From contig NZ_VIRM01000017.1 in NCBI RefSeq assembly GCF_006874475.1, positions 62,001-126,000 on the forward strand: a DNA stretch of 64,000 bases, given 5' to 3'. Every line of letters begins with the position of its first letter. Position 1 is the first letter of the stretch. A program made the position numbers and the translations under genes. Origin of the DNA: Microbispora hainanensis (lineage in GTDB: Bacteria; Actinomycetota; Actinomycetes; Streptosporangiales; Streptosporangiaceae). The notes beneath the pieces were generated by a model that searched no databases, had not been told where the DNA came from, and saw only the letters and a list, made by a program, of their open reading frames with translations. Positions 1-64,000 of the stretch are shown here, piece after piece.

Positions 1-2802
1 TGCGGCCGTACGTCGGACGGCGTGTGCATCCGGCTCTACTCGGAGGAGGACTTCCTCTCCCGGCCGGAGTTCACCGACCCCGAGATCCTCCGTACGAACC
101 TGGCGAGCGTCATCCTGCAGATGACGTCGCTGGGCCTGGGGGACATCGCGGCGTTCCCGTTCGTGGAGCCGCCGGACAGCCGTCAGGTCAGGGACGGCGT
201 CAACCTGCTGCTCGAACTCGGCGCCCTCGCGGACAAGGGCGCCGACAAGGGCACGGGCCAGGAGGCGGACAAGGGCGCGGACAAGGGTGCGAGCCGGGAG
301 GCGAAGAAGGGCGCGCAGCTCACGCCGCTCGGGCGCAAGCTGGCCCAGCTCCCGGTCGACCCCCGCCTCGCCCGGATGGTGCTGGAGGCCGACAAGAACG
401 GCTGCGCCCGCGAGGTCATGATCATCGCGGCCGCGCTGTCGATCCAGGACCCGCGCGAGCGGCCGGCCGACAAGCAGCAGGCGGCCGACGAGAAGCACCG
501 CCGCTTCGCCGACAAGGAATCGGACTTCCTGACCTATCTCAACCTCTGGAACTACCTGCGGGACAAGCAGAAGGAGCTGTCGTCGAGCGCGTTCCGGCGG
601 CTGTGCAAGGCCGAATTCCTCAACTACCTGCGCGTACGCGAGTGGCAGGACATCGACAGCCAGATCCGCCAGGTGGCCAGGACGCTGAACGTCGTGCCCA
701 ACAGCGTTCCCGCCGACCCCCAGCGGATCCACCAGTCGCTGCTGGCCGGCCTGCTGTCGCACATCGGGGTCAAGGACGTCGTCGAGAAGCGCAGGCAGGA
801 CGGCCGCAGGCCGATCACGGAGTACATCGGCGCCCGCAACGCCCGCTTCGCGATCTTCCCCGGCTCGGCCCTGGCCAAGGCGCAGCCGCAGTGGGTGATG
901 TCGGCCGAGCTGGTGGAGACCTCCCGGCTGTGGGCGCGGGTCAACGCCAAGATCGAGCCCGGCTGGATCGAACCCCTCGCGCAGCACGTGGTCAAGCGCA
1001 CCTACAGCGAGCCGCACTGGGAGAAGGACCAGGCCGCCGTCGTCGCGCTGGAGAAGGTCACGCTGTACGGCGTGCCGATCGTGACCGAGCGGAAGGTCAA
1101 CTACGGCCGCATCGACCCCGAGCTGAGCCGGGAGCTGTTCATCCGGCACGCGCTGGTCGACGGCGACTGGCGCACCCACCACAAGTTCTTCCACGAGAAC
1201 CGCAAGCTGCTCGAAGAGGTCGAGCGGCTGGAGGAGAAGGCCCGCCGCCGCGACATCCTCGTGGACGACGAGACGCTGTTCGACTTCTACGACCAGCGGA
1301 TCCCCGACGACGTGGTCTCGGGCAGGCACTTCGACAGCTGGTGGAAGAAGGCGTCGCGGGAGACGCCCGACCTGCTGACGTTCTCGCCGGAGATGCTGGT
1401 CAACGACAGCGCCGGGGTCAGCGCCAGGGACTACCCCGACGCCTGGCGGCAGAACGGCCAGCGGATGCGGCTGACCTACCGCTTCGAGCCCGGCGCGGTG
1501 GAGACGGGCGAGGCCGACGGCGTGACCGTCCACATCCCGCTCGCGGTGCTCAACCAGGTCGACCCGACCGGCTTCGACTGGCAGATCCCCGGCCTGCGCG
1601 AGGACCTCGTCACCGCGCTCATCCGGTCGCTGCCGAAGAACCTGCGCCGCAACTTCGTGCCCGCCCCCAACTACGCCAAGGCCGTGCTGGAACGCGTACG
1701 GCCCGGCGGCGAGCCGATCCTGGAGGCGCTGGAGCGCGAGCTGCGGGCGCTGACCGGGGTGGAGGTGCCGCGCGACGCGTGGGCCCTCGACCAGCTCCCC
1801 GCCCACCTGCGGATCACCTACCGGGTGATCGACGACCGCAAGCGCACGGTGGACGAGGACAAGGACCTGGAGGCGCTCAAGCGGCGGCTCGCGCCGAAGC
1901 TGCGCGCCACGCTGTCGAGGGCCGCCGACGACCTCGAACGCGACGGCCTGCACGGCTGGACGATCGGCACGCTGCCGCAGGTGTTCGAGCAGGGCAGGCT
2001 GCGGGCCTATCCGGCCCTCGTGGACGAGGGCACGAGCGTCGCGGTCCGGATGTTCGAGACCGTGCGCGAGCGTGACCGGGCCATGTGGGCGGGCACCAGG
2101 AGGCTGCTGCTGCTCAACGTGGTCAACCCGGCCAAGGCCATCCTGCGCACTCTGACCACCGCGCAGAAGCTCGCGCTCAGCCGGAGCCCGCACGGCGGGG
2201 CCGCCGCCCTGTTCGACGACTGCACGGCGTGCGCCGCCGACAAACTCATGGCCCAGGCGGGCGGGCCCGTCTGGGACGAGGCCGGGTTCGAGCGCCTGCG
2301 CGACCACGTGCGCGCCTCGCTGTTCGAGACGACCGAGGAGGTCGTCTCCCGCGTGGAGCGCGTGCTGGCGGCCTGGCACGCCGCGCAGAACCGGCTCGGC
2401 GCGCTGGGCGGCGGGGCGGCCGACCTCAGGGCCGACATCGCCGACCAGCTCGACGGGCTGGTGCACGACGGGTTCGTCACCGAGACGGGCTACGACCGGC
2501 TGCCCGACGTGCACCGCTATCTGCGGGCGGTCGAGCGCCGGCTCGACAAGCTCCCCGACGACCCCCGGCGCGACCGCGAGTGGATGCACCGGGTGCATGA
2601 CATCGAGGACGAGTATCGCGACCTGCTCGACCGGCTGAAGCCCGAAGAACGGGACGCCACGGCCGTACGGGACATCCGGTGGATGATCGAGGAGCTGCGG
2701 GTGAGCTTCTTCGCCCAGCAGCTCGGCACTCCCACCCCGGTCTCCGAGAAGCGCATCCGCAAGGCCATGCAGCAGGTCGAGGCCGCCGCCCGGACCGCCT
2801 GA
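1..2802 (+). CDS. hrpA: HrpA-type ATP-dependent RNA helicase, 5'-truncated by window edge
   Basis: This is the last 933 residues of a DEAH-box RNA helicase of the HrpA family, which is usually about 1300 residues long. The frame is open from base 1 and begins CGRTSDGVCIRLYSEEDF, which normally follows helicase motif VI, so both RecA-like ATPase domains lie mostly outside the window. Visible here are the winged-helix/HA2 region (about residues 40-200), an OB-fold region and a long C-terminal DUF3418-type region (about 370-920) ending in basic helical segments. Oddity: a lysine/glycine/aspartate-rich insertion with DKGADKG repeats at about residues 77-106, just before LTPLGRKLA. The GTG at base 22 is not the start. 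Confidence 0.93.
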   Translation, partial: CGRTSDGVCIRLYSEEDFLSRPEFTDPEILRTNLASVILQMTSLGLGDIAAFPFVEPPDSRQVRDGVNLLLELGALADKGADKGTGQEADKGADKGASREAKKGAQLTPLGRKLAQLPVDPRLARMVLEADKNGCAREVMIIAAALSIQDPRERPADKQQAADEKHRRFADKESDFLTYLNLWNYLRDKQKELSSSAFRRLCKAEFLNYLRVREWQDIDSQIRQVARTLNVVPNSVPADPQRIHQSLLAGLLSHIGVKDVVEKRRQDGRRPITEYIGARNARFAIFPGSALAKAQPQWVMSAELVETSRLWARVNAKIEPGWIEPLAQHVVKRTYSEPHWEKDQAAVVALEKVTLYGVPIVTERKVNYGRIDPELSRELFIRHALVDGDWRTHHKFFHENRKLLEEVERLEEKARRRDILVDDETLFDFYDQRIPDDVVSGRHFDSWWKKASRETPDLLTFSPEMLVNDSAGVSARDYPDAWRQNGQRMRLTYRFEPGAVETGEADGVTVHIPLAVLNQVDPTGFDWQIPGLREDLVTALIRSLPKNLRRNFVPAPNYAKAVLERVRPGGEPILEALERELRALTGVEVPRDAWALDQLPAHLRITYRVIDDRKRTVDEDKDLEALKRRLAPKLRATLSRAADDLERDGLHGWTIGTLPQVFEQGRLRAYPALVDEGTSVAVRMFETVRERDRAMWAGTRRLLLLNVVNPAKAILRTLTTAQKLALSRSPHGGAAALFDDCTACAADKLMAQAGGPVWDEAGFERLRDHVRASLFETTEEVVSRVERVLAAWHAAQNRLGALGGGAADLRADIADQLDGLVHDGFVTETGYDRLPDVHRYLRAVERRLDKLPDDPRRDREWMHRVHDIEDEYRDLLDRLKPEERDATAVRDIRWMIEELRVSFFAQQLGTPTPVSEKRIRKAMQQVEAAARTA

Positions 2803-2884
2803 CCCGGGCGCCGGGCCCTGCCGCCGGGCCCTGCTGCCGGACTTAGCGGCAGGGATTCGGCAGCGGGGACCCCGGTGAGACGAC

Positions 2885-4414
2885 TCAGCGGCCGAGAGCG
2901 GCGCCGATCAGCGCGCGGGGGTCGGCCGCCCCGGCGAGCACGCCCGACGGGAGCAGGTCGATCAGGTGGGCGTGGCCGAAGCCGGAGCCCCACTCCACCG
3001 GCTCGACCGTGTGCCCGCGCTCGCGCAGGCCGTCGGCCCACGGCGCACCCTCCTCGACCTCCACGACGGGCGTGGACCGCCAGGTGTCGAAGCCGGTGCC
3101 GCTGCCGAGCGCCCAGCGGGGGGCGCCGATCGCCTCGCCGGGCGTCTGGTCGTGCGCGAGCAGCCGGGTCACGAGCTGCAACAGGATCTGCGGCTGCGCG
3201 TCGCCGCCCATCGTGCCGATGACCGTGCGCAGCGCCCCGTCAGGCCGGGTGATCAGCGCCGGGCACAGCGTGTGGGGCGGCCGGCGGCCCGGGCCGTACT
3301 CCGCGGGATGGCCGGGCGTGAGCGAGAAGCCGATGCCGCGGTTGTGCAGGTTGATCCCGGTGTTGGGCTCGAAGAGCAGGCTGCCGAAGCCCGACGCGTT
3401 CGACTGGATGAGCGAGACGCCCATGCCGTCGCCGTCGACCACGCACAGGTACGTCGTGTCGCCCGGCCCTACGGGAGCGTCGGGCACGGGGGAGCGCCGC
3501 TCGGGGTCGATCAGCGCACGGCGCGCGGCGGCCGTGCCGAGCGGTGCGACGGCGGCCTCGTGCAGGACGTCCGGCCGGTCGTGCCCGGCCGCCCTGGCCG
3601 CCTCCACCAGCAGATGGGCCCAGCGCGGGTCGGCCGGGTCGGCGGGCGGATCCAGTTCGGCGAGGATCTCCAGCGCCAGCAGGAGCAGGTAGCCCTGGGA
3701 GTTCGGCGGAACGGTCCAGACCCGGTGCCCGAACGCCTCGACGCTCAGCGGCTCCACCCAGTCGGCGTTCGGCCGGGCCAGGTCCTCCTCGGTGTATTCA
3801 CCGCGGCCCAGTTCCAGCAGGCCCTTGCCGAACTCGCCCTGGTAGAACGCCGCGCGCCCGTCCTCGGCGAGCGCGGTGAGCGCTCTGGCGACGCCGGGCC
3901 TGCGGATCACGTCCCCGGCGCGGCGGGCGGCCGCGAAGTCCCCGGCTCCGGGCAGCGAGCCGATGAACTCCCCGCCAGGGGCGAGCAGCGGCGAGGCGGG
4001 GAAGCCCTCCACCGCGAGGCGGATCGCGGGGGCCAGCAGGTCGGCGAGCGGCAGGCGGGCCCACCGCTCGTGCAGCGCCAGCCACCCGTCGGCGCAGCCG
4101 GGCACCGGCACCGAGCGGATGTCGTGCAGGTGGGGCATCCGGTCGAGACCCTCGGCGCGCAGCCGGTCGGGATCGGCGCCCGAGCCCGCCCGGCCCGAGG
4201 CGTTGAGCGCGCTCACGGTGCCGTCGTGGACGAGGGCGAACAGGTCGCCGCCGAGACCGCACATATGCGGGGCGGTGACCGCCAGCACGGCGTTGGCGGC
4301 GATGGCCGCGTCCACCGCGTTTCCGCCCTTGTCCAGCATGGCGACGCCCGCCGCCGAGGCCAGATGATCGACTGTGCACACCATGCCGTTCAGGGCATAC
4401 CGAGTCTCGCTCAC
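2885..4414 (-). CDS. ggt: Gamma-glutamyltranspeptidase family protein
   Basis: An Ntn-hydrolase of the gamma-glutamyltransferase family (509 residues), expected to self-cleave into large and small subunits and to hydrolyse or transfer gamma-glutamyl groups from glutathione-like substrates. The N-terminal block HLASAAGVAMLDKGGNAVDA is typical. The autocleavage site is GDTTYLCVVD, with Thr320 the predicted nucleophile. The usual TTHxS is TTYLC here. The oxyanion-type GTMGGDAQPQ follows near residue 400. There is no signal peptide, unlike periplasmic E. coli Ggt, so a cytosolic form is likely. I chose the GTG at 4414 because the next upstream ORF residues are not conserved in character. It is divergent from the HAD gene, with an inverted repeat between them. 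Confidence 0.9.
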   Translation of the reverse strand: MSETRYALNGMVCTVDHLASAAGVAMLDKGGNAVDAAIAANAVLAVTAPHMCGLGGDLFALVHDGTVSALNASGRAGSGADPDRLRAEGLDRMPHLHDIRSVPVPGCADGWLALHERWARLPLADLLAPAIRLAVEGFPASPLLAPGGEFIGSLPGAGDFAAARRAGDVIRRPGVARALTALAEDGRAAFYQGEFGKGLLELGRGEYTEEDLARPNADWVEPLSVEAFGHRVWTVPPNSQGYLLLLALEILAELDPPADPADPRWAHLLVEAARAAGHDRPDVLHEAAVAPLGTAAARRALIDPERRSPVPDAPVGPGDTTYLCVVDGDGMGVSLIQSNASGFGSLLFEPNTGINLHNRGIGFSLTPGHPAEYGPGRRPPHTLCPALITRPDGALRTVIGTMGGDAQPQILLQLVTRLLAHDQTPGEAIGAPRWALGSGTGFDTWRSTPVVEVEEGAPWADGLRERGHTVEPVEWGSGFGHAHLIDLLPSGVLAGAADPRALIGAALGR

Positions 4415-4423
4415 GTTGGGCGA

Positions 4424-4457
4424 TGTTACGGCACACCGTAGAGTTGCGGCCGTAACA
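4424..4457. promoter_or_regulatory. Perfect 9-bp inverted repeat in ggt/HAD divergent promoter
   Basis: TGTTACGGC (4424-4432) and GCCGTAACA (4449-4457) form a perfect inverted repeat with a 16-bp spacer. It lies 10 bp from the ggt start and about 21 bp from the HAD start, so it could be an operator controlling both genes. No regulator gene is adjacent. Function is inferred from symmetry and position only. Confidence 0.5.
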
Positions 4458-4478
4458 GGACGAAAGGGAGAGGCGGTT

Positions 4479-5132
4479 ATGGTCCGGGCGCTCGTGTTCG
4501 ACGTGGGGGAGACGCTCATCGACGAGACCCGGATCTGGTCCCGGTGGGCCGACCGGCTGGGCGTGCCGCGCCTGACCTTCATGGGGGTCCTCGGGGGCAT
4601 GGCCGCGCTCGACCGCAGCCACCGGGAGGCGTTCGAGCTGATCAGGCCGGGGATCGACCTCGACGCCGAGATCGAGGCGTGGCGGCGCGAGGACCCGGAC
4701 GGGCTGCGCGAGAACTTCGACGCCGACGACCTCTACCCGGACGTGCGGCCCGGCCTGGCGGCCCTGCGGGAGGCCGGCTACGACCTGGTCGTCGCGGGCA
4801 ACCAGCCGCCCCAGGCGTACGACGCCCTGGTCGCGATGGACCTGCCGGTGGACGCGATCCACACCTCGGCGGGATGGGGGGTGGAGAAGCCCGACCCCGG
4901 GTTCTTCGCGAAGGTCGCGGCCGTCTGCGGCCACGCGCCGGGGGAGATCCTCTACGTCGGCGACCGTCTCGACAACGACGTCCTGCCGGCCGCGCGCGCC
5001 GGGATGCGTACGGCCCTGCTGCGCCGGGGGCCCTGGGGCTACCTGCACTCCGAGCGCCCGGAGGCGGCCCGGGCCGACCTCGTCGCCGACGGCCTCACCG
5101 GCCTCGTCCGCCTGGTCCCCACCCTCACCTGA
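4479..5132 (+). CDS. HAD-family hydrolase
   Basis: A 217-residue haloacid-dehalogenase superfamily hydrolase, probably a small-molecule phosphatase. Motif I is FDVGETLID with the nucleophile Asp8; the usual second Asp of DxD is Gly10, as in the FDVGETL subgroup. Motif II is VVAGNQ, motif III Lys is in GVEKPDP, and motif IV is YVGDRLDNDVLPA. A helical cap lies between motifs I and II. The ATG at 4479 follows an AGGGAGAGG ribosome-binding site. Divergent from ggt. Substrate is not predictable. Confidence 0.87.
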   Translation: MVRALVFDVGETLIDETRIWSRWADRLGVPRLTFMGVLGGMAALDRSHREAFELIRPGIDLDAEIEAWRREDPDGLRENFDADDLYPDVRPGLAALREAGYDLVVAGNQPPQAYDALVAMDLPVDAIHTSAGWGVEKPDPGFFAKVAAVCGHAPGEILYVGDRLDNDVLPAARAGMRTALLRRGPWGYLHSERPEAARADLVADGLTGLVRLVPTLT

Positions 5133-5238
5133 CCGCCCGGGCACCACCGAAGGGAAGCCGAACACCCACGACGTCTCCGGCCGGTGTTGCCTCCGGCGGG
5201 ACAAGGTCGTCGATACGCAATCCAGCGGAACGATCTAC

Positions 5239-5276
5239 CTGACACTGTCAGTAGCAATAGCATCACAATGTGTCAG
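5239..5276. promoter_or_regulatory. Inverted repeat overlapping the start of the HEPN-like gene
   Basis: CTGACAC (5239-5245) and GTGTCAG (5270-5276) form a perfect 7-bp inverted repeat spaced 24 bp apart. The right arm covers the GTG start codon of the next gene. The spacer (TAGCAATAGC) is AT-rich for this genome and could hold a -10 element. A repressor site or a translational hairpin are both possible. Confidence 0.35.
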
Positions 5277-5680
5277 TGGACGTCGGCAGGAACCGGCTAC
5301 GCGTGAGCTTCTCCGTTCAGAGAGATGCCGCGCTGTCGATGCCTGACGGCTCACCGGCGGCTCTTCTCACCTTCTACGGCGCAGAATGCGGTATGAAAGC
5401 GGCCGTCCTGGACCGCCTCGGATTGCGGTCCACCGCGCAGCTCCCCGAGCACCTGAGAAATCATGATCTGCATCGGCTGGCCAAGGAGCTGAGACTTCCT
5501 CCTTCTTTGTGCAAGCGGATGCAACCCTGCGCGAGTCAGAACGCACATGGACAGGTGGCGTTCGCCCAGCTGCATCAGGCGTGGAGGTACGGCCGCACTC
5601 TGCGGCGGGATCACGAGAAAGAGGCTCGTGCCGTGTTGCGGGAGCTGCTGGACTGGTGTCGGCAAGAATTGAGGACATGA
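5270..5680 (+). CDS. Small helical protein, HEPN-like, coupled to KGGVGR ATPase
   Basis: A 136-residue, probably all-alpha protein. The segment FYGAECGMKAAVL (about 35-47) followed by HDLHRLAKEL (65-74) resembles the Y/F-x-x-x-E-x-x-x-K and HDL features of HEPN domains. A weak R-x5-H occurs in RTLRRDH (109-115), but I cannot confirm a nuclease site. The C-terminal helix ends WCRQELRT. Its stop overlaps the ATG of the next gene (ATGA at 5677-5680), so the two proteins are probably translated together and may form a complex. Codon use is less GC-rich than in neighbours, suggesting transfer. The GTG at 5270 lacks a clear Shine-Dalgarno, and Met24 is an alternative start. Confidence 0.6.
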   Translation: MSVDVGRNRLRVSFSVQRDAALSMPDGSPAALLTFYGAECGMKAAVLDRLGLRSTAQLPEHLRNHDLHRLAKELRLPPSLCKRMQPCASQNAHGQVAFAQLHQAWRYGRTLRRDHEKEARAVLRELLDWCRQELRT

Positions 5681-8388
5681 TCGTGCCGGACGAGACATCG
5701 GTCCCTGAGCGCCTTTACACCTGGGTTGACGTCGACGCTCATCTCGCCAATCTCGCTGTACGCAACCAGTGGCCCGACTGGCTTCACGAGTGCGACGCGT
5801 TCTGGGACGGGGTGGAGCTGACCGTCGACCCGGACGCGTCGCCTGAAGAGGCACTCTCCTGGCTGGGGGAGAAGTTCGGCGTGGGCTCGATCGTGCGTGA
5901 CGAGGAGGTCGCGGCACTCCGGCTCGACGATGTCCCCGGGCGGTTGTCCACCAGACTGCTTCCGATCATGGTCCGGCATCGGGAGCCGGATCTGCCGAGA
6001 CGAGAGCCGCGTTGGCGTGAGCGTCGCATCGTCCGTTCCCTCGGTCAGCCGCTACCTCCCCCGGAGGGTCCGTTTCCCGGCGACGTGCGGATCGCTGCTC
6101 TGCACTCCTTTAAGGGCGGCGTAGGGCGCACACTGCATGGAGTCGCTCTCGCGGAGGCCATCGCCCAGCGTGGCGAGCGCGTGCTCCTGGTCGACGCCGA
6201 TCTGGAAGCGCCCGGGATCACCTGGATGTTCAGCGCCCATGGCCGACGGGTGGACTTCTCTTACGAAGATTTCCTGTCGCTGCTGCACTCGTCGGAGGAC
6301 GGGCGGCCTGACGATGCGGTGACGCTCGGGTCGGCCTATCTGCCGAACCAGGCGATCGACAACGTGATCGTCATGCCCACAAGGCGTACTCCGCAGGACA
6401 TCGCCCCACCGCGCATCCAGCCCACCGACCTGCTGACCCCCGAACGGTCGATCTACTACCTGACGGAGTCCCTGGCTCAACTGGCTGTTCAGCTCGGCGC
6501 GCGGGCCGTTCTGATCGACCTGCGAGCCGGCGGCAGCGAGTTGTCGGCGCCCGTGCTCCTGGATCCCCGCGTGCAGAGGATCTTCGTTACCACGATCAGC
6601 GATCAATCGCTGATCGGTACTGCCCGCATGATTCAGGAACTCGGCAGGAGGGCGCCCTCGCGCCCTGAGGATCCGGCGAGCGTGGCCGTCATCACCCAGT
6701 TTCACCCGCAGGGGCATGTCGAGCTCGCTCTCCACACCGCGGCGATGCTGCGCGACGTGATCTCCAGCACTCTGGAGCCGGGCGGCCAGGAGGGCGAGGA
6801 CCGGATCGTCGACGGGGACGTCACCCTGGAGCCGATCCTGAGTGTGTTCCAGGATGGTCTCCTGGCGCTCCCCTCATCATGGGAGGCCGTCGTCGACCTG
6901 GTGCGTGGTCAGCGACTCACCAAGACGCTCGCCCCGCTCGCGGACGAACTGAGCCGAGCGGAAGAGGTGGCATCCACGCCGCAGGAGGGCCCGCCTGGGT
7001 CGCCCTTCGGCCCGCATGAGCATCTGGCCGCACGTCGAGAGCGGCTCGGAGACTTCGCCCGGCGGCTCGCGTATGCCGAGACCGCTGACGACACGGCGTT
7101 TCTGGCAACGGAGTCACTCCGGAACCTGCTGACCTCGCACCGGACCGAGCCACCCCTGTGTGTGGTGGCGGGCGCCAAAGGTTCCGGCAAGACGTTCACC
7201 CAGATTCAGATGTGCTTGCGTCGCACCTGGCGTGATTACGCGGTCGATGTGGGCGTGCCGGGCGTCGCGCTGGAGGCACTACTGGCCCCGGTCTTCATCT
7301 CCAGGAACCTCAAGGATCATCAACGGATAAGCGCGATCCGGCGCGACGCCTGCGTTTCCTCCGAGGCGGAACCGGCGAGCCAACTGGAACTACGCGATCG
7401 CATCGACCAGGCGCTGCGGGCGCAACTTTCCGACTCCGAATGGCGTCGGGTCTGGCTCACCTGCATGGGTCGAGCCGTCGGCATCGACGCCGAGCCCTCC
7501 GACGTCGAGCAGAAGCTGGCCGACTTCGCGCGCGATGGATCGAGGATCTTCCTCATCGACGGTCTCGAAGACCTGCTGCAGGACTTCGCGCGAAGTGAGG
7601 CCCAGCGGCAGGCGCTTCGGGTTCTCATGGTGGACTGCCTGGACTGGCTGCGCAGTCTGCGAGGGCGCCCACTCGGCCTGGTGATCTTCGTCCGGAGGGA
7701 TCTCATCCAGGCGGCCGTTCGCCAGAACTACAACCAATTCCTCGCCCGATACAGCGAGTATGAGCTCAAGTGGAACCCCGCCGAGGCGCTGCGACTCGCC
7801 CTGTGGATCGCCCAGCGCTCCGGAAGCCTGCCCCGTCTGTCCTCGGAAGAGGCGACGGACAGGGATTTGGGCAGGCAGCTCACACCCGTCTGGGGCGAGA
7901 AGATGGGGTCGCCTCGCTCCCGCGAGGCGAGATCGGACGGATGGTTCCTCGCCGCGCTGTCGGATTTCAACGGACAGATCCAGGGGCGTGACGTCGTCAC
8001 ATTCATCGCGGAGTCCGCGCACATCTCCAAGGACGACAGTCGCTGGTCAGACCGGCTGCTGACGCCCTCCGCCATGAGAAACGCGCTGGTCAGATGCAGC
8101 CGAGAGAAGATCGCGGCAATCGGGGCGGAGAGTCCGCAGATCGGAGAACTTCTCAAGCGGCTGGACGGCCTGGGTGCGGAGAAGAAGGAGATTCCCTTCA
8201 GCCCCGAAACCGTCAGCCTCTCGGGTGAGGATCTCGATCTCCTGGTCGCCAATGGAGTCGTCTTCCGCGAGGAAGACCAGTACTGGATTCCCGAGATCTT
8301 CCGTCACGGCCTGTCGTTCAAGGCCGCCGGCCGCCCCAAGATCCTGGCCATCGCGAACCTCGTCCGGCAGCGCAACAATCTCGACTGA
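5677..8388 (+). CDS. KGGVGR-motif variant MinD-like/AAA dual NTPase
   Basis: A 903-residue protein with two P-loop modules. Residues about 1-135 are an acidic N-terminal region. Residues 137-430 are a MinD/ParA/SIMIBI-type ATPase: SFKGGVGRT (144-152) keeps the signature Lys146 but has Arg151 where the Walker A Lys normally sits, and LLVDADLEAPG (170-180) follows. A second, STAND-like NTPase has Walker A GAKGSGKT (499-506) and Walker B FLIDGLEDLL (about 623-632). The C-terminus ends in a winged-helix-like segment. It begins inside the stop codon of the HEPN-like gene. Proteins with this KGGVGR variant are seen in accessory, defence-like loci; that role is inferred. No effector domain is recognised. 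Confidence 0.72.
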   Translation: MIVPDETSVPERLYTWVDVDAHLANLAVRNQWPDWLHECDAFWDGVELTVDPDASPEEALSWLGEKFGVGSIVRDEEVAALRLDDVPGRLSTRLLPIMVRHREPDLPRREPRWRERRIVRSLGQPLPPPEGPFPGDVRIAALHSFKGGVGRTLHGVALAEAIAQRGERVLLVDADLEAPGITWMFSAHGRRVDFSYEDFLSLLHSSEDGRPDDAVTLGSAYLPNQAIDNVIVMPTRRTPQDIAPPRIQPTDLLTPERSIYYLTESLAQLAVQLGARAVLIDLRAGGSELSAPVLLDPRVQRIFVTTISDQSLIGTARMIQELGRRAPSRPEDPASVAVITQFHPQGHVELALHTAAMLRDVISSTLEPGGQEGEDRIVDGDVTLEPILSVFQDGLLALPSSWEAVVDLVRGQRLTKTLAPLADELSRAEEVASTPQEGPPGSPFGPHEHLAARRERLGDFARRLAYAETADDTAFLATESLRNLLTSHRTEPPLCVVAGAKGSGKTFTQIQMCLRRTWRDYAVDVGVPGVALEALLAPVFISRNLKDHQRISAIRRDACVSSEAEPASQLELRDRIDQALRAQLSDSEWRRVWLTCMGRAVGIDAEPSDVEQKLADFARDGSRIFLIDGLEDLLQDFARSEAQRQALRVLMVDCLDWLRSLRGRPLGLVIFVRRDLIQAAVRQNYNQFLARYSEYELKWNPAEALRLALWIAQRSGSLPRLSSEEATDRDLGRQLTPVWGEKMGSPRSREARSDGWFLAALSDFNGQIQGRDVVTFIAESAHISKDDSRWSDRLLTPSAMRNALVRCSREKIAAIGAESPQIGELLKRLDGLGAEKKEIPFSPETVSLSGEDLDLLVANGVVFREEDQYWIPEIFRHGLSFKAAGRPKILAIANLVRQRNNLD

Positions 8389-8411
8389 CGCGAGTCCCCG
8401 AGCTCACCCGA

Positions 8412-8864
8412 TCAGGGGCGCAGCCGGCGGGCGAGGAGTTCGCGCAGTGCGCCGGTCTCCTCGCCGAGGCGGTTGAGGGAGGCCAGGAACTCCTCCGGCG
8501 CGTCGAGGAGGCCGAGCATCCGGGCGGACACGGCCTCGCGGGCGGCGCGGCCCGCCTTGATCGCGGCCCTGCCGTGCGGCGTCAGCTCGATCATCCGGGC
8601 CCGCTGGTCCTCGGGATCGGTCCGGCGGGCCACGTAGCCGATGCGTTCCATCTCGGCCGCCACCTTGGAGGCGCCCTGCGGGGTCATGCCGAGCAGCCCG
8701 GCGAGGTCGGAGACGCGTACGGGGCCGGTGAGCAGGTGCTGGAACACATATCCGTGCACGGTGCGCACCTGCTCGTGCCCGGCGGCGGCCATCCGGGCGC
8801 GCACCTCGGCGTCGCAGGCCGCGGCGAGGGCCGTGAACAGCAGGGTCAGGTCGCTTGACACCAC
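8412..8864 (-). CDS. MarR-family transcriptional regulator
   Basis: A 150-residue winged-helix repressor. The recognition region is VRVSDLAGLLGMTPQGASKV, followed by the wing GYVARRTDPEDQRARMIELT, both characteristic of MarR proteins. Dimerisation helices lie at each end. It is divergent from the serine hydrolase, and a 10-bp inverted repeat fills the shared promoter, so autoregulation plus control of the hydrolase is likely. The start is uncertain: tandem GTG codons follow GGAG almost directly, and the second gives better spacing. Confidence 0.9.
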   Translation of the reverse strand: MVSSDLTLLFTALAAACDAEVRARMAAAGHEQVRTVHGYVFQHLLTGPVRVSDLAGLLGMTPQGASKVAAEMERIGYVARRTDPEDQRARMIELTPHGRAAIKAGRAAREAVSARMLGLLDAPEEFLASLNRLGEETGALRELLARRLRP

Positions 8865-8879
8865 CTCCGGATGCTCTAA

Positions 8880-8913
8880 TACTCAACCTCGGTTTCGCAA
8901 CTTAGGTTGAGTA
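8880..8913. promoter_or_regulatory. Candidate MarR operator
   Basis: TACTCAACCT (8880-8889) and AGGTTGAGTA (8904-8913) form a perfect 10-bp inverted repeat with a 14-bp spacer in the 67-bp gap between the divergent MarR and hydrolase genes. Arm length, AT content and position fit a MarR dimer site. Binding is inferred. Confidence 0.6.
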
Positions 8914-8931
8914 ATTTTGAAGGGGCACTCG

Positions 8932-10029
8932 ATGTGGTGTGATCCGGCCTTCGCGCCCGTCGCCGACGCGTTCGGGGAGACGGACGGCGAGGGCGGGGGA
9001 GCCGCCCTCGCCGTCTACGCGAACGGGCGCGTGGTCGTGGACCTCTGGCAGGGCACGGCCGACCCCGACGGCGTACGGCGCTGGGAGCGGGACACGGTCG
9101 TCAACGTCTTCTCGGCGTCCAAGGGGGTGCTGGCGACGCTCGCGCACCTCTACGTCCAGCGCGGGCTGCTCGACCTCGACGCTCCGGTGTCCCGTTATTG
9201 GCCCGGGTTCGCCACCGGCACCACCCTCGCCGACCTGCTCGCGCACCGGTCCGGCCTGCCCGCCGTACGCCGGGAGCTGCCGCCGGGCTCCCTGTTCGAC
9301 TGGGACGTGATGACCGCCGCGCTCGCGGCCGAGAGCCCGTGGTGGACGCCGGGGGAGCGGCACGGATATCACGCGGTGACCTTCGGCTGGCTCGTCGGCG
9401 AGGTGCTGCGCCGGGTAGGCGGCCGGCCGGTCCGCGACCTGGTCCGCGACGAGCTCGGCGTCCCCGGCCTGTGGATCGGCCTGCCCGCCGCCGAGGCGGC
9501 ACGCGCCGCCCACCTCGGCCCGCCCAGGGCCGGGGACGCCCCGCCGGCGGCGCTGACGAAGGCCATGTCCGAGCCCGGCTCGATCACGATGCTGGCCTTC
9601 TGCAACCCGGCCGAGCAGCTCACGCCCGGCCTGGCCAACACCGCGCGCTGGCGGGCCGCCGAGATCCCCGCGTCCAACGGGCACGCCACGGCCAGGGCCC
9701 TCGCCACGCTGTACGGCAGGCTCGTGTCAGGCACGCTCCTCGCCCCGGACGTGCTCGGCCGGGCCGTCGCGCCAAGGAGCGAGGGGCACGACGAGGTCCT
9801 GCGGGCGCAGACCAGGTTCGCGCTCGGCTACATGCTGCCCTGCGAGATCCGGCCGTTCGCGCCGAACCCGCGCGCCTTCGGGCACACCGGCTCGGGCGGG
9901 GCGCTCGCCTTCGCCGACCCGGACGCGGGGATCGCCCTGGCCTACACGCCGAGCCGCTTCGTCGTCAGCGCGGCTGGCCCCGACCCGCGGTGGGAGCCCA
10001 TGGTCGCGGCGCTGTACGCCTGCCTGTGA
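8932..10029 (+). CDS. Serine hydrolase, class C beta-lactamase/esterase (EstB) fold
   Basis: A 365-residue serine hydrolase of the beta-lactamase/PBP-like esterase family. The SxxK motif is in VFSASKGVLATLAH (the nucleophile Ser and Lys), and the YxN-like region is YHAVTFGWLVGE. The C-terminal HTGSGGALAFADPDAG replaces the KTG box. No signal peptide, so probably a cytosolic esterase or amidase. ATG at 8932 is preceded by AAGGGG, better than a TTG at 8917. Probably regulated by the divergent MarR protein. A 14-bp tandem array starts at its stop codon. Confidence 0.87.
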   Translation: MWCDPAFAPVADAFGETDGEGGGAALAVYANGRVVVDLWQGTADPDGVRRWERDTVVNVFSASKGVLATLAHLYVQRGLLDLDAPVSRYWPGFATGTTLADLLAHRSGLPAVRRELPPGSLFDWDVMTAALAAESPWWTPGERHGYHAVTFGWLVGEVLRRVGGRPVRDLVRDELGVPGLWIGLPAAEAARAAHLGPPRAGDAPPAALTKAMSEPGSITMLAFCNPAEQLTPGLANTARWRAAEIPASNGHATARALATLYGRLVSGTLLAPDVLGRAVAPRSEGHDEVLRAQTRFALGYMLPCEIRPFAPNPRAFGHTGSGGALAFADPDAGIALAYTPSRFVVSAAGPDPRWEPMVAALYACL

Positions 10030-10100
10030 CGGCCGGTTGGGGACGGCCGGTTGGGGACGGCCGGTTGGGGACGGCCGGTTGGGGGACGGCCGGTTGGGGG
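10029..10100. repeat. 14/15-bp tandem repeat, five copies
   Basis: Five head-to-tail copies of ACGGCCGGTTGGGG (the last two have an extra G) begin at the last base of the hydrolase stop codon and fill most of the gap to the convergent hemerythrin-like gene. It is one of three arrays of similar period in convergent gaps in this window. Confidence 0.9.
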
Positions 10101-10122
10101 ACGGACAGCGCCGCGCCGCGGT

Positions 10123-10695
10123 TCACCTCTGTGCTTGCTTCTTCTGCTTGACAGCGGCGGCCAGCTCGTCCTTGGTCATCCCTGACGCGCCCTCGACGCC
10201 CAGTTCCTTGGCCTGATGCGACAGCTCGTCCTTCGTCCGCGAGCGCGGCTTGATCGGAGCGGCGAGCACCTCGGCCTTCCGCTTGCTGAACGCCTTGCCG
10301 AGCCGCACCCGCTCCTCGAAGGGGACCGCCTTCTCCAGCACCGGGAGGATGTCGTGCTCCTCCTCCTCGACGTGGTGCGTCACCGCCTCGATCAGCTCGT
10401 GCAGCAGCGTCTCGAACTCGGGGCTCTCCGGGGAGGTCTCCAGGAGCCGGGAGATCATCTCCTCGGCCTCGTGGTGCTCCTCCGCGCCGTGATGGACCTC
10501 CTCCTTCTCGTCGGGCCGCCGCCTGGCGAGCACGGGGTAGACCTCGTCCTCCTCGCCCTCGCTGTGGGCGATGAACTTCGCCGCCAGCTCCGCGAGGAGG
10601 GCCGGCCGGTTCTCCGGCATCTTCCGGAGCCGTTCGAACAGCGACTCCACGTCGCGGTGATCTTCCTTGATCAGGCTGATGACGTCGGTTGCCAT
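10123..10695 (-). CDS. Hemerythrin HHE cation-binding protein with C-terminal SAP-like motif
   Basis: A 190-residue protein. Residues about 5-130 form a hemerythrin-like four-helix bundle with metal-ligand-type motifs EDHRDVESLFERL, HSEGEEDEVYP, HHGAEEHHEAEEM and HHVEEEEHDILP, suggesting a di-iron site for O2, NO or redox sensing. A basic segment (KRKAEVLAAPIKPRSRTKDEL) leads to a small helix-extended-helix repeat (TKDELSHQAKELGVEG, TKDELAAAVKQ) resembling Rho-N/SAP nucleic-acid-binding elements, so it may act near DNA. ATG at 10695 follows a strong AGGAGG. Monocistronic. Confidence 0.87.
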   Translation of the reverse strand: MATDVISLIKEDHRDVESLFERLRKMPENRPALLAELAAKFIAHSEGEEDEVYPVLARRRPDEKEEVHHGAEEHHEAEEMISRLLETSPESPEFETLLHELIEAVTHHVEEEEHDILPVLEKAVPFEERVRLGKAFSKRKAEVLAAPIKPRSRTKDELSHQAKELGVEGASGMTKDELAAAVKQKKQAQR

Positions 10696-10826
10696 GGGTT
10701 TCCTCCTGTGCGTGGACGCGCTCGCACTACCCGAGGTCACCGCGCTCACACCGAAGGTGCCGAGATGAGCGTTTCGCAGCCGTTCGTACGCGGATGACGG
10801 CGAAGAGTGTCCCGTAGACTCGGCTC

Positions 10827-11888
10827 ATGATCGAGGGAGGCCGGTCGCGTGGGCTCCGAGGTCCTCGGCGCGGCGACCTCAGCGTCGCCGCGATCGCCGA
10901 GCTCGCCGGGGTCTCACCGCCGACGGTCTCGAAGGTGCTGCACGGCCGGACCGGCGTGGGGGAGAGCACCCGCCGGCGGGTCGAGGCGCTCCTGCGCGAG
11001 CACGGGTTCCGCAGGCCGGCGCCCGCCGGGTCGGTGTACGGCCTGGAGGTCGTGTGCAGCAACATGCTGGGCTCCATCGCCGTCGACATCATGCGGGGCG
11101 TCGAGCAGGTCGCGGCCACCCGTCAGCTCTTCGTCGGCTTCACCGACGTACGCTCACGCGTCACGGCGGGCCTGCCCTGGGTGGAACCCCTGTTGCTGCG
11201 GCAGCCGGTGGGGGTGATCGCCGTCGTCTCCGGATTCACCACCGGGCACCGCGACCTGTTCGAGGCCGCCGGTGTCCCCCTCGTGGCGCTGGACCCCACC
11301 GGGGACGTGCATCCCACGCCGTCGGTGGGATCGAGCGGCTGGAGCGGCGCGCTCGCGGCCACCCGGCACCTGCTCGACCTGGGGCACCGGCGGATCGGCG
11401 TGATCACCGGGCCGGCCGGCTTCCTGGCCTCGCGGGCCCGGCTCGACGGCGTCCGCGCCGCCCTGGACACCGCGGGCGTCCCGTTCGACGAACGGCTCAT
11501 GCGCGACGGGCCGTTCCTCTACGAGTACGGCCGGGACCTCGGGGCGGAGCTGCTGGCCCTGCCCGACCCCCCGACGGCCGTCATGTGCGGCAACGACCTG
11601 CAGGCGTTCGGCGTCTACGAGGCCGCCCGGCTCGCCGGCCTGCGCATCCCCGACGACCTCAGCGTCGTCGGGTTCGACGACATCGAGCACTGCGCGTGGG
11701 TGGCGCCGCCGTTGACGACGGTGCGCCAGCCGTTCTTCGAGATCGGCGCCACCGCCGCGCGGATCGTGCTGGCGCTGGCCGACGGAGAACGGCCGTCCGA
11801 AACGCTCGTCGAGCTCGGCACCACCCTCGTGGTCCGCGACAGTACGGCCCCGCCCCGCCGGAACGCCAGGATCAGGAATCCTTGGTGA
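10827..11888 (+). CDS. LacI-family transcriptional regulator
   Basis: A 353-residue LacI/GalR regulator. The helix-turn-helix is LSVAAIAELAGVSPPTVSKV with the hinge helix STRRRVEALLREHGF, followed by a periplasmic-binding-protein-like sugar domain (about 70-330) with LDLGHRRIGVITGP and LSVVGFDDIEHCAWVAPPLT. The ligand is unknown and no sugar catabolic gene is adjacent, so its targets probably lie elsewhere. Its 3' end overlaps the convergent kinase gene by 17 bp. The ATG start has no clear ribosome-binding site. Confidence 0.9.
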   Translation: MIEGGRSRGLRGPRRGDLSVAAIAELAGVSPPTVSKVLHGRTGVGESTRRRVEALLREHGFRRPAPAGSVYGLEVVCSNMLGSIAVDIMRGVEQVAATRQLFVGFTDVRSRVTAGLPWVEPLLLRQPVGVIAVVSGFTTGHRDLFEAAGVPLVALDPTGDVHPTPSVGSSGWSGALAATRHLLDLGHRRIGVITGPAGFLASRARLDGVRAALDTAGVPFDERLMRDGPFLYEYGRDLGAELLALPDPPTAVMCGNDLQAFGVYEAARLAGLRIPDDLSVVGFDDIEHCAWVAPPLTTVRQPFFEIGATAARIVLALADGERPSETLVELGTTLVVRDSTAPPRRNARIRNPW

Positions 11889-13497
11889 GGGTCCCCTCGT
11901 AGGCGAACAGGCCGAGGTCGTCGGTGTGGCGGTAGGCGAGGGCGTTCCCCCGCCGGGTGAGCACGACGTCGCCGGGGACGCACTTCGGGACGTCCTCCAG
12001 CCGGAACGTGAGCGCCGAGCCGGACGCCGCCGTCAGCCGCAGCGTGCCGTCGCAGGAGTTCGCCGGTTCCTTCCATCTGCCGGACGGCTTGCCGGCCTTC
12101 AACTCGATCTCGATGTCGTACTCGCTCGTGAGGAGGCCGGCGGTGGGCGCGATGTGCCCCCGCCACTTCCCCTCGAACGCCTGGGGGATGCCCGCGGGCG
12201 CGGAGGCCGTCGCCGGGTCCGTCCCGCCCGGGTATCCGCCCCCGGCGTCCGTGGTCGTGGCGCCGGTCGGCGCCGGGCTCGCCGCCTCCGTGCTCCCCGC
12301 GTCCGTGGTCTGGGCGGGCGCGCTCGGCAGGGGAGTGGGGGACGGCCCGCCGGACATCGCGGCCAGGCGCGGGACCAGCAGCACGGCGGTGATCCCGAGA
12401 GCCGCCACGGCGGCGCCGGCCCCGGCCAGGACCCGCAGGCGCGACCCGCCCCGGCCGCCCCCGGGCACGGTGTCCGCCGTCCCGCGCCCTGCCGTCCCGC
12501 TTCCGGGGGCCCTGTTCCCAGGGGCCCTGTTCCCGCCTGCACTGTTCCCGGTGGCCCAGCTCCCGAAGGCACCGTTCCCAGGGACACTGTGCGCTTCAGC
12601 CGGGCTCGCCGGCGGCGAGGTCACCGGCGACGGATCGTACGGCTGCGCGGGCCCGGCGGAAGGGACATTCGCCGCCGCTCCCGTACGCCCCGCGACGGTC
12701 GGGGTGCCGACCAGTTCGAGCAGCAGGTCGCGGGCGGTCGGGCGGGCGGCGGGGTCCTTGGCGAGGCAGCGTTCGACCAGCGCGCGCAGGGGCGGGGGCA
12801 CCGGCGTCAGGTCGGGGAAGGTCGTCATGATCCGGTGCAGCACGGCGGCGACGTTGCCGGCACCGAACGCCGCCCTGCCGGAGGCGGCGAAGACGATCGT
12901 CGCGCCCCACGCGAACACGTCGGAGGCGGGGCCGGCCTGATGCCCCGCGATCTGCTCGGGCGCCAGGTAGGCCGGGGTGCCCACCGGGCCCGCGGTCATC
13001 GTCTCGCTCTCGTCGTGGCGGGCGATGCCGAAGTCGACCACGCGGGGACCGTCCGGCCCCAGCAGCACGTTGGCCGGCTTGAAGTCGCGGTGCACGATGC
13101 CCGCGCCGTGGATCGCCGCCAGCGCGGTCGCCGTCCCCACCGCGAGCCGCTCCAGCTCGCCCCCGCGCAGCGGCCCCGAGGCGGCCACCCGCTGCTGCAG
13201 CGAGGGGCCGTCGACGAACTCGCTCACGACGTACGGCTCGCGTCCGTCCACCATCGCCGTGATCACCCTGGCGGTGCAGAAGGGCGCGACGCCGCGCAGG
13301 ACGTCGAGCTCGCGCGTCAGCCGTGCCCGGACGACGGGGTCGAGCCCGGTCTTGAGCACCTTGACCGCGACCGGGCCGCCGTCCGGCGCATGTCCCAGGT
13401 AGACGACGCCTTGGCCGCCCTCGCCGAGACGGCCGCTGATACGGAACCCGCCGAGCGTGTGCGGGTCGTCTGGTTCAAGGGGGGCGACCATGGTCAC
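11872..13497 (-). CDS. Membrane-anchored Ser/Thr protein kinase (PknB-like)
   Basis: A 541-residue Hanks-type kinase. Residues about 15-270 hold the kinase fold: G-loop GRLGEGGQGVVYLG, Lys46 in VAVKV, catalytic loop HRDFKPANV (Asp138, Asn143), DFG at 155 and GTPAYLAPEQ. A Pro/Gly/Asn/Thr-rich linker precedes one transmembrane helix (about 350-375, LAGAGAAVAALGITAVLLVP). The remaining ~150 residues are extracellular, with a Ser/Thr/Ala-rich stalk and a small beta-rich domain holding two Cys (SCDGTL, PKCVPGD). It probably senses an extracellular cue and phosphorylates cytoplasmic proteins. Starts possible at GTG 13497 or ATG 13491. Confidence 0.9.
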   Translation of the reverse strand: MTMVAPLEPDDPHTLGGFRISGRLGEGGQGVVYLGHAPDGGPVAVKVLKTGLDPVVRARLTRELDVLRGVAPFCTARVITAMVDGREPYVVSEFVDGPSLQQRVAASGPLRGGELERLAVGTATALAAIHGAGIVHRDFKPANVLLGPDGPRVVDFGIARHDESETMTAGPVGTPAYLAPEQIAGHQAGPASDVFAWGATIVFAASGRAAFGAGNVAAVLHRIMTTFPDLTPVPPPLRALVERCLAKDPAARPTARDLLLELVGTPTVAGRTGAAANVPSAGPAQPYDPSPVTSPPASPAEAHSVPGNGAFGSWATGNSAGGNRAPGNRAPGSGTAGRGTADTVPGGGRGGSRLRVLAGAGAAVAALGITAVLLVPRLAAMSGGPSPTPLPSAPAQTTDAGSTEAASPAPTGATTTDAGGGYPGGTDPATASAPAGIPQAFEGKWRGHIAPTAGLLTSEYDIEIELKAGKPSGRWKEPANSCDGTLRLTAASGSALTFRLEDVPKCVPGDVVLTRRGNALAYRHTDDLGLFAYEGTLTKDS

Positions 13498-13526
13498 ACC
13501 GTAGCGACCCCGCGGCGGTTCCGGGA

Positions 13527-14840
13527 TCAGAGCATGCGGAGGTTCACCGCGTCGGCGAGCGCGAGCCGCCCGGCGTCACTGAGGTGCAGGTGGTCGCCCG
13601 AGTCGTACGGGACGGCGAGCTGTTCGGGGAAGTCGGGGTCGCGTACGGCCCGGTCGAAGTCGAGGACGCCGTCGAACGCCTTGCTCGTGCGGATCCACGT
13701 GTTCAGCCGCTGCCTGAGCTCCTCGCGCTCGGGGGTCCAGGTGCCGAAACCGTAGAACGGGGTGAGCGTCGCGCCCAGCACCTTGACCTTGCGGGCGTGC
13801 GCCGCGCGGATCAGCCGCTTGTATCCGTACACGAGCGGCTTGATCGAGGTGTACTCGCCCCGGGAGATGTCGTTGATCCCCTCGTAGACCACCACCGTGC
13901 GCACCCCCGGCTGCGTGAGCGCGTCGCGGTAGAACCGGCTGACACCGCTCGGGCCGACGTTGGAGTGCAGCAGCCGGTTTCCGGCGATGCCGGCGTTGAG
14001 CACCCCCATTCGCCGCGACGGCGACTGGCGGGCCAGCCGCTGCCGCAGATAGTCCGTCCAGCGGCGGTTGGCGTCGGCGGCCTGGCCGGTGCCGTCGGTG
14101 ATCGAGTCGCCGAACGCGACCACCGAGCCGATCGTGGTCGCGCCCGCCTCGACTGCGATCCGGTCGAGGAAGTACCACTGCGTGCTCGTGTAGGTGAAAC
14201 CCTCGCCGCTCTCCTCCGCCGCGAAGTCCCCCGGCTCCGACAGGTAGGTGGTGCTGTAGGCGCGTTCGTGCCCGGTCACGCCCCTGACCGTGCCGGGCAG
14301 GTGGAGGCTGACGACCAGGGCGGATCCGCCGGCGATCCGGCCCGGGATCGGATCGCTCCAGACGGCCTGGCCCGGCGGGACCTTGACCGAGGTGCGCTTG
14401 CGGAAGGTCACCGGCCGGTTGGTGCCCGCGATGATCTCCGCGCCGTACGCCTGGACACCCACGTGGACGTCGGCGAACGTCACGGGCGCCGCCCCGAAGA
14501 GGTTGGACAGACGCAGGCGCATGCCGGCGCCGCCGACGCTGGCGCGCACGACCATCCGTACAGTCTGCCCGCCGAGGGCCGCGCTGATCCGGTCGGTCGA
14601 GGTCGTCCAGGCGCCGACCAGGCGGTGCTGTGCGCGCGAGTCGCCACCGGGCCTCGGCGCGGCCGTGGGCTGCGGGGCGGCCGCCGCCGCGAGCCCCCGG
14701 ACGGCGGAGGGCGCGGCGGTCGCGGTGCGCGCGGCCGTGAGGGGCTCCGCGTGGACCGGCGCCATGGGAAGCGCGACGGTCACGCCGCTGACGGCGAGGG
14801 CGAGTGCGGCCATGGTCCACCGGTGCGCCGGCCGTGCCAT
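13527..14840 (-). CDS. Secreted SGNH/GDSL-family esterase
   Basis: A 437-residue secreted hydrolase. The N-terminus is a Sec signal peptide (MARPAHRWTMAALALAVSG, cleavage near PVHA-EP). SGNH blocks are clear: block I VVAFGDSITDGTG (Ser nucleophile), block II GIAGNRLL, block III YEGINDIS and block V DHLHLSDAGR (Asp-His). About 170 residues precede block I, a lectin-like extension often seen in actinobacterial members. Substrate could be acetylated polysaccharide or lipid. ATG at 14840 follows GGAGGAT. Upstream 14841-15121 is a divergent promoter region shared with the phosphatase gene. Confidence 0.9.
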   Translation of the reverse strand: MARPAHRWTMAALALAVSGVTVALPMAPVHAEPLTAARTATAAPSAVRGLAAAAAPQPTAAPRPGGDSRAQHRLVGAWTTSTDRISAALGGQTVRMVVRASVGGAGMRLRLSNLFGAAPVTFADVHVGVQAYGAEIIAGTNRPVTFRKRTSVKVPPGQAVWSDPIPGRIAGGSALVVSLHLPGTVRGVTGHERAYSTTYLSEPGDFAAEESGEGFTYTSTQWYFLDRIAVEAGATTIGSVVAFGDSITDGTGQAADANRRWTDYLRQRLARQSPSRRMGVLNAGIAGNRLLHSNVGPSGVSRFYRDALTQPGVRTVVVYEGINDISRGEYTSIKPLVYGYKRLIRAAHARKVKVLGATLTPFYGFGTWTPEREELRQRLNTWIRTSKAFDGVLDFDRAVRDPDFPEQLAVPYDSGDHLHLSDAGRLALADAVNLRML

Positions 14841-15121
14841 CCGGGATCCTCCATCTGGGTGTCGCTGCCTGGGGGCGGTCCGTCGCGGCCACGCTTCCGA
14901 TCGCTCCGCCGGGACCGTTGATCGAAAAGCGTCCGCGACGCCATACATTACGGCTGTTTGGCGACCACCGGGTGAGAAGTTGACCGTCGGCCGTAAGAGT
15001 CAGCAGCTCGTCCGCCACGGAAGGGACTTTTAGGTCCTTATCGGGATCGATGCGACCGAAGGTGCAGATATTCACTCTGCACTCATTCTTCCGTCATAGC
15101 GGGACGGTTAGGCTCGGTTCG

Positions 15122-15919
15122 ATGAATGCATACGAGCGTTGGATCGTTCTGGAAGGCGCGGCGAACGTACGGGACCTCGGCGGCCTGCCCACCGCGGACG
15201 GCGGGACCACGGTGCCCGGCCGGATCCTGCGGGCCGACAACCTGCAGGACCTGACCGACGGTGACGTGGCGCTGCTCGTGGGCGACCTCAAGCTGCGGCA
15301 CGTGGTCGACCTGCGGTCGCAGACCGAGGTGCGTCTGGAGGGCCCGGGTCCGCTGATCCGCCTGCCGGAGATCGGCATCCACCACCACAGCCTGTTCGCG
15401 GAGGGCGGGCACCTCACCGACGTCGAGGCCGACACCGTCGACGACAGGGCCCTGCCGTGGCAGGGCGAGCGGGCCGAGGAGGACCTGGCCGAGCTCCGCG
15501 TGACCGGCTACTACTACGGATATCTGCGCGACCGGCCCGACTCGGTGGTGGCCGCCCTGCGGGTGCTCGCCCGTGACGACGGCATGGCCGTGGTCCACTG
15601 CGCCGCGGGCAAGGACCGCACCGGAGTGGTGTGCGCCCTGGCCCTCGCCGTCGCCGGTGCCACCCGGGAGGCGATCATCCAGGACTACGTCGCCACCGGC
15701 CAACGGCTGGAGGGGATCCTCGCCCGGCTGCGCGCCAGCCGCACCTACCGCGAGGACCTCGACTCGAAGCCGGCCGACAGCCACCTGCCGCGGCCCGAAT
15801 ACATGGGGCAGTTCCTGGCGACGCTGGACGACCGGTTCGGCGGCCCCCTCGCCTGGCTGCGCACCCACGGCTGGACCGACGCCGACACCGAGGCCCTGCG
15901 CGGCCGGTTGCGCGACTGA
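15122..15919 (+). CDS. Tyrosine/dual-specificity protein phosphatase (MptpB-like)
   Basis: A 265-residue CX5R phosphatase. The P-loop is HCAAGKDRTG with Cys160 and Arg166, and the N-terminal block NVRDLGGLPTADG is typical of the PtpB/IphP family, which dephosphorylates phosphotyrosine, phosphoserine or phosphoinositides. No signal peptide. The ATG at 15122 matches the family start. GTGCAG (15062-15067) and CTGCAC (15077-15082) form a short inverted repeat upstream in the promoter region. Confidence 0.9.
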   Translation: MNAYERWIVLEGAANVRDLGGLPTADGGTTVPGRILRADNLQDLTDGDVALLVGDLKLRHVVDLRSQTEVRLEGPGPLIRLPEIGIHHHSLFAEGGHLTDVEADTVDDRALPWQGERAEEDLAELRVTGYYYGYLRDRPDSVVAALRVLARDDGMAVVHCAAGKDRTGVVCALALAVAGATREAIIQDYVATGQRLEGILARLRASRTYREDLDSKPADSHLPRPEYMGQFLATLDDRFGGPLAWLRTHGWTDADTEALRGRLRD

Positions 15920-15944
15920 AGTTCAGCCGTCGCCGCAGGCGGGG

Positions 15945-16742
15945 TCAGACGAGGGTCTCGCCGCCGTCGACGGTGATGACCTGACCGGTGACGTGGTTGT
16001 TGGCCATGAGGAAGACGGCCGTGGCGGCGGCCTCCTCGGCGGCGCCGAAGCGGCCGAGGGGGACGGACGTCCCGGCGGCGGCGACGCCGTCGTCGGAGTC
16101 CAGCCCCGGCAGCGAACGCAGGAGCGGGGTGTCGATCCGGCCGTAGCGTACGGCGTTCACGCGCACCCGTGCGGGGGCGAGCTCCACGGCGAGGGCCTTG
16201 GTGAGGGTCTCCACGGCGCCGGCGGCCGACAGCGGGACGGTCATCCCGGGGCGGGGGCGGACCACGAGGATCCCCGAGCTGAACGTGAGCGAGCCGCCCG
16301 CGGGAAGCCGGGTCGCCGCCGCGCGGGCGACGGCGAAGGCCGTCCGGAGGGAGCCCGAGCCGAGGGTCGTGCGGATGTCGTCGGCCGACAGCTCGGTCAG
16401 CGGGCCGGCGCCGCTGATGCCGCCGGCGGTGACGTACACGTGGTCGACCCGGCCCGCCCGGTCGAACGCCTCCGCGAGGGTCCGCTCGTCGCCGCCGTCG
16501 CCGGTTGCGCCCAGCACGGCGTCCTGGGGGTCCCCGGCCGGGCCCGAGCTCCGCACCTGGGAGACGGCGGCCTTCAGCCGGTCGGGGTCGCGGCCGACCA
16601 GCACGACGCGGGCGCCGATCGACCGCAGCAGGACGGCCGCCGCCAGCCCGATGCCCGAGCTTCCGCCGACGAGGACGACGGTCGCGCCGGAGAGGGCGCC
16701 CGGCAGCGGCGACCGGACGGGGATGGGTGTCGCTGTGCTCAT
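15945..16742 (-). CDS. SDR-family protein lacking the YxxxK catalytic pair
   Basis: A 265-residue short-chain dehydrogenase/reductase fold protein. The NAD(P)-binding motif VLVGGSSGIGLAAAVLL, the VTAGG segment (NNAG equivalent) and the C-terminal VTGQVITVDGG are intact. Where YSAAKAA is expected it reads PLSAAGAVETLTKALAVELA, so both the catalytic Tyr and Lys are absent and one residue is deleted. It may be a non-canonical reductase, as in a known SDR subset, or a binding protein. ATG at 16742 follows GGCTCTC/CC weakly. It is divergent from a TetR gene, with two matching operator-like sites between. Confidence 0.85.
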   Translation of the reverse strand: MSTATPIPVRSPLPGALSGATVVLVGGSSGIGLAAAVLLRSIGARVVLVGRDPDRLKAAVSQVRSSGPAGDPQDAVLGATGDGGDERTLAEAFDRAGRVDHVYVTAGGISGAGPLTELSADDIRTTLGSGSLRTAFAVARAAATRLPAGGSLTFSSGILVVRPRPGMTVPLSAAGAVETLTKALAVELAPARVRVNAVRYGRIDTPLLRSLPGLDSDDGVAAAGTSVPLGRFGAAEEAAATAVFLMANNHVTGQVITVDGGETLV

Positions 16743-16762
16743 GGGAGAGCCTTTCGGTGAAA

Positions 16763-16777
16763 TAAACCATCTGGTTG
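16763..16777. promoter_or_regulatory. TetR operator candidate, site 1
   Basis: TAAACCATCTGGTTG is an AACCA...TGGTT palindrome-like element 20 bp upstream of the SDR start. The reverse complement of site 2 (16820-16834) differs from it at one base. Two matched sites in a TetR/SDR divergent promoter suggest autoregulation and control of the SDR. Confidence 0.6.
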
Positions 16778-16819
16778 TTTTATTGCTGACCCGATACTGC
16801 CGCTTGGACGGGGAGGAGT

Positions 16820-16834
16820 CAACCGGATGGTTTA
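16820..16834. promoter_or_regulatory. TetR operator candidate, site 2
   Basis: CAACCGGATGGTTTA is, on the other strand, TAAACCATCCGGTTG, a 14/15 match to site 1. It ends 8 bp before the TetR ATG, where a ribosome-binding site would lie, so the transcript may be leaderless or occupancy may block initiation directly. Confidence 0.55.
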
Positions 16835-16842
16835 ATTCGTCC

Positions 16843-17472
16843 ATGGCCTACGACGCGGAGGACACCAAGCGGAGGATCTTCGACGCCGCCATCGCCGAGT
16901 TCGCCGAGCACGGCCTGGCCGGGGCCAGAGTGGACCGCATCGCGACGGCCGCCAAGGCCAACAAGCAGGCCATCTACCTCTATTACGGCAGCAAGGAGAA
17001 GCTGTTCGCCGCCGTCGTGCGGGCGAAGCTGGAGGAGGTCCGCGACTCCGTCTCCGTCGATCCCGACGCGGTGGCCGACTCGGTCGGGCAGATGTTCGAC
17101 TGGTATCGGGAACACCCGGAGCTGATCAGGCTGCTGCTGTGGGAGGCGCTGGAGGTGCGCGACGAGCCCGGCGAGAGCGAGCGGGAGCGGCGCGACGCCT
17201 TCCGCGAGAAGGCCGGCCGGCTCGCCGGCGCGGGCCCGGCCCGACACCTTCCCGAGGACGCGCGGGTCCGCGCCGCCCAGGACCTGCTGTTCACCGTCAT
17301 GGGCCTGATCTCCTGGAACTTCGCGGTGCCCCGGATGTGCCGCATGGTTCTGGACGAGGAGACCGAGGAAGCCGCGTTCGCCCGCCGGCGCGAGACGGTG
17401 ATCGAGACCGTCCGCAGGCTCGCCACCGCCCCGCCCGCCCCGCCCGCCTCGGCGGTGCGGCCCGCAGAGTGA
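16843..17472 (+). CDS. TetR-family transcriptional regulator
   Basis: A 209-residue TetR regulator. The N-terminal helix-turn-helix region reads TKRRIFDAAIAEFAEHG then VDRIATAAKANKQAIYLYYG, a classical TetR DNA-binding domain; the C-terminal ligand domain is helical. The ATG at 16843 gives the standard family length. No Shine-Dalgarno precedes it because site 2 of the operator pair occupies that space. Its likely target is the divergent SDR gene. It ends in an Ala/Pro-rich tail, and a tandem array begins 3 bp after the stop. Confidence 0.9.
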   Translation: MAYDAEDTKRRIFDAAIAEFAEHGLAGARVDRIATAAKANKQAIYLYYGSKEKLFAAVVRAKLEEVRDSVSVDPDAVADSVGQMFDWYREHPELIRLLLWEALEVRDEPGESERERRDAFREKAGRLAGAGPARHLPEDARVRAAQDLLFTVMGLISWNFAVPRMCRMVLDEETEEAAFARRRETVIETVRRLATAPPAPPASAVRPAE

Positions 17473-17474
17473 GC

Positions 17475-17544
17475 GGGCGCTACTCTCTGGGCGCTACTCT
17501 CTGGGCGCTACTCTCTGGGCGCTACTTTCTGGGCGCTACTCTCT
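17475..17544. repeat. 14-bp tandem repeat, five copies
   Basis: Five copies of GGGCGCTACTCTCT (one with a single C-to-T change) start 3 bp after the tetR stop and occupy most of the gap to the convergent oxidoreductase. A further diverged pair, GGTTCCTCCCGATCGG and GCTATTCCTCCCGATCGG, follows and runs into the oxidoreductase C-terminus. Confidence 0.9.
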
Positions 17545-17570
17545 GGGGCGCGGTTCCTCCCGATCGGGTG

Positions 17571-18671
17571 CTATTCCTCCCGATCGGGGAGGCCGATCAC
17601 CTGGCCGCGGGCGGCCGACAGGACGGCGGCCTCCAGGACGGCGATCGTGTCCACGGCGTCGTCCGGCTCGACCGGGGGCGGCGCGCCGTCCCGCAGGCAG
17701 GCCACGACGCCCTCGTAGAACCGCTGGTAGGCCCCGGGCTCCGTGGGGACCCGGCGGACGTCGCCCTCGGCTCCGAGCGTGCCCCAGCGGTCCGGGGCCT
17801 CCGCGCCCCATCCGGCGCCCGCATCGGCACCCCCGCCCGGGCCGAAGGCGGCGGCGTCCGGGCGCTCGCCCGCCCGCAGGCGTTCCTCCTGGGGGTCCAG
17901 CCCCCACTTCACATAGGACGCGCGGGAGCCGAGCACCCGGAACCTCGGGCCGAGGTCGGCGGCCACCGCGCTCATCCACAGGTGCGACCGGGTCCCGTTG
18001 CGGTGGGTCAGCGCGACGAACGCGTCGTCGTCGTTGCGCACCCCGGCCCGCCTGACGTCGGTCTCCGCGTACACGTGGGAGACCGGGCCGAACAACCGCA
18101 GCGCCTGGTCCACCAGATGGCTGCCGAGGTCGAAGAGGGTGCCGCCGACCTCCTCCGGGCCGCCCGACTCGCGCCAGCCGCCCTTCGGCACCGGCCGCCA
18201 CCGCTCGAACCGCGACTCGAACCGGTGGACCTCGCCCAGCTCGGGCAGCACCCGGCGCAGCGTCAGGAAGTCGCCGTCCCAGCGCCTGTTCTGGAAGACC
18301 GTCAGCATCAGCCCGCGGTCACGCGCGAGCCGTACGAGGTCGCGGGCCTCCGCGGCGGCGCCGGCCAGCGGCTTGTCGACGACCACGGGAAGCCCGGCCT
18401 TGAGCGCCTCGGTCGCCAGGGGCACGTGGGTGCGGTTCGGCGACGCGATCACCACGAGATCGCAGCGGTCCCACAGGTCGTCCGCGGCGGGGACGACGGC
18501 CGCGCCGGGATGGTCGGCACGGACCCGCTCGGCCCTGACGGGGTCGCGGGTGACGACGGCGGCGAGGCGCAGCCCCGGCGTGGCGGCGATCAGCGGTGCG
18601 TGGAAGAAGGATCCGGCCGGACCGAAACCAGCCAGTCCGACGCGGATTTCGGGGAGATCTGAGGGCGGCAT
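17571..18671 (-). CDS. Gfo/Idh/MocA-family oxidoreductase
   Basis: A 366-residue NAD(P)-dependent oxidoreductase. The N-terminal Rossmann fold has VGLAGFGPAGSFFHAPLI and VIASPNRTHVPLA; the family EKP motif is VVDKPLA, with Asp in place of Glu and the catalytic Lys kept. GGGTLFDLGSHLVDQAL-type sequence (GGTLFDLGSHLVDQALRL) marks the C-terminal alpha/beta domain. A Gly/Ala-rich insertion (FGPGGGADAGAGWGAE) lies near residue 290. Likely acts on a sugar or inositol derivative. ATG at 18671 starts with PPSDLPEIRV. Lies 50 bp downstream of the PAC2 gene, possibly co-transcribed. Confidence 0.87.
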   Translation of the reverse strand: MPPSDLPEIRVGLAGFGPAGSFFHAPLIAATPGLRLAAVVTRDPVRAERVRADHPGAAVVPAADDLWDRCDLVVIASPNRTHVPLATEALKAGLPVVVDKPLAGAAAEARDLVRLARDRGLMLTVFQNRRWDGDFLTLRRVLPELGEVHRFESRFERWRPVPKGGWRESGGPEEVGGTLFDLGSHLVDQALRLFGPVSHVYAETDVRRAGVRNDDDAFVALTHRNGTRSHLWMSAVAADLGPRFRVLGSRASYVKWGLDPQEERLRAGERPDAAAFGPGGGADAGAGWGAEAPDRWGTLGAEGDVRRVPTEPGAYQRFYEGVVACLRDGAPPPVEPDDAVDTIAVLEAAVLSAARGQVIGLPDREE

Positions 18672-18721
18672 GAAGCGCGGGAGTCCTTCGAACGGCTCGG
18701 GAACGGCGGGTCCGGGGCGGC

Positions 18722-19627
18722 TCAGGCGTCGCCCTCGTCCCGTTCGGCGAGGAACGCTTCGAACTGGGCGGCGAGCTCGTCGCCCGTGGGCATCTTCGCC
18801 TCCTCGGCCAGCAGGCTCTCGCGTTCCGCGCCCGACTGGAACGCGTCGTACTGCTGCTCCAGGCCGCGGATGGCTCCGGCGAGCTCCTCGGACGCCGTGA
18901 TCTGCTCCTCGATCTCGACGTTGGTCTTGTCGGCCGCGTCCCTGAGCGTGTCCATGGGGAAGACCAGCCCGCTGCCGCGGGTGACCGCCTCCAGCGCCGC
19001 CACGGCGGCCTGTGGATACTCCGCCTGGGCGAGGTAGTGGGGCACGTGGACGGCGTAGCCGAGCGCGTCGTGGCCCTTCGCCCCGAGGCGGAACTCGATG
19101 AGCCCGGCGAGGCTCCCCGGCACGCGTACCTTGCCGAAGGGGCTGGTCTGCCCGTGCACGAGGTCGGGACGGGTGGCGTGGGCCGTCATGCCGAGCGGCC
19201 GGGTGTGCGGGACGCCCATCGGGATGCCGTGGACGGTCACCAGCTTGCCGATGTTGAGCCGGGTCACCAGCATGCCGACGGCCTCGGTGAACAGCTCCCA
19301 CTCCCGGTCGGGCTCCGGCCCGCTCAGGATGAGGAACGGCGTGCCCGTGACGTCCTTGGTCAGGTAGACGGCCAGCTCAGGGGTGTCGTAGTCGCTCCAG
19401 TGATCGCTGTCGAAGGTCATCGCCGGGCGGCGGGATCGGTAGTCGAGCAGCCGGTCCACGTCGAAGGTCGCGATGACCCGGTGCTCCAGTTCGGCGAGGA
19501 GGTGCCCCAGGGCGAGCCGCCCGGCGGCGCCGGCGTCGACGAACCCCTCGAAGTGGTAGAGCAGCACCGGATCGGTCAGCTCGGGCAGGTCCCCGTCGAG
19601 CCGATAGAGATCCGTGGGGTCGGACAC
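18722..19627 (-). CDS. PAC2-family (proteasome assembly chaperone-like) protein
   Basis: A 301-residue PAC2-fold protein, an ATP-grasp-like/nucleoside-phosphorylase-like family common in actinobacteria and related to eukaryotic proteasome assembly chaperone 2. Diagnostic stretches are VLLYHFEGFVDAGAAG, TFDVDRLLDYRSRRP and HGIPMGVPHTRP. The C-terminal ~70 residues are an acidic helix. The bacterial function is not established. GTG start at 19627. Confidence 0.87.
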   Translation of the reverse strand: MSDPTDLYRLDGDLPELTDPVLLYHFEGFVDAGAAGRLALGHLLAELEHRVIATFDVDRLLDYRSRRPAMTFDSDHWSDYDTPELAVYLTKDVTGTPFLILSGPEPDREWELFTEAVGMLVTRLNIGKLVTVHGIPMGVPHTRPLGMTAHATRPDLVHGQTSPFGKVRVPGSLAGLIEFRLGAKGHDALGYAVHVPHYLAQAEYPQAAVAALEAVTRGSGLVFPMDTLRDAADKTNVEIEEQITASEELAGAIRGLEQQYDAFQSGAERESLLAEEAKMPTGDELAAQFEAFLAERDEGDA

Positions 19628-19720
19628 GTGTCCCAGCCTTTCTCACGAAGTCTTTACCTACTGAACCTACGGGACCCCCGGTCGATTCCGGAGGGGTAGC
19701 GGCGACCTTACCGTTGGACC

Positions 19721-20113
19721 ATGGGGAACATGGAGCCGGACCCGGAGATGGAGGAGTTCGCCACCAGGCTCTTCGCCCTCGCGAGGTCGGGGCGGACCGA
19801 GGCACTGTGCGCGTACGTCGACGCGGGCGTGCCCGTCGACCTGCGCAACCAGAAGGGCGACACGCTGCTCATGCTGGCGGCCTACCACGGGCACGCCGCC
19901 ACCGTACGCGCCCTGGGCGAGCGGGGCGCGGACCCCGACCTCGCCAACGACCGCGGGCAGACCCCGCTCGCCGGTGCGGTGTTCAAGAAGGAGCCCGAGG
20001 TCGTGCGGGCGCTGCTGGAGCTGGGAGCCGATCGCTACGCCGGGACGCCCTCGGCCGTCGACGCCGCACGCATGTTCGGCGACCCGGAGATCGTCTCTCT
20101 CATCGAGGGTTAA
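19721..20113 (+). CDS. Small ankyrin-repeat protein
   Basis: A 130-residue cytosolic protein made of about three ankyrin repeats: GVPVDLRNQKGDTLLMLAAY, GADPDLANDRGQTPLAGAVF and a degenerate third (GADRYAGTPSAVDAARMFG). It is likely a protein-protein adaptor. Starts are ATG 19721 or 19730. It sits about 100 bp upstream of the terpene synthase on the same strand, but nothing shows a functional link. Divergent from PAC2. Confidence 0.87.
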   Translation: MGNMEPDPEMEEFATRLFALARSGRTEALCAYVDAGVPVDLRNQKGDTLLMLAAYHGHAATVRALGERGADPDLANDRGQTPLAGAVFKKEPEVVRALLELGADRYAGTPSAVDAARMFGDPEIVSLIEG

Positions 20114-20212
20114 TCCGGCCGAATACGTCCGTCTGGTTAAATCTTTCTGGCCGGTGTGTCCGTAATTATGGCAAGGCTGGCGCCGATCATCTGGTAGGAC
20201 CATGCTTGTCGG

Positions 20213-21184
20213 ATGGCTACTGCGAAAGCGGATTCCCTCCGAGGGAGCCCCCTCCGCCTTCCCTCGCTCACCTGCCCCTTCCCGAGTGCGGTGAACCCGC
20301 ACGTCGACGAGGTGGACCGGGACACTCTGGCCTGGCTGGCCGCCTCCGGCATGATCGCCGACGACGACCAATTCGAGCGTTTCCGGCTCGCCCGCTACGG
20401 ATGGCTCGGCGCCCGGACCTACCCGTACGCCTCCCGGGAGCTGTGCCAGCTCGTCACCGACTGGTGCGTGTGGCTGTTCGCGTTCGACGACGCCTACTGC
20501 GAGTCGGACCGGCGGGCGGCCGAGATCGCCCGGGCCCTGCCCCAGCTCTACACCGTGGTCGAGGACAACGAGGGTGACGAACCCGTCGAGAACGTCTTCG
20601 CCCGCGCACTCCTCGACATCAAGACGCGGATCAGGAAGAACGGCACCCCCGACCAGCTCGACCGGTGGCGGGCGACGATCAAGGACTACCTGTTCGCCCA
20701 GGTCTGGGAGGCCGCCAACCGGGAGGACGACGTCGTCCCGACGATCGACGACTACATCTTCATGCGCCGCCGGACCGGCGCGATGCTCACCGTCTTCGCC
20801 CTGATCGACGTGGCCGCGGAGGTCTGCCTCACCACCGACGAGTGGCGTCATCCGGTGGTGCACGAGATGACCGAGCACGCCAACGACGTGGTCGTCTGGG
20901 ACAACGACCTCATCTCGTACGCCAAGGAGCGGGGTGAGGCGAACATCCGCAACAACCTCGTCAGCGTGCTGGTCGGGCACACCGGCTGCACGGTCCAGGA
21001 GGCGATGGACCGGATCGGCGCGATGCGCGACGAGGCGGTCGCCGCGATGGCCGCGCTCGCCCCGGCCGCCGAGGCGCTCGGCTCGCCCGCCGTCAACGCG
21101 TACGTGCGGGGCCTGCAGTACTGGATCAGCGGCAGCGTCGACTACTCGCTGACCAGCTCCCGGTATTTCGGCGCCTGGCAGTGA
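20213..21184 (+). CDS. Class I terpene synthase
   Basis: A 323-residue bacterial class I terpene cyclase. The aspartate-rich metal site is FDDAYCE (Asp92, Asp93, Glu97), the NSE triad is NDLISYAKE (Asn231, Ser235, Glu239), a pyrophosphate-sensing Arg is in FMRRRTGAM and the C-terminal RY pair is SSRYF. All motifs are intact, so it should ionise and cyclise farnesyl (or geranyl) diphosphate. The DDxxxE form does not identify the product. No prenyltransferase or P450 is adjacent. ATG at 20213 follows GGTAGGA. Confidence 0.9.
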   Translation: MATAKADSLRGSPLRLPSLTCPFPSAVNPHVDEVDRDTLAWLAASGMIADDDQFERFRLARYGWLGARTYPYASRELCQLVTDWCVWLFAFDDAYCESDRRAAEIARALPQLYTVVEDNEGDEPVENVFARALLDIKTRIRKNGTPDQLDRWRATIKDYLFAQVWEAANREDDVVPTIDDYIFMRRRTGAMLTVFALIDVAAEVCLTTDEWRHPVVHEMTEHANDVVVWDNDLISYAKERGEANIRNNLVSVLVGHTGCTVQEAMDRIGAMRDEAVAAMAALAPAAEALGSPAVNAYVRGLQYWISGSVDYSLTSSRYFGAWQ

Positions 21185-21206
21185 TCACCGCCGATCGGCG
21201 GCCCGG

Positions 21207-23315
21207 TCAGTCGAGGTGGAAGTCGTCGAGGTCGTCCAGCGCGTACTCGACGAGGTCGCCGAGGCTGAACCGGGTCCCGACGGCGTACGCATCGTCGTAG
21301 GCGGCGTCGCCGATCAGCTTCTTGCACTCCTTGACGCACTGCTCGTGCTCGGTCGTGAAGAACGGCGACCCGAACTGGGGCAGCCCGAAGGTCCGCCAGT
21401 TGGCCTGGGCCGCCCCGAGGAGGGTCGCCGTCCGTTCCGGCTCGCCGGCCTCCAGGTTCAGCGTGGCGAGGTTGTCCACGCACAGGACGATCCCGAGCAC
21501 GTCGTGGAAGTGCCGCTTGATGCGCAGCGCCTCCTTGCACGCCACCAGCGCCTCGTCACGCCTGCCGGTCGCCCGGTGGACGAGGGAGGAGACATACCAG
21601 GCGTAGGAGCGCAGCCACAGCTCGCCGCGCTCCTGGCAGACCTGCAGGCAGTCGGCCAGCAGCGTCTCCGCCTCCTCGAACTCGCCCTGCGCGAACAACA
21701 CCATGGACAGCTCGACGATCGCGGGCAGCAGGCCCGGGTTCAGCTCCCGGCCGCCGCGGTGGAACTCGATCGCGACGCCGAGCAGCGCCGTGGCCTTCTT
21801 CGCGTCGCCCTGCAGCATGGCCGCGGTGCCCTGCATCTTGGTGGCCAGCAGCACCGCGCCCGAGTCGCCCACGCGCACCGCGTCAGTGCTGCACTCCTCG
21901 GCCGCGGCGAGCGCGCCCGCCATGTCGCCCTGGGCGCTGCGGATGTAGGCCAGCACCCACAGGGCCTTGCAGCGCTCCTTGCTGGGCGAGGGGCTGATCT
22001 TGAGCGCGCGCTCCAGGTAGACCACGCCCTCACGGGCGAAGCCGCAGGCCACCCACAGGAACCACAGGGCCGACAGCAGCCCCAGGCCGACGCGCTCCTC
22101 ACCCGGAGTCGAGAGGCAGTAGTCGAGCGCGACACGGATGTTGTCGTGCTCCTGGCGCATCCGCGTGTACCAGTGCACCTGGCGTGGTCCCGACCACGAG
22201 TGCTCGCTGCGCTCGGCGAGCTGCAGATAGTAGTCGCGGTGGCGCTGGCGCAGGTCCTGCGTCTCGCCGAGCTTGTCGAGCCACTCGCCGCCGTACTGCC
22301 GCAGCGTGTCGATCAGCCGGTATCGCTGCCCGGCCGGGGTGGGGAAGCTCAGCAGGACCGACTTGTCGACCAGGCCGCCGATCACGTCGAGGATCCGCTC
22401 GGTCGGCAGGGCCTCGCCCGCGCAGACGTTGCGGGCCGAGTCGAGGTCGAAGTCGCCGGCGAACACCGACAGCCGCGCCCACAGCAGCCGCTCGGCCGGT
22501 TCGCACAGCTCGTGGCTCCACCCGATCGCCGCACGCAGCGTCTGGTGCCGCGGCAGCGCCGTACGGCTGGCCCCGGCGAGCAGGCTGAACCGGTCGGCCA
22601 GCAGCGCGAGGATCTGCTCGACCGACAGCGTGCGCAGGCGTACGGCGGCCAGCTCGATGGCCAGCGGGATTCCGTCGAGACGGCGGCACAGCTCGGCGAC
22701 GGCCGTGACGTTGTCCTCGTCCACCACGAAGTCGGGCACGACGGCGGAGGCCCGGATGCCGAACAGCTCGACGGCCTCGTTGGTGAAGGGATTCTCCGAC
22801 GGGTTGTCGCCGGGCACCGACAGCGGCGGCACGGCGGCCGTGTACTCGCCCGGCGCGTTGAGGGAGCGCCGGCTCGTCGCGAGGATGCGCAGGTGCGGCG
22901 CGGTGTTGAGCAGGTCCTGGGTGAGCTGGGCGCAGGTGTCGACCAGGTGCTCGCAGGTGTCCAGGATGAGCAGGAGCTCCCGGTCGGCCAGCCATTCGGT
23001 GAGGGTGGCCGACCCCTCCCGCGGCGACTGGTCGGCGATGCCGAGCGCGGCCGTGATCGTGTGGTAGACCATCGCGGGGTCCTGCAGCCGGGCCAGCTCG
23101 ACGTACCAGACGCCGTCCCTGAACTGGCGCCGCACCTGGTGCGCGAGACGCAGCGCGGTGCGCGACTTGCCGACCCCGCCGATGCCCGTGACGGTGATCA
23201 GCCGGTGCTCCTGCAGCCTCTGTCGCAGCGACGCGAGCAGCCGTGTGCGCCCGACGAAGCTCGTCAGCTCCACGGGCAGGTTGCCCTCTTGCCGCCATCC
23301 TGCTGGCGTTGCCAT
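21207..23315 (-). CDS. AfsR/SARP-like NB-ARC ATPase with TPR domain, no DNA-binding domain
   Basis: A 702-residue STAND ATPase. The start is FVGRTRLLASLRQRL, Walker A GIGGVGKS (44-51), Walker B LLLILDTCEHL, and the GLPL-like motif is DGIPLAIELAA; then winged-helix and TPR-rich helices (about 400-640). Relatives such as AfsR or LuxR-type regulators carry a SARP or HTH domain; here neither end has one, so it likely acts through a partner. ATG 23315. Convergent with the terpene synthase, 22 bp away; regulation of that gene is possible but unshown. Confidence 0.88.
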   Translation of the reverse strand: MATPAGWRQEGNLPVELTSFVGRTRLLASLRQRLQEHRLITVTGIGGVGKSRTALRLAHQVRRQFRDGVWYVELARLQDPAMVYHTITAALGIADQSPREGSATLTEWLADRELLLILDTCEHLVDTCAQLTQDLLNTAPHLRILATSRRSLNAPGEYTAAVPPLSVPGDNPSENPFTNEAVELFGIRASAVVPDFVVDEDNVTAVAELCRRLDGIPLAIELAAVRLRTLSVEQILALLADRFSLLAGASRTALPRHQTLRAAIGWSHELCEPAERLLWARLSVFAGDFDLDSARNVCAGEALPTERILDVIGGLVDKSVLLSFPTPAGQRYRLIDTLRQYGGEWLDKLGETQDLRQRHRDYYLQLAERSEHSWSGPRQVHWYTRMRQEHDNIRVALDYCLSTPGEERVGLGLLSALWFLWVACGFAREGVVYLERALKISPSPSKERCKALWVLAYIRSAQGDMAGALAAAEECSTDAVRVGDSGAVLLATKMQGTAAMLQGDAKKATALLGVAIEFHRGGRELNPGLLPAIVELSMVLFAQGEFEEAETLLADCLQVCQERGELWLRSYAWYVSSLVHRATGRRDEALVACKEALRIKRHFHDVLGIVLCVDNLATLNLEAGEPERTATLLGAAQANWRTFGLPQFGSPFFTTEHEQCVKECKKLIGDAAYDDAYAVGTRFSLGDLVEYALDDLDDFHLD

Positions 23316-23585
23316 GCCGCCTCACGGGGGGTTCGTCCGGCGTGCTCCCTGCTCCCGCATCGTACCTTTGCGTGCGGTTGGCTGTCCGGTGGTACGGGCG
23401 TGACGTTTGCCCGGCGATGTGGTGGCGTGATCTCCCTTCGGGGAAAGGAGCCCCAGCGCCGCCCGGCAATCGCCCAAGAGTCCGGTTGTCCGGCTCGCGG
23501 GGCTCATGGGGGCGCATGGGGCGCATGGGGCGTCAGCGGTTAACACGGCTTCGCGGCTCCGGGAGGAGCCAGTAGCATTGGCGGC

Positions 23586-23753
23586 GTGAGTGTGCAGCAT
23601 CCGGATGACATGCGTCCGGTGGACCTCTTCGACGAGGGGCTGCCGGTGCTGCCCGACCAGACGAGCGACGACACCGACCTCGGGTGGGGCGACTGGCGCT
23701 CCGACTCCGACGTCTCCCGCCTGCTGGAGGAACGCCCGCCTCACTGGGATTAG
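23586..23753 (+). CDS. Small acidic conserved-looking protein (55 aa)
   Basis: A 55-residue acidic ORF, GTG start, preceded by GGGAGGAG at 23561-23568 with a rather long spacing. It contains DLFDEGLPVLPDQTSDDTDL then GWGDWRSDSDVSRLLEERPP and ends HW-D. I believe similar small proteins occur beside anti-sigma-type ATP-binding genes in other actinomycetes, but cannot confirm. Its last 4 bp overlap the convergent ATP-binding gene. Function unknown. Confidence 0.65.
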   Translation: MSVQHPDDMRPVDLFDEGLPVLPDQTSDDTDLGWGDWRSDSDVSRLLEERPPHWD

Positions 23754-24253
23754 GACCGCGTCGCCAGTTCGAACCAGACCGCCTTTCCCCTGCTCGTCGG
23801 GCATACGCCCCAGGAGCGGGACAGAGCCTCGACGATCAGCAACCCCCGGCCGCCCTCGGCGTCGTCCGGTGACCTGTCGCGGGTACACAGCGGAACGGCG
23901 GCCTCGTCCTCGACCTCGCACCGCAGGACGCCGTCCCGGAGCGTGAGCGTGAGGACCGGTTCGCCCCGCCCGTGCAGCAGGGCGTTGCCGACCAGTTCGC
24001 TGACGAGGAGTTCGGCCACCTCGGCCACCTCGGTCACCTCGTCCTCCGTACCGCCCGTCCAGTCCCGCAGCGTGGCGCGGACGAGACCGCGCGCCCGGCT
24101 CGTGGAGGACGGGACGGCGGGGAGCACCCAGGAGGCCCGGCGCGTCTCCGGCACGCCGTCGCCGGCCGCGCCGTGCCGCGCGGCGGGAAGCGGTTCCCCC
24201 CGGAGGGCGCCGTACGGCCACCGGGTCACGAGGGCGAGCATCGTCGTGCTCAT
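23750..24253 (-). CDS. Anti-sigma-factor-like ATP-binding protein (HATPase_c)
   Basis: A 167-residue RsbW/SpoIIAB-like GHKL ATP-binding protein. The N box is LLVSELVGNALLHG, the G1 box CEVEDEA, and the G2 box GGRGLLIVEALSRSWG. Such proteins are anti-sigma factors or protein kinases for anti-anti-sigma factors in actinomycetes. It lies 4 bp downstream of the DUF5999-type gene, so the two form an operon. No cognate sigma or STAS gene is present here. Confidence 0.88.
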   Translation of the reverse strand: MSTTMLALVTRWPYGALRGEPLPAARHGAAGDGVPETRRASWVLPAVPSSTSRARGLVRATLRDWTGGTEDEVTEVAEVAELLVSELVGNALLHGRGEPVLTLTLRDGVLRCEVEDEAAVPLCTRDRSPDDAEGGRGLLIVEALSRSWGVCPTSRGKAVWFELATRS

Positions 24254-24257
24254 GGGC

Positions 24258-24452
24258 TCACGCGGCCTGGGCGTAGCAGGCCCGGTGGGGGAGAAGGCTC
24301 CGGCCGTCGGGCAGCAGTTCGCCGGTGTCGTCGAACACCACGACGCCGTCGCAGAGCAGCCCCCACCCCTGCTCGGGGTGGAAGGCCACGAGGCGGGCGG
24401 CGTCGCGGTCGGGGGCGTACGCGGGCGGACACGGCGGGGTGTGCGGGCACAT
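24258..24452 (-). CDS. DUF5999-type small protein
   Basis: A 64-residue protein starting MCPHTPPCPPAYAPDRDAAR, followed by HPEQGWGLLCDGVVVFDDTG and ELLPDGRSLLPHR. This pattern matches the DUF5999 family of streptomycetes and relatives. The paired Cys/His near the N-terminus and the conserved Cys of LLC suggest metal or redox chemistry, untested. ATG at 24452 follows GAGGTG. First gene of an operon with the ATP-binding protein. Confidence 0.75.
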   Translation of the reverse strand: MCPHTPPCPPAYAPDRDAARLVAFHPEQGWGLLCDGVVVFDDTGELLPDGRSLLPHRACYAQAA

Positions 24453-24703
24453 GCGTGTCACCTCGATTCCGGGCCGTTTTCCTTGGGCGGGCGGCGGACG
24501 GTGCACGAGAGGCCGGTTCGGGCCCGCGACCACACGAAACCAACGTTCCCGCTTCGCGGCCACCCGCTCGCATTTCACATAATTGCGGGGCGAAAGTCCC
24601 GTTGTCTGCGCCGGAAGCCTCCATTCCGCCTGGGTGTCCTTGCGACTGCGGGATGGCGGCTACCTGCAATGACCCGGATGCCCGGTGATGCGACTCTGGA
24701 TAT

Positions 24704-25075
24704 GTGGCCCTGCGGTGTCTCATCGTCGATGACAGCGATCACTTCAAGGAGGCCGCCCGCCTGTTGCTGGAGGCGGAGGGCATCGCTGTCGTGGGCATGG
24801 CGGCCACCTCCGCCGAGGCTCTCCGGCGGTTCCGCAAGCTGCGGCCCGATCTCGTGCTGGTCGACATCGACCTGGGCGAGGAGAACGGCTTCGACGTGGT
24901 CAGGCGGCTCTGCGAGGAGGAGGAGGGCCGTCGCCCGCGGATCATCTTGATCTCGACGTACGACGAGCAGGACTACGCCGACATGATCGCCGCCAGCCCT
25001 GCCGTCGCCTTCCTGTCCAAGCCGAGCCTCTCCGGCCGGGCCATCGACGAGATCCTTCGGAAGGCCAACGCCTGA
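24704..25075 (+). CDS. Stand-alone response-regulator receiver domain
   Basis: A 123-residue receiver with no output domain. The acidic pocket is Asp9-Asp10, the phosphoacceptor is Asp54 in LVLVDIDLGEENGFD, the Thr/Ser is in LISTYD, and the Lys is in FLSKPSL. Such single-domain regulators relay phosphate or bind target proteins. GTG start. Its kinase could be either histidine kinase downstream. The upstream 250 bp holds nothing else recognisable. Confidence 0.87.
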   Translation: MALRCLIVDDSDHFKEAARLLLEAEGIAVVGMAATSAEALRRFRKLRPDLVLVDIDLGEENGFDVVRRLCEEEEGRRPRIILISTYDEQDYADMIAASPAVAFLSKPSLSGRAIDEILRKANA

Positions 25076-25099
25076 CCGGGCCGCTACCCTGCCGCGGCG

Positions 25100-25759
25100 T
25101 CAGCGGGCGTCGAGGAACGCGAGCACGGCGAGCACGCGGCGGTGGTCGTCCTCGGTCTCGGGCAGCCGCATCCTCGACATGATGCTGCGCACGTGCTTTT
25201 CCACCGTGCCCTCCGTGATCCACAGTTTGTGCGCGATTCCCGCGTTCGAGCGGCCCTCCGCCATGAGGGCGAGCACCTCGCGCTCACGCTGGGTGAGCTG
25301 CTCCAGCGGATCCTGCCGGCGGCGGGCGTTGATCAGTTCCGCCACGAGGCTGGGGTCGACGACCGAGCCGCCGTCGACGATGCGTCTCAGTGTCGCGACG
25401 AACTCCGACACCGCGGTCACGCGGGTCTTGAGCAGATAGCCGATGCGATGGCCGGCCGCGAGTAACTCCATCGCCTGATCGACCTCGACGTGCGCCGACA
25501 GCAGCAGGATGCCCACCTCGGGGAACTCCGCGCGGATGACCTTGGCCGCCTCGACGCCCTCCGTTGTGTGCCGCGGGGGCATCCGGATGTCGACGATCGC
25601 GAGGTCGGGGCGCCGGCTCCGGACGAGGGCGATCAGGTCGGGTGCGTTTCCCGCCTGGCCGGCGACCTCGAACCCCGATCGCTCCAGCAGGCTCGCCAGC
25701 CCCTCGCGCAGCAAAACGTCGTCGTCCGCCAGGACCACTCGTGCCGGGGCCTCGTCCAC
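25100..25759 (-). CDS. NarL/LuxR-type response regulator
   Basis: A 219-residue response regulator with an N-terminal receiver (Asp12-13-14 pocket, phosphoacceptor Asp57 in LAIVDIRMPP, Lys in YLLKTR) and a C-terminal LuxR helix-turn-helix (LTQREREVLALMAEGRSNAG to EGTVEKHVRSIMSRM). It is divergent from the HisKA_3 kinase gene and is the likely cognate regulator. GTG start at 25759. Confidence 0.9.
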   Translation of the reverse strand: MDEAPARVVLADDDVLLREGLASLLERSGFEVAGQAGNAPDLIALVRSRRPDLAIVDIRMPPRHTTEGVEAAKVIRAEFPEVGILLLSAHVEVDQAMELLAAGHRIGYLLKTRVTAVSEFVATLRRIVDGGSVVDPSLVAELINARRRQDPLEQLTQREREVLALMAEGRSNAGIAHKLWITEGTVEKHVRSIMSRMRLPETEDDHRRVLAVLAFLDAR

Positions 25760-25859
25760 CGTTCCGCCGCCTTTCGCGCGCGGTCACGCCCGCGCAGGGA
25801 CGGCCTCGATCGTGGGGGCGATCGGACAGTCCCGTCATCCGCGGCTGACCAGCGTCTAT

Positions 25860-27743
25860 ATGGTACATATGGCCGCGTACCGTTGGGTTATGCGCGCGCG
25901 ATTGCTGTCGTCGCTGCTTCGTATGAGACGTCCGCCTCTGCCGCTGGGCGTCGTCGTCGGGGTCGTATGCGTGACGGCGGAGACGCTTCTGGCTCTGCTG
26001 CTGGCCCGAGTGGCCTCCACGAGTCCCTTGGGCCTGGTTTATCTCCCCGGCATTCTCCTGGTTTCGTACCTTTGGGGTCTGCCGCTCGGCATGGTGACCG
26101 CGCTGGGGAGTGGTCTGGCCTACGACCTCTTCCTGATCACTCCGACACACCGGATCACGATCTTCAGCAGCTGGTCGTGGATCGCGCTGCTGGTCTTCCT
26201 GGTGGTCGCGCTGCTGGTCAGCGGTGCCGCGGCGCTGCTGCGAGCGCTGCTTTTGGAAGCCGACGAGCGCCGCAGCGAGGCCGACGTCAGCGCCGGCACG
26301 GCCCGTCTCCTCCTGCGTGCCGACCATCTGTGCGCGGCGCTGCCGGTCGTGGCCCGGCGTCTGGCCCAGGAGCTCGGTCTGCCGTCCCTGGCGGTCGAGC
26401 TCGGGCCGGCCGGCGACGACCGGCGCCACACCTTGTTGCCCCTCAGTGACGAGGGCGCCCGGTTCGGCTCGCTCGTCGTGCCCGCGGATCTGCCGGAGAC
26501 GACGCTGCGCCGCCTGCGTGAGCGCGTGGTGCCCTCGCTGGAGGCGGCGCTGGTCGCGGCGCGTCATCGCGAGGCGGCCGCCTGCGCCCTCGCGGCGAGC
26601 CGGGACGAGCTCGCCAGGGTCGCCGAGGAGCAGGCCGCGCTGAGCCGGGTCGCGACACTCGTCGCGCGCGGAGTCCGCCCGACAGAGCTCTTCGGCGCGG
26701 TCGCCCGTGAGATGGGTCTGATCGTGAACGCGGACCACACGGCGATCGAACGCTACGAGCCTGATCACCGGACGGTCGTCCTGATGAGCTCCTGGAGCGC
26801 GTCGGACGGCGGGCCCCCGCCTCCGGTGGGCATGCGCCGGCGGCTTCACGACGAGGGCCTGTCGGCCCTCGTCCTGCGGACCGGACAGCCGGGAATGATC
26901 ACGGTGGACGAGGCCACGGCCGGCGAGCTGGGCAGGTGGGCCAGAGACGAGGAGAACGGCGTCGCGATCGGCGGCCCCATCGTCGTCGAAGGGCGCCTGT
27001 GGGGCGTGATGATCACCTTCTTCCGGGGCCTGGAGCGGCGACCGGAGGGCGTGGAGGAACGCATGCGGGACTTCACCGAGCTGGTCGTGACGGCCATCTC
27101 CAACGCCCTGGCCCGCGACGAGCTCGCCGCCTCACGCGCCCGTGTGGTCGCCGCCTCGGACGAGACCCGGCACCGGATCGAGCGCGATCTGCACGACGGG
27201 GCCCAGCAGCGCCTCGTCTCCCTGGGGTTGCAGCTGCGCATGGCCGAGACCGCCGTGCCGCCGGAGCTGCCGGAGCTCAGGCGTCAGCTCTCCCTCATGG
27301 CCGAGGGCCTGACGTTGGTGCTGGAGGACCTGCGGGAGCTGTCGCGCGGCATCCACCCGGCGATCCTGTCCAAGGGCGGTCTCGGACCGGCCCTGAGAAT
27401 GCTCGCGCGCCGCTCGGCCGTCCCCGTCGACCTGAAAGTGCGCGTCGGGGAACGCCTGCCGGAGCGGGTCGAGGTGGCGGTCTACTACATCGTCTCGGAG
27501 TCGCTGACCAACGTGGCCAAGCACGCACGCGCCTCCCTGGTGGGCGTCGACGTCCAGGCGACGGGTGAAGACGCGACGGTCGTGATCCGCGACGACGGGG
27601 CAGGAGGTGCGGACCCGGCCAAGGGCTCCGGGCTCATCGGTCTCAGCGACCGCGTCCAGGCGCTCGACGGGACCATCGAGATCACCAGCCCGGTCGGCCA
27701 CGGCACCACCGTGACAGCCGTCATCCCGATCGGCGACGGCTGA
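25860..27743 (+). CDS. DUF4118/GAF sensor histidine kinase (HisKA_3)
   Basis: A NarX-like sensor kinase of about 627 residues. Four membrane helices in a KdpD-like DUF4118 arrangement occupy roughly residues 20-125, followed by a helical linker, a GAF domain (about 260-420), the dimerisation motif ETRHRIERDLHDGAQQRL with its phosphoacceptor His, and a GHKL ATPase ending GLIGLSDRVQALDG. It probably phosphorylates the divergent NarL-type regulator. Three in-frame ATGs (25860, 25869, 25890) are possible; none has a clear ribosome-binding site. Confidence 0.88.
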   Translation: MVHMAAYRWVMRARLLSSLLRMRRPPLPLGVVVGVVCVTAETLLALLLARVASTSPLGLVYLPGILLVSYLWGLPLGMVTALGSGLAYDLFLITPTHRITIFSSWSWIALLVFLVVALLVSGAAALLRALLLEADERRSEADVSAGTARLLLRADHLCAALPVVARRLAQELGLPSLAVELGPAGDDRRHTLLPLSDEGARFGSLVVPADLPETTLRRLRERVVPSLEAALVAARHREAAACALAASRDELARVAEEQAALSRVATLVARGVRPTELFGAVAREMGLIVNADHTAIERYEPDHRTVVLMSSWSASDGGPPPPVGMRRRLHDEGLSALVLRTGQPGMITVDEATAGELGRWARDEENGVAIGGPIVVEGRLWGVMITFFRGLERRPEGVEERMRDFTELVVTAISNALARDELAASRARVVAASDETRHRIERDLHDGAQQRLVSLGLQLRMAETAVPPELPELRRQLSLMAEGLTLVLEDLRELSRGIHPAILSKGGLGPALRMLARRSAVPVDLKVRVGERLPERVEVAVYYIVSESLTNVAKHARASLVGVDVQATGEDATVVIRDDGAGGADPAKGSGLIGLSDRVQALDGTIEITSPVGHGTTVTAVIPIGDG

Positions 27744-27752
27744 CAGGCGACG

Positions 27753-28613
27753 TCACGGCCTCGGGTGCCCGTCAACCGGATGGGCGAGAGGTTCCGCGAG
27801 CGGCAGGCGGACGACGAAGCAGGCACCGCCCTCCGGCGGGTCCTCCACACTGATGGTCCCGCCGTGGGCCCGCACGATCTCGCGTGCGATGGCGAGGCCG
27901 AGGCCGGAACCGCCCCGGCTGCGGCAACGGGACTCGTCCAGCCGGGCGAACGGCTCGAAGATCCTCTCCCGATCGGCTTCGGCGATGCCGTCGCCGTCGT
28001 CGGACACCGCGATCTCCGCGTGGGCGCCCTCCTGGCGCACTTCCACCAGCACCTTGCTTCTGGCGTGGCGCTGCGCGTTGTCCAGGAGATTGTCCAGCAG
28101 GCGGTGGATCTCGTGCTCGATGGCGTCGATCACCACTCCGGGGATGATCTGGAGCAGCGTGGGCGTCCGGGGCGCCCGGCTGGCGACCTGCGCCAGGACC
28201 AGCTCGGACAGGTCGGCGAGCCGTGTCCCCTGAGAGGGCTTCGTTCCCGCCTTCTGGAGTGCCAGCAGGTCGGAGACGACCCTCTGAAGGCGGTCCACGT
28301 CGCGCAGCGTGTGGACGACGAGCTCGGTGAGATCGGTCTCGTCGGGGTGCAGCCGGGCCTCCTCCAGCTGCGCCCGCAGCCCGGCGAGAGGCGTGAGCAG
28401 TTCGTGGGACGCGTCGGCCATGAAACGGCGCTGCCGGTCGGCCGTCCGCTTCAGCTCGCTCCTGGCGTCGGCGAGCTCCCTCAGCACGCTCTCGGCGGCG
28501 TCTGCAGAGAGGGAGCCGGCCGATGGGGAGATCGCGCTTTCGCCGTGCGGCTCGTGGGTGCGGCCGGCCGGATCGCCGACGGCTGGGTGAACGTGCCGGC
28601 ACATGACGATCAT
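27753..28613 (-). CDS. Histidine kinase without a sensor or membrane domain
   Basis: About 286 residues with a HisKA domain (FMADASHELLTPLAGLRAQL, phosphoacceptor His) and a GHKL ATPase (N box LLDNLLDNAQRHA, DDGDGIAEADRERIFEPF, RGGSGLGLAIAREIV). Only about 70 residues precede the H-box and none is a transmembrane segment, whereas orthodox kinases with this core have two TMs and HAMP. It is either a soluble kinase or a 5'-truncated remnant; an IS110 element begins about 300 bp upstream. No partner regulator is adjacent in operon order. Start uncertain (28613 or 28604). Confidence 0.75.
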   Translation of the reverse strand: MIVMCRHVHPAVGDPAGRTHEPHGESAISPSAGSLSADAAESVLRELADARSELKRTADRQRRFMADASHELLTPLAGLRAQLEEARLHPDETDLTELVVHTLRDVDRLQRVVSDLLALQKAGTKPSQGTRLADLSELVLAQVASRAPRTPTLLQIIPGVVIDAIEHEIHRLLDNLLDNAQRHARSKVLVEVRQEGAHAEIAVSDDGDGIAEADRERIFEPFARLDESRCRSRGGSGLGLAIAREIVRAHGGTISVEDPPEGGACFVVRLPLAEPLAHPVDGHPRP

Positions 28614-28920
28614 CGCAGGGACGCCGGATCGGTGGTGGCCGTCGTCGCCGTGTGGTGCACGGAGCAGGGCGGCGCGGGGCGGCGCGGGGACGGTCGCGTC
28701 TGCCCGCACGGGGAGGGTGGCGTGGCACGGGAGTGCCGGGCGGCCGACACTATCGGTATCCGGCACGACGCGGCCCCCGCTGGTTCTACGACGATCTGCA
28801 TCACGCACCTCCGGCTACACAGTCGCGTTCCGCGGCAGCGGCGTCTCGTACGTCCGTCCGGGGTGCGCCGTGCCCTTGTCGGCAGGCCGGGCCGGCGCGT
28901 GAGGGGGCGCCGTTCGGGGC
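28614..28920. other. Non-coding gap between the truncated kinase and IS110
   Basis: About 300 bp with no supportable gene on either strand. It holds the start region of the kinase and, at 28916-28920, the GGGGC that is repeated at the right end of the IS element. I found no kinase sensor-domain remnant here. Confidence 0.5.
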
Positions 28921-29159
28921 CTGTGACACCTGTGAGAATCATGGGGTACCGCCTCGGATCCGGTCTGACCCGTGTGACAACTGGCCGTGGTGCCCTGATA
29001 GTGATCTGTCGACCTGGTCTGAGGTGGTGCTTGCGGTACTGCGACCGATGGGACGTGTCCCAATAGGGGCCTTAGCCGAAGCTGGCACCGTCACAGTTCT
29101 GACCGCTCCCATCGGCCCGGTGCTACCCCCAGCCCGTGTGAGGACCAGGAGCGAGACCG
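28921..29159 (+). ncRNA. Candidate IS110 bridge RNA region
   Basis: The 239-nt leader upstream of the transposase is where IS110 elements encode their bridge RNA. A 9-bp stem, CCGATGGGA (29045-29053) with TCCCATCGG (29107-29115), encloses ATAGGGGCCT (29063-29072), a small CGAA-capped hairpin (29075-29083) and GTCACAG (29090-29096). ATAGGGGC repeats the right end of the element in sense. GTCACAG is the reverse complement of the left end CTGTGAC. This is the left-guide, hairpin, right-guide layout of a donor-binding loop. Upstream, 28983-28992 complements the right flank with one G-T wobble, a possible target guide. Transcript ends are unknown. Confidence 0.55.
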
Positions 29160-30266
29160 GTGGCCACTACTACACATCCAGCTCAGCCCGACCACACCGA
29201 TCCCCACAACAGCCCGACAGTGGTTCTGGGCGTCGACACACACAGAGACGTGCACGTGGCAGCGGTGCTGGACCACCTCGGCACCCTGCTGGAGGCACGG
29301 TCCTTTCCGGCGACGGCGGACGGCTACCGAGGGCTGCTGGCGTGGGCGCGCACGTTCGGACAGGTGAGGCGCGCCGGGGTAGAGGGCACCGGCTCGTTCG
29401 GCGCCGCGCTGACCCGGTATCTGCGCGGCGAAGGCGTGCAGGTCGTCGAAGTCCATCAGCCGAACAAGGCCCTGCGTCGCCGACGCGGCAAGACCGATGC
29501 GGTTGACGCCGAGGCCGCCGCTCGCGCGGTGCTGTCCGCTCAGGCCACCGCAGTGCCCAAGGCCGGTGACGGACACGTCGAGGCGATGCGCATCTACAAG
29601 CTGGCCAGGGATTCAGCCGTCAAGTCCCGCAGCCAGGCCATCAACCAGCTCAAAGCCGTTTTGGTCAATGCCGACCCCACCCTGCGTGAGTCGCTGGCTG
29701 GCCTGGGCACCAAAACGCTGATCCGCACATGCGCCGAGCTGCCCGACCCCTCGCCGGCCAGCACACCTGCCTTCGCTGCAGCGGTCCACACGTTGCGGCT
29801 GCTGGCCCGTCGTATCCGGCAGCTGAGCGCGGAAGCCTACGAGCTGGAAAAGCAGCTGCGCGCGGCAGTGCTCGAGCACACCCCACAGCTTCTGGAGCGC
29901 CCTGGCATCGGCCCCGACAGCGCCGCCACGTTGCTCATCACGATGGGCGACAACCCTGAGCGGGTCCGTAGCCAGGCGTCGTTCGCGGCGCTCTGCGGCG
30001 TGAGCCCGGTGCAAGCGTCCTCGGGGAAGACACAGCGGCTGCGGCTCAACCGCGGCGGCGATCGGCAAGCCAACGCCGCCCTGTACCGGATCGTGCTGAC
30101 CCGCCTGCGCCGGCACGACCCCACCCGTGACTACCTGGAACGACGCACCAGCCAGGGCAAAACCCGACGCGAGATCATCAGGTGCATCAAGTACTACGTC
30201 GCCCGCGAGGTCTACCACCTCGTTCGACCACAAACTGATGCGGTCGAACTGATGCAAGCCGCTTGA
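29160..30266 (+). CDS. IS110-family DEDD transposase/recombinase
   Basis: A 368-residue transposase. The RuvC-like DEDD residues are Asp26 (LGVDTHRD), Glu75 (GVEGTGSFG), Asp112 and Asp115 (KTDAVDAE). The C-terminal Transposase_20 domain has RPGIGPDSAATLLITMGDNP and the serine-containing GVSPVQASSGKTQRLRL motif. Length and both domains are complete, so the element may still be active. GTG start at 29160 follows an AGGACCAGGAGCGAG stretch. Confidence 0.92.
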   Translation: MATTTHPAQPDHTDPHNSPTVVLGVDTHRDVHVAAVLDHLGTLLEARSFPATADGYRGLLAWARTFGQVRRAGVEGTGSFGAALTRYLRGEGVQVVEVHQPNKALRRRRGKTDAVDAEAAARAVLSAQATAVPKAGDGHVEAMRIYKLARDSAVKSRSQAINQLKAVLVNADPTLRESLAGLGTKTLIRTCAELPDPSPASTPAFAAAVHTLRLLARRIRQLSAEAYELEKQLRAAVLEHTPQLLERPGIGPDSAATLLITMGDNPERVRSQASFAALCGVSPVQASSGKTQRLRLNRGGDRQANAALYRIVLTRLRRHDPTRDYLERRTSQGKTRREIIRCIKYYVAREVYHLVRPQTDAVELMQAA

Positions 30267-30349
30267 CGAACATAGGGGCATCACCATGGCCCATCCGGGC
30301 CCATGCTGTCTGCCGTGGCAGCCGCCATCGTGCCCTGCTGCCAGCCATG

Positions 30350-30381
30350 CCCGGGCATTCCGGCTAGCTGGAATGCCGGGG
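30350..30381. terminator. Strong hairpin, probable terminator of the ABC operon
   Basis: CCCGGGCATTCC (30350-30361) pairs with GGAATGCCGGGG (30370-30381), 12 bp with one mismatch and an 8-nt loop. It lies about 60 bp past the permease stop on the minus strand and between it and the IS element, so it could terminate transcription from either side. There is no T-run. Confidence 0.5.
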
Positions 30382-30441
30382 GGCACGCTGCGCCGCGCCG
30401 CGCTGCACCGCGCTGCACCGCGCTGTGCCGGGCAGGGCCGG

Positions 30442-31392
30442 TCAGGAGACGACGTCGCGGCGGCGGAAGCGGCGGAAGGCCAGGGCGATGAGGACCACCG
30501 AGTAGGTCACGGAGACCGCCACGCCCTTCACCATGCCGCTGTAGTCGGGCTCCGGCGCGAGCGCGTCGAGCCACGCGGAGTTCCAGAACGTGGGCAGGAA
30601 CTCGCGCAGCGAGCCCAGCGCCTCGACGGCCTGCAGGATGCTGCTGACGATCACCAGGCCGACCGCGCCGCCGACCGCGCCGAGCGGGGAGTCGGTGCCG
30701 ACCGACAGCAGGAAGGCGACCGCGGCGACCACCAGCTGGCTGACCAGGGCGTAGCCGATGACGACGGCGAACTTGGGCAGCACGTCGGCGGCGGGGATCA
30801 CCTCGCCGGTCCCCGGCACGGTGATGTCGTTCCACCCGAAGGCCAGCGTGCCGGCGAGCAGGGCCATCAGCGGCAGCACGGTCACCGCGGCGGCCGAGTA
30901 GGCCATCGCCACCACCAGCTTCTGCCTCAGCAGCCGGTCGCGGGGAACCGGCGCGGCCAGCAGGTAGCGCAGCGACGACCAGCTCGCCTCGCTCGCCACC
31001 GTGTCGCCGCAGAACAGCGCCACGGCGACGACCAGCAGGAAGTTGGCCGACACCGAGAGGGCGAACGCCGCGAAGTTGAGCCCGCCCGCCGTGGCCAGAT
31101 CCGACAGCCGCAGACTGCCCTGGCCCCGCCCGGCCGGCCCGAACTGGAACGCCACCACGAGCACCCACGGCAGGGCGAGCAGCACGCCGAACATCGCCAT
31201 GGTCCGGCGCCGCCGCAACTGCCGTATGAACTCCACTCGCAGCGGCAGCGTGCGCCCCGGGGCGTAGCCGGGCGCCCGGCCCCCCAGGTCGTCCGCACGC
31301 CGGTCCGATCCGTCGACGGCGACCGGCGTGGCCCGTCCGCCGCCGGGGACGTGTCCGGTCGGGTCCGGGGCAGGTCGCTTCGCCGGGCTCAA
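30442..31392 (-). CDS. ABC transporter permease
   Basis: A 316-residue ABC-2-like permease with about six hydrophobic helices after a ~65-residue hydrophilic Pro/Gly-rich N-terminus (helices near FGVLLALPWVLVVAFQF, LLVVAVALFCGDTV, VTVLPLMALLAGTL, LVSQLVVAAVAFLL, GAVGGAVGLVIVSSI and VTYSVVLIALAFRRF). DTVASEASWSSLRYLLAAPV is a typical cytoplasmic coupling segment. The TTG start overlaps the upstream stop (TTGA), so it is translationally coupled to the hydrolase-ATPase fusion and forms the transporter with it. Substrate unknown. Confidence 0.87.
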   Translation of the reverse strand: MSPAKRPAPDPTGHVPGGGRATPVAVDGSDRRADDLGGRAPGYAPGRTLPLRVEFIRQLRRRRTMAMFGVLLALPWVLVVAFQFGPAGRGQGSLRLSDLATAGGLNFAAFALSVSANFLLVVAVALFCGDTVASEASWSSLRYLLAAPVPRDRLLRQKLVVAMAYSAAAVTVLPLMALLAGTLAFGWNDITVPGTGEVIPAADVLPKFAVVIGYALVSQLVVAAVAFLLSVGTDSPLGAVGGAVGLVIVSSILQAVEALGSLREFLPTFWNSAWLDALAPEPDYSGMVKGVAVSVTYSVVLIALAFRRFRRRDVVS

Positions 31393-34226
31393 CGGCTCTC
31401 TCCGATCAGGTCGAGGAACACGTCCTCAAGGCGGGGGCCGGCGCCGTTGGCGGCCGGCGCGGCACCGAGCAGGTCACCGACCGGCCCGGCCGACACCAGC
31501 CGCCCGCGGTGCATGACGACCACGTGGGTGCAGGTCTGCTCGACCTCGGCGAGCAGGTGGCTGGAGACGATGACGGTGCGCCCCCGCTCGGCGTACGCCT
31601 TGAGCACCCGGCGCATCTCCGCGATCTGCGGCGGGTCGAGGCCGTTGGTCGGCTCGTCCAGCACGAGCAGGTCGGGGAGGCCGAGCATGGCCTGCGCGAT
31701 GGCCAGGCGCTGGCGCATGCCCTGTGAATAGGTGCGCACCGCGCGCTCCAGGGCCGCGCCGAGCCCGGCGATCTCCAGGGCCTCCTCCATGTGGGCGTCC
31801 TGCGGCGGCCGTCCCGTGGCCTGCCAGTAGAGCTCCAGGTTGGCCCGGCCGGACAGGTGCGGCAGGAACCCCGGCCCCTCGACGAACGACCCGAGCCGAG
31901 ACAGCACCGGGGCCCCCGGCCGCACCCGGGTGCCGAAGATCCGGATCTCGCCCTCGTCGGGGTGGATGAGACCCATCAGCATGCGCATGGTGGTGGTCTT
32001 GCCCGCGCCGTTCGGCCCGAGCAGGCCGAGCACCTGGCCCTTCTCCACGCGGAACGAGAGACCGTCGACGGCCTTCTCACCGTTGCGGTAGCGCTTGCCC
32101 AGCCCGCTGATCACCAAGGGCACCCCGGCCGACTCGGCGTCCGCCGCCGGGTCGTCGCCGGCCTCGCCGCGGCGCCTGACGCTGCCGGTCAGCAGGAGCA
32201 CGGCCGCGACCAGGATCGCGGCGAGCGGCATGGCCCACGTCCACCACGCGGGGCCGGTGGCGGGCGTCCGCAGCGCCGCGTCCACCGGCAGCTCCAGCGT
32301 GGGGGACTCCAGCGCGACCCGATAGACGGCGGGGGCGGCGGGCGTGGCGTACCCGAGGTCGGTGGTGGACACCACCAGCCGCATCCGGTGCCCGGCGTCG
32401 AAACGCCTGTCGATGGCCGGAAGCGTCACGGTGACCGGAGTGCCCGCCTCGCTCGCGGTGACCCGCAGCGGCGAGACCAGGCTCGACGGGAGCACCGGAA
32501 GCGACCCTCCGGAGACGTCGTAGAGCTTGGCGAACAGGGTGGCCTCGCCCGTGCCGTACACCTTGATCGTGACGGTCGGGCTGCCGGTGACCTGCGCGGG
32601 TTTCGTCAGCGGGGCGGACTCGAAGACGGCCGCCTGGCCGGGCATGTCCAGTGCGAGCGACGCGCCGCCGCCGTTGCCGCCGAGCAGCCCGCCGAGGCCG
32701 GGGACCGCCGAGATCGACGACGGCGACCCGCCCGCCGGGTTGGCGATCGGCTGCTGGGGGCCGTTGAGCGTGACCGTGGTGCGCTCCGCGCCCGACAGGC
32801 CGGGGTAGCGGCCGGCGGTGGCGTGGAGGAGCACGGGACGGCGTGTGCCGGGGTCGCGTCCGCCGTCCCTGGTCACGGTGAACACCGCCGGGTCGCCCCC
32901 GCCTGCGGAGGCGCCCTTGAGGTAGTGGTCGAACCAGCCGGTCGTGCGGTCGTACAGCCAGTCCGCCTCGCCGTCGCCGCCGTCGTGGCCGCCGTTGAAC
33001 CAGGCGACCTCGACCGGCGCGCCGGTGGCGGCGATGGCGCGGGCGTTGGCGTCGGCGTGGGAGAGCGGGAACAGCGAGTCGCGCTGGCCCTGGAGCAGCA
33101 GCGTCGGCACCTTGATCCGGCCGGGCACCGAGATCGGGCTCGACCGCCGCAGGAGATCGACGGCCTCCTTGGTGGCCCGGCCGGTCTCGGCCACCTTCTG
33201 GTACATCTCGCAGATCTGCGGCATGAACCGCCCGCACTGGACCTGCTCGGCCCCCGGCGTCCGCCCGGCATCCAGGCCCCCGGCCGCGTCGCCACCCGGC
33301 GATGCCGTCGGGCCGGCCGCCGGAGTGGCGGGGGCCGTCGCTCCCGGGCTCTGCGCCGTGTTGCTCTGCGCCGTGTTGCTCTGCGCCGTGTTGCTCTGCG
33401 CGGTGCTGTCCTGGCCGCTGGTGCCCTGCGCGGTGCTGCCCTGTCCGGCGTTGCCCTGTCCCGTGGTGCCCTGCGTGGTGTCGCCCTGTGTGGCGTTGCC
33501 GGTCGTCGACCCGGAGCCCGTGACCGCGCCGGCGAGGCCGGCCAGGCCGCCCGCGCCGGCGCCGCCGTCCGGGGCCAGCCGTTCGGCGGCGGAGCTGAAG
33601 AAGATGCCGGCCCACATCTTCTTGAAGACGCCGTTGAGCGGGCCCTTGCCCGAGGCGTCGGGGAAGAGCGCGTCGGCGAGGTCATACCAGGTGATCTGGG
33701 GGACGATCGCGTCGACGCGGTTGTCGTAGGCCGCGGACATCAGCGCGATCGCCCCGCCGTACGAGCCGCCGGCGATCCCGACGCGCGGGTCTCCCGGGGC
33801 GTCGAGACGCACTTCGGGCCGTTCGGCGAGCCAGTCGACCAGCCGCCGTACGTCCTTGACCTCGTAGTCGGGCGAGTTGAGCGCGATCTGCCCGGTCGAG
33901 CGGCCGAAGCCGCGGGCCGACCAGGTCAGCACGGCGTAGCCCTGCTGCGCGAGCCGCCCTGCCTCCTCGCGCATGCTCTGCTTGCTGCCGCCGAAGCCGT
34001 GGGCGAGCAGCACGGCGGGAGCCCTGCCGCCGGAGGCCGGGGGATAGAAGGTGGCGTCGAGATCGACGCGCTGGTCGTCGGCCGGCCCGTCCATGACGGA
34101 GATGACCAGGTCACGCCCCTTGACCACGGGGTCGGAGGGCCACAGTGCCCACGTCACACCTCCGGCCATCAGGATGACCAGCGTGACAACGATCGCGAGG
34201 GCACGCCGCCCACCCGGAAACGCCAT
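31389..34226 (-). CDS. Fusion of alpha/beta hydrolase (CocE/S15-like) and ABC ATPase
   Basis: A 945-residue protein. After an N-terminal membrane anchor (about 9-29) comes an X-Pro-dipeptidyl-peptidase/CocE-like hydrolase: HGFGGSKQS, nucleophile elbow GIAGGSYGGAIAL, QGQRDSLFPLSHA (Asp) and WFNGGHDGGDG (His). A low-complexity Q/S/T/N/G insert (about 235-300) splits it. A jelly-roll CocE C-terminal domain leads to a second TM (about 638-658), then an ABC ATPase: Walker A GPNGAGKTTT, signature YSQGMRQRLA, Walker B LLVLDEPTNGLDP. The hydrolase would lie outside and the ATPase inside. Coupled to the permease; perhaps exports and processes an acylated or peptide product. Confidence 0.88.
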   Translation of the reverse strand: MAFPGGRRALAIVVTLVILMAGGVTWALWPSDPVVKGRDLVISVMDGPADDQRVDLDATFYPPASGGRAPAVLLAHGFGGSKQSMREEAGRLAQQGYAVLTWSARGFGRSTGQIALNSPDYEVKDVRRLVDWLAERPEVRLDAPGDPRVGIAGGSYGGAIALMSAAYDNRVDAIVPQITWYDLADALFPDASGKGPLNGVFKKMWAGIFFSSAAERLAPDGGAGAGGLAGLAGAVTGSGSTTGNATQGDTTQGTTGQGNAGQGSTAQGTSGQDSTAQSNTAQSNTAQSNTAQSPGATAPATPAAGPTASPGGDAAGGLDAGRTPGAEQVQCGRFMPQICEMYQKVAETGRATKEAVDLLRRSSPISVPGRIKVPTLLLQGQRDSLFPLSHADANARAIAATGAPVEVAWFNGGHDGGDGEADWLYDRTTGWFDHYLKGASAGGGDPAVFTVTRDGGRDPGTRRPVLLHATAGRYPGLSGAERTTVTLNGPQQPIANPAGGSPSSISAVPGLGGLLGGNGGGASLALDMPGQAAVFESAPLTKPAQVTGSPTVTIKVYGTGEATLFAKLYDVSGGSLPVLPSSLVSPLRVTASEAGTPVTVTLPAIDRRFDAGHRMRLVVSTTDLGYATPAAPAVYRVALESPTLELPVDAALRTPATGPAWWTWAMPLAAILVAAVLLLTGSVRRRGEAGDDPAADAESAGVPLVISGLGKRYRNGEKAVDGLSFRVEKGQVLGLLGPNGAGKTTTMRMLMGLIHPDEGEIRIFGTRVRPGAPVLSRLGSFVEGPGFLPHLSGRANLELYWQATGRPPQDAHMEEALEIAGLGAALERAVRTYSQGMRQRLAIAQAMLGLPDLLVLDEPTNGLDPPQIAEMRRVLKAYAERGRTVIVSSHLLAEVEQTCTHVVVMHRGRLVSAGPVGDLLGAAPAANGAGPRLEDVFLDLIGESR

Positions 34227-34365
34227 GTCGCGATGCTACTTGTCTCTGCTGAGAGACCGCTGAGGAGCCGCCGCGCCTGTGGACAACCGCCGCCACGGCG
34301 TACCCCGACGCGGTCCGGCGCAAATCGTGATGATGCATCGGGGTAATCCCTGATTGCGCCCCACC

Positions 34366-35715
34366 ATGGGGAACGGCATCATTTCGCGCGTGAATGGAAC
34401 GCCGCTCAAGCAGATCCCCGCTCGCGCGATCGAGTGGGCTCTTCCGTACTGGACGCGGGGGGAGGCGGGCAGGCAGACGCCGCAGGACCTTTTCCGGGTG
34501 CTCTACCTGGGCTGGCTCGCGGCGTTCGTCCTCAAGGTGCTCGGATCGAGCTGGGACGTGTCGTGGCACTTCAAGTGGCTGCGCGACGACCTGGCCCCGC
34601 CGCACCTGCTCAACACCGTCGGCACGGTGATCGCCGTGGCGCTGACGATCGTGCACTGGTACACGGGCTACGGGGTGGACCGCACGGCCTCCCGTCTGAT
34701 CGTGTGGGGCACCGGGGTCTTCCTCATCGCCATCCCGCTCGACCTGATCAACCACCGGGTCAACGGGATCGACATCACCGCGTGGAGTCCCTCCCACGCG
34801 CTGCTGTACATCGGCACCGCGCTGATGCTCGCCGGGGCGATCCGCGGCTGGTATCTCGGCTCGGGCCACTACGCCGAGATCAGCCGTAGGCGGCGCACGC
34901 TGGTGCTGGGCGGCCTGTTCGCGTTCTTCCTGGAGAACGCGCACTTCCCCGAGCTGCAGCAGGAGTACGGCGTGCTGGAGCTGGCCTCCTGGGACCGCGG
35001 GCAGCCGTACGCCGAGCCGACGCTGCTGGAGTTCGCGGCCAACCAGATGGGCCGGGCCGTCGACCGCGCCATGGTGCTCAAGTTCTCGCTGCCGATCCCG
35101 GACGTCGTCTACGCCACGTACGCGGGCGTGCTGGGCGTCGCGATCCTGGTCTTCGCCCGCGTCATGGTCGGCCGCCGCTTCACCGCCACCACGATCGCCG
35201 GGGTGTACGTCGCCTACCGGTGCCTGATCTGGCCGCTGCTCGTCGGCGGCGGGTTCCCGCCCTCGACCATCCCGTTCTTCTTCCTGCTCGCCGGACTCGG
35301 CGTCGACCTGGCCTTCCTGGTGCCGATCAGGCACCTTCGGCCGCTCGTGGGCGCGGTGCTCGCCACCGCCGGGGTGTACGGCGGGTTGCTGGTGCAGGAC
35401 CGGGTGCTCGAAGCCCCGCCGTACGCGCCGGAGGCCTGGCCGGTGGCGCTCGTCGCGCTGGCCGTCGTCTGGTACGCGGTGGAGTGGTTCGCCGGCCGCA
35501 GGGGGCTGACGGCCGCCGCCGCCGAGGACCGGATCGCCGCGGAGACGCGGCCGGAGGAGCGGGAGATCACGGCCGGGCCCGGCTCGTCGCGCGCCGCCGG
35601 GACCGAGGCGACGTCCGATGTCGCGGCTGAAGCGACCCCCGCGTCCGCTGCCGGGTCTGAGGCCGGGGCCGAGGCGACGCCTGCGTCCGCCGCCGTGTCC
35701 AAGCCGACGGCCTGA
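34366..35715 (+). CDS. Polytopic membrane protein of unknown function
   Basis: A 449-residue protein with about nine or ten hydrophobic helices (for example YLGWLAAFVLKVLG, LIVWGTGVFLIAIPLDLI, HALLYIGTALMLAGAI, IPFFFLLAGLGVDLAFLV). The conserved-looking polar segments SSWDVSWHFKWLRDD, DLINHRVNGIDI and SPSHALLYIG contain several His residues that could bind metal. The C-terminal ~50 residues are an acidic Ala/Thr/Glu tail with EATPASAA repeats. I do not recognise the family. It sits beside convergent CopD/CopC genes, so a metal-related role is conceivable but unproven. ATG at 34366. Confidence 0.75.
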   Translation: MGNGIISRVNGTPLKQIPARAIEWALPYWTRGEAGRQTPQDLFRVLYLGWLAAFVLKVLGSSWDVSWHFKWLRDDLAPPHLLNTVGTVIAVALTIVHWYTGYGVDRTASRLIVWGTGVFLIAIPLDLINHRVNGIDITAWSPSHALLYIGTALMLAGAIRGWYLGSGHYAEISRRRRTLVLGGLFAFFLENAHFPELQQEYGVLELASWDRGQPYAEPTLLEFAANQMGRAVDRAMVLKFSLPIPDVVYATYAGVLGVAILVFARVMVGRRFTATTIAGVYVAYRCLIWPLLVGGGFPPSTIPFFFLLAGLGVDLAFLVPIRHLRPLVGAVLATAGVYGGLLVQDRVLEAPPYAPEAWPVALVALAVVWYAVEWFAGRRGLTAAAAEDRIAAETRPEEREITAGPGSSRAAGTEATSDVAAEATPASAAGSEAGAEATPASAAVSKPTA

Positions 35716-35733
35716 CCACCCGCACCCGCCTCT

Positions 35734-35768
35734 CCGAGAGCCGCTCCCTTGCCGGGGGCGGCTCTCGG
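35734..35768 (+). terminator. Terminator hairpin after the membrane-protein gene
   Basis: CCGAGAGCCGC (35734-35744) and GCGGCTCTCGG (35758-35768) form a perfect 11-bp stem with a 13-nt loop, 19 bp after the stop and followed by CGTTTCT. Confidence 0.75.
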
Positions 35769-35802
35769 CGTTTCTGAGGGGCCGCACGGGGTGCGGCCGC
35801 CG

Positions 35803-35967
35803 GGCCAGGGTGGTGTGGCCCGGCTGGCGGGACGGCAGGGTGGGCGGCCTGGGTGCGGTGGCCTGGGACGGGCAGGGTGGTGCGGCCCGGCGGGCCAGGA
35901 CGGGTGACCTGGATGCGGTGGCCTGGATGCGGTGCGCGGGACGGGCAGGGTGGTGCGGCCCGGCGGC
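35803..35967. repeat. Degenerate G-rich direct repeats in a convergent gap
   Basis: A GGACGGGCAGGGTGGTGCGG-type element followed by CCCGGCGG recurs at 35865-35894 and 35938-35967 (73 bp apart), with a diverged copy near 35803-35831. Shorter TGCGGTGGCCTGG units lie between. It fills the 297-bp gap between the membrane protein and convergent copD. No gene is supportable here. Confidence 0.7.
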
Positions 35968-36012
35968 CCGGGACGGGCGGGCCACCGGCCGAGCGCGTGG
36001 GGTCGCGGTGGG

Positions 36013-37083
36013 TCAGGCGACCGGGGTCTTGGTCAGCGCCACCGCGACGCCGTACGCGAGGCCCATCACGGTGAGCTCCAGGGCCGCCCAGGCCGCGAAC
36101 GCGGTCGGGGCCTGACGCGTGACCGCCGGCAGCAGCCGCCAGCGGATGTTGCCCCCCAGCAGCGCGATCAGCGCGGTGAACACCGCCTTGGCGACCACGA
36201 GCCGGCCGTACCCCGTCGTGACCAGCGACGCGGGGAAACTCTCGCCGGGCGTGAGCAGAAGCTCCACCAGGCCGTTGAAGAGCCCGGACAGCCCCACGAC
36301 GACCAGCGCGTACGTCGCCAGCCGGGAGAACCGGGGCAGTGTGCGGGCGAGCAGGTCGCGATGGCGCGGCAGCAGGACGGCGAGCGCGACCAGGCCGCCC
36401 ACCCAGGCGCAGGCCCCGATCACGTGCAGCTCCATCGAGACCATGCTGAGGTCGTGCCAGTACCAGTTCGAGGCGTGGCCGGTGACCGGGAGCGGCAGCA
36501 GCCCGAATCCGGCGACGAGCACCCGCAGCTCGGCGGGCACCTTCTCGCCGAACCGCACCGCGAGCATCCCCACGGCGGCACTGGCCAGGGCGCACGACGC
36601 GCTCACGATCATGCCCTGGCCCGCGCCGATGCCGTCGACGTACGCCGCCACGTCGGGAAACGCGCCGGGGGTGAGCTCGGCGGCGCTGAGGACGGCCGAC
36701 ACCAGCGCGGCCGCGCACCAGACCAGGGAGAACAGCACGGCCCAGTGCCGGGCCCTGGCCGCGATCGGCTCGGTCCGGTCCGGGTCGTCGAAGCCGAGGA
36801 GCTTGGGGAGCAGGCTGAGCCCGATGGTCGCGGTGGCGGCCAGATCGAGCACGAGCCGGACGACCGGCAGGCCGTACTCCACGATCGTGCCCGGCATCGG
36901 CAGCCCCGGCACGCGTCCGGGCAGCGTGAGCCAGGTCGCGATCACGACCGCGAGCAGGGCTCCGGCGGTCAGCCCCGCCGCCGGGACCCGGGCGCGGGCA
37001 TGCTCGGTGCCGGTGCCGGTGCCGGTGCCGGTGCCGGTGCCAGGCCGGCCCGCCGAGACGTGGGGTTCCGAGGTCGTGGTCAT
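36013..37083 (-). CDS. CopD-domain copper resistance/uptake membrane protein
   Basis: A 356-residue membrane protein with about eight helices and a CopD domain: NWYWHDLSMVSMELHVIGACAW includes the His-rich helix region (HDLSMVSMELHVIGACAWVG), followed by FSRLATYALVVVGLSG and GRLVVAKAVFTALIALLGG. It likely handles copper delivered by the adjacent CopC protein. The ATG overlaps the copC stop (ATGA at 37080-37083). The N-terminus carries a TGTGTGTGTGT tract from a simple DNA repeat. Confidence 0.87.
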   Translation of the reverse strand: MTTTSEPHVSAGRPGTGTGTGTGTGTEHARARVPAAGLTAGALLAVVIATWLTLPGRVPGLPMPGTIVEYGLPVVRLVLDLAATATIGLSLLPKLLGFDDPDRTEPIAARARHWAVLFSLVWCAAALVSAVLSAAELTPGAFPDVAAYVDGIGAGQGMIVSASCALASAAVGMLAVRFGEKVPAELRVLVAGFGLLPLPVTGHASNWYWHDLSMVSMELHVIGACAWVGGLVALAVLLPRHRDLLARTLPRFSRLATYALVVVGLSGLFNGLVELLLTPGESFPASLVTTGYGRLVVAKAVFTALIALLGGNIRWRLLPAVTRQAPTAFAAWAALELTVMGLAYGVAVALTKTPVA

Positions 37084-37931
37084 GCGGCGCCGCCCGAGGC
37101 CGGGGAGCTTCCGGCGCCGGTCCCGGCGGCCGTGGAGCGTCCGGTGGCCGGGCCGTCCGCGCCGGAGTCCGCCGACGACGTACCGGCCGCCTCTGCCCCT
37201 GACCCGGGTGAGCCCGACGCCTCAGAGGCCGCTCGGGGCGTCCCAGCGGCAGGGGGAGCCGGGATCGTGCCGTCGCGCAGGCGACGGTCGTGCCGCACGA
37301 GCACGCGCGTGCACAGCGCCAGCAGGGCGGCGGTGACAGCCAGCAGCCCCCATACCCAGCTTCCGCCGCCCTGGCCGGTCGTCCCCGTGCCGGTCGTCCC
37401 AGCCCCGGAATTCGCCGTGCCGGTTGCGGCGGTGGCCGTCGGCGTGGTGACCGCACCGGGAGCCGCGCCTCCGCCGGTCACGGTGAACTTCACGGCGCCG
37501 GTGACCGGGTGACCGTCGTTGGACACGATCCGGTAGCCGATCGCGTAGGCCCCCGCCGGGATGCCCGCGCGTACACCGATGGAGACGTTCCTGCCGTCCA
37601 CCGTGATCTCACCCTGCTCGTAGTGCGCGCCGTCCGGCCCGGTGACGGCGATCCGCGCGAAGTCGCGGCGTACGGCCTGGTCGAAGGTGAGCGTCACGGT
37701 GGAGGGCATGGTGCCGAGAACCGCGCCGTCCTTGGGATCGCTGCCGACGAGCACGTCGTGGGCCCGCGCGGGCGTCGCGATCAGCAGCACCGAGAGCAGG
37801 GCCAGCAGCGGCATGGCCAGCACCCGCAGGCGGCGGCGTGATGCCGTGATCGCGCCAGTGCGGCCGTGCGGTGCGGCGAGCACCCGCGGACGGCGGCGAC
37901 CGCCGCGTGTAGGTCGGGTGTCCTTGTCCAT
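37080..37931 (-). CDS. CopC-domain periplasmic copper-binding protein, TM-anchored
   Basis: A 283-residue exported protein. The signal peptide (about residues 20-57) is cleaved after ARA, giving a mature N-terminus HDVLVGSDPKDGAV whose His1 is the usual Cu(II) ligand of CopC; TFDQAV and SNDGHPVTGAVKFTV complete the beta-sandwich. A Thr/Ala/Gly linker, one TM helix (SWVWGLLAVTAALLALCTRV) and an Ala/Ser/Gly-rich cytoplasmic tail follow. ATG at 37931. Upstream gene of the copC-copD pair. Confidence 0.87.
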   Translation of the reverse strand: MDKDTRPTRGGRRRPRVLAAPHGRTGAITASRRRLRVLAMPLLALLSVLLIATPARAHDVLVGSDPKDGAVLGTMPSTVTLTFDQAVRRDFARIAVTGPDGAHYEQGEITVDGRNVSIGVRAGIPAGAYAIGYRIVSNDGHPVTGAVKFTVTGGGAAPGAVTTPTATAATGTANSGAGTTGTGTTGQGGGSWVWGLLAVTAALLALCTRVLVRHDRRLRDGTIPAPPAAGTPRAASEASGSPGSGAEAAGTSSADSGADGPATGRSTAAGTGAGSSPASGGAA

Positions 37932-38174
37932 CCGGGCGACCTGGTCCACCTGCCTTGCCTTCCTTTTTGCCGGGCGCCGACCCAGCCATGGTCCCACTGA
38001 TCGCGGCCCGCCCATGCCGCGCGGCCACCCGGCGGCGGCTGCGGACCGTGCGGAAATGATCGTTTCGGGTGATCCTCCGGGTGGCGTACGCATTTCCCTG
38101 ATTGAGTGGACGACGGACGGATCCGGCATCCGGCGCCGTGCCTGCGTCGTGGCGACCGCCGTGGAGGAGAGCTG

Positions 38175-39407
38175 ATGACCCCCGACCGGACCGTGGGCGG
38201 ATCGGAGCGCGACGAGGTGCCGGCGCGGCGCTCGCCGTGGCTGACGATCATGGTCATCTACCTCACCGGAGTGGTGGTGGCGATGAGCTTCGGCAAGTTC
38301 TCCGCGGTCGGTCCGTCGATGGCCGGCGAGCTCGGGCTGTCGCTGTCGCAACTGGGCTGGGCGATCTCGGCGGTGGTCGGGGTGGGCGCCGTCGCCGGGC
38401 TGCCGGCCGGCTATCTGGTCCGCCGGTTCGGTGCGGGCAGGTCGCTGATCGCCGCTCTGGCGCTGATGGTGGCGGCGAGCGCGCTGAGCGCGGCCGCGGG
38501 GAGCTTCGGCTGGTTGCTGGCCGCCCGCGTCGCCGAAGGCGTCGGCTATCTCGTGGTCACCGTCGCCTGCCCGGCGCTGGTCCTCCATCTCGCCGAGGAA
38601 CGGGACAGGGGATTGGCACTGTCGATCTGGGCGACGTTCGTCCCGGTGGGCATCGGCGTGAGCACCCTCGTGGGCGGCGTCGCCGGCGAGACGCTCGGCT
38701 GGCGCGGCTGGGTGCTGCTGATCGCGGGGCTGACGGTGCTGATGACGGTGGCCGTCCGGACGCGGCTGCCGCGGACGTCCGCGTCCGAGGCCGCCGCCGG
38801 GCCCGTGCCCGGTGCGCGGGCGCTGGCGTGGCCCGCGCTGCTGACCGCGTGTTTCTGCCTGATGGTGCTGGTGACGATGCCGGTGGTCGTGCTGCTGCCC
38901 ACGCTCCTGATCGACGAGCACGCGAGCTCCGCGGGAGCCGCGGGCGCGCTGACTTCGGCGATCTCGTTCGTCGGCGTCCTCGGCGGGCTGTCGGTGGGCG
39001 TGCTGCTCCGGCGGGGCGTGCCGCTCGCCGTGCTCGCCGTGTCAGGGCTGGTGGTCGTGCCGGCCGCCTGGCTCGTCTACGGCGCGGGCGCTCCGCTGGC
39101 CGCCGCGGCGACCGGCGCGGGGATCGTCTCCCTGGAGAACGGGCTGCTGGGCGCCTTCGCCTTCGCCGCCCTTCCCCTCGTGCTCGAACGCCTCGACCAC
39201 GCGGACGTGGGCACCGGGATGGTGGCCCAGATGGGCAGCATGGGCGCGCTCGTCGGGCCGCCGCTGTTCGGCCTCGTCGCCGGGGCCTCCGGGTTCGGCG
39301 CGGTCGTGCCGGTCGTCGCCGCCGGCATGCTGGCCTCGGTCGGCGGGATGCTGCTGGTGACCAGGCACGTCGCCCGCCGTTCCCGGGGCCTCGCCGCGGA
39401 CCGATGA
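38175..39407 (+). CDS. MFS transporter
   Basis: A 410-residue major facilitator with 12 predicted helices; the loop-2/3 motif is GYLVRRFGAGRSLIAALALM and a second-half equivalent is SVGVLLRRGVPLAVLAV. It resembles CynX/NarK-type or drug:H+ antiporter carriers; substrate unknown. ATG at 38175 is preceded by GGAGGAG. Divergent from the copCD pair. Confidence 0.88.
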   Translation: MTPDRTVGGSERDEVPARRSPWLTIMVIYLTGVVVAMSFGKFSAVGPSMAGELGLSLSQLGWAISAVVGVGAVAGLPAGYLVRRFGAGRSLIAALALMVAASALSAAAGSFGWLLAARVAEGVGYLVVTVACPALVLHLAEERDRGLALSIWATFVPVGIGVSTLVGGVAGETLGWRGWVLLIAGLTVLMTVAVRTRLPRTSASEAAAGPVPGARALAWPALLTACFCLMVLVTMPVVVLLPTLLIDEHASSAGAAGALTSAISFVGVLGGLSVGVLLRRGVPLAVLAVSGLVVVPAAWLVYGAGAPLAAAATGAGIVSLENGLLGAFAFAALPLVLERLDHADVGTGMVAQMGSMGALVGPPLFGLVAGASGFGAVVPVVAAGMLASVGGMLLVTRHVARRSRGLAADR

Positions 39408-39434
39408 GCACGCCGGCAGATGAGCACGCCGCCG
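39403..39434. repeat. Short 16-bp direct repeat at the MFS stop codon
   Basis: GATGAGCACGCCGGCA (39403-39418) is followed directly by GATGAGCACGCCGCCG, with the stop TGA inside the first copy. It is another convergent gap beginning with a short tandem duplication. Confidence 0.6.
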
Positions 39435-39446
39435 GCTGAGAATCTC

Positions 39447-39467
39447 CCGGGCGTGCGCGACGCCCGG
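39447..39467 (+). terminator. Terminator hairpin after MFS gene
   Basis: CCGGGCGT (39447-39454) and ACGCCCGG (39460-39467) form a perfect 8-bp stem with a 5-nt loop, 40 bp after the stop. The rest of the 355-bp gap to 39762 holds no supportable gene. Its end (39717-39760) is unusually AT-rich, with AGCCC/GGGCT arms that may terminate the convergent hydrolase gene. Confidence 0.65.
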
Positions 39468-39762
39468 CGGTCTCCCGATTCGTGATCGGACGAGACCGCC
39501 GGGGCGCCGGCTCCAGGCCGCACCGGTGTCACCGGTCCGGGACGGCCCGGAGGCTGTGCCGTATGTCCGGGCGAGTCGCCGCGGGACGTCCGGACGTGGG
39601 TCAGCGCCTCGCCCGGAGGGACGTCGGGCGGCTCCCCGCCCGCCAGGGCGGTGTGCGGCTGCCCCCCAGAGGCTCTGATCGGAACGTAAGCCGCCGGACC
39701 AGCCGCGTCAACGTTCTCTATTAAGAAACTTTCCTTTTAATCAGCCCTTAAGGCGGGCTTGA

Positions 39763-41940
39763 TCAAGACAGCAGCCAGCCGTACAGCCAGGCGAGGAACG
39801 CGAGGCCGGTCAGGGCGGGGACGATCCGGGCGGCGGCGGCGTTCAACCGGAACGCCTCGACGATCGACAGTCCCGTGGAGACCAGGGCCAGCAGGCCATA
39901 CCAGGCCAGGGCGTGCGGCACCCCGATCGCGAACGAGGTCCAGTCGCGGACCCCCGACAGGCTCAGCGCCGACAGCGCGCCCAGCGCGATCCCCGCCAGG
40001 CCCGCGAGCGCGCTCAGCCCGCCGCCGCGCCTGCGCAGCAGGGAGACCAGTCCCGCGACGAGCTGGACGGCCGACACGAGCAGGAACGCCGCGGGGACGG
40101 CCAGCGGGATCGGCGACCGCGACAGCCGGTAGGCCGACGACGTGAGGAGCAGGTCACCCGGACGCACGACGGAGTACGGCGCCGCGCCGGGGTCGCACAC
40201 GGGCTGCGTCGCGGCCGGGTCGTCGAGGAACGCGGCGATGGTCTGGCGACTGCAGGCGCTCGACAGGAAGACGGCGTGCCCGGCCCCGGCGAACTCGGCG
40301 AACCGCGCGCCCGGCACGGCCGACACCGCCTTCTGCGCGGCCTCCGGCGGGGTGGTGGGGTCGAACTGGCCGCCCAGGACCAGGACCGGCGGCGTCGCCC
40401 CCTCCGACGACGCTTCCTCCGGCGGCGCCCCTTCCGACGACGCTTCCTCCGGCGGCGCCCCCTCCGATGTCGCTTCCGGTGTCGCTTCCGGTGTCGCTCC
40501 GTCCGGCGACGCGGGGTTCGAGGAGGCCGGCGTGACCGGCGTGTGCGGGGTCAGGAGGTCGGCGTCCGGCCGCGCGGCGGGCAGGTCCCAGGCATCGCAG
40601 ACCGCCTCGTCGACGACCCCTGTGAACAGCCGGGGGCCCCGCGCGTTCCGGAAGGTGTTGTACGGCGTCTCGTCCTGGCACTGGACGGCGTAGTAGAGGC
40701 CCCACTCGTGCGAGGTCAGCGCGTCGCCGGCCGCGTCCACCAAAGGCTGCAGCAGTTCGGTGCGCCCGGAGGCGAGCCCGTCCACCAGGGCGGGCACGAT
40801 CGCGGCCACGCCGGCCTCGTGCAGCGCCTCGCCGAGGATCGTCGCGACGTCGTCCCCGGTGAGCTGCACCGTCAGCCGCTCCCGGGTGAGCGGGTCGCGG
40901 GTCTCGTACGTCGCGGGGTGCGCGTTGAGGGCCTTCACCATGGCGTCGAACCGGGCGGCGACCCCCAGCTTGGTCATCGTCGCCGAGAGCGCGGCGGACG
41001 ACTCGTCGTACCAGCGGGCGCCCGCGGGAAGCAGCGAGTCGAGCACGACACCCCGGGTGCCCTGCGGGTCGCGCGCCGCCGCCAGCAGCATCGGGCGGGT
41101 CGAGTAACTGACGCCGAACAGGTACCACCGCGGGTAGCCGAGCGCGGTCCGCAGGTCCACGACGTCGGCGGCGATCTCGGCGGTCCGGTAGCCGCGCAGG
41201 TCGACGTTCTCGGCCTCCAGGCGCGACTGGCAGGCCAGCGCCTGCCGGGCGAGCGGGGCGGTCTCGGCCGACGCGGGGCCGGGCGTGCTCAGGGTGTCCA
41301 CGACCCCGCGGACGATCTCGGGGCAGCTCAGCCTGGGCTCGGAGTAGCGCCCGCCGCGCTGTTCGAGGACGACCACGTCGCGGCCGGGGAACATCCGGGT
41401 GAGGAACCCGGTGAGCTGGAGCGAGGCCGATCCCGGCCCGCCGCTCATGTAGACGACGGGGTCGGCCGCCTGTTCCGCGGCAGGCGACGCCCGGTGCACC
41501 GCGTAGCCGACCTTGATGGTCCTGCTGTTGGGGACGTCACGCCGCTCGGGGGCGAGGAGATATCCGCAGGTCGTGCCGGACGGCACGGCCACCGGGCAGG
41601 GGTGCTCCTCGACCGACGACCCCTCCGCCGACGTGGCCACCCGCCTGCCGGGATCCGCGGACGCCAGAGCGGTCAGCCGTCCACTGGGGACAACGGACGC
41701 CGGCGTGATCGACGATCTGCCCGAAACAGCCGACGCCGGGGCGGTCGGCGCGTGCTCCGCGTCGCGTTCCGGCGTGGTCCACGCCGCCACAGCACGCACT
41801 GTTCCGGCCTGCACTGTTCCGGCCCGCGCCGTCGCGGCACCGTCGCGGACCGGCGCCGCGAGGGCCGCCGACCCGGAACCTCCCAGAAGCATGAGCGCCG
41901 CGGCGAATGCCGTGACGGCCGCTCCACGCGAACTCCGCAA
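39763..41940 (-). CDS. Secreted TAP-like alpha/beta hydrolase fused to a membrane domain
   Basis: A 725-residue protein. After a signal peptide (GAAVTAFAAALMLLGGSGSA) and a ~100-residue linker comes a tripeptidyl-aminopeptidase-like hydrolase: VVYMSGGPGSASLQL, VVLEQRGGRYSEP, nucleophile elbow LFGVSYSTRPML, VLVLGGQFDPTTPP (Asp) and GAGHAVFLSSAC (His) with the TAP C-terminal region. A GAPPEEASSE repeat interrupts it near residue 500. The last ~130 residues form four hydrophobic helices ending LAFLAWLYGWLLS, unusual for this family, and would anchor the enzyme. TTG start at 41940, directly after an in-frame stop. Confidence 0.85.
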   Translation of the reverse strand: MRSSRGAAVTAFAAALMLLGGSGSAALAAPVRDGAATARAGTVQAGTVRAVAAWTTPERDAEHAPTAPASAVSGRSSITPASVVPSGRLTALASADPGRRVATSAEGSSVEEHPCPVAVPSGTTCGYLLAPERRDVPNSRTIKVGYAVHRASPAAEQAADPVVYMSGGPGSASLQLTGFLTRMFPGRDVVVLEQRGGRYSEPRLSCPEIVRGVVDTLSTPGPASAETAPLARQALACQSRLEAENVDLRGYRTAEIAADVVDLRTALGYPRWYLFGVSYSTRPMLLAAARDPQGTRGVVLDSLLPAGARWYDESSAALSATMTKLGVAARFDAMVKALNAHPATYETRDPLTRERLTVQLTGDDVATILGEALHEAGVAAIVPALVDGLASGRTELLQPLVDAAGDALTSHEWGLYYAVQCQDETPYNTFRNARGPRLFTGVVDEAVCDAWDLPAARPDADLLTPHTPVTPASSNPASPDGATPEATPEATSEGAPPEEASSEGAPPEEASSEGATPPVLVLGGQFDPTTPPEAAQKAVSAVPGARFAEFAGAGHAVFLSSACSRQTIAAFLDDPAATQPVCDPGAAPYSVVRPGDLLLTSSAYRLSRSPIPLAVPAAFLLVSAVQLVAGLVSLLRRRGGGLSALAGLAGIALGALSALSLSGVRDWTSFAIGVPHALAWYGLLALVSTGLSIVEAFRLNAAAARIVPALTGLAFLAWLYGWLLS

Positions 41941-42060
41941 CCGTCAGCCCCGTCCCGCGAACCCGGCGATATCCGCAGAAACCTTAGCGTGTTCGTCGGT
42001 CATCCCGCCCCCATTCGTCCAAGCCCTCCCATTTTGGACGATCATGGGGGCGTCTCGGCC

Positions 42061-43071
42061 TCATCGGGGACGTGCGGTGCTCTCCCGGACCACCAGGTCG
42101 GTGGACAGCTCGACGCGGCGGGCCTCGGTGTTCTCACCCCGGCCCATGGCGAGCACCATCCGCGCCGCCAGCGCGGCCATCTCCTCAAGGGGCTGGCGCA
42201 CGGTGGTCAGCGGCGGCCACGCGGACCGGGACAGCGGCAGGTCGTCGAAGCCGACCACGCTGAGGTCCTCGGGCACCCGCAGGCCCCGCTGCCGGGCCGC
42301 CTCGAACACGCCGAACGCCTGCATGTCGCTGCCGGCGAAGATGGCGGTCGGGGGCTTGTCCAGCGACAGCAGCGCGTGACCGGCGTCGTGGCCCGAGTTG
42401 ACCAGGAAGTCGCCGTAGCGGATGAGCTCGGGGTCGATGGACACCCCGGCGGTCTCCAGCGCGGCACGGTAGCCGTCGATCCTGGCCCGGCTGCACAGCA
42501 TGTCGGGCGGACCGCCGATCATCCCGATCCGGGTGTGGCCGAGGTCGAGAAGGTGGCGCGTGGCCGCGAGGCCGCCGTGCCAGTTGGTCGCGCCGACCGA
42601 CGCCACACCGGGCGGCGGCTCGCCCTCGGGGTCGACGACGACGAACGGGATCGATCGGGCGCTGAGCTGGCCCTGCTGACGCACCGAGAGCCGGGAGCTG
42701 ACGATGATCACGCCGTCGGTGCGCCGCGCCGCGATGCGCTCCAGCCAGTCACGGCCGGGGCCCGCGTGCGTGTGCAGCACGGAGATCACCACGCTCGCGG
42801 CGGCCTCGTGCGCCGCCTGCTCGGCCCCGCGCACCAGCTCCATGGCCCACGGGCTCTCGATCTCGGCGAAAACCAGGTCCAGTAAACCGACCGGGCCGTC
42901 GCCCTGTCCCGTCCTGCGCTGGTAGCCGTGTTTCTGCAGGAGGCGTTCCACTCGCTGACGGGTCTCCGGCGCCACCTCGGGACGGCCGTTGATCACCTTG
43001 GACACGGTCGGAACGGAGACTCCGGCCTCCTCCGCTATCTGGGCGATGGTCACCCGCCTCTTCACTGGCAT
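42061..43071 (-). CDS. LacI-family repressor of the xylan/glucan locus
   Basis: A 336-residue LacI/GalR regulator. The helix-turn-helix is VTIAQIAEEAGVSVPTVSKV with the hinge TRQRVERLLQKHGYQRR, followed by the sugar-binding core (HLLDLGHTRIGMIGGP, LSVVGFDDLPLSRSAWPPLT). It resembles actinobacterial xylan and cellobiose repressors. It is divergent from the GH5-GH10-GH43 genes, with CCGAAA-N-TTTCGG-type palindromes between, so it probably represses both itself and the hydrolases until an oligosaccharide binds. ATG 43071. Confidence 0.9.
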   Translation of the reverse strand: MPVKRRVTIAQIAEEAGVSVPTVSKVINGRPEVAPETRQRVERLLQKHGYQRRTGQGDGPVGLLDLVFAEIESPWAMELVRGAEQAAHEAAASVVISVLHTHAGPGRDWLERIAARRTDGVIIVSSRLSVRQQGQLSARSIPFVVVDPEGEPPPGVASVGATNWHGGLAATRHLLDLGHTRIGMIGGPPDMLCSRARIDGYRAALETAGVSIDPELIRYGDFLVNSGHDAGHALLSLDKPPTAIFAGSDMQAFGVFEAARQRGLRVPEDLSVVGFDDLPLSRSAWPPLTTVRQPLEEMAALAARMVLAMGRGENTEARRVELSTDLVVRESTARPR

Positions 43072-43085
43072 GATGCAGATCGTAG

Positions 43086-43098
43086 CCGAAAGTTTCGG
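43086..43098. promoter_or_regulatory. LacI-type operator 1
   Basis: CCGAAAGTTTCGG is a perfect palindrome around a central G, 15 bp upstream of the lacI start. It resembles the CGAA-N-TTCG sites known for actinomycete xylan repressors. Probably autoregulatory. Confidence 0.7.
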
Positions 43099-43217
43099 GA
43101 TACCTGAACCGGTTCCCCCTGATGAGACGTCAGACTGCTGTGATCAAGCCGTGAGCGCCCTTGACGCTTAACCTCAGCTTTACTTATTCTCCGGACCACG
43201 AAACATTCGGATATTGA

Positions 43218-43230
43218 CCGAAACTTTCAG
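43218..43230. promoter_or_regulatory. LacI-type operator 2
   Basis: CCGAAACTTTCAG matches operator 1 except at the centre and position 12, and lies 105 bp upstream of the GH5 start. Likely controls the hydrolase genes; the two sites could support looping. Confidence 0.65.
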
Positions 43231-43335
43231 CGTGACTGCCAACGGCGGGTAGCGGGGGAGGAGACGGGGCCGACGCCCTCCGGCCGCGCCGCCCGAACTC
43301 GAGGATTCGCCGGTTTCGGGGATTGAGGAGAGTCG

Positions 43336-44712
43336 ATGACGCTGCTGCGCGTGTCCGGATCCCGGCTGGTGGACGAGGCGGGCAACACGGTCAGGCTGCG
43401 GGGAACCGGCCTGGGCGGCTGGCTCAACATGGAGAACTTCATCACCGGCTACCCGGCCGACGAGTCCTCGATGCGCGCGGCGGTGCGGGGGGTGCTCGGC
43501 GAGGAACGCTACGAGATGTTCTTCGACCGCTTCCTGACATCGTTCTTCACAGAGGCCGACGCCGACCTCCTGCGGGACGTCGGCGTCAACTGCGTGCGGA
43601 TCCCGGTGAACTACCGCCACTTCGAGGCGGACGACCGGCCGATGGAGATCAACGAACGCGGCTTCCGCCACCTCGACCGGGTGATCGGGATGCTCGGGGA
43701 GCGGGGCGTCTACAGCGTCATCGACCTCCACGCGCTTCCCGGGGCCCAGAACCAGCACTGGCACTCCGACAACCCCACCCACGTCGCCTCCTTCTGGCGG
43801 CACCGGCACTTCCAGGACCGGGCGGTCCACCTGTGGGAGGTCATGGCCGACCGCTACAAGGACGACCCGTGGGTGGCGGGCTACAACCCGATCAACGAGC
43901 CGGCCGACCCGAGCGGCCAGGTGGTCGGGCCCTTCTACGACCGGCTGGTCAAGGCGCTGCGCGCCGTCGACCCCGCCCACGTGCTGTTCCTCGACGGGAA
44001 CACCTACTCGACCGACTTCTCGGTGTTCCGCGAGGTCTACGAGAACACCGTGTTCGTCTGCCACGACTACGCGCTGGCCGGTTTCGCCCACGGCGGGCCG
44101 TACCCGGGGTACACCCGGGGCGAGTGGTGCGACCGCGAGGAGCTGGAGCGCGCCTTCGCCCGCCGCACCGCCTTCCAGCGGGAGACCGGCACGCCGATCT
44201 GGGTCGGCGAATTCGGGCCCGTCTACTCCGGCGACCCACTGGTGGACGAGCAGCGCTACCAGATCCTGCGCGACCAGCTGGAGATCTACGACGCGCACGA
44301 GGCCGGCTGGTCGATCTGGACCTACAAGGACGTCGGACTGCAGGGCCTGGTCGGCGCGGGCGGGTCCTACATGGAGCGGTTCGGGCCGTTCATGGAGAAG
44401 AAGAAGCGGCTCGGCGCCGACCGGTGGGGCTCGACGATGGAGGAGACGGCGAGCGAGCTGGCGCCGCTGCACCGGTTGATCGACACGGAGTTCCCGTCCT
44501 GGGACCCTTACCCGTGGGGCGCCCGCTACCAGACCGACGACCTCATCCGGCACATTCTGATCGCCCAGGCGCTGCTGCCGGAGTATGCCGAGCTGTTCCG
44601 CGGGCTGGACGACGACGAGCTGCTCGCGCTCGCCGACTCCTTCGCCCTGTCGAACTGCACCCGGCGTGAGCCCCTCATCCGGCTTCTCACCGACAACCTG
44701 GCCGCGCGCTAG
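43336..44712 (+). CDS. Glycoside hydrolase family 5, intracellular
   Basis: A 458-residue GH5 (beta/alpha)8-barrel. The acid/base is Glu188 in YNPINEPAD and the nucleophile is Glu292 in WVGEFGPVY; LRGTGLGGWLNMENF and DLHALPGAQN are typical of exo-beta-glucanase/cellulase subfamilies. No signal peptide, so it probably trims imported oligosaccharides. ATG at 43336 follows GAGGAG. First gene of the probable GH5-GH10-GH43 operon, 22 bp from GH10. Confidence 0.9.
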   Translation: MTLLRVSGSRLVDEAGNTVRLRGTGLGGWLNMENFITGYPADESSMRAAVRGVLGEERYEMFFDRFLTSFFTEADADLLRDVGVNCVRIPVNYRHFEADDRPMEINERGFRHLDRVIGMLGERGVYSVIDLHALPGAQNQHWHSDNPTHVASFWRHRHFQDRAVHLWEVMADRYKDDPWVAGYNPINEPADPSGQVVGPFYDRLVKALRAVDPAHVLFLDGNTYSTDFSVFREVYENTVFVCHDYALAGFAHGGPYPGYTRGEWCDREELERAFARRTAFQRETGTPIWVGEFGPVYSGDPLVDEQRYQILRDQLEIYDAHEAGWSIWTYKDVGLQGLVGAGGSYMERFGPFMEKKKRLGADRWGSTMEETASELAPLHRLIDTEFPSWDPYPWGARYQTDDLIRHILIAQALLPEYAELFRGLDDDELLALADSFALSNCTRREPLIRLLTDNLAAR

Positions 44713-44734
44713 CGCGGAACGAGGAGACCCCCCG

Positions 44735-47700
44735 ATGCGCAGCCTCCTTCACCGGGCGGCCGCGGTGGTCCTGCGTTCGCTTGCAGTACGGCCCGCTGCC
44801 GCGGCCGTCCTGTGCCTGTTCGCGGGACTGCCGGTGGTCGCGGCGAGTGCGACATCCGCTCACGCCGCGGCCGTGCAGGTCGCGAAGTACGACTTCGAAG
44901 ACGGCACCACCCAAGGATGGGGGCCCAGAGGCGACGGGGTCGAGGTCGGCGCGGCCTCGGACGCCGCGCACTCGGGGTCGGGCTCCCTGCTCACCTCCGG
45001 CCGCACCGCCACCTGGCACGGGGCGTCCATCGGCCCGCCCTTCCAGAAGGGCGTCACGTACCAGGTCACGGCGTACGCCCGGATGGTGAGCGGGGAGCCG
45101 TCGAGCACGATCGCGCTGACCGTGCAGCGCACACCCGACGGCGGCGAGACCACCTACGAACGCGTGGCCGCCGCGACCGTGACCGACGACGGCTGGGCCG
45201 AGCTGTCGGGCACCTACTCCTTCAGCGCCGACTCCACCGGCCTGCAGCTCTACGCCGAGAGCTCCGAGGCCACCGCCGCCTACTACATCGACGACATCGT
45301 CATCACCTCCGACACCGATCCCACGCGCTCGGGCCTGAGCACCGACTTCGAGACCGGCACGGCGCAGGGCTGGTCGCCGCGCGCCTCGGCGTCCCTGACG
45401 GCCACGACCGACGTCGCGCACGGCGGCGCCCACAGCCTCGCGGTGACGAACCGGTCCGACACCTGGGACGGCCCGGCGATCAGCGTGCTCGGCAAGATGG
45501 CCAAGGGATCGAAGTACACGCTGTCGGCCTGGGTGCGGCTCGGCCCGGACACGTCCTCGGGCAACCTCGGCCTGTCGATCGAGCGCCGGACGAACGGCAC
45601 CCCGAGCTACGAGCGGGTGGCCGCGCCCAAGGCGATACCGGCGGGGCAGTGGGTGGAGCTGACCGGCACCTACACGCTCGCGTACGACGTGGACTTCCTC
45701 AGCGTCTACGTGGAGTCCGACGCCGGCACGTTCCCCTTCAATCTGGACGACTTCACGCTGACGTACGTCGAGCCCAAGCCGATCCAGACGGACATCCCCT
45801 CGGCCAAGGACGAGGTGCCGTTCACGCTGGGGGCCGCGATCTCCCGCGCGCAGACGCTCGGCGAGCACGGCGACCTGCTGCTCAAGCACTTCGGCGGGGT
45901 CACCCCCGGCAACGCCCTCAAGTGGGACGCGACCGAGCCTAGCGAGGGCGGGTTCACCTTCGGCGAGGGCGACTACCTGGTGAACTACGCCGTCGAGCAC
46001 GGCCTCACGTTCCGCGGGCACACGCTCGCCTGGCACAGCCAGACGCCCGACTGGGTGTTCAAGGACGGCGACCGCGACCTCACCGCCTCGCCGGCGGACA
46101 AGGCGCTGCTGCTGACGCGGCTGGTGAACCACGTGAAGACGCTGGTCGGCCGCTACAAGGGCAAGATCGCGGTCTGGGACGTGGTCAACGAGGTGGTGGA
46201 CGAGAACCAGCCCGACGGCCTGCGCCGGTCGAAGTGGTTCCAGATCACCGGCCTCGACTTCATCCGCACGGCCTTCCGCGTCGCGCACGAGACCGACCCG
46301 GCGGCCAAGCTGTTCATCAACGACTACAACACCGAGTTCCCGCGCAAGCGTGAGGCGCTGTACGCCCTGGTGAAGAAGCTGAAGGCCGAGGGCGTGCCCA
46401 TCGACGGCGTCGGCCACCAGCTCCACCTCAACATCGAGCAGCCGCCCGCCTCAGAGGTCGAGGCCACCATCGAGAAGTTCGCCACGCTCGGGGTGGACCA
46501 GCAGGTCACCGAGCTGGACGTGAGCGTCTACCCCGACTTCGTCTCCACCTACGACGAGGTGCCGGCCGAAGTGCTCGCCGAGCAGGGCTACCGCTACAAG
46601 GAGCTGTTCGACGTCTTCCGCAGGCACAAGAGCCAGATCAGCTCCGTCACCGTGTGGGGCCTGGCCGACGACGACACGTGGCTGTCGACCTTCCCGATCA
46701 CCCGGCTGAACGCCCCGCTGCTGTTCGACGACGAGCTCCAGGCCAAGCCGGCCTACTGGGGCGTCGTGGACCCGGCGAAGCTGCCGCCGCTGGTGCGCCG
46801 GCTGGAGGCCCCCGCGGCGAAGCCGAAGGTGGACGGCAAGCGCGAGCTCGAATGGGACCTGCTGCCCGACACCCCGATCGCCCGCGTCGGCGACGTGTCC
46901 GCCGCGTTCCAGGCCCGCTCGTCGGCCACGTGCCTGTACGTCCTGGCCGAGGTGCGCGACGCGAGCGACGACCGCGGCGACAAGGTCACGTTCACCGTGG
47001 ACGGCACGCCGTACGCCGTCCGGCGCGACGGCGGCCACCCGCACGGCGTCGAGGCGGCCGTGAAGAAGACGAAGGACGGCTACCTGGTGGAGGCGCGGCT
47101 CCCGATCGGGACCGGCGTCACCGTGGCGGTCGCGGACGCCTCCGGCGGCTCGCAGACCTCCTGGACCGGGAAGATCACGGCCACGCCCGCGGTGAAGCTG
47201 ACCGCCGCGCCCAAGGGCCGTCCGGTGGTCGACGGTGTCGTCGACCCGGCCTGGAAGGCCGCGCCGGAGATCCGCACCGCCACCTGGATCCAGGGCACGT
47301 CGGGGGCGACCGCGCGGGCCCGGGCGCTGTGGAACGGCGACACGCTCTATCTGCTGGCGCAGGTCGCCGACCCCACGCTCAGCGAGCAGTCGGCCAACCC
47401 GTGGGAGCAGGACTCCGTCGAGTTCTTCGTCGACCCCGGCAACGGCAAGACCAGAGGCTACGGCGACGACGACGGCCAATATCGGATCGGCTTCTCCGGA
47501 AAGACGTCGGCCGGAGGCCCGCTCGACCCCGCCGCCATCGCGGGCAACCTGACGGCCGCGGCCAAGGTCGTGCCCGGCGGCTACGTGATCGAGGCCGCCG
47601 TGAAGCTGCCCACGATCACGCTGCGGGACGGCACGCTGCTCGGCTTCGACGTCCAGGTCAACGACGCCACGGGCGCCGCCAGGACCGGCGCGGTCACCTG

Positions 47701-47767
47701 GAGCGACGCCACCGGGCAGGGATACCGGGACACGAGCCACTGGGGGGTGCTCCAGCTGCGGCACTGA
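44735..47767 (+). CDS. Secreted multidomain GH10 endo-beta-1,4-xylanase
   Basis: A 1010-residue extracellular xylanase. Order: signal peptide (to about SAHA, residue 44), two CBM22/CBM4_9-type modules beginning YDFEDGTTQGW and DFETGTAQGW (about 48-190 and 205-345), the GH10 barrel (about 355-690) with acid/base Glu486 in WDVVNEVVDE and nucleophile Glu593 in VTELDVS, then two C-terminal CBM9-type modules (about 695-830 and 833-1010, PVVDGVVDPAWKAAPEI). It would cut xylan outside the cell and bind both chain interiors and reducing ends. ATG follows GAGGAG. Confidence 0.93.
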   Translation: MRSLLHRAAAVVLRSLAVRPAAAAVLCLFAGLPVVAASATSAHAAAVQVAKYDFEDGTTQGWGPRGDGVEVGAASDAAHSGSGSLLTSGRTATWHGASIGPPFQKGVTYQVTAYARMVSGEPSSTIALTVQRTPDGGETTYERVAAATVTDDGWAELSGTYSFSADSTGLQLYAESSEATAAYYIDDIVITSDTDPTRSGLSTDFETGTAQGWSPRASASLTATTDVAHGGAHSLAVTNRSDTWDGPAISVLGKMAKGSKYTLSAWVRLGPDTSSGNLGLSIERRTNGTPSYERVAAPKAIPAGQWVELTGTYTLAYDVDFLSVYVESDAGTFPFNLDDFTLTYVEPKPIQTDIPSAKDEVPFTLGAAISRAQTLGEHGDLLLKHFGGVTPGNALKWDATEPSEGGFTFGEGDYLVNYAVEHGLTFRGHTLAWHSQTPDWVFKDGDRDLTASPADKALLLTRLVNHVKTLVGRYKGKIAVWDVVNEVVDENQPDGLRRSKWFQITGLDFIRTAFRVAHETDPAAKLFINDYNTEFPRKREALYALVKKLKAEGVPIDGVGHQLHLNIEQPPASEVEATIEKFATLGVDQQVTELDVSVYPDFVSTYDEVPAEVLAEQGYRYKELFDVFRRHKSQISSVTVWGLADDDTWLSTFPITRLNAPLLFDDELQAKPAYWGVVDPAKLPPLVRRLEAPAAKPKVDGKRELEWDLLPDTPIARVGDVSAAFQARSSATCLYVLAEVRDASDDRGDKVTFTVDGTPYAVRRDGGHPHGVEAAVKKTKDGYLVEARLPIGTGVTVAVADASGGSQTSWTGKITATPAVKLTAAPKGRPVVDGVVDPAWKAAPEIRTATWIQGTSGATARARALWNGDTLYLLAQVADPTLSEQSANPWEQDSVEFFVDPGNGKTRGYGDDDGQYRIGFSGKTSAGGPLDPAAIAGNLTAAAKVVPGGYVIEAAVKLPTITLRDGTLLGFDVQVNDATGAARTGAVTWSDATGQGYRDTSHWGVLQLRH

Positions 47768-47893
47768 ACCTTACAGACCGAGCTCGCACACCTGAGCTCC
47801 GGCACGGGACGGGAGCCCGGAGCCCGGCAGACGGGGCCTGGCGCAGGGAGGCCCCGCGCTGAAAGGCTCTGGCGCACCATGCCGGTGCCGGAC

Positions 47894-47923
47894 GGCCCGG
47901 TTCCCCGCTCGGGGAACCGGGCC
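47894..47923. terminator. Perfect 13-bp hairpin between GH10 and GH43
   Basis: GGCCCGGTTCCCC (47894-47906), loop GCTC, GGGGAACCGGGCC (47911-47923). It lies 126 bp after the xylanase stop and 24 bp before the GH43 start, with no T-run. It may be a terminator, partial attenuator or mRNA-stabilising hairpin within the operon. Confidence 0.7.
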
Positions 47924-47947
47924 CGTCACGTTTCGAGGAAGGGACGA

Positions 47948-49516
47948 ATGATCGACGAAGTCGGCGGGTGGGAGTACCGGAACCCCGTCATCCCCGGATT
48001 CCACCCCGACCCATCGGTGTGCCGGGTGGGTGACGACTACTACCTGGTGACCTCCAGCTTCGAGTGGTTCCCCGGCGTGCCCGTCTTCCACAGCCGCGAC
48101 CTGGTCAACTGGCGGCAGCTCGGGCATGTGCTCGACCGCCCGTCGCAGCTCGACCTGGACGGCGTGCGGCCCTCGGGAGGCGTCTACGCCGCCACGATCC
48201 GCCACCACGACGGCCTCTTCTACGTCGTCACCACGCTGGTCGACGGGCGGGGCAACTTCATCGTCACCGCCGCCGACCCCGCGGGCCCCTGGAGCGAGCC
48301 CCGATGGCTGCCGGGCACCCGCGGGATGGACCCCTCGCTGCTGTTCGACGACGACGGCCGGCTCTGGTTCACCGGCACCAGGGAGAAGGAGGCGGCCCGC
48401 TATCCGGGCGAGACCGAGGTCTACCTCCTGGAGCTCGACCCGGCCACGCTGGAGCCGCGCGGCGAGGAGCACGTCGTCTGGGAGGCCGTCCAGCGGGGCG
48501 CCGTGTGGTGCGAGGGACCACACCTCTACAAGATCGGCGGCAGGTACCACCTGCTGACCTCCGAGGGCGGCACGTCCTACGACCACGCGGTCGTGGTCGC
48601 CAGGGCCGACCACGTCACCGGGCCGTACGAGCCGAACCCGCGCAACCCGATCCTCACCCACCGGCATCTCGGCCTCGCACACCCCATCGCGTGCACGGGC
48701 CACGCCGACCTGGTGGAGACCCAGAACGGCGAGTGGTGGATGGTGCTGCTGGCCACGCGCCCGTACGGCACGCCGGGCGACCTCGGCACCGGCAACCTGA
48801 GAGGCGACAACCTGGGCAGGGAGACGTTCCTCACCCGGGTCCACTGGGAGGACGGCTGGCCGGTCGCCGCGCAGGTCGAGCCCGTGGCCGCCGGACCGGC
48901 GCTGCCCGAGCACCGCTGGCCCGCCGTCCCCGCCTGCGACCACTTCGACGGCGACCGGCTCTCGCCCGTCTGGAACCACCTGCGCACGCCGCGCACGCCC
49001 TACTGGAGCCTGGGCGACAGCCGCCTGCGGCTGCGGCTGCGGCCCGAGACGCTGGCCCAGCGGGTCAACCCGAGCCTGATCGTCCGCAGGCAGCAGCACA
49101 TGGACTTCGCCGTCCACGCCGCGCTCGACTTCCTGCCCGGGGCGGGGGAGTGCGCCGGGCTCGCGCTGGTGCAGAACGACGACCACCACGTGCTGCTCGT
49201 GCGCACCGCGCGCGGCCTGGAACTCGTCCGCAGGAAGGCGGGCGGCGACGACCTGCTCGCCTCCGTACGGGTGCCCGGGCAGCGGAGGCTGTATCTCGGC
49301 GTGGAGGCGCGCGGGCAGGCCTACCAGGCCAGGTACGCCGTGGCGGCGGGGGAGTGGATCGACCTCGGCGACCCCGTGGACGGCAGGATCCTCAGCAGCG
49401 CCGTGGCCGGCGGCTTCACCGGCGCCTACGTCGGCATGTACGCCAGCTCGAACGGCCGCCCCAGCTCCAACATCGCCGCGTTCGACTGGTTCGAGTATCT
49501 GCCGCTCTGCCCGTGA
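47948..49516 (+). CDS. Glycoside hydrolase family 43 (beta-xylosidase/arabinofuranosidase)
   Basis: A 522-residue intracellular GH43 enzyme. The five-bladed propeller carries Asp21 (GFHPDPSVCR, general base), Asp128 (RGMDPSLLFD, pKa modulator) and Glu189 (WCEGPHLYK, general acid). A C-terminal beta-sandwich (about 320-522) is typical of GH43 beta-xylosidases. No signal peptide; likely releases xylose or arabinose from imported oligosaccharides. ATG at 47948 follows GAGGAAGGGACGA. Confidence 0.92.
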   Translation: MIDEVGGWEYRNPVIPGFHPDPSVCRVGDDYYLVTSSFEWFPGVPVFHSRDLVNWRQLGHVLDRPSQLDLDGVRPSGGVYAATIRHHDGLFYVVTTLVDGRGNFIVTAADPAGPWSEPRWLPGTRGMDPSLLFDDDGRLWFTGTREKEAARYPGETEVYLLELDPATLEPRGEEHVVWEAVQRGAVWCEGPHLYKIGGRYHLLTSEGGTSYDHAVVVARADHVTGPYEPNPRNPILTHRHLGLAHPIACTGHADLVETQNGEWWMVLLATRPYGTPGDLGTGNLRGDNLGRETFLTRVHWEDGWPVAAQVEPVAAGPALPEHRWPAVPACDHFDGDRLSPVWNHLRTPRTPYWSLGDSRLRLRLRPETLAQRVNPSLIVRRQQHMDFAVHAALDFLPGAGECAGLALVQNDDHHVLLVRTARGLELVRRKAGGDDLLASVRVPGQRRLYLGVEARGQAYQARYAVAAGEWIDLGDPVDGRILSSAVAGGFTGAYVGMYASSNGRPSSNIAAFDWFEYLPLCP

Positions 49517-49562
49517 ACCGGCCGACGCCGCCCTGGCGATCCGGCCGTGATTCGGCTGTGCT

Positions 49563-50354
49563 TCAGCCTATGACGCGGCGCAAGGCGGAGCCGGCCGCCC
49601 GCACGGCCAGGGCGGGCGAGAGCCGTACGGCCCGCCAGGTGGCGCGGGCGGACGCGGGCGCGACGATGAGCGCCTGGTTCCTGGCCACGCCGCGCAGCAC
49701 GTCGCCGGCGAGCGACTCCACGGGATACAGGCGCCCCTGGGCCCGCACGGCCACCGTCCGGGCGTGCCGCCCGATCTCGGTCTGCGGGAGCCCGGGGTTG
49801 GCGTTGTCCAGCAGCGGGGTGTCGGTGAAGCCGGGGCAGACCACGCTGACCCGCACGCCGTGCGCCGCCGCCTCGGCCCGCAGCGCGAGCGACAGCCCGA
49901 CGACGGCGTGCTTGGTGGCCGTGTAGGGCAGCATCATGGGCGCGGGGGTCAGTCCGGCCAGCGACGCGGTGTTGACGATGTGCCCGTAGCCCTGCTCGAC
50001 CATGAGCGGGTACGCCGCGTGCACGCCGTGGACCACCCCGCGCAGGTTCACGTCGATCGTCCGGTTCCAGTGGTCGAGCGTGAACTCCTCGGCATGGCCG
50101 CCCACCGCGATGCCGGCGTTGTTGAACAGGAAGTCGAGCCGCCCGTGCTCGGCGGCCACCCCGGTGACCAGGTCCCGCACGGCCTGCGCGTCGGAGACGT
50201 CGCACACGGCGCCCGCGCAGCCGAGCTCCGCGGCGGCGTCTTCGGCTCCCCGGACGTCGGCGATCGTGACGTGGACGCCGCGCCGTACGAGCCCGGCGGC
50301 GACGGCCCGCCCGATCCCCGACGCCCCGCCCGTGACGACGGCGGTCTTCCTCAC
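49563..50354 (-). CDS. Short-chain dehydrogenase/reductase
   Basis: A 263-residue classical SDR. Cofactor motif TGGASGIGRAVAAGL, NNAG, active-site Ser in NTASLAG and catalytic YTATK (Tyr/Lys) are intact, and IADVRG suggests NAD(H) preference. The C-terminus is extended with a basic tail. Substrate unknown. GTG at 50354 follows GAGGGG. Convergent with GH43. Confidence 0.9.
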   Translation of the reverse strand: MRKTAVVTGGASGIGRAVAAGLVRRGVHVTIADVRGAEDAAAELGCAGAVCDVSDAQAVRDLVTGVAAEHGRLDFLFNNAGIAVGGHAEEFTLDHWNRTIDVNLRGVVHGVHAAYPLMVEQGYGHIVNTASLAGLTPAPMMLPYTATKHAVVGLSLALRAEAAAHGVRVSVVCPGFTDTPLLDNANPGLPQTEIGRHARTVAVRAQGRLYPVESLAGDVLRGVARNQALIVAPASARATWRAVRLSPALAVRAAGSALRRVIG

Positions 50355-50613
50355 GCGTTTCCCCTCGCTTGAGCCTTCGGCTCATCCCGGATGCCCATCG
50401 ACCGCCACAAACGACGGCTGGTCGGGTTCATCATGCCCAGATCGGTGCAAAGCTCTCGTGCCGGCGCGTCGCAGGTCTTGCGCGACTCGGCGGATTTCCC
50501 CGCCGCCAAGATTTTCGCGCGGTACAGTTCGGCGAGGTCACCCGTGTGTGGCCTTCATGAACGGCCCTCCCTCGCCTACTGTCGAAGCGAGGGGACGGCG
50601 AATTGGAGCCCGC

Positions 50614-51807
50614 GTGCCTGAGTCCTGTGACGTCGTGATCATCGGTGGTGGCGTGGTCGGCTGCGCGATCGCGCACAGGCTCGCCCAGCGCGGCACGAGC
50701 GTGGTGCTCGTGGACGCGGGGCAGCGTCTCGGGCTGGGCGCCTCGGACGGCGCGATGGGCGGCATCCTGACCCAGACGGAGCCCTCCTGCCTCGGCCCGC
50801 TCAGCAGCGTCATCAAGCGCAGCCGCGACGCCTACCCCCAGTGGCTGGAGGAGATCCACGCCGCCTCGGGCGTCGAGGTCCCGGTGCTGGACGGCGGCGA
50901 CATCCAGGTCGCTCTCGACGAGGCCGAGATGGAGCGCCTGGAGACCAGGGTGCTGCCGCAGTGGAAGAACTCGCCGTTCGCCGTCGAGCGGCTGACGGCG
51001 GCCGACGCCAGGAGCCTCGAACCGCTGCTGAGCGAGCGCGTCGTCGGCGGCTTCCTGCTGTCTGAGGAGCTCGCGCTCGATCCGAGGGTGCTCATGGCCG
51101 CCCTGGCGACGGCCGTGCTGTCGGGGAGCACGCCGATCCGGGTGCTCTGTGCGGTCCGCGCCACCGCCCTGCGGACCGGGCCCCGCGGTGTCGAGGTGGA
51201 GCTCCACGACGGCCGCCGGGTGTCGGCGGAGCAGGCCGTCGTCGCGGCCGGCCACCTGAGCGGGGTCTTCCTGCCGCGCCACCGCGACCACCTGTTCCCC
51301 ATCAAGGGCGTGGCCTTCGACGTCCGCCCGCCCGGGGCCGTCACCTACCCGCTGCGCCACCACATCTTCGCGGAGATCAAGGAGGACGGCCGGGAGTACT
51401 TCCCCTATCTCGTCCCCCGCCACGACGGCAGGGTGGCCGTCGGCGTCACCTACGAGGAGAACGTGGGGGACGTGACGGTGACCGCCGCGGCGATCGAGGA
51501 GATCCGGCGAGGCGTCGCCGCCCTGATGCCCAAGGCGGCCACCTGGCCGGTCGGCCGGCGCTGGGCCGGACTGCGGCCGGGCAGCGCCGACCACATGCCC
51601 ATCATCGGCCACGTGGACGACCACGGCCGGGTCGTGGCGGCGACCGGCCACAGCGGCCTCGGCATCACGCTCGCCCCCGTCACAGCCGAGCTGGTGGCGG
51701 CCCTGGTCGGCGGGACCCCCGACGCCCGCGAGAAGGACCTGCTCGCCGTCTGCCGGCCCGACCGCCCCTTCCCGCCCGCGCCGGCTCCGTCCGCTCCGCC
51801 CGCGTAA
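50614..51807 (+). CDS. FAD-dependent amine/amino-acid oxidoreductase (DAO family)
   Basis: A 397-residue flavoprotein of the D-amino-acid oxidase/glycine oxidase (ThiO/SoxB-like) family. The FAD motif is VVIIGGGVVGCAIAHRLAQR with VVLVDAG, and the C-terminal flavin contact is AATGHSGLGITLAPVTAEL. GRRWAGLRPGSADHMPIIG is characteristic. It should oxidise a secondary or primary amino acid to an imino acid with H2O2. GTG at 50614 follows GGAG. Upstream 50355-50613 is non-coding. It ends in a Pro/Ala tail. Confidence 0.88.
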   Translation: MPESCDVVIIGGGVVGCAIAHRLAQRGTSVVLVDAGQRLGLGASDGAMGGILTQTEPSCLGPLSSVIKRSRDAYPQWLEEIHAASGVEVPVLDGGDIQVALDEAEMERLETRVLPQWKNSPFAVERLTAADARSLEPLLSERVVGGFLLSEELALDPRVLMAALATAVLSGSTPIRVLCAVRATALRTGPRGVEVELHDGRRVSAEQAVVAAGHLSGVFLPRHRDHLFPIKGVAFDVRPPGAVTYPLRHHIFAEIKEDGREYFPYLVPRHDGRVAVGVTYEENVGDVTVTAAAIEEIRRGVAALMPKAATWPVGRRWAGLRPGSADHMPIIGHVDDHGRVVAATGHSGLGITLAPVTAELVAALVGGTPDAREKDLLAVCRPDRPFPPAPAPSAPPA

Positions 51808-51809
51808 AC

Positions 51810-51912
51810 GTCGCCCGCGCCGCCGGTGTCGTCCGCGCCGCTCCTGCCCCCGTGAGTGTCGCCTACGCCGCCGGTGTCGCCCGCCTAAGCGTCGGCTACG
51901 CCGCCGGGGTCG
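51810..51912. repeat. Imperfect 22-bp repeats in a convergent gap
   Basis: Copies of a GTCGCCYRCGCCGCCGGTGT-type unit at 51810-51831, 51858-51879 and 51891-51912 fill the gap between the FAD oxidoreductase and the convergent two-TM gene, the last copy entering that gene's 3' end. Confidence 0.65.
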
Positions 51913-52876
51913 CGGCCTCCCACAGCTCGGCGAACCGTTCGGCCCGCTCGCGCACCCGCTCCTGGTCCTGTACCAAGACCGTGCTGTGGATCACCGGGGC
52001 GATGCCGTCGCCGACCTGGGGGGCGGGGTTGGACTCGTAGTAGACGACCCCGTCGAACAGGATGAAGTCGGACAGCGAGCCGCGCAGCAGAGGCGGCGCG
52101 TCGGAGAGCAGGAGCGTGCGCACCTCGATCCCGACCGTGGTCTGCCACTTCCACACCCGGCGGAACGCCTCGGAGTCGAGCCGCTCGGAACGATCCACCA
52201 CGAACACGCGGCGCACCCGCGCCCCACGCTGGACGAGGTCGCGCTGGAGCTTGACGTAGCGCTGCCCGAGGTCCGTGTGCCAGAAGCCGCCCTCGAACTC
52301 GGTGTCGCGGGCGTCCACACTGGTCAGGCTGATCGCGTCGAGACTGACCCGGGCGTTGCGCGCGAGCCCGAGCAGCCAGTCGCGGTCCTCGCCCTCGTAC
52401 AGTGCGTACCTGCCGTCGGACAGCTCGCCGAGGAACTTCGCCATCCGGGTGACCTCGTGGTGCACCAGGCTCTTGACGAGGCCGGGCATGTCGTCACGGA
52501 TCTTGGCGGCGTTCTGCACCAGCTCGGCCACACCCCTGGTCTCCAGCGCGGACATCTCCACGACGCCGAACAGCTTGCTCGCCTCGTTGATCTTGGAGAA
52601 GCTGTCGGCCACCAGGTTGTGGGTCTTCGTGTGCTGCCTGCGCTGCTCCTGCAGCACGGTTTCGAGCTGGTCGTCCACGTCCGCGAGGAACTGCACGACG
52701 AAGACGACGCCGCTGATGAACGTCGCGAGCAGCAGGCTCCACAGGTCCTCGTTCTGCCCGTGGATGAGCGCGTTGCTCACCAGATAGCTCACGCCGCCCA
52801 CGAGCACCGTCACGAGGACCTTGCGCACGATCCTCGGGACGAGCGACGGGGGCGGCTCGGGTGTTGCTTCGGTCAC
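51896..52876 (-). CDS. Two-TM protein with cytoplasmic C-terminal domain, last gene of SCO252x-like operon
   Basis: A 326-residue protein. Two hydrophobic helices (about 16-38, RKVLVTVLVGGVSYLVSNAL, and 45-65, LWSLLLATFISGVVFVVQFL) form a hairpin that places both ends in the cytoplasm. A helical, possibly coiled-coil region (70-140) leads to an alpha/beta domain (about 145-326) with GEDRDWLLGLARNARVSLDA, RVFVVDRSERLD and SDFILFDGVVYYES. I cannot name that domain; its alternating strands resemble a nuclease/PLD-like or receiver-like fold. The GTG overlaps the preceding stop (GTGA, 52873-52876), so it is coupled to the SCO2521-like gene and may be the membrane effector. Confidence 0.7.
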   Translation of the reverse strand: MTEATPEPPPSLVPRIVRKVLVTVLVGGVSYLVSNALIHGQNEDLWSLLLATFISGVVFVVQFLADVDDQLETVLQEQRRQHTKTHNLVADSFSKINEASKLFGVVEMSALETRGVAELVQNAAKIRDDMPGLVKSLVHHEVTRMAKFLGELSDGRYALYEGEDRDWLLGLARNARVSLDAISLTSVDARDTEFEGGFWHTDLGQRYVKLQRDLVQRGARVRRVFVVDRSERLDSEAFRRVWKWQTTVGIEVRTLLLSDAPPLLRGSLSDFILFDGVVYYESNPAPQVGDGIAPVIHSTVLVQDQERVRERAERFAELWEAATPAA

Positions 52877-53820
52877 GGTGACCTCCGTCCGGCTTCGGCG
52901 GTCGCACTCAGCAGGGCAAGGGTGTTCATCGCGACCTGGTCGCGGACCCGGTCGACCAGGGAACGCCACTGCCGGGTGAACCCCGGCCGCCGCTCCAGGC
53001 TCTCCCAGAACGGCGTCATCCACTCCTCCACCCGGGCGGCGGGCATCCACAGGTGCATGAGGTGGTCGATGGCCGGCGCCAGGCGGGCCACGGCCTGCGC
53101 GCCCGGAGTGCCGCCGATCCGCGCCCGCTCGACGATGACGAGCAGCGACGTCAGCAGCCAGTCGTGCGTCGCCAGGTCCTCGCACAGGTCGACCACGGCG
53201 GGGGTGAACGGGCCGGGATGCGTCAGGCGCAGCGTCCGCTCCTGCTCGGCGTGCAGGGTGAAGCGGATCGACGGCTCGCCGGTCTCGGCCACCCACCGCA
53301 GGTTCGTGCGCGGGATCTTGAAGGGGGCCCGGCGGTCCAGCAGCGGGGACTGCTGCACGAGGTCGAGGAAGCGGCCGCTGACGGCGCCCAGGTCGAGGCA
53401 GGCGCCGTCGGGGCGGCCGGGCACGGTGTCGCCGGTGAACCCTTCGGCGAGGTCGGCCGCCTTCACCTTGCCGAGGACCTCCACGACCCCCGGACGGGCC
53501 AGGTAGTGCGACCAGGGGAGCCTGCGGTCGGCCTCCGAGCGCACCACCCGGGCGTACGACGACCCCTGGGCCACCCGGCCCCCCGTCACCGCGCAGCGGG
53601 ACACCACCGTGCCGACGCCCCTCACCCGGGAGCGGGACGCGGTGGGCAGCGCGCAGTCCACGCCTGTCAGCCGCTCCGGCGACAGCGCGTGGACGATGGG
53701 ACGGCGGGAGACGCGCACGGTCTCCCCGGCCATGAGCCCGAGCACCTGACGGCACGTCGACTCGGAGATCTCCCCGGAGTTCTGCAGTAGCCCGGTGTGG
53801 ACCTCCCCCATCACCAGCAT
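52873..53820 (-). CDS. SCO2521-like family protein
   Basis: A 315-residue protein of unknown function. The N-terminus MLVMGEVHTGLLQNSGEI and segments VRVSRRPIVHALSPERLTGV and GVDCALP, VGTVVSRCAV match my memory of the SCO2521 family of S. coelicolor. Residues 1-90 look beta-rich and the C-terminal half helical. No catalytic motif is evident. ATG at 53820 follows GAGGA; it starts 26 bp after the SCO2522-like gene and its stop overlaps the next start. Confidence 0.68.
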   Translation of the reverse strand: MLVMGEVHTGLLQNSGEISESTCRQVLGLMAGETVRVSRRPIVHALSPERLTGVDCALPTASRSRVRGVGTVVSRCAVTGGRVAQGSSYARVVRSEADRRLPWSHYLARPGVVEVLGKVKAADLAEGFTGDTVPGRPDGACLDLGAVSGRFLDLVQQSPLLDRRAPFKIPRTNLRWVAETGEPSIRFTLHAEQERTLRLTHPGPFTPAVVDLCEDLATHDWLLTSLLVIVERARIGGTPGAQAVARLAPAIDHLMHLWMPAARVEEWMTPFWESLERRPGFTRQWRSLVDRVRDQVAMNTLALLSATAEAGRRSP

Positions 53821-53846
53821 CGGGCCGTCCTCACAATCGAAACCCC

Positions 53847-54803
53847 TCAGACGAAGACGTAGGAAATGCGGTCGACGAGCTCCTCTTCGAGCCGGATTCC
53901 CTCGCCCTCGCTCCGGGTGGCGACCTGCCGCAGGACCTCGTCGTCCACGGCGAACTGGCTCAGGATCGTGCGTACGGCCAGCTCGACGGGCAGGAACCGG
54001 GGGGAGAGGACGGACAGTGTGGTGTACGCGCTGAACGGCGCGGCCTGAGGGTTGAGCCGGACGACCGCGGGCAGTTCGTCCCAGTCGCGGGGCCAGCCGC
54101 CGTCGAGGGCGACCGGCGGGAGCGGCACGCGGCCGTCGCTGCGCAGCAGCCCCAGCCGCAGGAGCTGCCAGACGGCCGCGAGAAAGGGGCACGACCAGGT
54201 GCGCCGCGGCCCCTTCTCGTCCCACAACTCGACGTCCACGAAGATCGAGTGGCCGCGTTTGGCGTTCTGCGCGGGAGGCTCCCACGGCCGGGCCTTCCCC
54301 ATCGCCTGCAGCGGCGCGGTGCGGGGCGAGCGCGAGCCGTTGCACAGCCAGCCCGTCTCCTTCACCGGGGGGCGCGAGCCGTCGGTCTCCGGCGGCGGGT
54401 CGTCCACGAGCCGGTCCTCCACCAGCCGGGCCAGCTCGACGCCGCCCGATTGGGCGCAGGCCGACTCGCGGGCCAGGTAGTCGATGGTCAGGTCGTGCTC
54501 GGCCGCCGCCTCCAGGACCATCGGGACCAGCTCGGCCGGGGTGCTGAAGCGGCTGAAGTAGTCGTCCACGAGAAAGCAGGTGCTCACCCGGGCCCGGCCT
54601 CCCGGCACCCGCTCCTGCCAGAGGGAGCGGACCGTGGCGAGCCACGGCGCGACCCTGCGGAACTGCTCGCGCAACCGGTCGGGGCCCGCCTCGTAGTCCT
54701 CCATGTAGAGGTGCCCGAGCTCGACGGACACGTGGGAGAGGGGCACGGAGGCGATCCTGCGCTCGGCCGCCACCTCGCCGAACGTCGCGTGCACCGGCGT
54801 CAC
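53847..54803 (-). CDS. SCO2522-like family protein
   Basis: A 318-residue protein resembling the SCO2522 family. Notable segments are VSVELGHLYMEDYEAGP, TCFLVDDYFSRFSTPAELVP, IDYLARESACAQSGG and ETGWLCNGSRSP, with acidic and Cys residues that could be functional. Function unknown. The GTG overlaps the stop of the variant P-loop gene (GTGA, 54800-54803), so the two are translated together. Confidence 0.7.
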   Translation of the reverse strand: MTPVHATFGEVAAERRIASVPLSHVSVELGHLYMEDYEAGPDRLREQFRRVAPWLATVRSLWQERVPGGRARVSTCFLVDDYFSRFSTPAELVPMVLEAAAEHDLTIDYLARESACAQSGGVELARLVEDRLVDDPPPETDGSRPPVKETGWLCNGSRSPRTAPLQAMGKARPWEPPAQNAKRGHSIFVDVELWDEKGPRRTWSCPFLAAVWQLLRLGLLRSDGRVPLPPVALDGGWPRDWDELPAVVRLNPQAAPFSAYTTLSVLSPRFLPVELAVRTILSQFAVDDEVLRQVATRSEGEGIRLEEELVDRISYVFV

Positions 54804-55714
54804 AAGCCCTCCCACGCGCTGTCGTCGACGATCTTCTTGGCGAGCTCCTCGAACGCGGCGGCGGTCTCCGCGTTCGCGATCTTGCTGGCCAGCACGTCCT
54901 CGTCGGTGATCAGCTGCTCGCGCCACTGGAGGACCGGGTCCAGCGGGATCTTGCCGAGCATGGCCGTACGGCCGACGCCGTGGCGGCCGGCCAGCTCGCG
55001 CAGCTCGCTGTCGCACGCGCTCAGCCAGGCCCGCTGCTCGTCGCGCAGCCCGACGAGCTCCGCCGCGTCCGGTTCGAGCACGGCCGTGCGCACGAAGCGG
55101 ATGCGGTCGCGCAGGTCCTCGGCGTCGTGGCCGAACCGGATGCCGACGTCGAGCAGCCCGTCGGCGCCGGTGACGAGCCCGTCGGCCGCGATGATGTGCT
55201 GGCGCGTCCATCGATGGAAGACCAGCCACCGGAACGGGATCGCGGGCATCCGCACGGTCGCCGCCAGGACCAGCTCCGCGGTGAACGACCGGCCCGCGCT
55301 GACGTCGATCATGCAGAGGTCGAACTCCTCGTCCAGCCGCCCGAGCAGCTGGACGCAGCGGCCGACGACCTCGTCGGTGAGGGCCGACAGCTCGCCGCCG
55401 CCCTCGCTGCCCGGCAGCAGCACGAGCCGTCCCGCGCCGGGCGGGCGGGCCCGCAGCCCCTCGCGGTCGGACTCGGCCCACACGTCCACCCGCCGCGGCT
55501 GGGGGCACTCGCCCCGCAGGTAGTGGTGCAGGCCGTTCTCCCGGGTGCCGCGGGCGACCGAGCTGACGCTGAAGATGGCCCCCGCGGTCGGCGAGCCGAA
55601 GTCGAAGTCGAGATAGCAGACGTCGTTGCCCTGCAGGGCATGGCGGTACACGATGTTGGTGCCGGTGACCGAGCGCCCGGTGCCGCCCTTGTCGGAGATC
55701 GCGAAGACGAGCAT
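54800..55714 (-). CDS. SCO2523-like variant P-loop (MinD/ParA-type) ATPase
   Basis: A 304-residue SIMIBI-class P-loop protein. SDKGGTGRS (7-15) keeps the signature Lys9 but has Arg14 in place of the Walker A Lys; YLDFDFGSP is the switch-I-like A' motif and DLCMIDVSAGRS the Walker B/switch II. This matches the SCO2523 'variant P-loop' family. ATP binding probably persists through Lys9 and Arg14, but hydrolysis is uncertain. It may act as a switch positioning the partner proteins. ATG lies 1 bp after the SCO2524-like stop. Confidence 0.8.
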   Translation of the reverse strand: MLVFAISDKGGTGRSVTGTNIVYRHALQGNDVCYLDFDFGSPTAGAIFSVSSVARGTRENGLHHYLRGECPQPRRVDVWAESDREGLRARPPGAGRLVLLPGSEGGGELSALTDEVVGRCVQLLGRLDEEFDLCMIDVSAGRSFTAELVLAATVRMPAIPFRWLVFHRWTRQHIIAADGLVTGADGLLDVGIRFGHDAEDLRDRIRFVRTAVLEPDAAELVGLRDEQRAWLSACDSELRELAGRHGVGRTAMLGKIPLDPVLQWREQLITDEDVLASKIANAETAAAFEELAKKIVDDSAWEGL

Positions 55715-55715
55715 C

Positions 55716-57551
55716 TCAGATCGCCTCCGACGCGCTGTCGCGGGCGGCGGACAGCCGTTCGAGGCCGAGCAGGGCGTCGTTGATGAGCGCCTGGGCGGTG
55801 GCCGGCCGGTCGCTGACGATCGCCCTGGCCCGCTGCAGGGACGCCTGGATCGAGCGCAGCTTGGGCTGGATCGTCTGGCCGCCCACCAGGGGCCGGGTGA
55901 CCAGCTCCTGGTCGAGCAGGTGCTCGGCCTCCCCGAGCATCTGGAGCGCCAGCTCGACGAGCTGGGGGCTGCGCAGCGGCGGCTCCCCGCTGGAGGACGC
56001 GGCGGCGACGAGGAATTCGACGACCCGCTCGCTGAAATACCAGGACGGCTCCTCGTCGCGCGCCTCGATGTCGGCGAAGACGTTGCCCGGCTGGTCCCAC
56101 AGGCCGGCGGCCGGGCCGTCGGCGTGGCGGCGCAGCATGATGTGCCGCCAGATCTGGTCGGCGAGGGCGAGCAGCCGCTCGCGCATCCCGGTGTTCTGCG
56201 CGATGGAGGCGGCCCAGATGGTGCGTTTCAGCAGCGTGATGGCGAAGTCGGAGACGACCCAGAGCAGGTGGGGGCCGAGCGCGTCGCTGCCGTGCAGGTT
56301 GATCGGGACGCCGGGGGAGTGCATGAGCACGGGCGGGTCGCCCGGCACCGCCCTGCGGATGATCCTTGCGCGGATGGCCAGCTCCTCCAGCACGGCGGCG
56401 ACTCGGCCGAGGTCGACGTCGGCCGCCCGGTTGTTGACCAGGCTCTGCACGACCATGGCGGTGACGCCGAGGCTGTAGTAGTCCGACTCCTTCTCGTCGA
56501 CCGTCCGCCAGGGGATGTCCTCCAGCGGCCAGGTGCCCCGTCCGTACGTCGCGATGGTGCGCCAGTAGGACTGGGTGAGGTCCCAGCGGCGCTGGATGGC
56601 CTGGGCGAGGGTGATCTGGTCGTCGCTGAGCAGGCTCAGGACGCGGGTGCGGGCGGAGAACAGGTCGGCGATGCCGACGAGGGCGTTGACGGTGAAGTAG
56701 AGGAACGGCGTGTCGGCGGCCACGCCCATGGGCTGGGGACCGATGTCGAGCGGCGTGGCGATGTCGGGGGCGTCCTTCACGATGCCCCACGTCCATCCGC
56801 ACTCGAACAGCAGGTTCTCGTTGTCGAGGTCCACCTGGCTGCCCGACCCGATCGTCAGGTCGCGCAGGCCGGCGCGTACGGGCCGCAGCTCACGCCGCAG
56901 GTCTTCGAGCACGCGGCGGGTGGGCGCGCCGGTCTGGTTCACGGTGCGCAGCAGCGCGCGGCCCGCTGTGGATCCGGGGTCGAACGCGTTGACCGTGAAG
57001 CTGCGCAGCAGGCCCACCATCGCGGCCGACAGCCGCTTGCTGGCCAGGTCCTCCAGCTCGCGGATCTCGCGGCGGATCGACTCGCGCCGCACGCTCTGGC
57101 GGAAGACCTTCAGGAAGCCGAGTGTGCCGAGCGCGAGCGTGACCGACATCGAGAAGGAGTCGACCACGTCGAGCTGGAGCTGCTCGGGGGTGACCTTCGT
57201 CTCGTCGTCCAGCGGCCGGAAGTAGGTGCCGCCGGAGAACAGGGGCCGCCCGTCCTCTGCGGTGTAGGTGCGCAGATACTGGCCGATGACCCGCAGCATC
57301 AGCTTGGGGATCTCCACCGAGTCGCCCAGGACCGTGAGCGCGGCCAGCACGTCGTCGGCGGTCTCGTCCGGCGTGTCCAGGCGGAAGCCCGGCAGTTCGG
57401 AGGCCGGATACATGAAGCACAGAAGCTGCTCGGCGTCGGAGATGGAGTTCGACCCGTCGCGGCCGCCCCACATCCATACGTCGTCCCGGTAGGAGGCGCG
57501 CGCTGCCGCCTCCCACAGCTCCAGAAGCTGCTGTCGCGGCTGGAGTTTCAT
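55716..57551 (-). CDS. SCO2524-like family protein
   Basis: A 611-residue, largely helical cytosolic protein. The N-terminus MKLQPRQQLLELWEAAARAS, then WMWGGRDGSNSISDAEQLLC and FMYPASELPGFRLDTPDETA match the SCO2524 family as I know it. Later segments (WPLEDIPWRTVDEKESDYYS, EEPSWYFSERVVEFLVAAAS) suggest an alpha/alpha-toroid-like repeat. No catalytic signature recognised. ATG at 57551 follows AGAGGG. First gene of the five-gene operon; the promoter should lie in 57552-57839. Confidence 0.75.
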   Translation of the reverse strand: MKLQPRQQLLELWEAAARASYRDDVWMWGGRDGSNSISDAEQLLCFMYPASELPGFRLDTPDETADDVLAALTVLGDSVEIPKLMLRVIGQYLRTYTAEDGRPLFSGGTYFRPLDDETKVTPEQLQLDVVDSFSMSVTLALGTLGFLKVFRQSVRRESIRREIRELEDLASKRLSAAMVGLLRSFTVNAFDPGSTAGRALLRTVNQTGAPTRRVLEDLRRELRPVRAGLRDLTIGSGSQVDLDNENLLFECGWTWGIVKDAPDIATPLDIGPQPMGVAADTPFLYFTVNALVGIADLFSARTRVLSLLSDDQITLAQAIQRRWDLTQSYWRTIATYGRGTWPLEDIPWRTVDEKESDYYSLGVTAMVVQSLVNNRAADVDLGRVAAVLEELAIRARIIRRAVPGDPPVLMHSPGVPINLHGSDALGPHLLWVVSDFAITLLKRTIWAASIAQNTGMRERLLALADQIWRHIMLRRHADGPAAGLWDQPGNVFADIEARDEEPSWYFSERVVEFLVAAASSSGEPPLRSPQLVELALQMLGEAEHLLDQELVTRPLVGGQTIQPKLRSIQASLQRARAIVSDRPATAQALINDALLGLERLSAARDSASEAI

Positions 57552-57839
57552 CCGTGGCCCTCTCTGCGCTGCGCCGTGCGCGCCTTCTTCCACGCTTCCG
57601 TGGAGAAAAGCACGCTCGTGTGGCCGGGCGGGACCGAGGCCGGGGTCCCCAGACCCTCCCTAGGGGTTTCCTTTTCCGATTCAGGTGGAGACGGAACCAC
57701 CACAACCCTTATACCATTGGATTCCTGCTCCGTCGCCTGGACCATCAGTGGTATTTCGTGCACCGCCTGGTTGTCGTGATTGGAGAGATACCACAGAGAA
57801 AAACAGACATATATGTCCTAAGTCTGAAAGATATTTGAA
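57552..57839. promoter_or_regulatory. Divergent promoter region with AT-rich palindromes
   Basis: 288 bp between the SCO252x-like operon and the hydroxyacid dehydrogenase. It contains ATACCATTG (57711-57719) against CAGTGGTAT (57746-57754), an 8/9 inverted repeat, a related GATACCAC near 57787, and the perfect 12-bp palindrome GACATATATGTC (57806-57817) 22 bp upstream of the dehydrogenase ATG. This AT-rich stretch is exceptional here. Confidence 0.5.
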
Positions 57840-58901
57840 ATGTCCCAAACTGCGGCTCCAAGGGATATAACGGACTATCGTCCTGCGCGGCTGCTGCCGG
57901 CGGCCGGAGCGGAGCTCAGGGGTGGGACGGTCCTCGTGACCGGCGCCGGCATCGACACGGCGCTCCTGGAGCCGCTCGCCAGGCAGGGGCTCACGGTGCG
58001 GCGGCCCGCGTCGCCGCTGACCGAGGACCTGCTGGCGCGCGAGCTGCAGGGAGCAGTCGCCTACCTGCACGGAGGCGAGGAGCGGGCGACCGCGCGGGCG
58101 CTGGGCAAGGCGCGCAAGACGCTGAAGGTCGTGGCCTTCCTCGGCGTGGGCTACGAGAACTTCGTCGACGTCGCGGCGGCCGACCGGCTGGGCATCGCCG
58201 TCACGAACACGCCGGGGGCGGCCACCGACGCGGTCGCCACGTTCACCGTCGCCCAGATCGTCAACGCCAACCTGGGCATTCCCCGGCATCTGGGCGAGCG
58301 GGTCCCCGGCTGGCACGGCTCCGACGAACTGCCCCACGAGCTCGCCGCCCGCCGCGCCGGCATCATCGGCATGGGCGCCAACGGCCGGCGGATCGCGGAG
58401 ATCCTGCGGCAGGGGTTCGGCGTCCGCGTGTCCTACTACAGCCGCACCCGCAGGCCGGACGTCGAACGCGACCTCGGCGTCTCCTACCTGCCCCTGCTCG
58501 ACCTGGCCGCGGCCAGCGACATCCTCGTGGTCATGGTGCCGGAGACGGACGAGACCAGGTCGATGATCGACTCTTCGGTGATCGGCCGGATGCCGGAGGG
58601 CGCGATCCTCGTCAACACCGCCCGCCCGGCCATCGTCAGTCCCGGTGCTCTTTACACCGGCCTGGAGAAGGGCCGCGTGAGCATGGCGGTCTTCGACGGC
58701 TTCTACGGCGCGGAATGCGCGGAGGCCGGCGAATTGCGGCGGGATTTTCCCGACCGCCTCCTGGTCACCGGGCACATCGCCTCGCACACCGCCGAGGCGA
58801 TGCACCGCATGGTGCGCCAGGCCGTCAAGTCCATTGAGAATGTGCTGACCCGCGGATCGGACGAACACGAGGTGGGAACGCGTCCCCGTCCCCGTTTCTG
58901 A
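57840..58901 (+). CDS. D-isomer-specific 2-hydroxyacid dehydrogenase
   Basis: A 353-residue NAD(P)-dependent dehydrogenase. The catalytic Arg-type segment is VNTARPAIV, the NAD-binding GMGANGRRIAEIL lies near residue 172, and the C-terminal His is in GHIASHTAEAM. GVGYENFVDVAAADRLGIAV is family-typical. Acts on a 2-keto acid. Probably transcribed with the following ThDP enzyme (98-bp gap), with which it could share a 2-keto acid pathway. ATG at 57840 lacks a strong ribosome-binding site. Confidence 0.88.
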   Translation: MSQTAAPRDITDYRPARLLPAAGAELRGGTVLVTGAGIDTALLEPLARQGLTVRRPASPLTEDLLARELQGAVAYLHGGEERATARALGKARKTLKVVAFLGVGYENFVDVAAADRLGIAVTNTPGAATDAVATFTVAQIVNANLGIPRHLGERVPGWHGSDELPHELAARRAGIIGMGANGRRIAEILRQGFGVRVSYYSRTRRPDVERDLGVSYLPLLDLAAASDILVVMVPETDETRSMIDSSVIGRMPEGAILVNTARPAIVSPGALYTGLEKGRVSMAVFDGFYGAECAEAGELRRDFPDRLLVTGHIASHTAEAMHRMVRQAVKSIENVLTRGSDEHEVGTRPRPRF

Positions 58902-58999
58902 AAAATCGGCACGCGGACGGTAGGGCGGCGCGTGGAAGGGGAACGCATTTTGGGAAACCCCAAGGGAACCCCCTCCACTCTCTCCCCGGGAAGTGATAC

Positions 59000-60685
59000 G
59001 TGGACGGCCATGACCCGATGCCCCCTGCGGCGACGATCACGACGCCCACGGGGGCGCGCGCCCTGGTCGAGGCGCTGAGGCTGCACGGCGTCGACACGAT
59101 CTTCGGCATTCCGGGCACCCACAACCTGGCGATCTACGAGGAGCTCGACCGGTCGGGCGTGCGCTGCGTGACGCCCCGGCACGAGCAGGGCGCGGGATAC
59201 GCCGCCGACGGATATGCCAGGGTGACCGGCAGACCGGGCGTCGTCGTCACCACCACGGGACCCGGCGTGGTCAACGCGGCCACGGCCCTCGGGCAGGCGT
59301 ACTCCGACTCCTCCCCGATCCTGCTCGTGTCCCCGGGCGTCCCCACCGGCCATCCCCGCGACGGCCGCGGCTACCTGCACGAGAGCAGGGACCAGTCGCG
59401 GGCGCTCGACGCGCTGTGCGCCTGGAGCCACCGCGTGACGACCGTGCGGGAGATCCCCGCCGCCGTCGCCCGCGCCTTCGGCCGCTTCGCCGAGGGACGG
59501 CCCCGGCCGGTGCACATCGAGATCCCCTTCGACCTGCTCGACCTGACGGGCCCGGTCAAGATCGTCCCGCCCTATCGGATCACCCGCCGCGAGCCCGATC
59601 CGTCGGCCCTCGACGCGGCCGCCGCACTGCTGCGCACGGCCCGCCGCCCGGGGTTCGTGCTCGGCGGCGGGGCCCAACGCCCGGGTGAACCGTGCCCGGG
59701 TGAACAGTGCCCGGGAGAGCGGCCCCAGGGCGAGGACGAGCCCCCCGTGGGGCGCCTGGCGATGCGCCTGGCCGAACGGCTGGGCGCGCGGGTCGTGACC
59801 ACGGTCAACGGCAAGGGCGCGGTGCCGGAGAGCCACCCGCTGGCGCTCGGCACCACGCTGCACCTGGCGGCCGTCCGCCGGTGGCTCGCCGCGTGCGACG
59901 TCGTGCTGGCCGTCGGCACCGAGCTGGGCCCCGCCGACCTGTGGGACGACGCCTTCGCCCTCTCCGGCCGCCTCGTGCGCGTCGACATTGACCCGGGGCA
60001 GATGCACGGCGACCACGTGGCCGACGTGGCGATCGTCGCGGACGCGGAGCTGGCCCTGCGCGGGCTCGCCGAACGGCTCGACCGGCAGGGCGCCGTGCCG
60101 CGTCCCCGCCGGGAGGCGGAGCCGGGCCCCGGCCACGAGGCGGAGCTCCACGAGCTCACCCGCAGGTGGTCGGGCCAGCTCGCGGCGCTGCGCCGGGCCC
60201 TGCCGCCGGAGAGCGTCGTGGTGGGGGACAACTCCATGTGCGTCTATCACGGCGCGCTCGTCGGCATGCCGATGGACCCGCCCGGGCGGTTCCTGTTCCC
60301 CACCGGGTTCGGCACGCTCGGCTTCGCGCTGCCCGCCGCCATCGGCGCCAAGCTCGGCCGGCCCCACCTCCCCGTGGTGGCGCTGGCGGGCGACGGGGCG
60401 TTCCAGTTCAGCCTCCAGGAGCTGGCGACGGCCGTGGAGCTGGAGCTGAGCCTGCCGGTGGTCGTCTTCGCCAACGGCGGCTTCGGGGAGATCCGCGAGG
60501 AGATGCGGGAGCGGGGCATGCGGCCGGTCGCCGTCGACCTGCACGCGCCGGACTTCCCCGCACTCGCCGTCGCGTACGGCGCGCGGGGCTGTGCCGTGAA
60601 GACGCCGGGGGAGCTGGAGGAGGCGGTCGCCGAGGCCCTGCGCGTCCCGGTGCCCACGGTGATCGTCGTGCCCGAGGACGACTGA
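59000..60685 (+). CDS. ThDP-dependent 2-oxoacid decarboxylase/acetolactate synthase-like enzyme
   Basis: A 561-residue three-domain ThDP enzyme. The catalytic Glu is in RHEQGAGYAADGYARVTG, and the ThDP/Mg motif is GDGAFQFSLQELATAVELEL ending in FANGGFGEI. The central domain carries a PGEPCPGEQCPGE repeat insertion. The lack of a clear FAD segment favours a decarboxylase such as a 5-guanidino-2-oxopentanoate or similar 2-oxoacid type over true acetolactate synthase; specificity is uncertain. GTG at 59000 follows GGGAAG. Confidence 0.85.
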   Translation: MDGHDPMPPAATITTPTGARALVEALRLHGVDTIFGIPGTHNLAIYEELDRSGVRCVTPRHEQGAGYAADGYARVTGRPGVVVTTTGPGVVNAATALGQAYSDSSPILLVSPGVPTGHPRDGRGYLHESRDQSRALDALCAWSHRVTTVREIPAAVARAFGRFAEGRPRPVHIEIPFDLLDLTGPVKIVPPYRITRREPDPSALDAAAALLRTARRPGFVLGGGAQRPGEPCPGEQCPGERPQGEDEPPVGRLAMRLAERLGARVVTTVNGKGAVPESHPLALGTTLHLAAVRRWLAACDVVLAVGTELGPADLWDDAFALSGRLVRVDIDPGQMHGDHVADVAIVADAELALRGLAERLDRQGAVPRPRREAEPGPGHEAELHELTRRWSGQLAALRRALPPESVVVGDNSMCVYHGALVGMPMDPPGRFLFPTGFGTLGFALPAAIGAKLGRPHLPVVALAGDGAFQFSLQELATAVELELSLPVVVFANGGFGEIREEMRERGMRPVAVDLHAPDFPALAVAYGARGCAVKTPGELEEAVAEALRVPVPTVIVVPEDD

Positions 60686-60733
60686 CATCACCCGCGGAGG
60701 CGTCACCCTTGAGAGGGGGCGGTTGCGAGGCGT

Positions 60734-61888
60734 TCATGAAGCGGTCGTACTGCTCCTGCCCCAGACGCCGGCGAATACGGCGGTGAGCGCGGCCAGGACC
60801 GCTCCCAGCCACATCACCCCCGAGATCGAGAGGCCGTCCACGACCCGCCCGCCGGCGAGCGAGCCGAGCGCGACGGAGACGTTGAACGCGCCGACGAACA
60901 GCGCCGTGCCCAGCTCGCCGCCGCCCGTCCTCATGATCCATAGCTGCAGGGCGACGCCCACGCCGCCGTACCCGAGGCCCCACACGACCAGCATGACCAG
61001 AGGCAGGCCGGTCAGCGCGAGCGCGGCGGTGGCCACGGCGATCAGCACGGCCCGCGTGATCAGCACCCGCTTCGGGTTCCTGGCCGCTCGCGCGCCCGCG
61101 ACGAAGTTGCCGGCCACCGCGGCCGCACCGTAGACGAGCAGCGCGGTGCTGACGAGCCCGGGACCGGCGTGCGCGGCCTGCTCCAGGAAGGGCCGGATAT
61201 AGGTGTAGGCGGCGAAGTGCCCGGTGATGATCAGCACGGTGGTGACCAGAACCACCTTGAGCGGTCCCGACAGCGCGCCGCGGAAGCCGTCTCCACCCTC
61301 CTCGGCGGGCATCGGCGGCAGCACCGCGGCCAGCACCGCCAGCAGGATCAACGCCAGAACGCCCAGGGCCGCGAACGCCGTGCGCCACCCCGCGTACGAG
61401 GCGACCAGCGTCGCCGCGGGGACGCCGAGCACCGACGCCACCGACACCCCGCCCAGGATGACCGAGGTTGCCCTGCCGACCGCCTCCTCGGGCACCAGGC
61501 GTGTGCCCAGACCGGCGGCGAAGGCCCAGAAGCCGCCGATGCTCACGCCGGTCAGCACCCGGGCGGCCAGCATGACGGGGAGGCCGGGAGCGAGCGCGCC
61601 CGCCAGATTGGCCACCGCCAGCAGCGCCATCAGGCCGAGCAGCGGGACTCGCCGGTCGAGGCGGCGGGTGGTCAGGGCGATAAGGGGGGCGGAGACGGCG
61701 GCGACCAGTCCGGGAAGGGAGACCATCAGCCCGGCGGTGCCGTCGGAGACGTTCAAGGCGGAGGCGATCGAGGTCAGCAGCCCGACGGGCAGCATCTCAC
61801 TGGTGACGACGGTGAAGGTGCCCATGGCGACGGTGGCGACGGCCGCCCAACGTGCCTGGATCACGGGAGAGACGACGTTTACGGTCAT
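60734..61888 (-). CDS. MFS efflux transporter (DHA1/arabinose-efflux type)
   Basis: A 384-residue, 12-helix major facilitator. VTSEMLPVGLLTSIASALNV and LALTTRRLDRRVPLLGLM-type loop (LIALTTRRLDRRVPLLGLMA) with VSIGGFWAFAAGLGTRLVP match drug/sugar efflux proteins of the AraJ/MdfA-like DHA1 group. Divergent from a LysR regulator that probably controls it. ATG at 61888 follows GAGGAAC. Confidence 0.88.
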   Translation of the reverse strand: MTVNVVSPVIQARWAAVATVAMGTFTVVTSEMLPVGLLTSIASALNVSDGTAGLMVSLPGLVAAVSAPLIALTTRRLDRRVPLLGLMALLAVANLAGALAPGLPVMLAARVLTGVSIGGFWAFAAGLGTRLVPEEAVGRATSVILGGVSVASVLGVPAATLVASYAGWRTAFAALGVLALILLAVLAAVLPPMPAEEGGDGFRGALSGPLKVVLVTTVLIITGHFAAYTYIRPFLEQAAHAGPGLVSTALLVYGAAAVAGNFVAGARAARNPKRVLITRAVLIAVATAALALTGLPLVMLVVWGLGYGGVGVALQLWIMRTGGGELGTALFVGAFNVSVALGSLAGGRVVDGLSISGVMWLGAVLAALTAVFAGVWGRSSTTAS

Positions 61889-61978
61889 GTTCCTCAGCCT
61901 CGTGATCGGCCTTTCCCGGAACAATGACGAGGTTCGGAGGCTTGGTTTAGGTGAGCTAAGCGATCGAGGAGGAGCGAG

Positions 61979-62881
61979 ATGGAGTTCAGGGAGCTGGAGT
62001 GCTTCATCGTGCTCAGCGAGGAGCTGCATTTCGCCCGTACCGCCGAGCGGCTGTACCTGTCTCCTGGGCGGGTGAGCCAGCTCATCGGGTCGCTGGAAGG
62101 CAGGATCGGCGGCCGGTTGTTCGACCGTACGAGCAGGCGGGTGTGCCTGACCCCCCTGGGCGAGCGTTTCCTCGCCGACCTGCGTCCCGCCTACGAGGGG
62201 CTGGCGGAGGCGGTGGCGCGTGCGACGGCCTCGGCCCGGGCGGTGGAGGGCGTGCTGCGGGTCGGGTTCCTGGCCACGCCCACGGCAATCGTCACCCAGA
62301 GCGTGGCCGTGTTCGAGCGGACGTATCCCGGCTGCGCGGTGGAGCTGATCGAGGTGCCTCTTTCTGACCCCTTCGGCAAGTTGCGTGAGGGGCGTGTGGA
62401 CATCGCGTTCACATTGCTGCCGCTGGAGGAGCCGGACCTGGTGAGCGGGGCCGAGCTGAACCGCTGCCCGGTCGAGCTGGGGCTCTCGGTGCGGCATCCG
62501 CTGGCACTGCGGAAGAGCATCGACGCCGAGGAGCTGGCCTCACTCGCGCTGATCGGCCTGGACGAGCCCGCGCCGCGGCGCTGGCGGGAGCACGTCGCGC
62601 CCTCCTTCACCCCTTCCGGCCGGCCGATTCCCAAGGCCGCGACGGTGGCCACCACACAGGAGGGCCTGACCCAGGTGGCGTTGAACCGCGGCGGCATGCT
62701 GCTCTGTCAGCCGAGTGCGGAGCACCACCGGCGGCCGGACCTCGCGTTCGTGCCGGTCACCGGCCTGCCGCCCTCGACGCTCGGCCTGGCCTGGCTGCGC
62801 TTGCGGGAGACGGCGGCCATCCGCGCATTCAACGACCTTGCGACGGGCCCGGCGCGGTGGCGCGGAACGGTGGCCGCCTGA
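61979..62881 (+). CDS. LysR-family transcriptional regulator
   Basis: A 300-residue LysR regulator. The winged helix-turn-helix reads LECFIVLSEELHFARTAERL then SPGRVSQLIGSLEGRIGG, and the effector domain starts VLRVGFLATPTA. Likely regulates the divergent MFS exporter; CCTCGT (61898-61903) and ACGAGG (61927-61932) in the gap form a dyad compatible with a LysR site. ATG at 61979 follows GAGGAGGAG. Confidence 0.9.
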   Translation: MEFRELECFIVLSEELHFARTAERLYLSPGRVSQLIGSLEGRIGGRLFDRTSRRVCLTPLGERFLADLRPAYEGLAEAVARATASARAVEGVLRVGFLATPTAIVTQSVAVFERTYPGCAVELIEVPLSDPFGKLREGRVDIAFTLLPLEEPDLVSGAELNRCPVELGLSVRHPLALRKSIDAEELASLALIGLDEPAPRRWREHVAPSFTPSGRPIPKAATVATTQEGLTQVALNRGGMLLCQPSAEHHRRPDLAFVPVTGLPPSTLGLAWLRLRETAAIRAFNDLATGPARWRGTVAA

Positions 62882-62884
62882 GCA

Positions 62885-62940
62885 ACGCCGCCGTGGGGAC
62901 GCCGCCGTGGGGACGCCGCCGTGGGGACGCCGCCGTGGGG
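62885..62940. repeat. 14-bp tandem repeat, four copies
   Basis: Four exact copies of ACGCCGCCGTGGGG begin 3 bp after the lysR stop and fill most of the gap to the convergent sensor kinase. Same unit length and placement as the arrays at 10029 and 17475, different sequence. Confidence 0.92.
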
Positions 62941-62954
62941 ATGCGGGCGTCCCG

Positions 62955-64000
62955 TCAGTGTCCGGGGGCGAGCGGGATCCGCAGCACGAAGCGGGCGCCT
63001 TGGTCGCTGTCCTCGATCGTGAGCGTCCCCCTGTGCGCCTGGGCGATCTGACGGGCGATGGACAGCCCGAGGCCGGTGCCGCCGGCGTCCTTCGTGCGGG
63101 CGGCGTCGAGCCGGGTGAAGCGCTGGAAGACCAGCTCCCGCTGGTCGGGCGGGATGCCCGCGCCGTCGTCGAGCACCTGCAGCACGCCCTTGCCGTCCTC
63201 CCGCCGCACGGTCACCGTGATCCGGGACACCGCGTGCCGCTCGGCGTTGTCGAGGAGGTTGTTGAGCAGGCGCGCCAGGGCCAGCCGGTCGCCGATGACG
63301 ACCACGCCGGCCGCCAGGTGCCGCAGCACCTCCACCTTGCGCGACCTGCGGTCGAGCTCACGGGCGACGAGGCCGCCGAGGTCGACGGGCTCACAGGGGG
63401 GCGGCGCGCCGGAGTCGAGCCGGGCGAGCTGGAGCAGGTCGGTCACGAGCGCCTGCAGGCGGTCGCAACTGACCAGCAGGGCATGCCCGGTGGCCGTCCA
63501 GTCCGCGTCCTCGCTGTGCAGCAACGCCTCCTCGATCTCCGTACGCATCGCGGTCAGCGGGCTGCGCAGGTCGTGAGAGGCGTCGGAGGCGAAGCGCCGC
63601 TGCCGCTCGACGGCCGCCTCCGCCCGGTCCAGGGTCTGGTTGGCGGTCTCGGCGAGCCGCCGGATCTCGTCGTGATATTTCGGCACCGGCACGCGCTGGC
63701 TCAGGTCGGTCGCGGTGATCCTGACCAGCTTGCTCGTGATCGCCTCCACCGGCATGAGCGCCTTCCGCACGGTCTGGTACGTGCCGAGCGCGGTGAGCGC
63801 GACCAGCAGGAGCGAACCGCCGAGCAGCGCCGCCAGCAACGGTCCGCTGACGTACCACGGCACGGTGTCGTCGGCCGCGTAGATCGTCCACAGCCCGCCG
63901 TCGTTGTGGAAGCGGAACGCGACGATGTCCATGCACCGGCCCGGGAACGCCGGGGAGTCGCACATCACCTTGCTCGTCTCCGGGGTCGTCAGCTCCGGCC
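62955..64000 (-). CDS. Two-component sensor histidine kinase, 5'-truncated by window edge
   Basis: The C-terminal 348 residues of an orthodox membrane kinase. From the edge: end of an extracytoplasmic sensor domain with two Cys (VMCDSPAFPGRCMDIVAFRF), TM2 (GPLLAALLGGSLLLVALTAL), HAMP (RKALMPVEAITSKLVRITAT), HisKA with phosphoacceptor His (RFASDASHDLRSPLTAMRTE), N box LLNNLLDNAERHA, and GGTGLGLSIARQIAQAHRG. The frame stays open to base 64000, so the start lies outside; the internal GTG at 63968 is not the start. The partner response regulator is presumably just beyond. Confidence 0.9.
   Translation of the reverse strand, partial: PELTTPETSKVMCDSPAFPGRCMDIVAFRFHNDGGLWTIYAADDTVPWYVSGPLLAALLGGSLLLVALTALGTYQTVRKALMPVEAITSKLVRITATDLSQRVPVPKYHDEIRRLAETANQTLDRAEAAVERQRRFASDASHDLRSPLTAMRTEIEEALLHSEDADWTATGHALLVSCDRLQALVTDLLQLARLDSGAPPPCEPVDLGGLVARELDRRSRKVEVLRHLAAGVVVIGDRLALARLLNNLLDNAERHAVSRITVTVRREDGKGVLQVLDDGAGIPPDQRELVFQRFTRLDAARTKDAGGTGLGLSIARQIAQAHRGTLTIEDSDQGARFVLRIPLAPGH

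Follow-up and report, generated by a model that had tools for sequence, protein, structure and literature searches.

The window analysed here, a stretch of 64,000 nucleotides from Microbispora hainanensis, carries a locus of five minus-strand genes. The first gene of the operon (55716..57551) codes for a SCO2524 family protein (611 aa; NF040567.1, 926.6 bits, cut-off 300). After a gap of 1 bp, it is followed by the gene (54800..55714) for a SCO2523 family protein, a MinD/Mrp-like protein with a variant P-loop (304 aa; NF040564.1, 502.3 bits, cut-off 200). This gene has a GTGA overlap with that for a SCO2522 family protein (53847..54803, 318 aa; NF040566.1, 466.2 bits, cut-off 200). A 26-bp gap separates the latter from the gene for a SCO2521 family protein (52873..53820, 315 aa; NF040565.1, 409.8 bits, cut-off 150), and a second GTGA overlap leads to the last gene (51896..52876, 326 aa). 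Its product, a two-TM protein referred to as TM2, is predicted from a structural model and Foldseek to have a two-TM hairpin, a helical stalk and a phospholipase-D (PLD)-like pseudo-enzyme domain (ca. residues 155-321). The layout and spacings given in the first-pass annotation agree with the sequence, and its family names for the four core proteins are borne out by scores far above the curated NCBIfam cut-offs over nearly the full length. TM2 has no NCBIfam match near any cut-off. A Kyte-Doolittle scan (19-residue window, mean threshold 1.5) finds two hydrophobic segments in TM2 (from residues 20 and 47), none in SCO2521, SCO2522 and SCO2523, and a single marginal one in SCO2524 (residue 129, mean 1.53).

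NCBIfam defines a set SCO2521-2525 (NF040565, NF040566, NF040564, NF040567 and NF040568), of which Microbispora has four members in the usual order. It differs from this set in that the genome has no SCO2525 match and in the added, near-constant member TM2. The descriptions of the five models give no function. That no role is established, as claimed previously, holds insofar as no functional explanation for the SCO2521-2524 gene set was found in the literature searched. It has to be qualified in that the accessible part of PMC11472566 counts the S. coelicolor operon sco2521-sco2526 among HupS-controlled genes and describes SCO2525 as necessary for normal growth (via Gehring 2004); the accessible parts of PMC11472566 and PMC6344877 together assign SCO2525 such a necessity or a morphogenetic role.

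The complete four-gene core is present in 113 of the 117 loci retrieved via SCO2523, so that the grouping of these genes is not due to chance. SCO2523 homologs in other genomes thus sit with the remaining core genes, as had been expected, and the Microbispora core gene order is that of most loci. Presence counts are HMM matches on stop-to-stop frames, and the 117 loci include near-duplicates (same species within L032-L067 and L068-L147), which were counted separately. Our in-house procedure for picking ORFs assigns wrong labels to a few genes. The second locus set represents the best 80 of 432 SCO2523 loci; all alignments other than that of SCO2523 with 31 rows (the window plus 30 of the 36 loci of the first set) are selections from these 80, together with the window (except one, A6).

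The motif SDKGGTGRS, residues 7-15 of the SCO2523-like protein, carries Arg where the Walker A Lys would stand. This variant P-loop, recognised already in the first-pass annotation, is not a peculiarity of the window: R14, at the P-loop Lys position, is invariant in all 31 aligned proteins, as is K9, the Lys of the KGG triplet. The latter is the deviant Walker A signature of MinD/ParA-type ATPases. The protein thus has the signature Lys of these ATPases and lacks the P-loop Lys preceding S/T. Among PDB entries, its profile matches the N-termini of Mrp/MinD proteins (best 8.6e-6), spanning only the first ca. 70 residues. Profiles of SCO2521, SCO2524 (three matches, best E 0.18) and TM2 have only chance-level matches to PDB, and that of SCO2522 has none. 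A predicted model of SCO2522 (pLDDT 86.8, pTM 0.85) likewise has no PDB match at E<=0.001. This protein has many invariant polar residues (D80, D81, D108, R112, E113, N155, R158, H185 and D190 in 50 aligned rows). Purifying selection acts on each of the five genes among 12 Microbispora rows (median pN/pS 0.20-0.31, highest for TM2); there is no sign of diversifying selection in any of them, and a test for faster or positive selection on TM2 gave no support.

TM2 is encoded directly downstream of SCO2521 and on the same strand in 87 of the 94 loci with both placed; in 73 of these 87, the genes overlap or are at most 20 bp apart (script-chosen starts). The two remain paired even where they are inverted relative to SCO2524-2522. 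TM2 and SCO2521 form one unit. When 394 genomes were searched (best 5 candidates per genome scored; the large genome searches were generally confined to the best few), full-length TM2 (at least 140 bits) was found in 32 of 37 SCO2523-positive and in none of 357 SCO2523-negative genomes. TM2 is a near-constant extra member of the SCO2521-2524 set, and the association proposed previously is upheld, no full-length copy being found in genomes devoid of SCO2523.

In the AlphaFold2 model of TM2 (pLDDT 83.8, pTM 0.65), a membrane hairpin is followed by a helical stalk and the PLD-like domain. The hairpin supports the earlier view of TM2 as the membrane partner, and the C-terminal part, for which structure prediction had been suggested, is modelled as a PLD-like fold from about residue 155 to 321. 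At E<=0.001, Foldseek finds 91 matches in PDB; the 50 listed are TrmBL2, FAM83 and PLD-type proteins (TrmBL2 9.8e-9, with rmsd values of 11-17; Nuc 3.4e-7, TMt 0.71). We take the TrmB domain to be PLD-like and the FAM83 domain (DUF1669) to be a dead PLD. HKD is the catalytic motif of phospholipase D enzymes. With the motif strand placed by eye, HxKx4D occurs in only one of 56 TM2 rows (L133) and is absent from the window copy and 54 others; D270, F274, D275 and Y280 are invariant across the 56 rows. The C-terminal domain is thus predicted to have a PLD-like fold in which the HKD motif is not conserved. Pfam DUF6879 is detected in 53 of the 56 rows at E<=0.01 (best 1.8e-11), the window copy scoring 21.6, slightly below the gathering score of 23.9. 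Pfam also contains the SLATT (2TM effector) models; none of them appears in the family lists of TM2 and the 56 rows. In L133, an apparent SCO2521-TM2 fusion was discarded: the joined frame crosses a scaffold gap of N and so is no evidence of fusion. DUF6879 paralogs elsewhere in the same genome adjoin genes that by eye resemble ThiF and peptidases.

The SCO2525 methyltransferase is indeed a frequent companion, being present in 66 of the 117 loci and in 24 of the 37 SCO2523-positive genomes. It had been proposed that the two-TM protein sits in the place of this methyltransferase. This does not hold: the methyltransferase gene is located upstream of SCO2524 (within 300 bp in 61 of the 66 loci), TM2 is mostly found beside SCO2521, and both occur together in 61 of the 117 loci, so that TM2 is ruled out as a stand-in. 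SCO2525 has no match in the window genome or in five other Microbispora genomes (best 6 candidates per genome scored), and it is missing from 51 of the 117 loci, a few of which end at contig ends. GNAT-like genes are found in 31 of the 117 loci; the label GNAT for these two acetyltransferase-like families and the name DUF397 are presumptive.

At nine loci, a gene for a DUF4062-NACHT-HEAT protein (one copy degraded) is divergent from SCO2521, and TM2 is absent from all nine. Plantactinospora is represented among the genomes with such a gene. The stretch SITE(L/A)EY is retained in all eight non-degraded copies and the searched P-loop pattern in seven of them. These loci are confined to one clade of the SCO2523 tree, a quick tree without bootstrap and with a long-branch warning, computed from the 110 loci with distinct SCO2523 proteins among the 113 having both SCO2523 and SCO2522. 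In L112 and L129, the gene beside SCO2521 codes for a different membrane protein (37% identity to each other, 3e-47), which in L112 is unrelated to the TM2 profile. The tally is two clade-level cases and a doubtful single one; because one type is restricted to one clade and the other to one pair of loci, exchange events have been few. In L084 alone, a convergent NACHT-FGE-sulfatase gene adjoins SCO2521 and may be a chance neighbour. A gene neighbouring the L132 cluster appears by eye to code for a calcineurin-NACHT-WD40-like protein; it matches our local NACHT profile, which was built with this very protein.

In one genus, the cluster is carried by 29 of 150 genomes and missing in 121. In a choice of 20 genomes of this genus, all 10 carriers have the cluster within the same flank-to-flank interval, and all 10 non-carriers have the interval but no cluster. 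The cluster thus shows presence/absence at a fixed site, which is often empty. A few locus pairs show in-place cassette replacement: between L060 and L053 or L054 (same genus code), the flank median is 94-95% and the core 43-44%; for L111 and L112, the values are 86 and 61. These pairs are outliers among 466 flank-sharing pairs, in which the core exceeds the flanks in conservation by a median of 4.6 points. Searches at E 1e-5 found no SCO2523 relatives in phages or among the plasmids of PLSDB; the record title of one locus (L091) contains the word "plasmid". The scanned neighbourhood consists of ordinary genes for metabolism, transport and regulation (the flank genes presumably leuA-like and uppS-like) and is not a defence island.

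Among known systems, the NTP-dependent conflict systems of multicellular bacteria (Kaur et al. 2020, PMC7159879) share several traits with the cluster. According to the accessible part of that paper, they occur in actinobacteria, have inactive MinD/ParA-like domains as components, include NACHT and FGS domains in some loci and use variable effector modules, a trait that the cluster may share; the SCO2521-2524 families are not mentioned there. The five window proteins differ in having no recognised MoxR, vWA, VMAP or GAP1, and no MoxR/vWA or GTPase core domain is listed for them by NCBIfam or Pfam. DUF4062 is described, in the accessible part of a preprint (PMC13174449), as a TIR-like NADase in antiphage abortive infection (Swarozyc). 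The likeness lies in the nine related loci, where it is encoded beside SCO2521. As differences, the proteins of these loci have NACHT and HEAT domains in addition and are encoded together with SCO2521-2524, and DUF4062 is missing from the window cluster. TM2 resembles PLD-fold pseudo-enzymes and regulators (TrmBL2, FAM83) and DUF6879 proteins, and differs in its hairpin and stalk. By the PADLOC models, none of the five proteins qualifies as an anti-phage component, a single weak P-loop match (7e-4) being obtained.

We tentatively propose, at somewhat less than an even chance, that the operon encodes a nucleotide-switched, membrane-associated surveillance complex for conflict or self-recognition, whose output module can be exchanged. 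That a complex forms and that a nucleotide switches it is what we infer, as are its topology, trigger and output. SCO2523 would probably bind nucleotide and hydrolyse it poorly or not at all, because the P-loop Lys is missing, and could, in concert with SCO2524 and SCO2522, sense a state or switch assembly. SCO2521 would be the adaptor to the output module, which in Microbispora may be TM2, anchored by its hairpin, with the pseudo-PLD domain held on its stalk in the cytoplasm to receive a ligand or the core complex. In other lineages, SCO2521 would be partnered by the unrelated membrane protein or by the DUF4062-NACHT-HEAT protein, which is predicted to be a TIR-like NADase receptor. Upon detection of a trigger by the core, the output module might alter the membrane, or kill or arrest the cell. 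The proposal is favoured by the pairing of SCO2521 with TM2, the restriction of full-length TM2 to SCO2523-positive genomes, the apparent exchange of modules in two clades, the abortive-infection role reported for DUF4062, in-place replacement, the patchy occupation of one site and the inactive MinD/ParA-like domains described for conflict systems. The gene linkage, the invariant Arg and the predicted PLD-like fold are further observations made here. The near-silence of PADLOC, the lack of plasmid or phage relatives, the ordinary neighbours, the few exchange events, purifying selection in Microbispora, the well-conserved core and the reported growth link of SCO2525 speak against it. Among the soil actinobacteria that have such an operon, swapping and replacement of parts between relatives resembles the behaviour of immune or self-recognition genes. 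It is tempting to go further, more tentatively still, and to regard SCO2521-2524 as the central part of a hitherto undescribed system of immunity or kin recognition in actinobacteria, with a pseudo-MinD switch, whole-cassette replacement at one chromosomal site and interchangeable outputs via SCO2521 (a pseudo-PLD in the membrane, a TIR-like NADase-NACHT receptor or other membrane proteins). If surveillance is the function, the growth-linked S. coelicolor gene SCO2525 would turn out to be part of a system of immunity or self-recognition that is switched by a Lys-less MinD-like protein. The replaced cassettes provide natural chimeras for specificity tests. The NCBI-named gene set gains a defined extra component, TM2, with a predicted fold.

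The main rival, possible if doubtful, is a membrane-docked signalling complex for growth or development without a conflict role: the core would sense an internal state, methyltransferase and GNAT would modify a component, and TM2 would tie the complex to the membrane. HupS control of the operon and the growth or morphogenetic role of SCO2525, as given in the accessible parts of PMC11472566 and PMC6344877, fit this reading, as do purifying selection on the five Microbispora genes and a core no less conserved than its flanks (median of 466 pairs). The absence of the cluster from 121 of 150 genomes of one genus and of SCO2525 from all six Microbispora genomes does not, and both cassette replacement between 94-95% identical flanks and DUF4062-NACHT genes in place of TM2 would be unusual for a developmental switch. 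The invariant polar residues of SCO2522 (50 rows) might instead mark an enzyme of small-molecule or peptide modification, with SCO2525 and GNATs tailoring the product and the others acting as carriers or regulators. We consider this unlikely: methyltransferase (66 of 117 loci), GNAT-like genes (31 of 117) and the DUF6879 paralogs beside presumed ThiF-like and peptidase-like genes point in this direction, but the tailoring genes look dispensable, because 51 of 117 loci, a few at contig ends, have no methyltransferase. That TM2 positions a MinD system for partition or division, as the Mrp/MinD matches of SCO2523 suggest, is very improbable, given that these matches cover only the first ca. 70 residues, that the distribution is patchy and that the P-loop Lys is replaced in 31 of 31 aligned proteins.

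The five minus-strand genes of the window encode four core proteins (SCO2524, SCO2523, SCO2522 and SCO2521) and a two-TM protein of 326 aa (TM2; 51896-52876, minus strand). Re-reading of the window bore out the spacing given in the first-pass annotation (a 1-bp gap, two GTGA overlaps and a 26-bp gap), and its family names hold, since all four core proteins are full-length NCBIfam members upon HMM search. No NCBIfam model scores TM2 anywhere near its cut-off, and Pfam DUF6879 falls slightly short of its gathering score. The genome (G000) has a single full-length SCO2523, and a second match to the profile (22.7 bits) lies within a 1317-aa frame elsewhere. In many genomes this profile also matches short stretches within open frames of about 1300-1700 aa (e.g. 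G000:C205:1351-1479), which may be NCBIfam's KGGVGR AAA proteins.

Within the window's class, 37 of 394 genomes have an SCO2523 that scores over the cut-off. A sample of 296 genomes from across the phylum yielded SCO2522 in five, each of them from this class. We annotated 117 loci with local profiles: the window, 36 other loci from the class and the best 80 of 432 matches in named genomes, among which Microbispora catharanthi (98% identity) and Microbispora rosea (97%) have the nearest SCO2523 relatives. The core is complete in 113 loci. Of the other four, L062 and L077 run off the ends of their contigs, L133 is interrupted by a scaffold gap and does contain SCO2521, and L123 lacks SCO2522 and SCO2521 in its 20.9 kb of sequence. 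TM2 is found at 95 of the 117 loci, the SCO2525-type methyltransferase at 66 (both of two tested exceed the NF040568 cut-off), and both at 61. The methyltransferase is frequent company for the set, in line with the first-pass annotation. Extra copies of TM2, SCO2525 or SCO2524 adjoin the main cluster in L121, L122, L127, L145 and others (Actinoplanes-like, Catenuloplanes).

TM2 had been described as sitting in the methyltransferase's place, which is not correct. In 61 of the 66 loci that have it, the methyltransferase gene lies no more than 300 bp upstream of SCO2524. SCO2521 and TM2 can both be placed at 94 loci, and at 87 of them TM2 follows SCO2521 directly and in the same orientation; 73 of these 87 pairs overlap or lie at most 20 bp apart (script-chosen starts). 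TM2 is elsewhere within the cluster in four loci (L049, L063, L064 and L067); L097 has the two genes adjacent by HMM matches, which the gene-end rule did not catch, L121 has them adjoining in reversed order, and L133 has its scaffold gap. In the window's operon the methyltransferase is missing at one end, and TM2, a near-constant partner, sits at the other. A profile search found no SCO2525-type methyltransferase in any of six Microbispora genomes. In a quick tree of 110 loci with different SCO2523 proteins (without bootstrap, with a long-branch warning), this absence spans a single 30-row clade around Microbispora; overall, presence/absence requires at least seven changes.

Linkage extends to whole genomes, with the best 5 or 6 candidates scored per genome (5 for TM2, 6 for the methyltransferase). 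The TM2 profile has matches in 38 of the 394 genomes (E<=0.001); those of at least 140 bits are in 32 genomes, every one among the 37 with SCO2523. In the remaining six genomes, which have no SCO2523 over the cut-off, the matches are weak or short, the best reaching 46 bits (5.5e-12). TM2 is missing from five genomes with SCO2523. Of the 30 genomes matched by the methyltransferase profile, 24 score above 200 bits and all of these have SCO2523; the other six score 134-161 bits and are outside the SCO2523 set.

TM2 is absent from 22 of the 117 loci, including the cut-short L077. Nine of these carry a DUF4062-NACHT-HEAT gene (a predicted TIR-like NADase receptor gene) divergent from SCO2521: between SCO2522 and SCO2521 in L101-L105 and L110 (L101:11912-16264, minus strand), on the other side of SCO2521 in L107 (13099-17454, plus strand) and L113, and degraded in L109. 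Pfam was run on the genes of L101, L107 and L109 and returned DUF4062 for the first two; the remaining assignments rest on local profiles from L101, L107, L084 and L132. SITE(L/A)EY is present in all eight non-degraded copies, and the searched P-loop pattern in seven (absent from L104). From the available text of a preprint on DUF4062 (PMC13174449), we infer that the Glu of this motif may be the catalytic residue. NACHT-like matches occur at 11 of the 117 loci, none with TM2, the two beyond the nine being L084 (NACHT-FGE by Pfam, convergent) and L132 (upstream neighbours). In L112 and L129 the TM2 position is occupied by another protein (37% mutual identity, 3e-47) that has no Pfam or NCBIfam match and, as tested for L112, is unrelated to the TM2 profile (probability 0.04%). 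Each copy has two hydrophobic segments by scan; the L129 pair is not a hairpin. Nothing was recognised in place of TM2 at the other nine loci. In the tree, the DUF4062 loci and L115, which has neither DUF4062 gene nor TM2, form a single clade of ten, and L112/L129 pair with support 86. The tree thus shows two exchanges and a doubtful third, which are few events.

The cluster is patchy at a fixed site. SCO2523 is present in 29 of 150 genomes of the genus of G133. From assemblies with few contigs we chose 10 genomes that carry it and 10 that do not. All 10 carriers have the cluster between leuA-like and uppS-like genes (named by eye; interval 11-39 kb), and all 10 non-carriers have the same interval (1.7-27 kb) without it. 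Across 466 flank-sharing locus pairs, conservation of the core exceeds that of the flanks by a median of 4.6 points, but a few pairs are outliers. L060 and L053/L054 share a genus code and their chromosomal surroundings; their flanks have a median of 94-95% identity versus 43-44% for the core (core genes 41-55%), and L060 has no detected TM2 or SCO2525. Other outlier pairs are L051/L063 (flanks 87% versus core 51%), L038/L059 (91% versus 59%) and L111/L112 (86% versus 61%). We read these few pairs as probable in-place cassette replacement.

By sequence, SCO2521, SCO2522, SCO2524 and TM2 (best E 0.12) have no significant relative in PDB. The SCO2523 profile hits Mrp/MinD structures over their first ~70 residues (best 8.6e-6); the Arg noted in its variant P-loop is confirmed as R14 in all 31 aligned sequences, and K9 is equally invariant. 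An SCO2522 model (pLDDT 86.8, pTM 0.85) gave 0 PDB matches at E<=0.001. The AlphaFold2 model of TM2 (56 sequences; pLDDT 83.8, pTM 0.65) predicts a hairpin of helices 13-37 and 43-108, the second running on to form a stalk, followed by an alpha/beta domain that starts near residue 155. Foldseek returned TrmBL2 (9.8e-9, rmsd 11 and more), Zucchini (2.7e-7), Nuc (3.4e-7, TM-score 0.71 on target) and FAM83 domains. HxKx4D is present in one of the 56 rows (L133), D270, F274, D275 and Y280 are invariant in all 56, and 53 match DUF6879 (best 1.8e-11). Within the first 110 residues (threshold 1.3), 43 rows have two hydrophobic segments, 12 have one and one has three.

Because SCO2521 and TM2 pair, the module is exchanged in some loci, and the cluster is patchy at a fixed site and in a few locus pairs probably replaced in place, we tentatively consider the operon a putative surveillance complex of the conflict or self-recognition type, at somewhat below even probability. 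SCO2523 would act as a pseudo-MinD switch forming a sensor core with SCO2524 and SCO2522, SCO2521 might be the adaptor, and TM2 a membrane-bound receiver or effector. A role in developmental signalling is nearly as likely: between them, two papers (PMC11472566, PMC6344877) list the Streptomyces coelicolor operon as HupS-controlled and call SCO2525 necessary for normal growth or give it a morphogenetic role. A role in conflict is opposed by the small number of exchanges and by ordinary neighbours. Pfam finds ordinary domains in eight of ten neighbouring frames and none in two: GH43, short-chain dehydrogenase and FAD oxidoreductase on one side, and 2-hydroxyacid dehydrogenase, TPP enzyme, MFS transporter, LysR regulator and histidine kinase on the other. 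Also counting against conflict are purifying selection in Microbispora, a PADLOC run on the five proteins that gave nothing beyond one weak P-loop match, and the lack of copies in the plasmid and phage collections that were searched. Literature searches, reaching few subscription papers, found no paper on DUF6879 and, in the partial texts returned, no description of SCO2521-SCO2525 as a system; matches listed for KGGVGR/FxSxx-COOH and variant P-loops hold nothing on this SCO2521-2524 cluster.

Neither tRNA genes nor Rfam families at gathering score were found in the 64-kb window. The window's genome has four stand-alone DUF6879 genes over the cut-off (L183, L184; contigs C203, C90), and some such genes adjoin ThiF-like and membrane-peptidase-like genes (named by eye). 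Upstream of SCO2524, AATGGTATAAGG (57707-57718) is conserved in the window, L075, L076 and L080, and is possibly the operon promoter, with a leader of about 150 bases. The palindrome GACATATATGTC occurs once in the window (57806-57817), 5' of the divergent 2-hydroxyacid dehydrogenase gene, and is present in five of eight inspected Microbispora loci.
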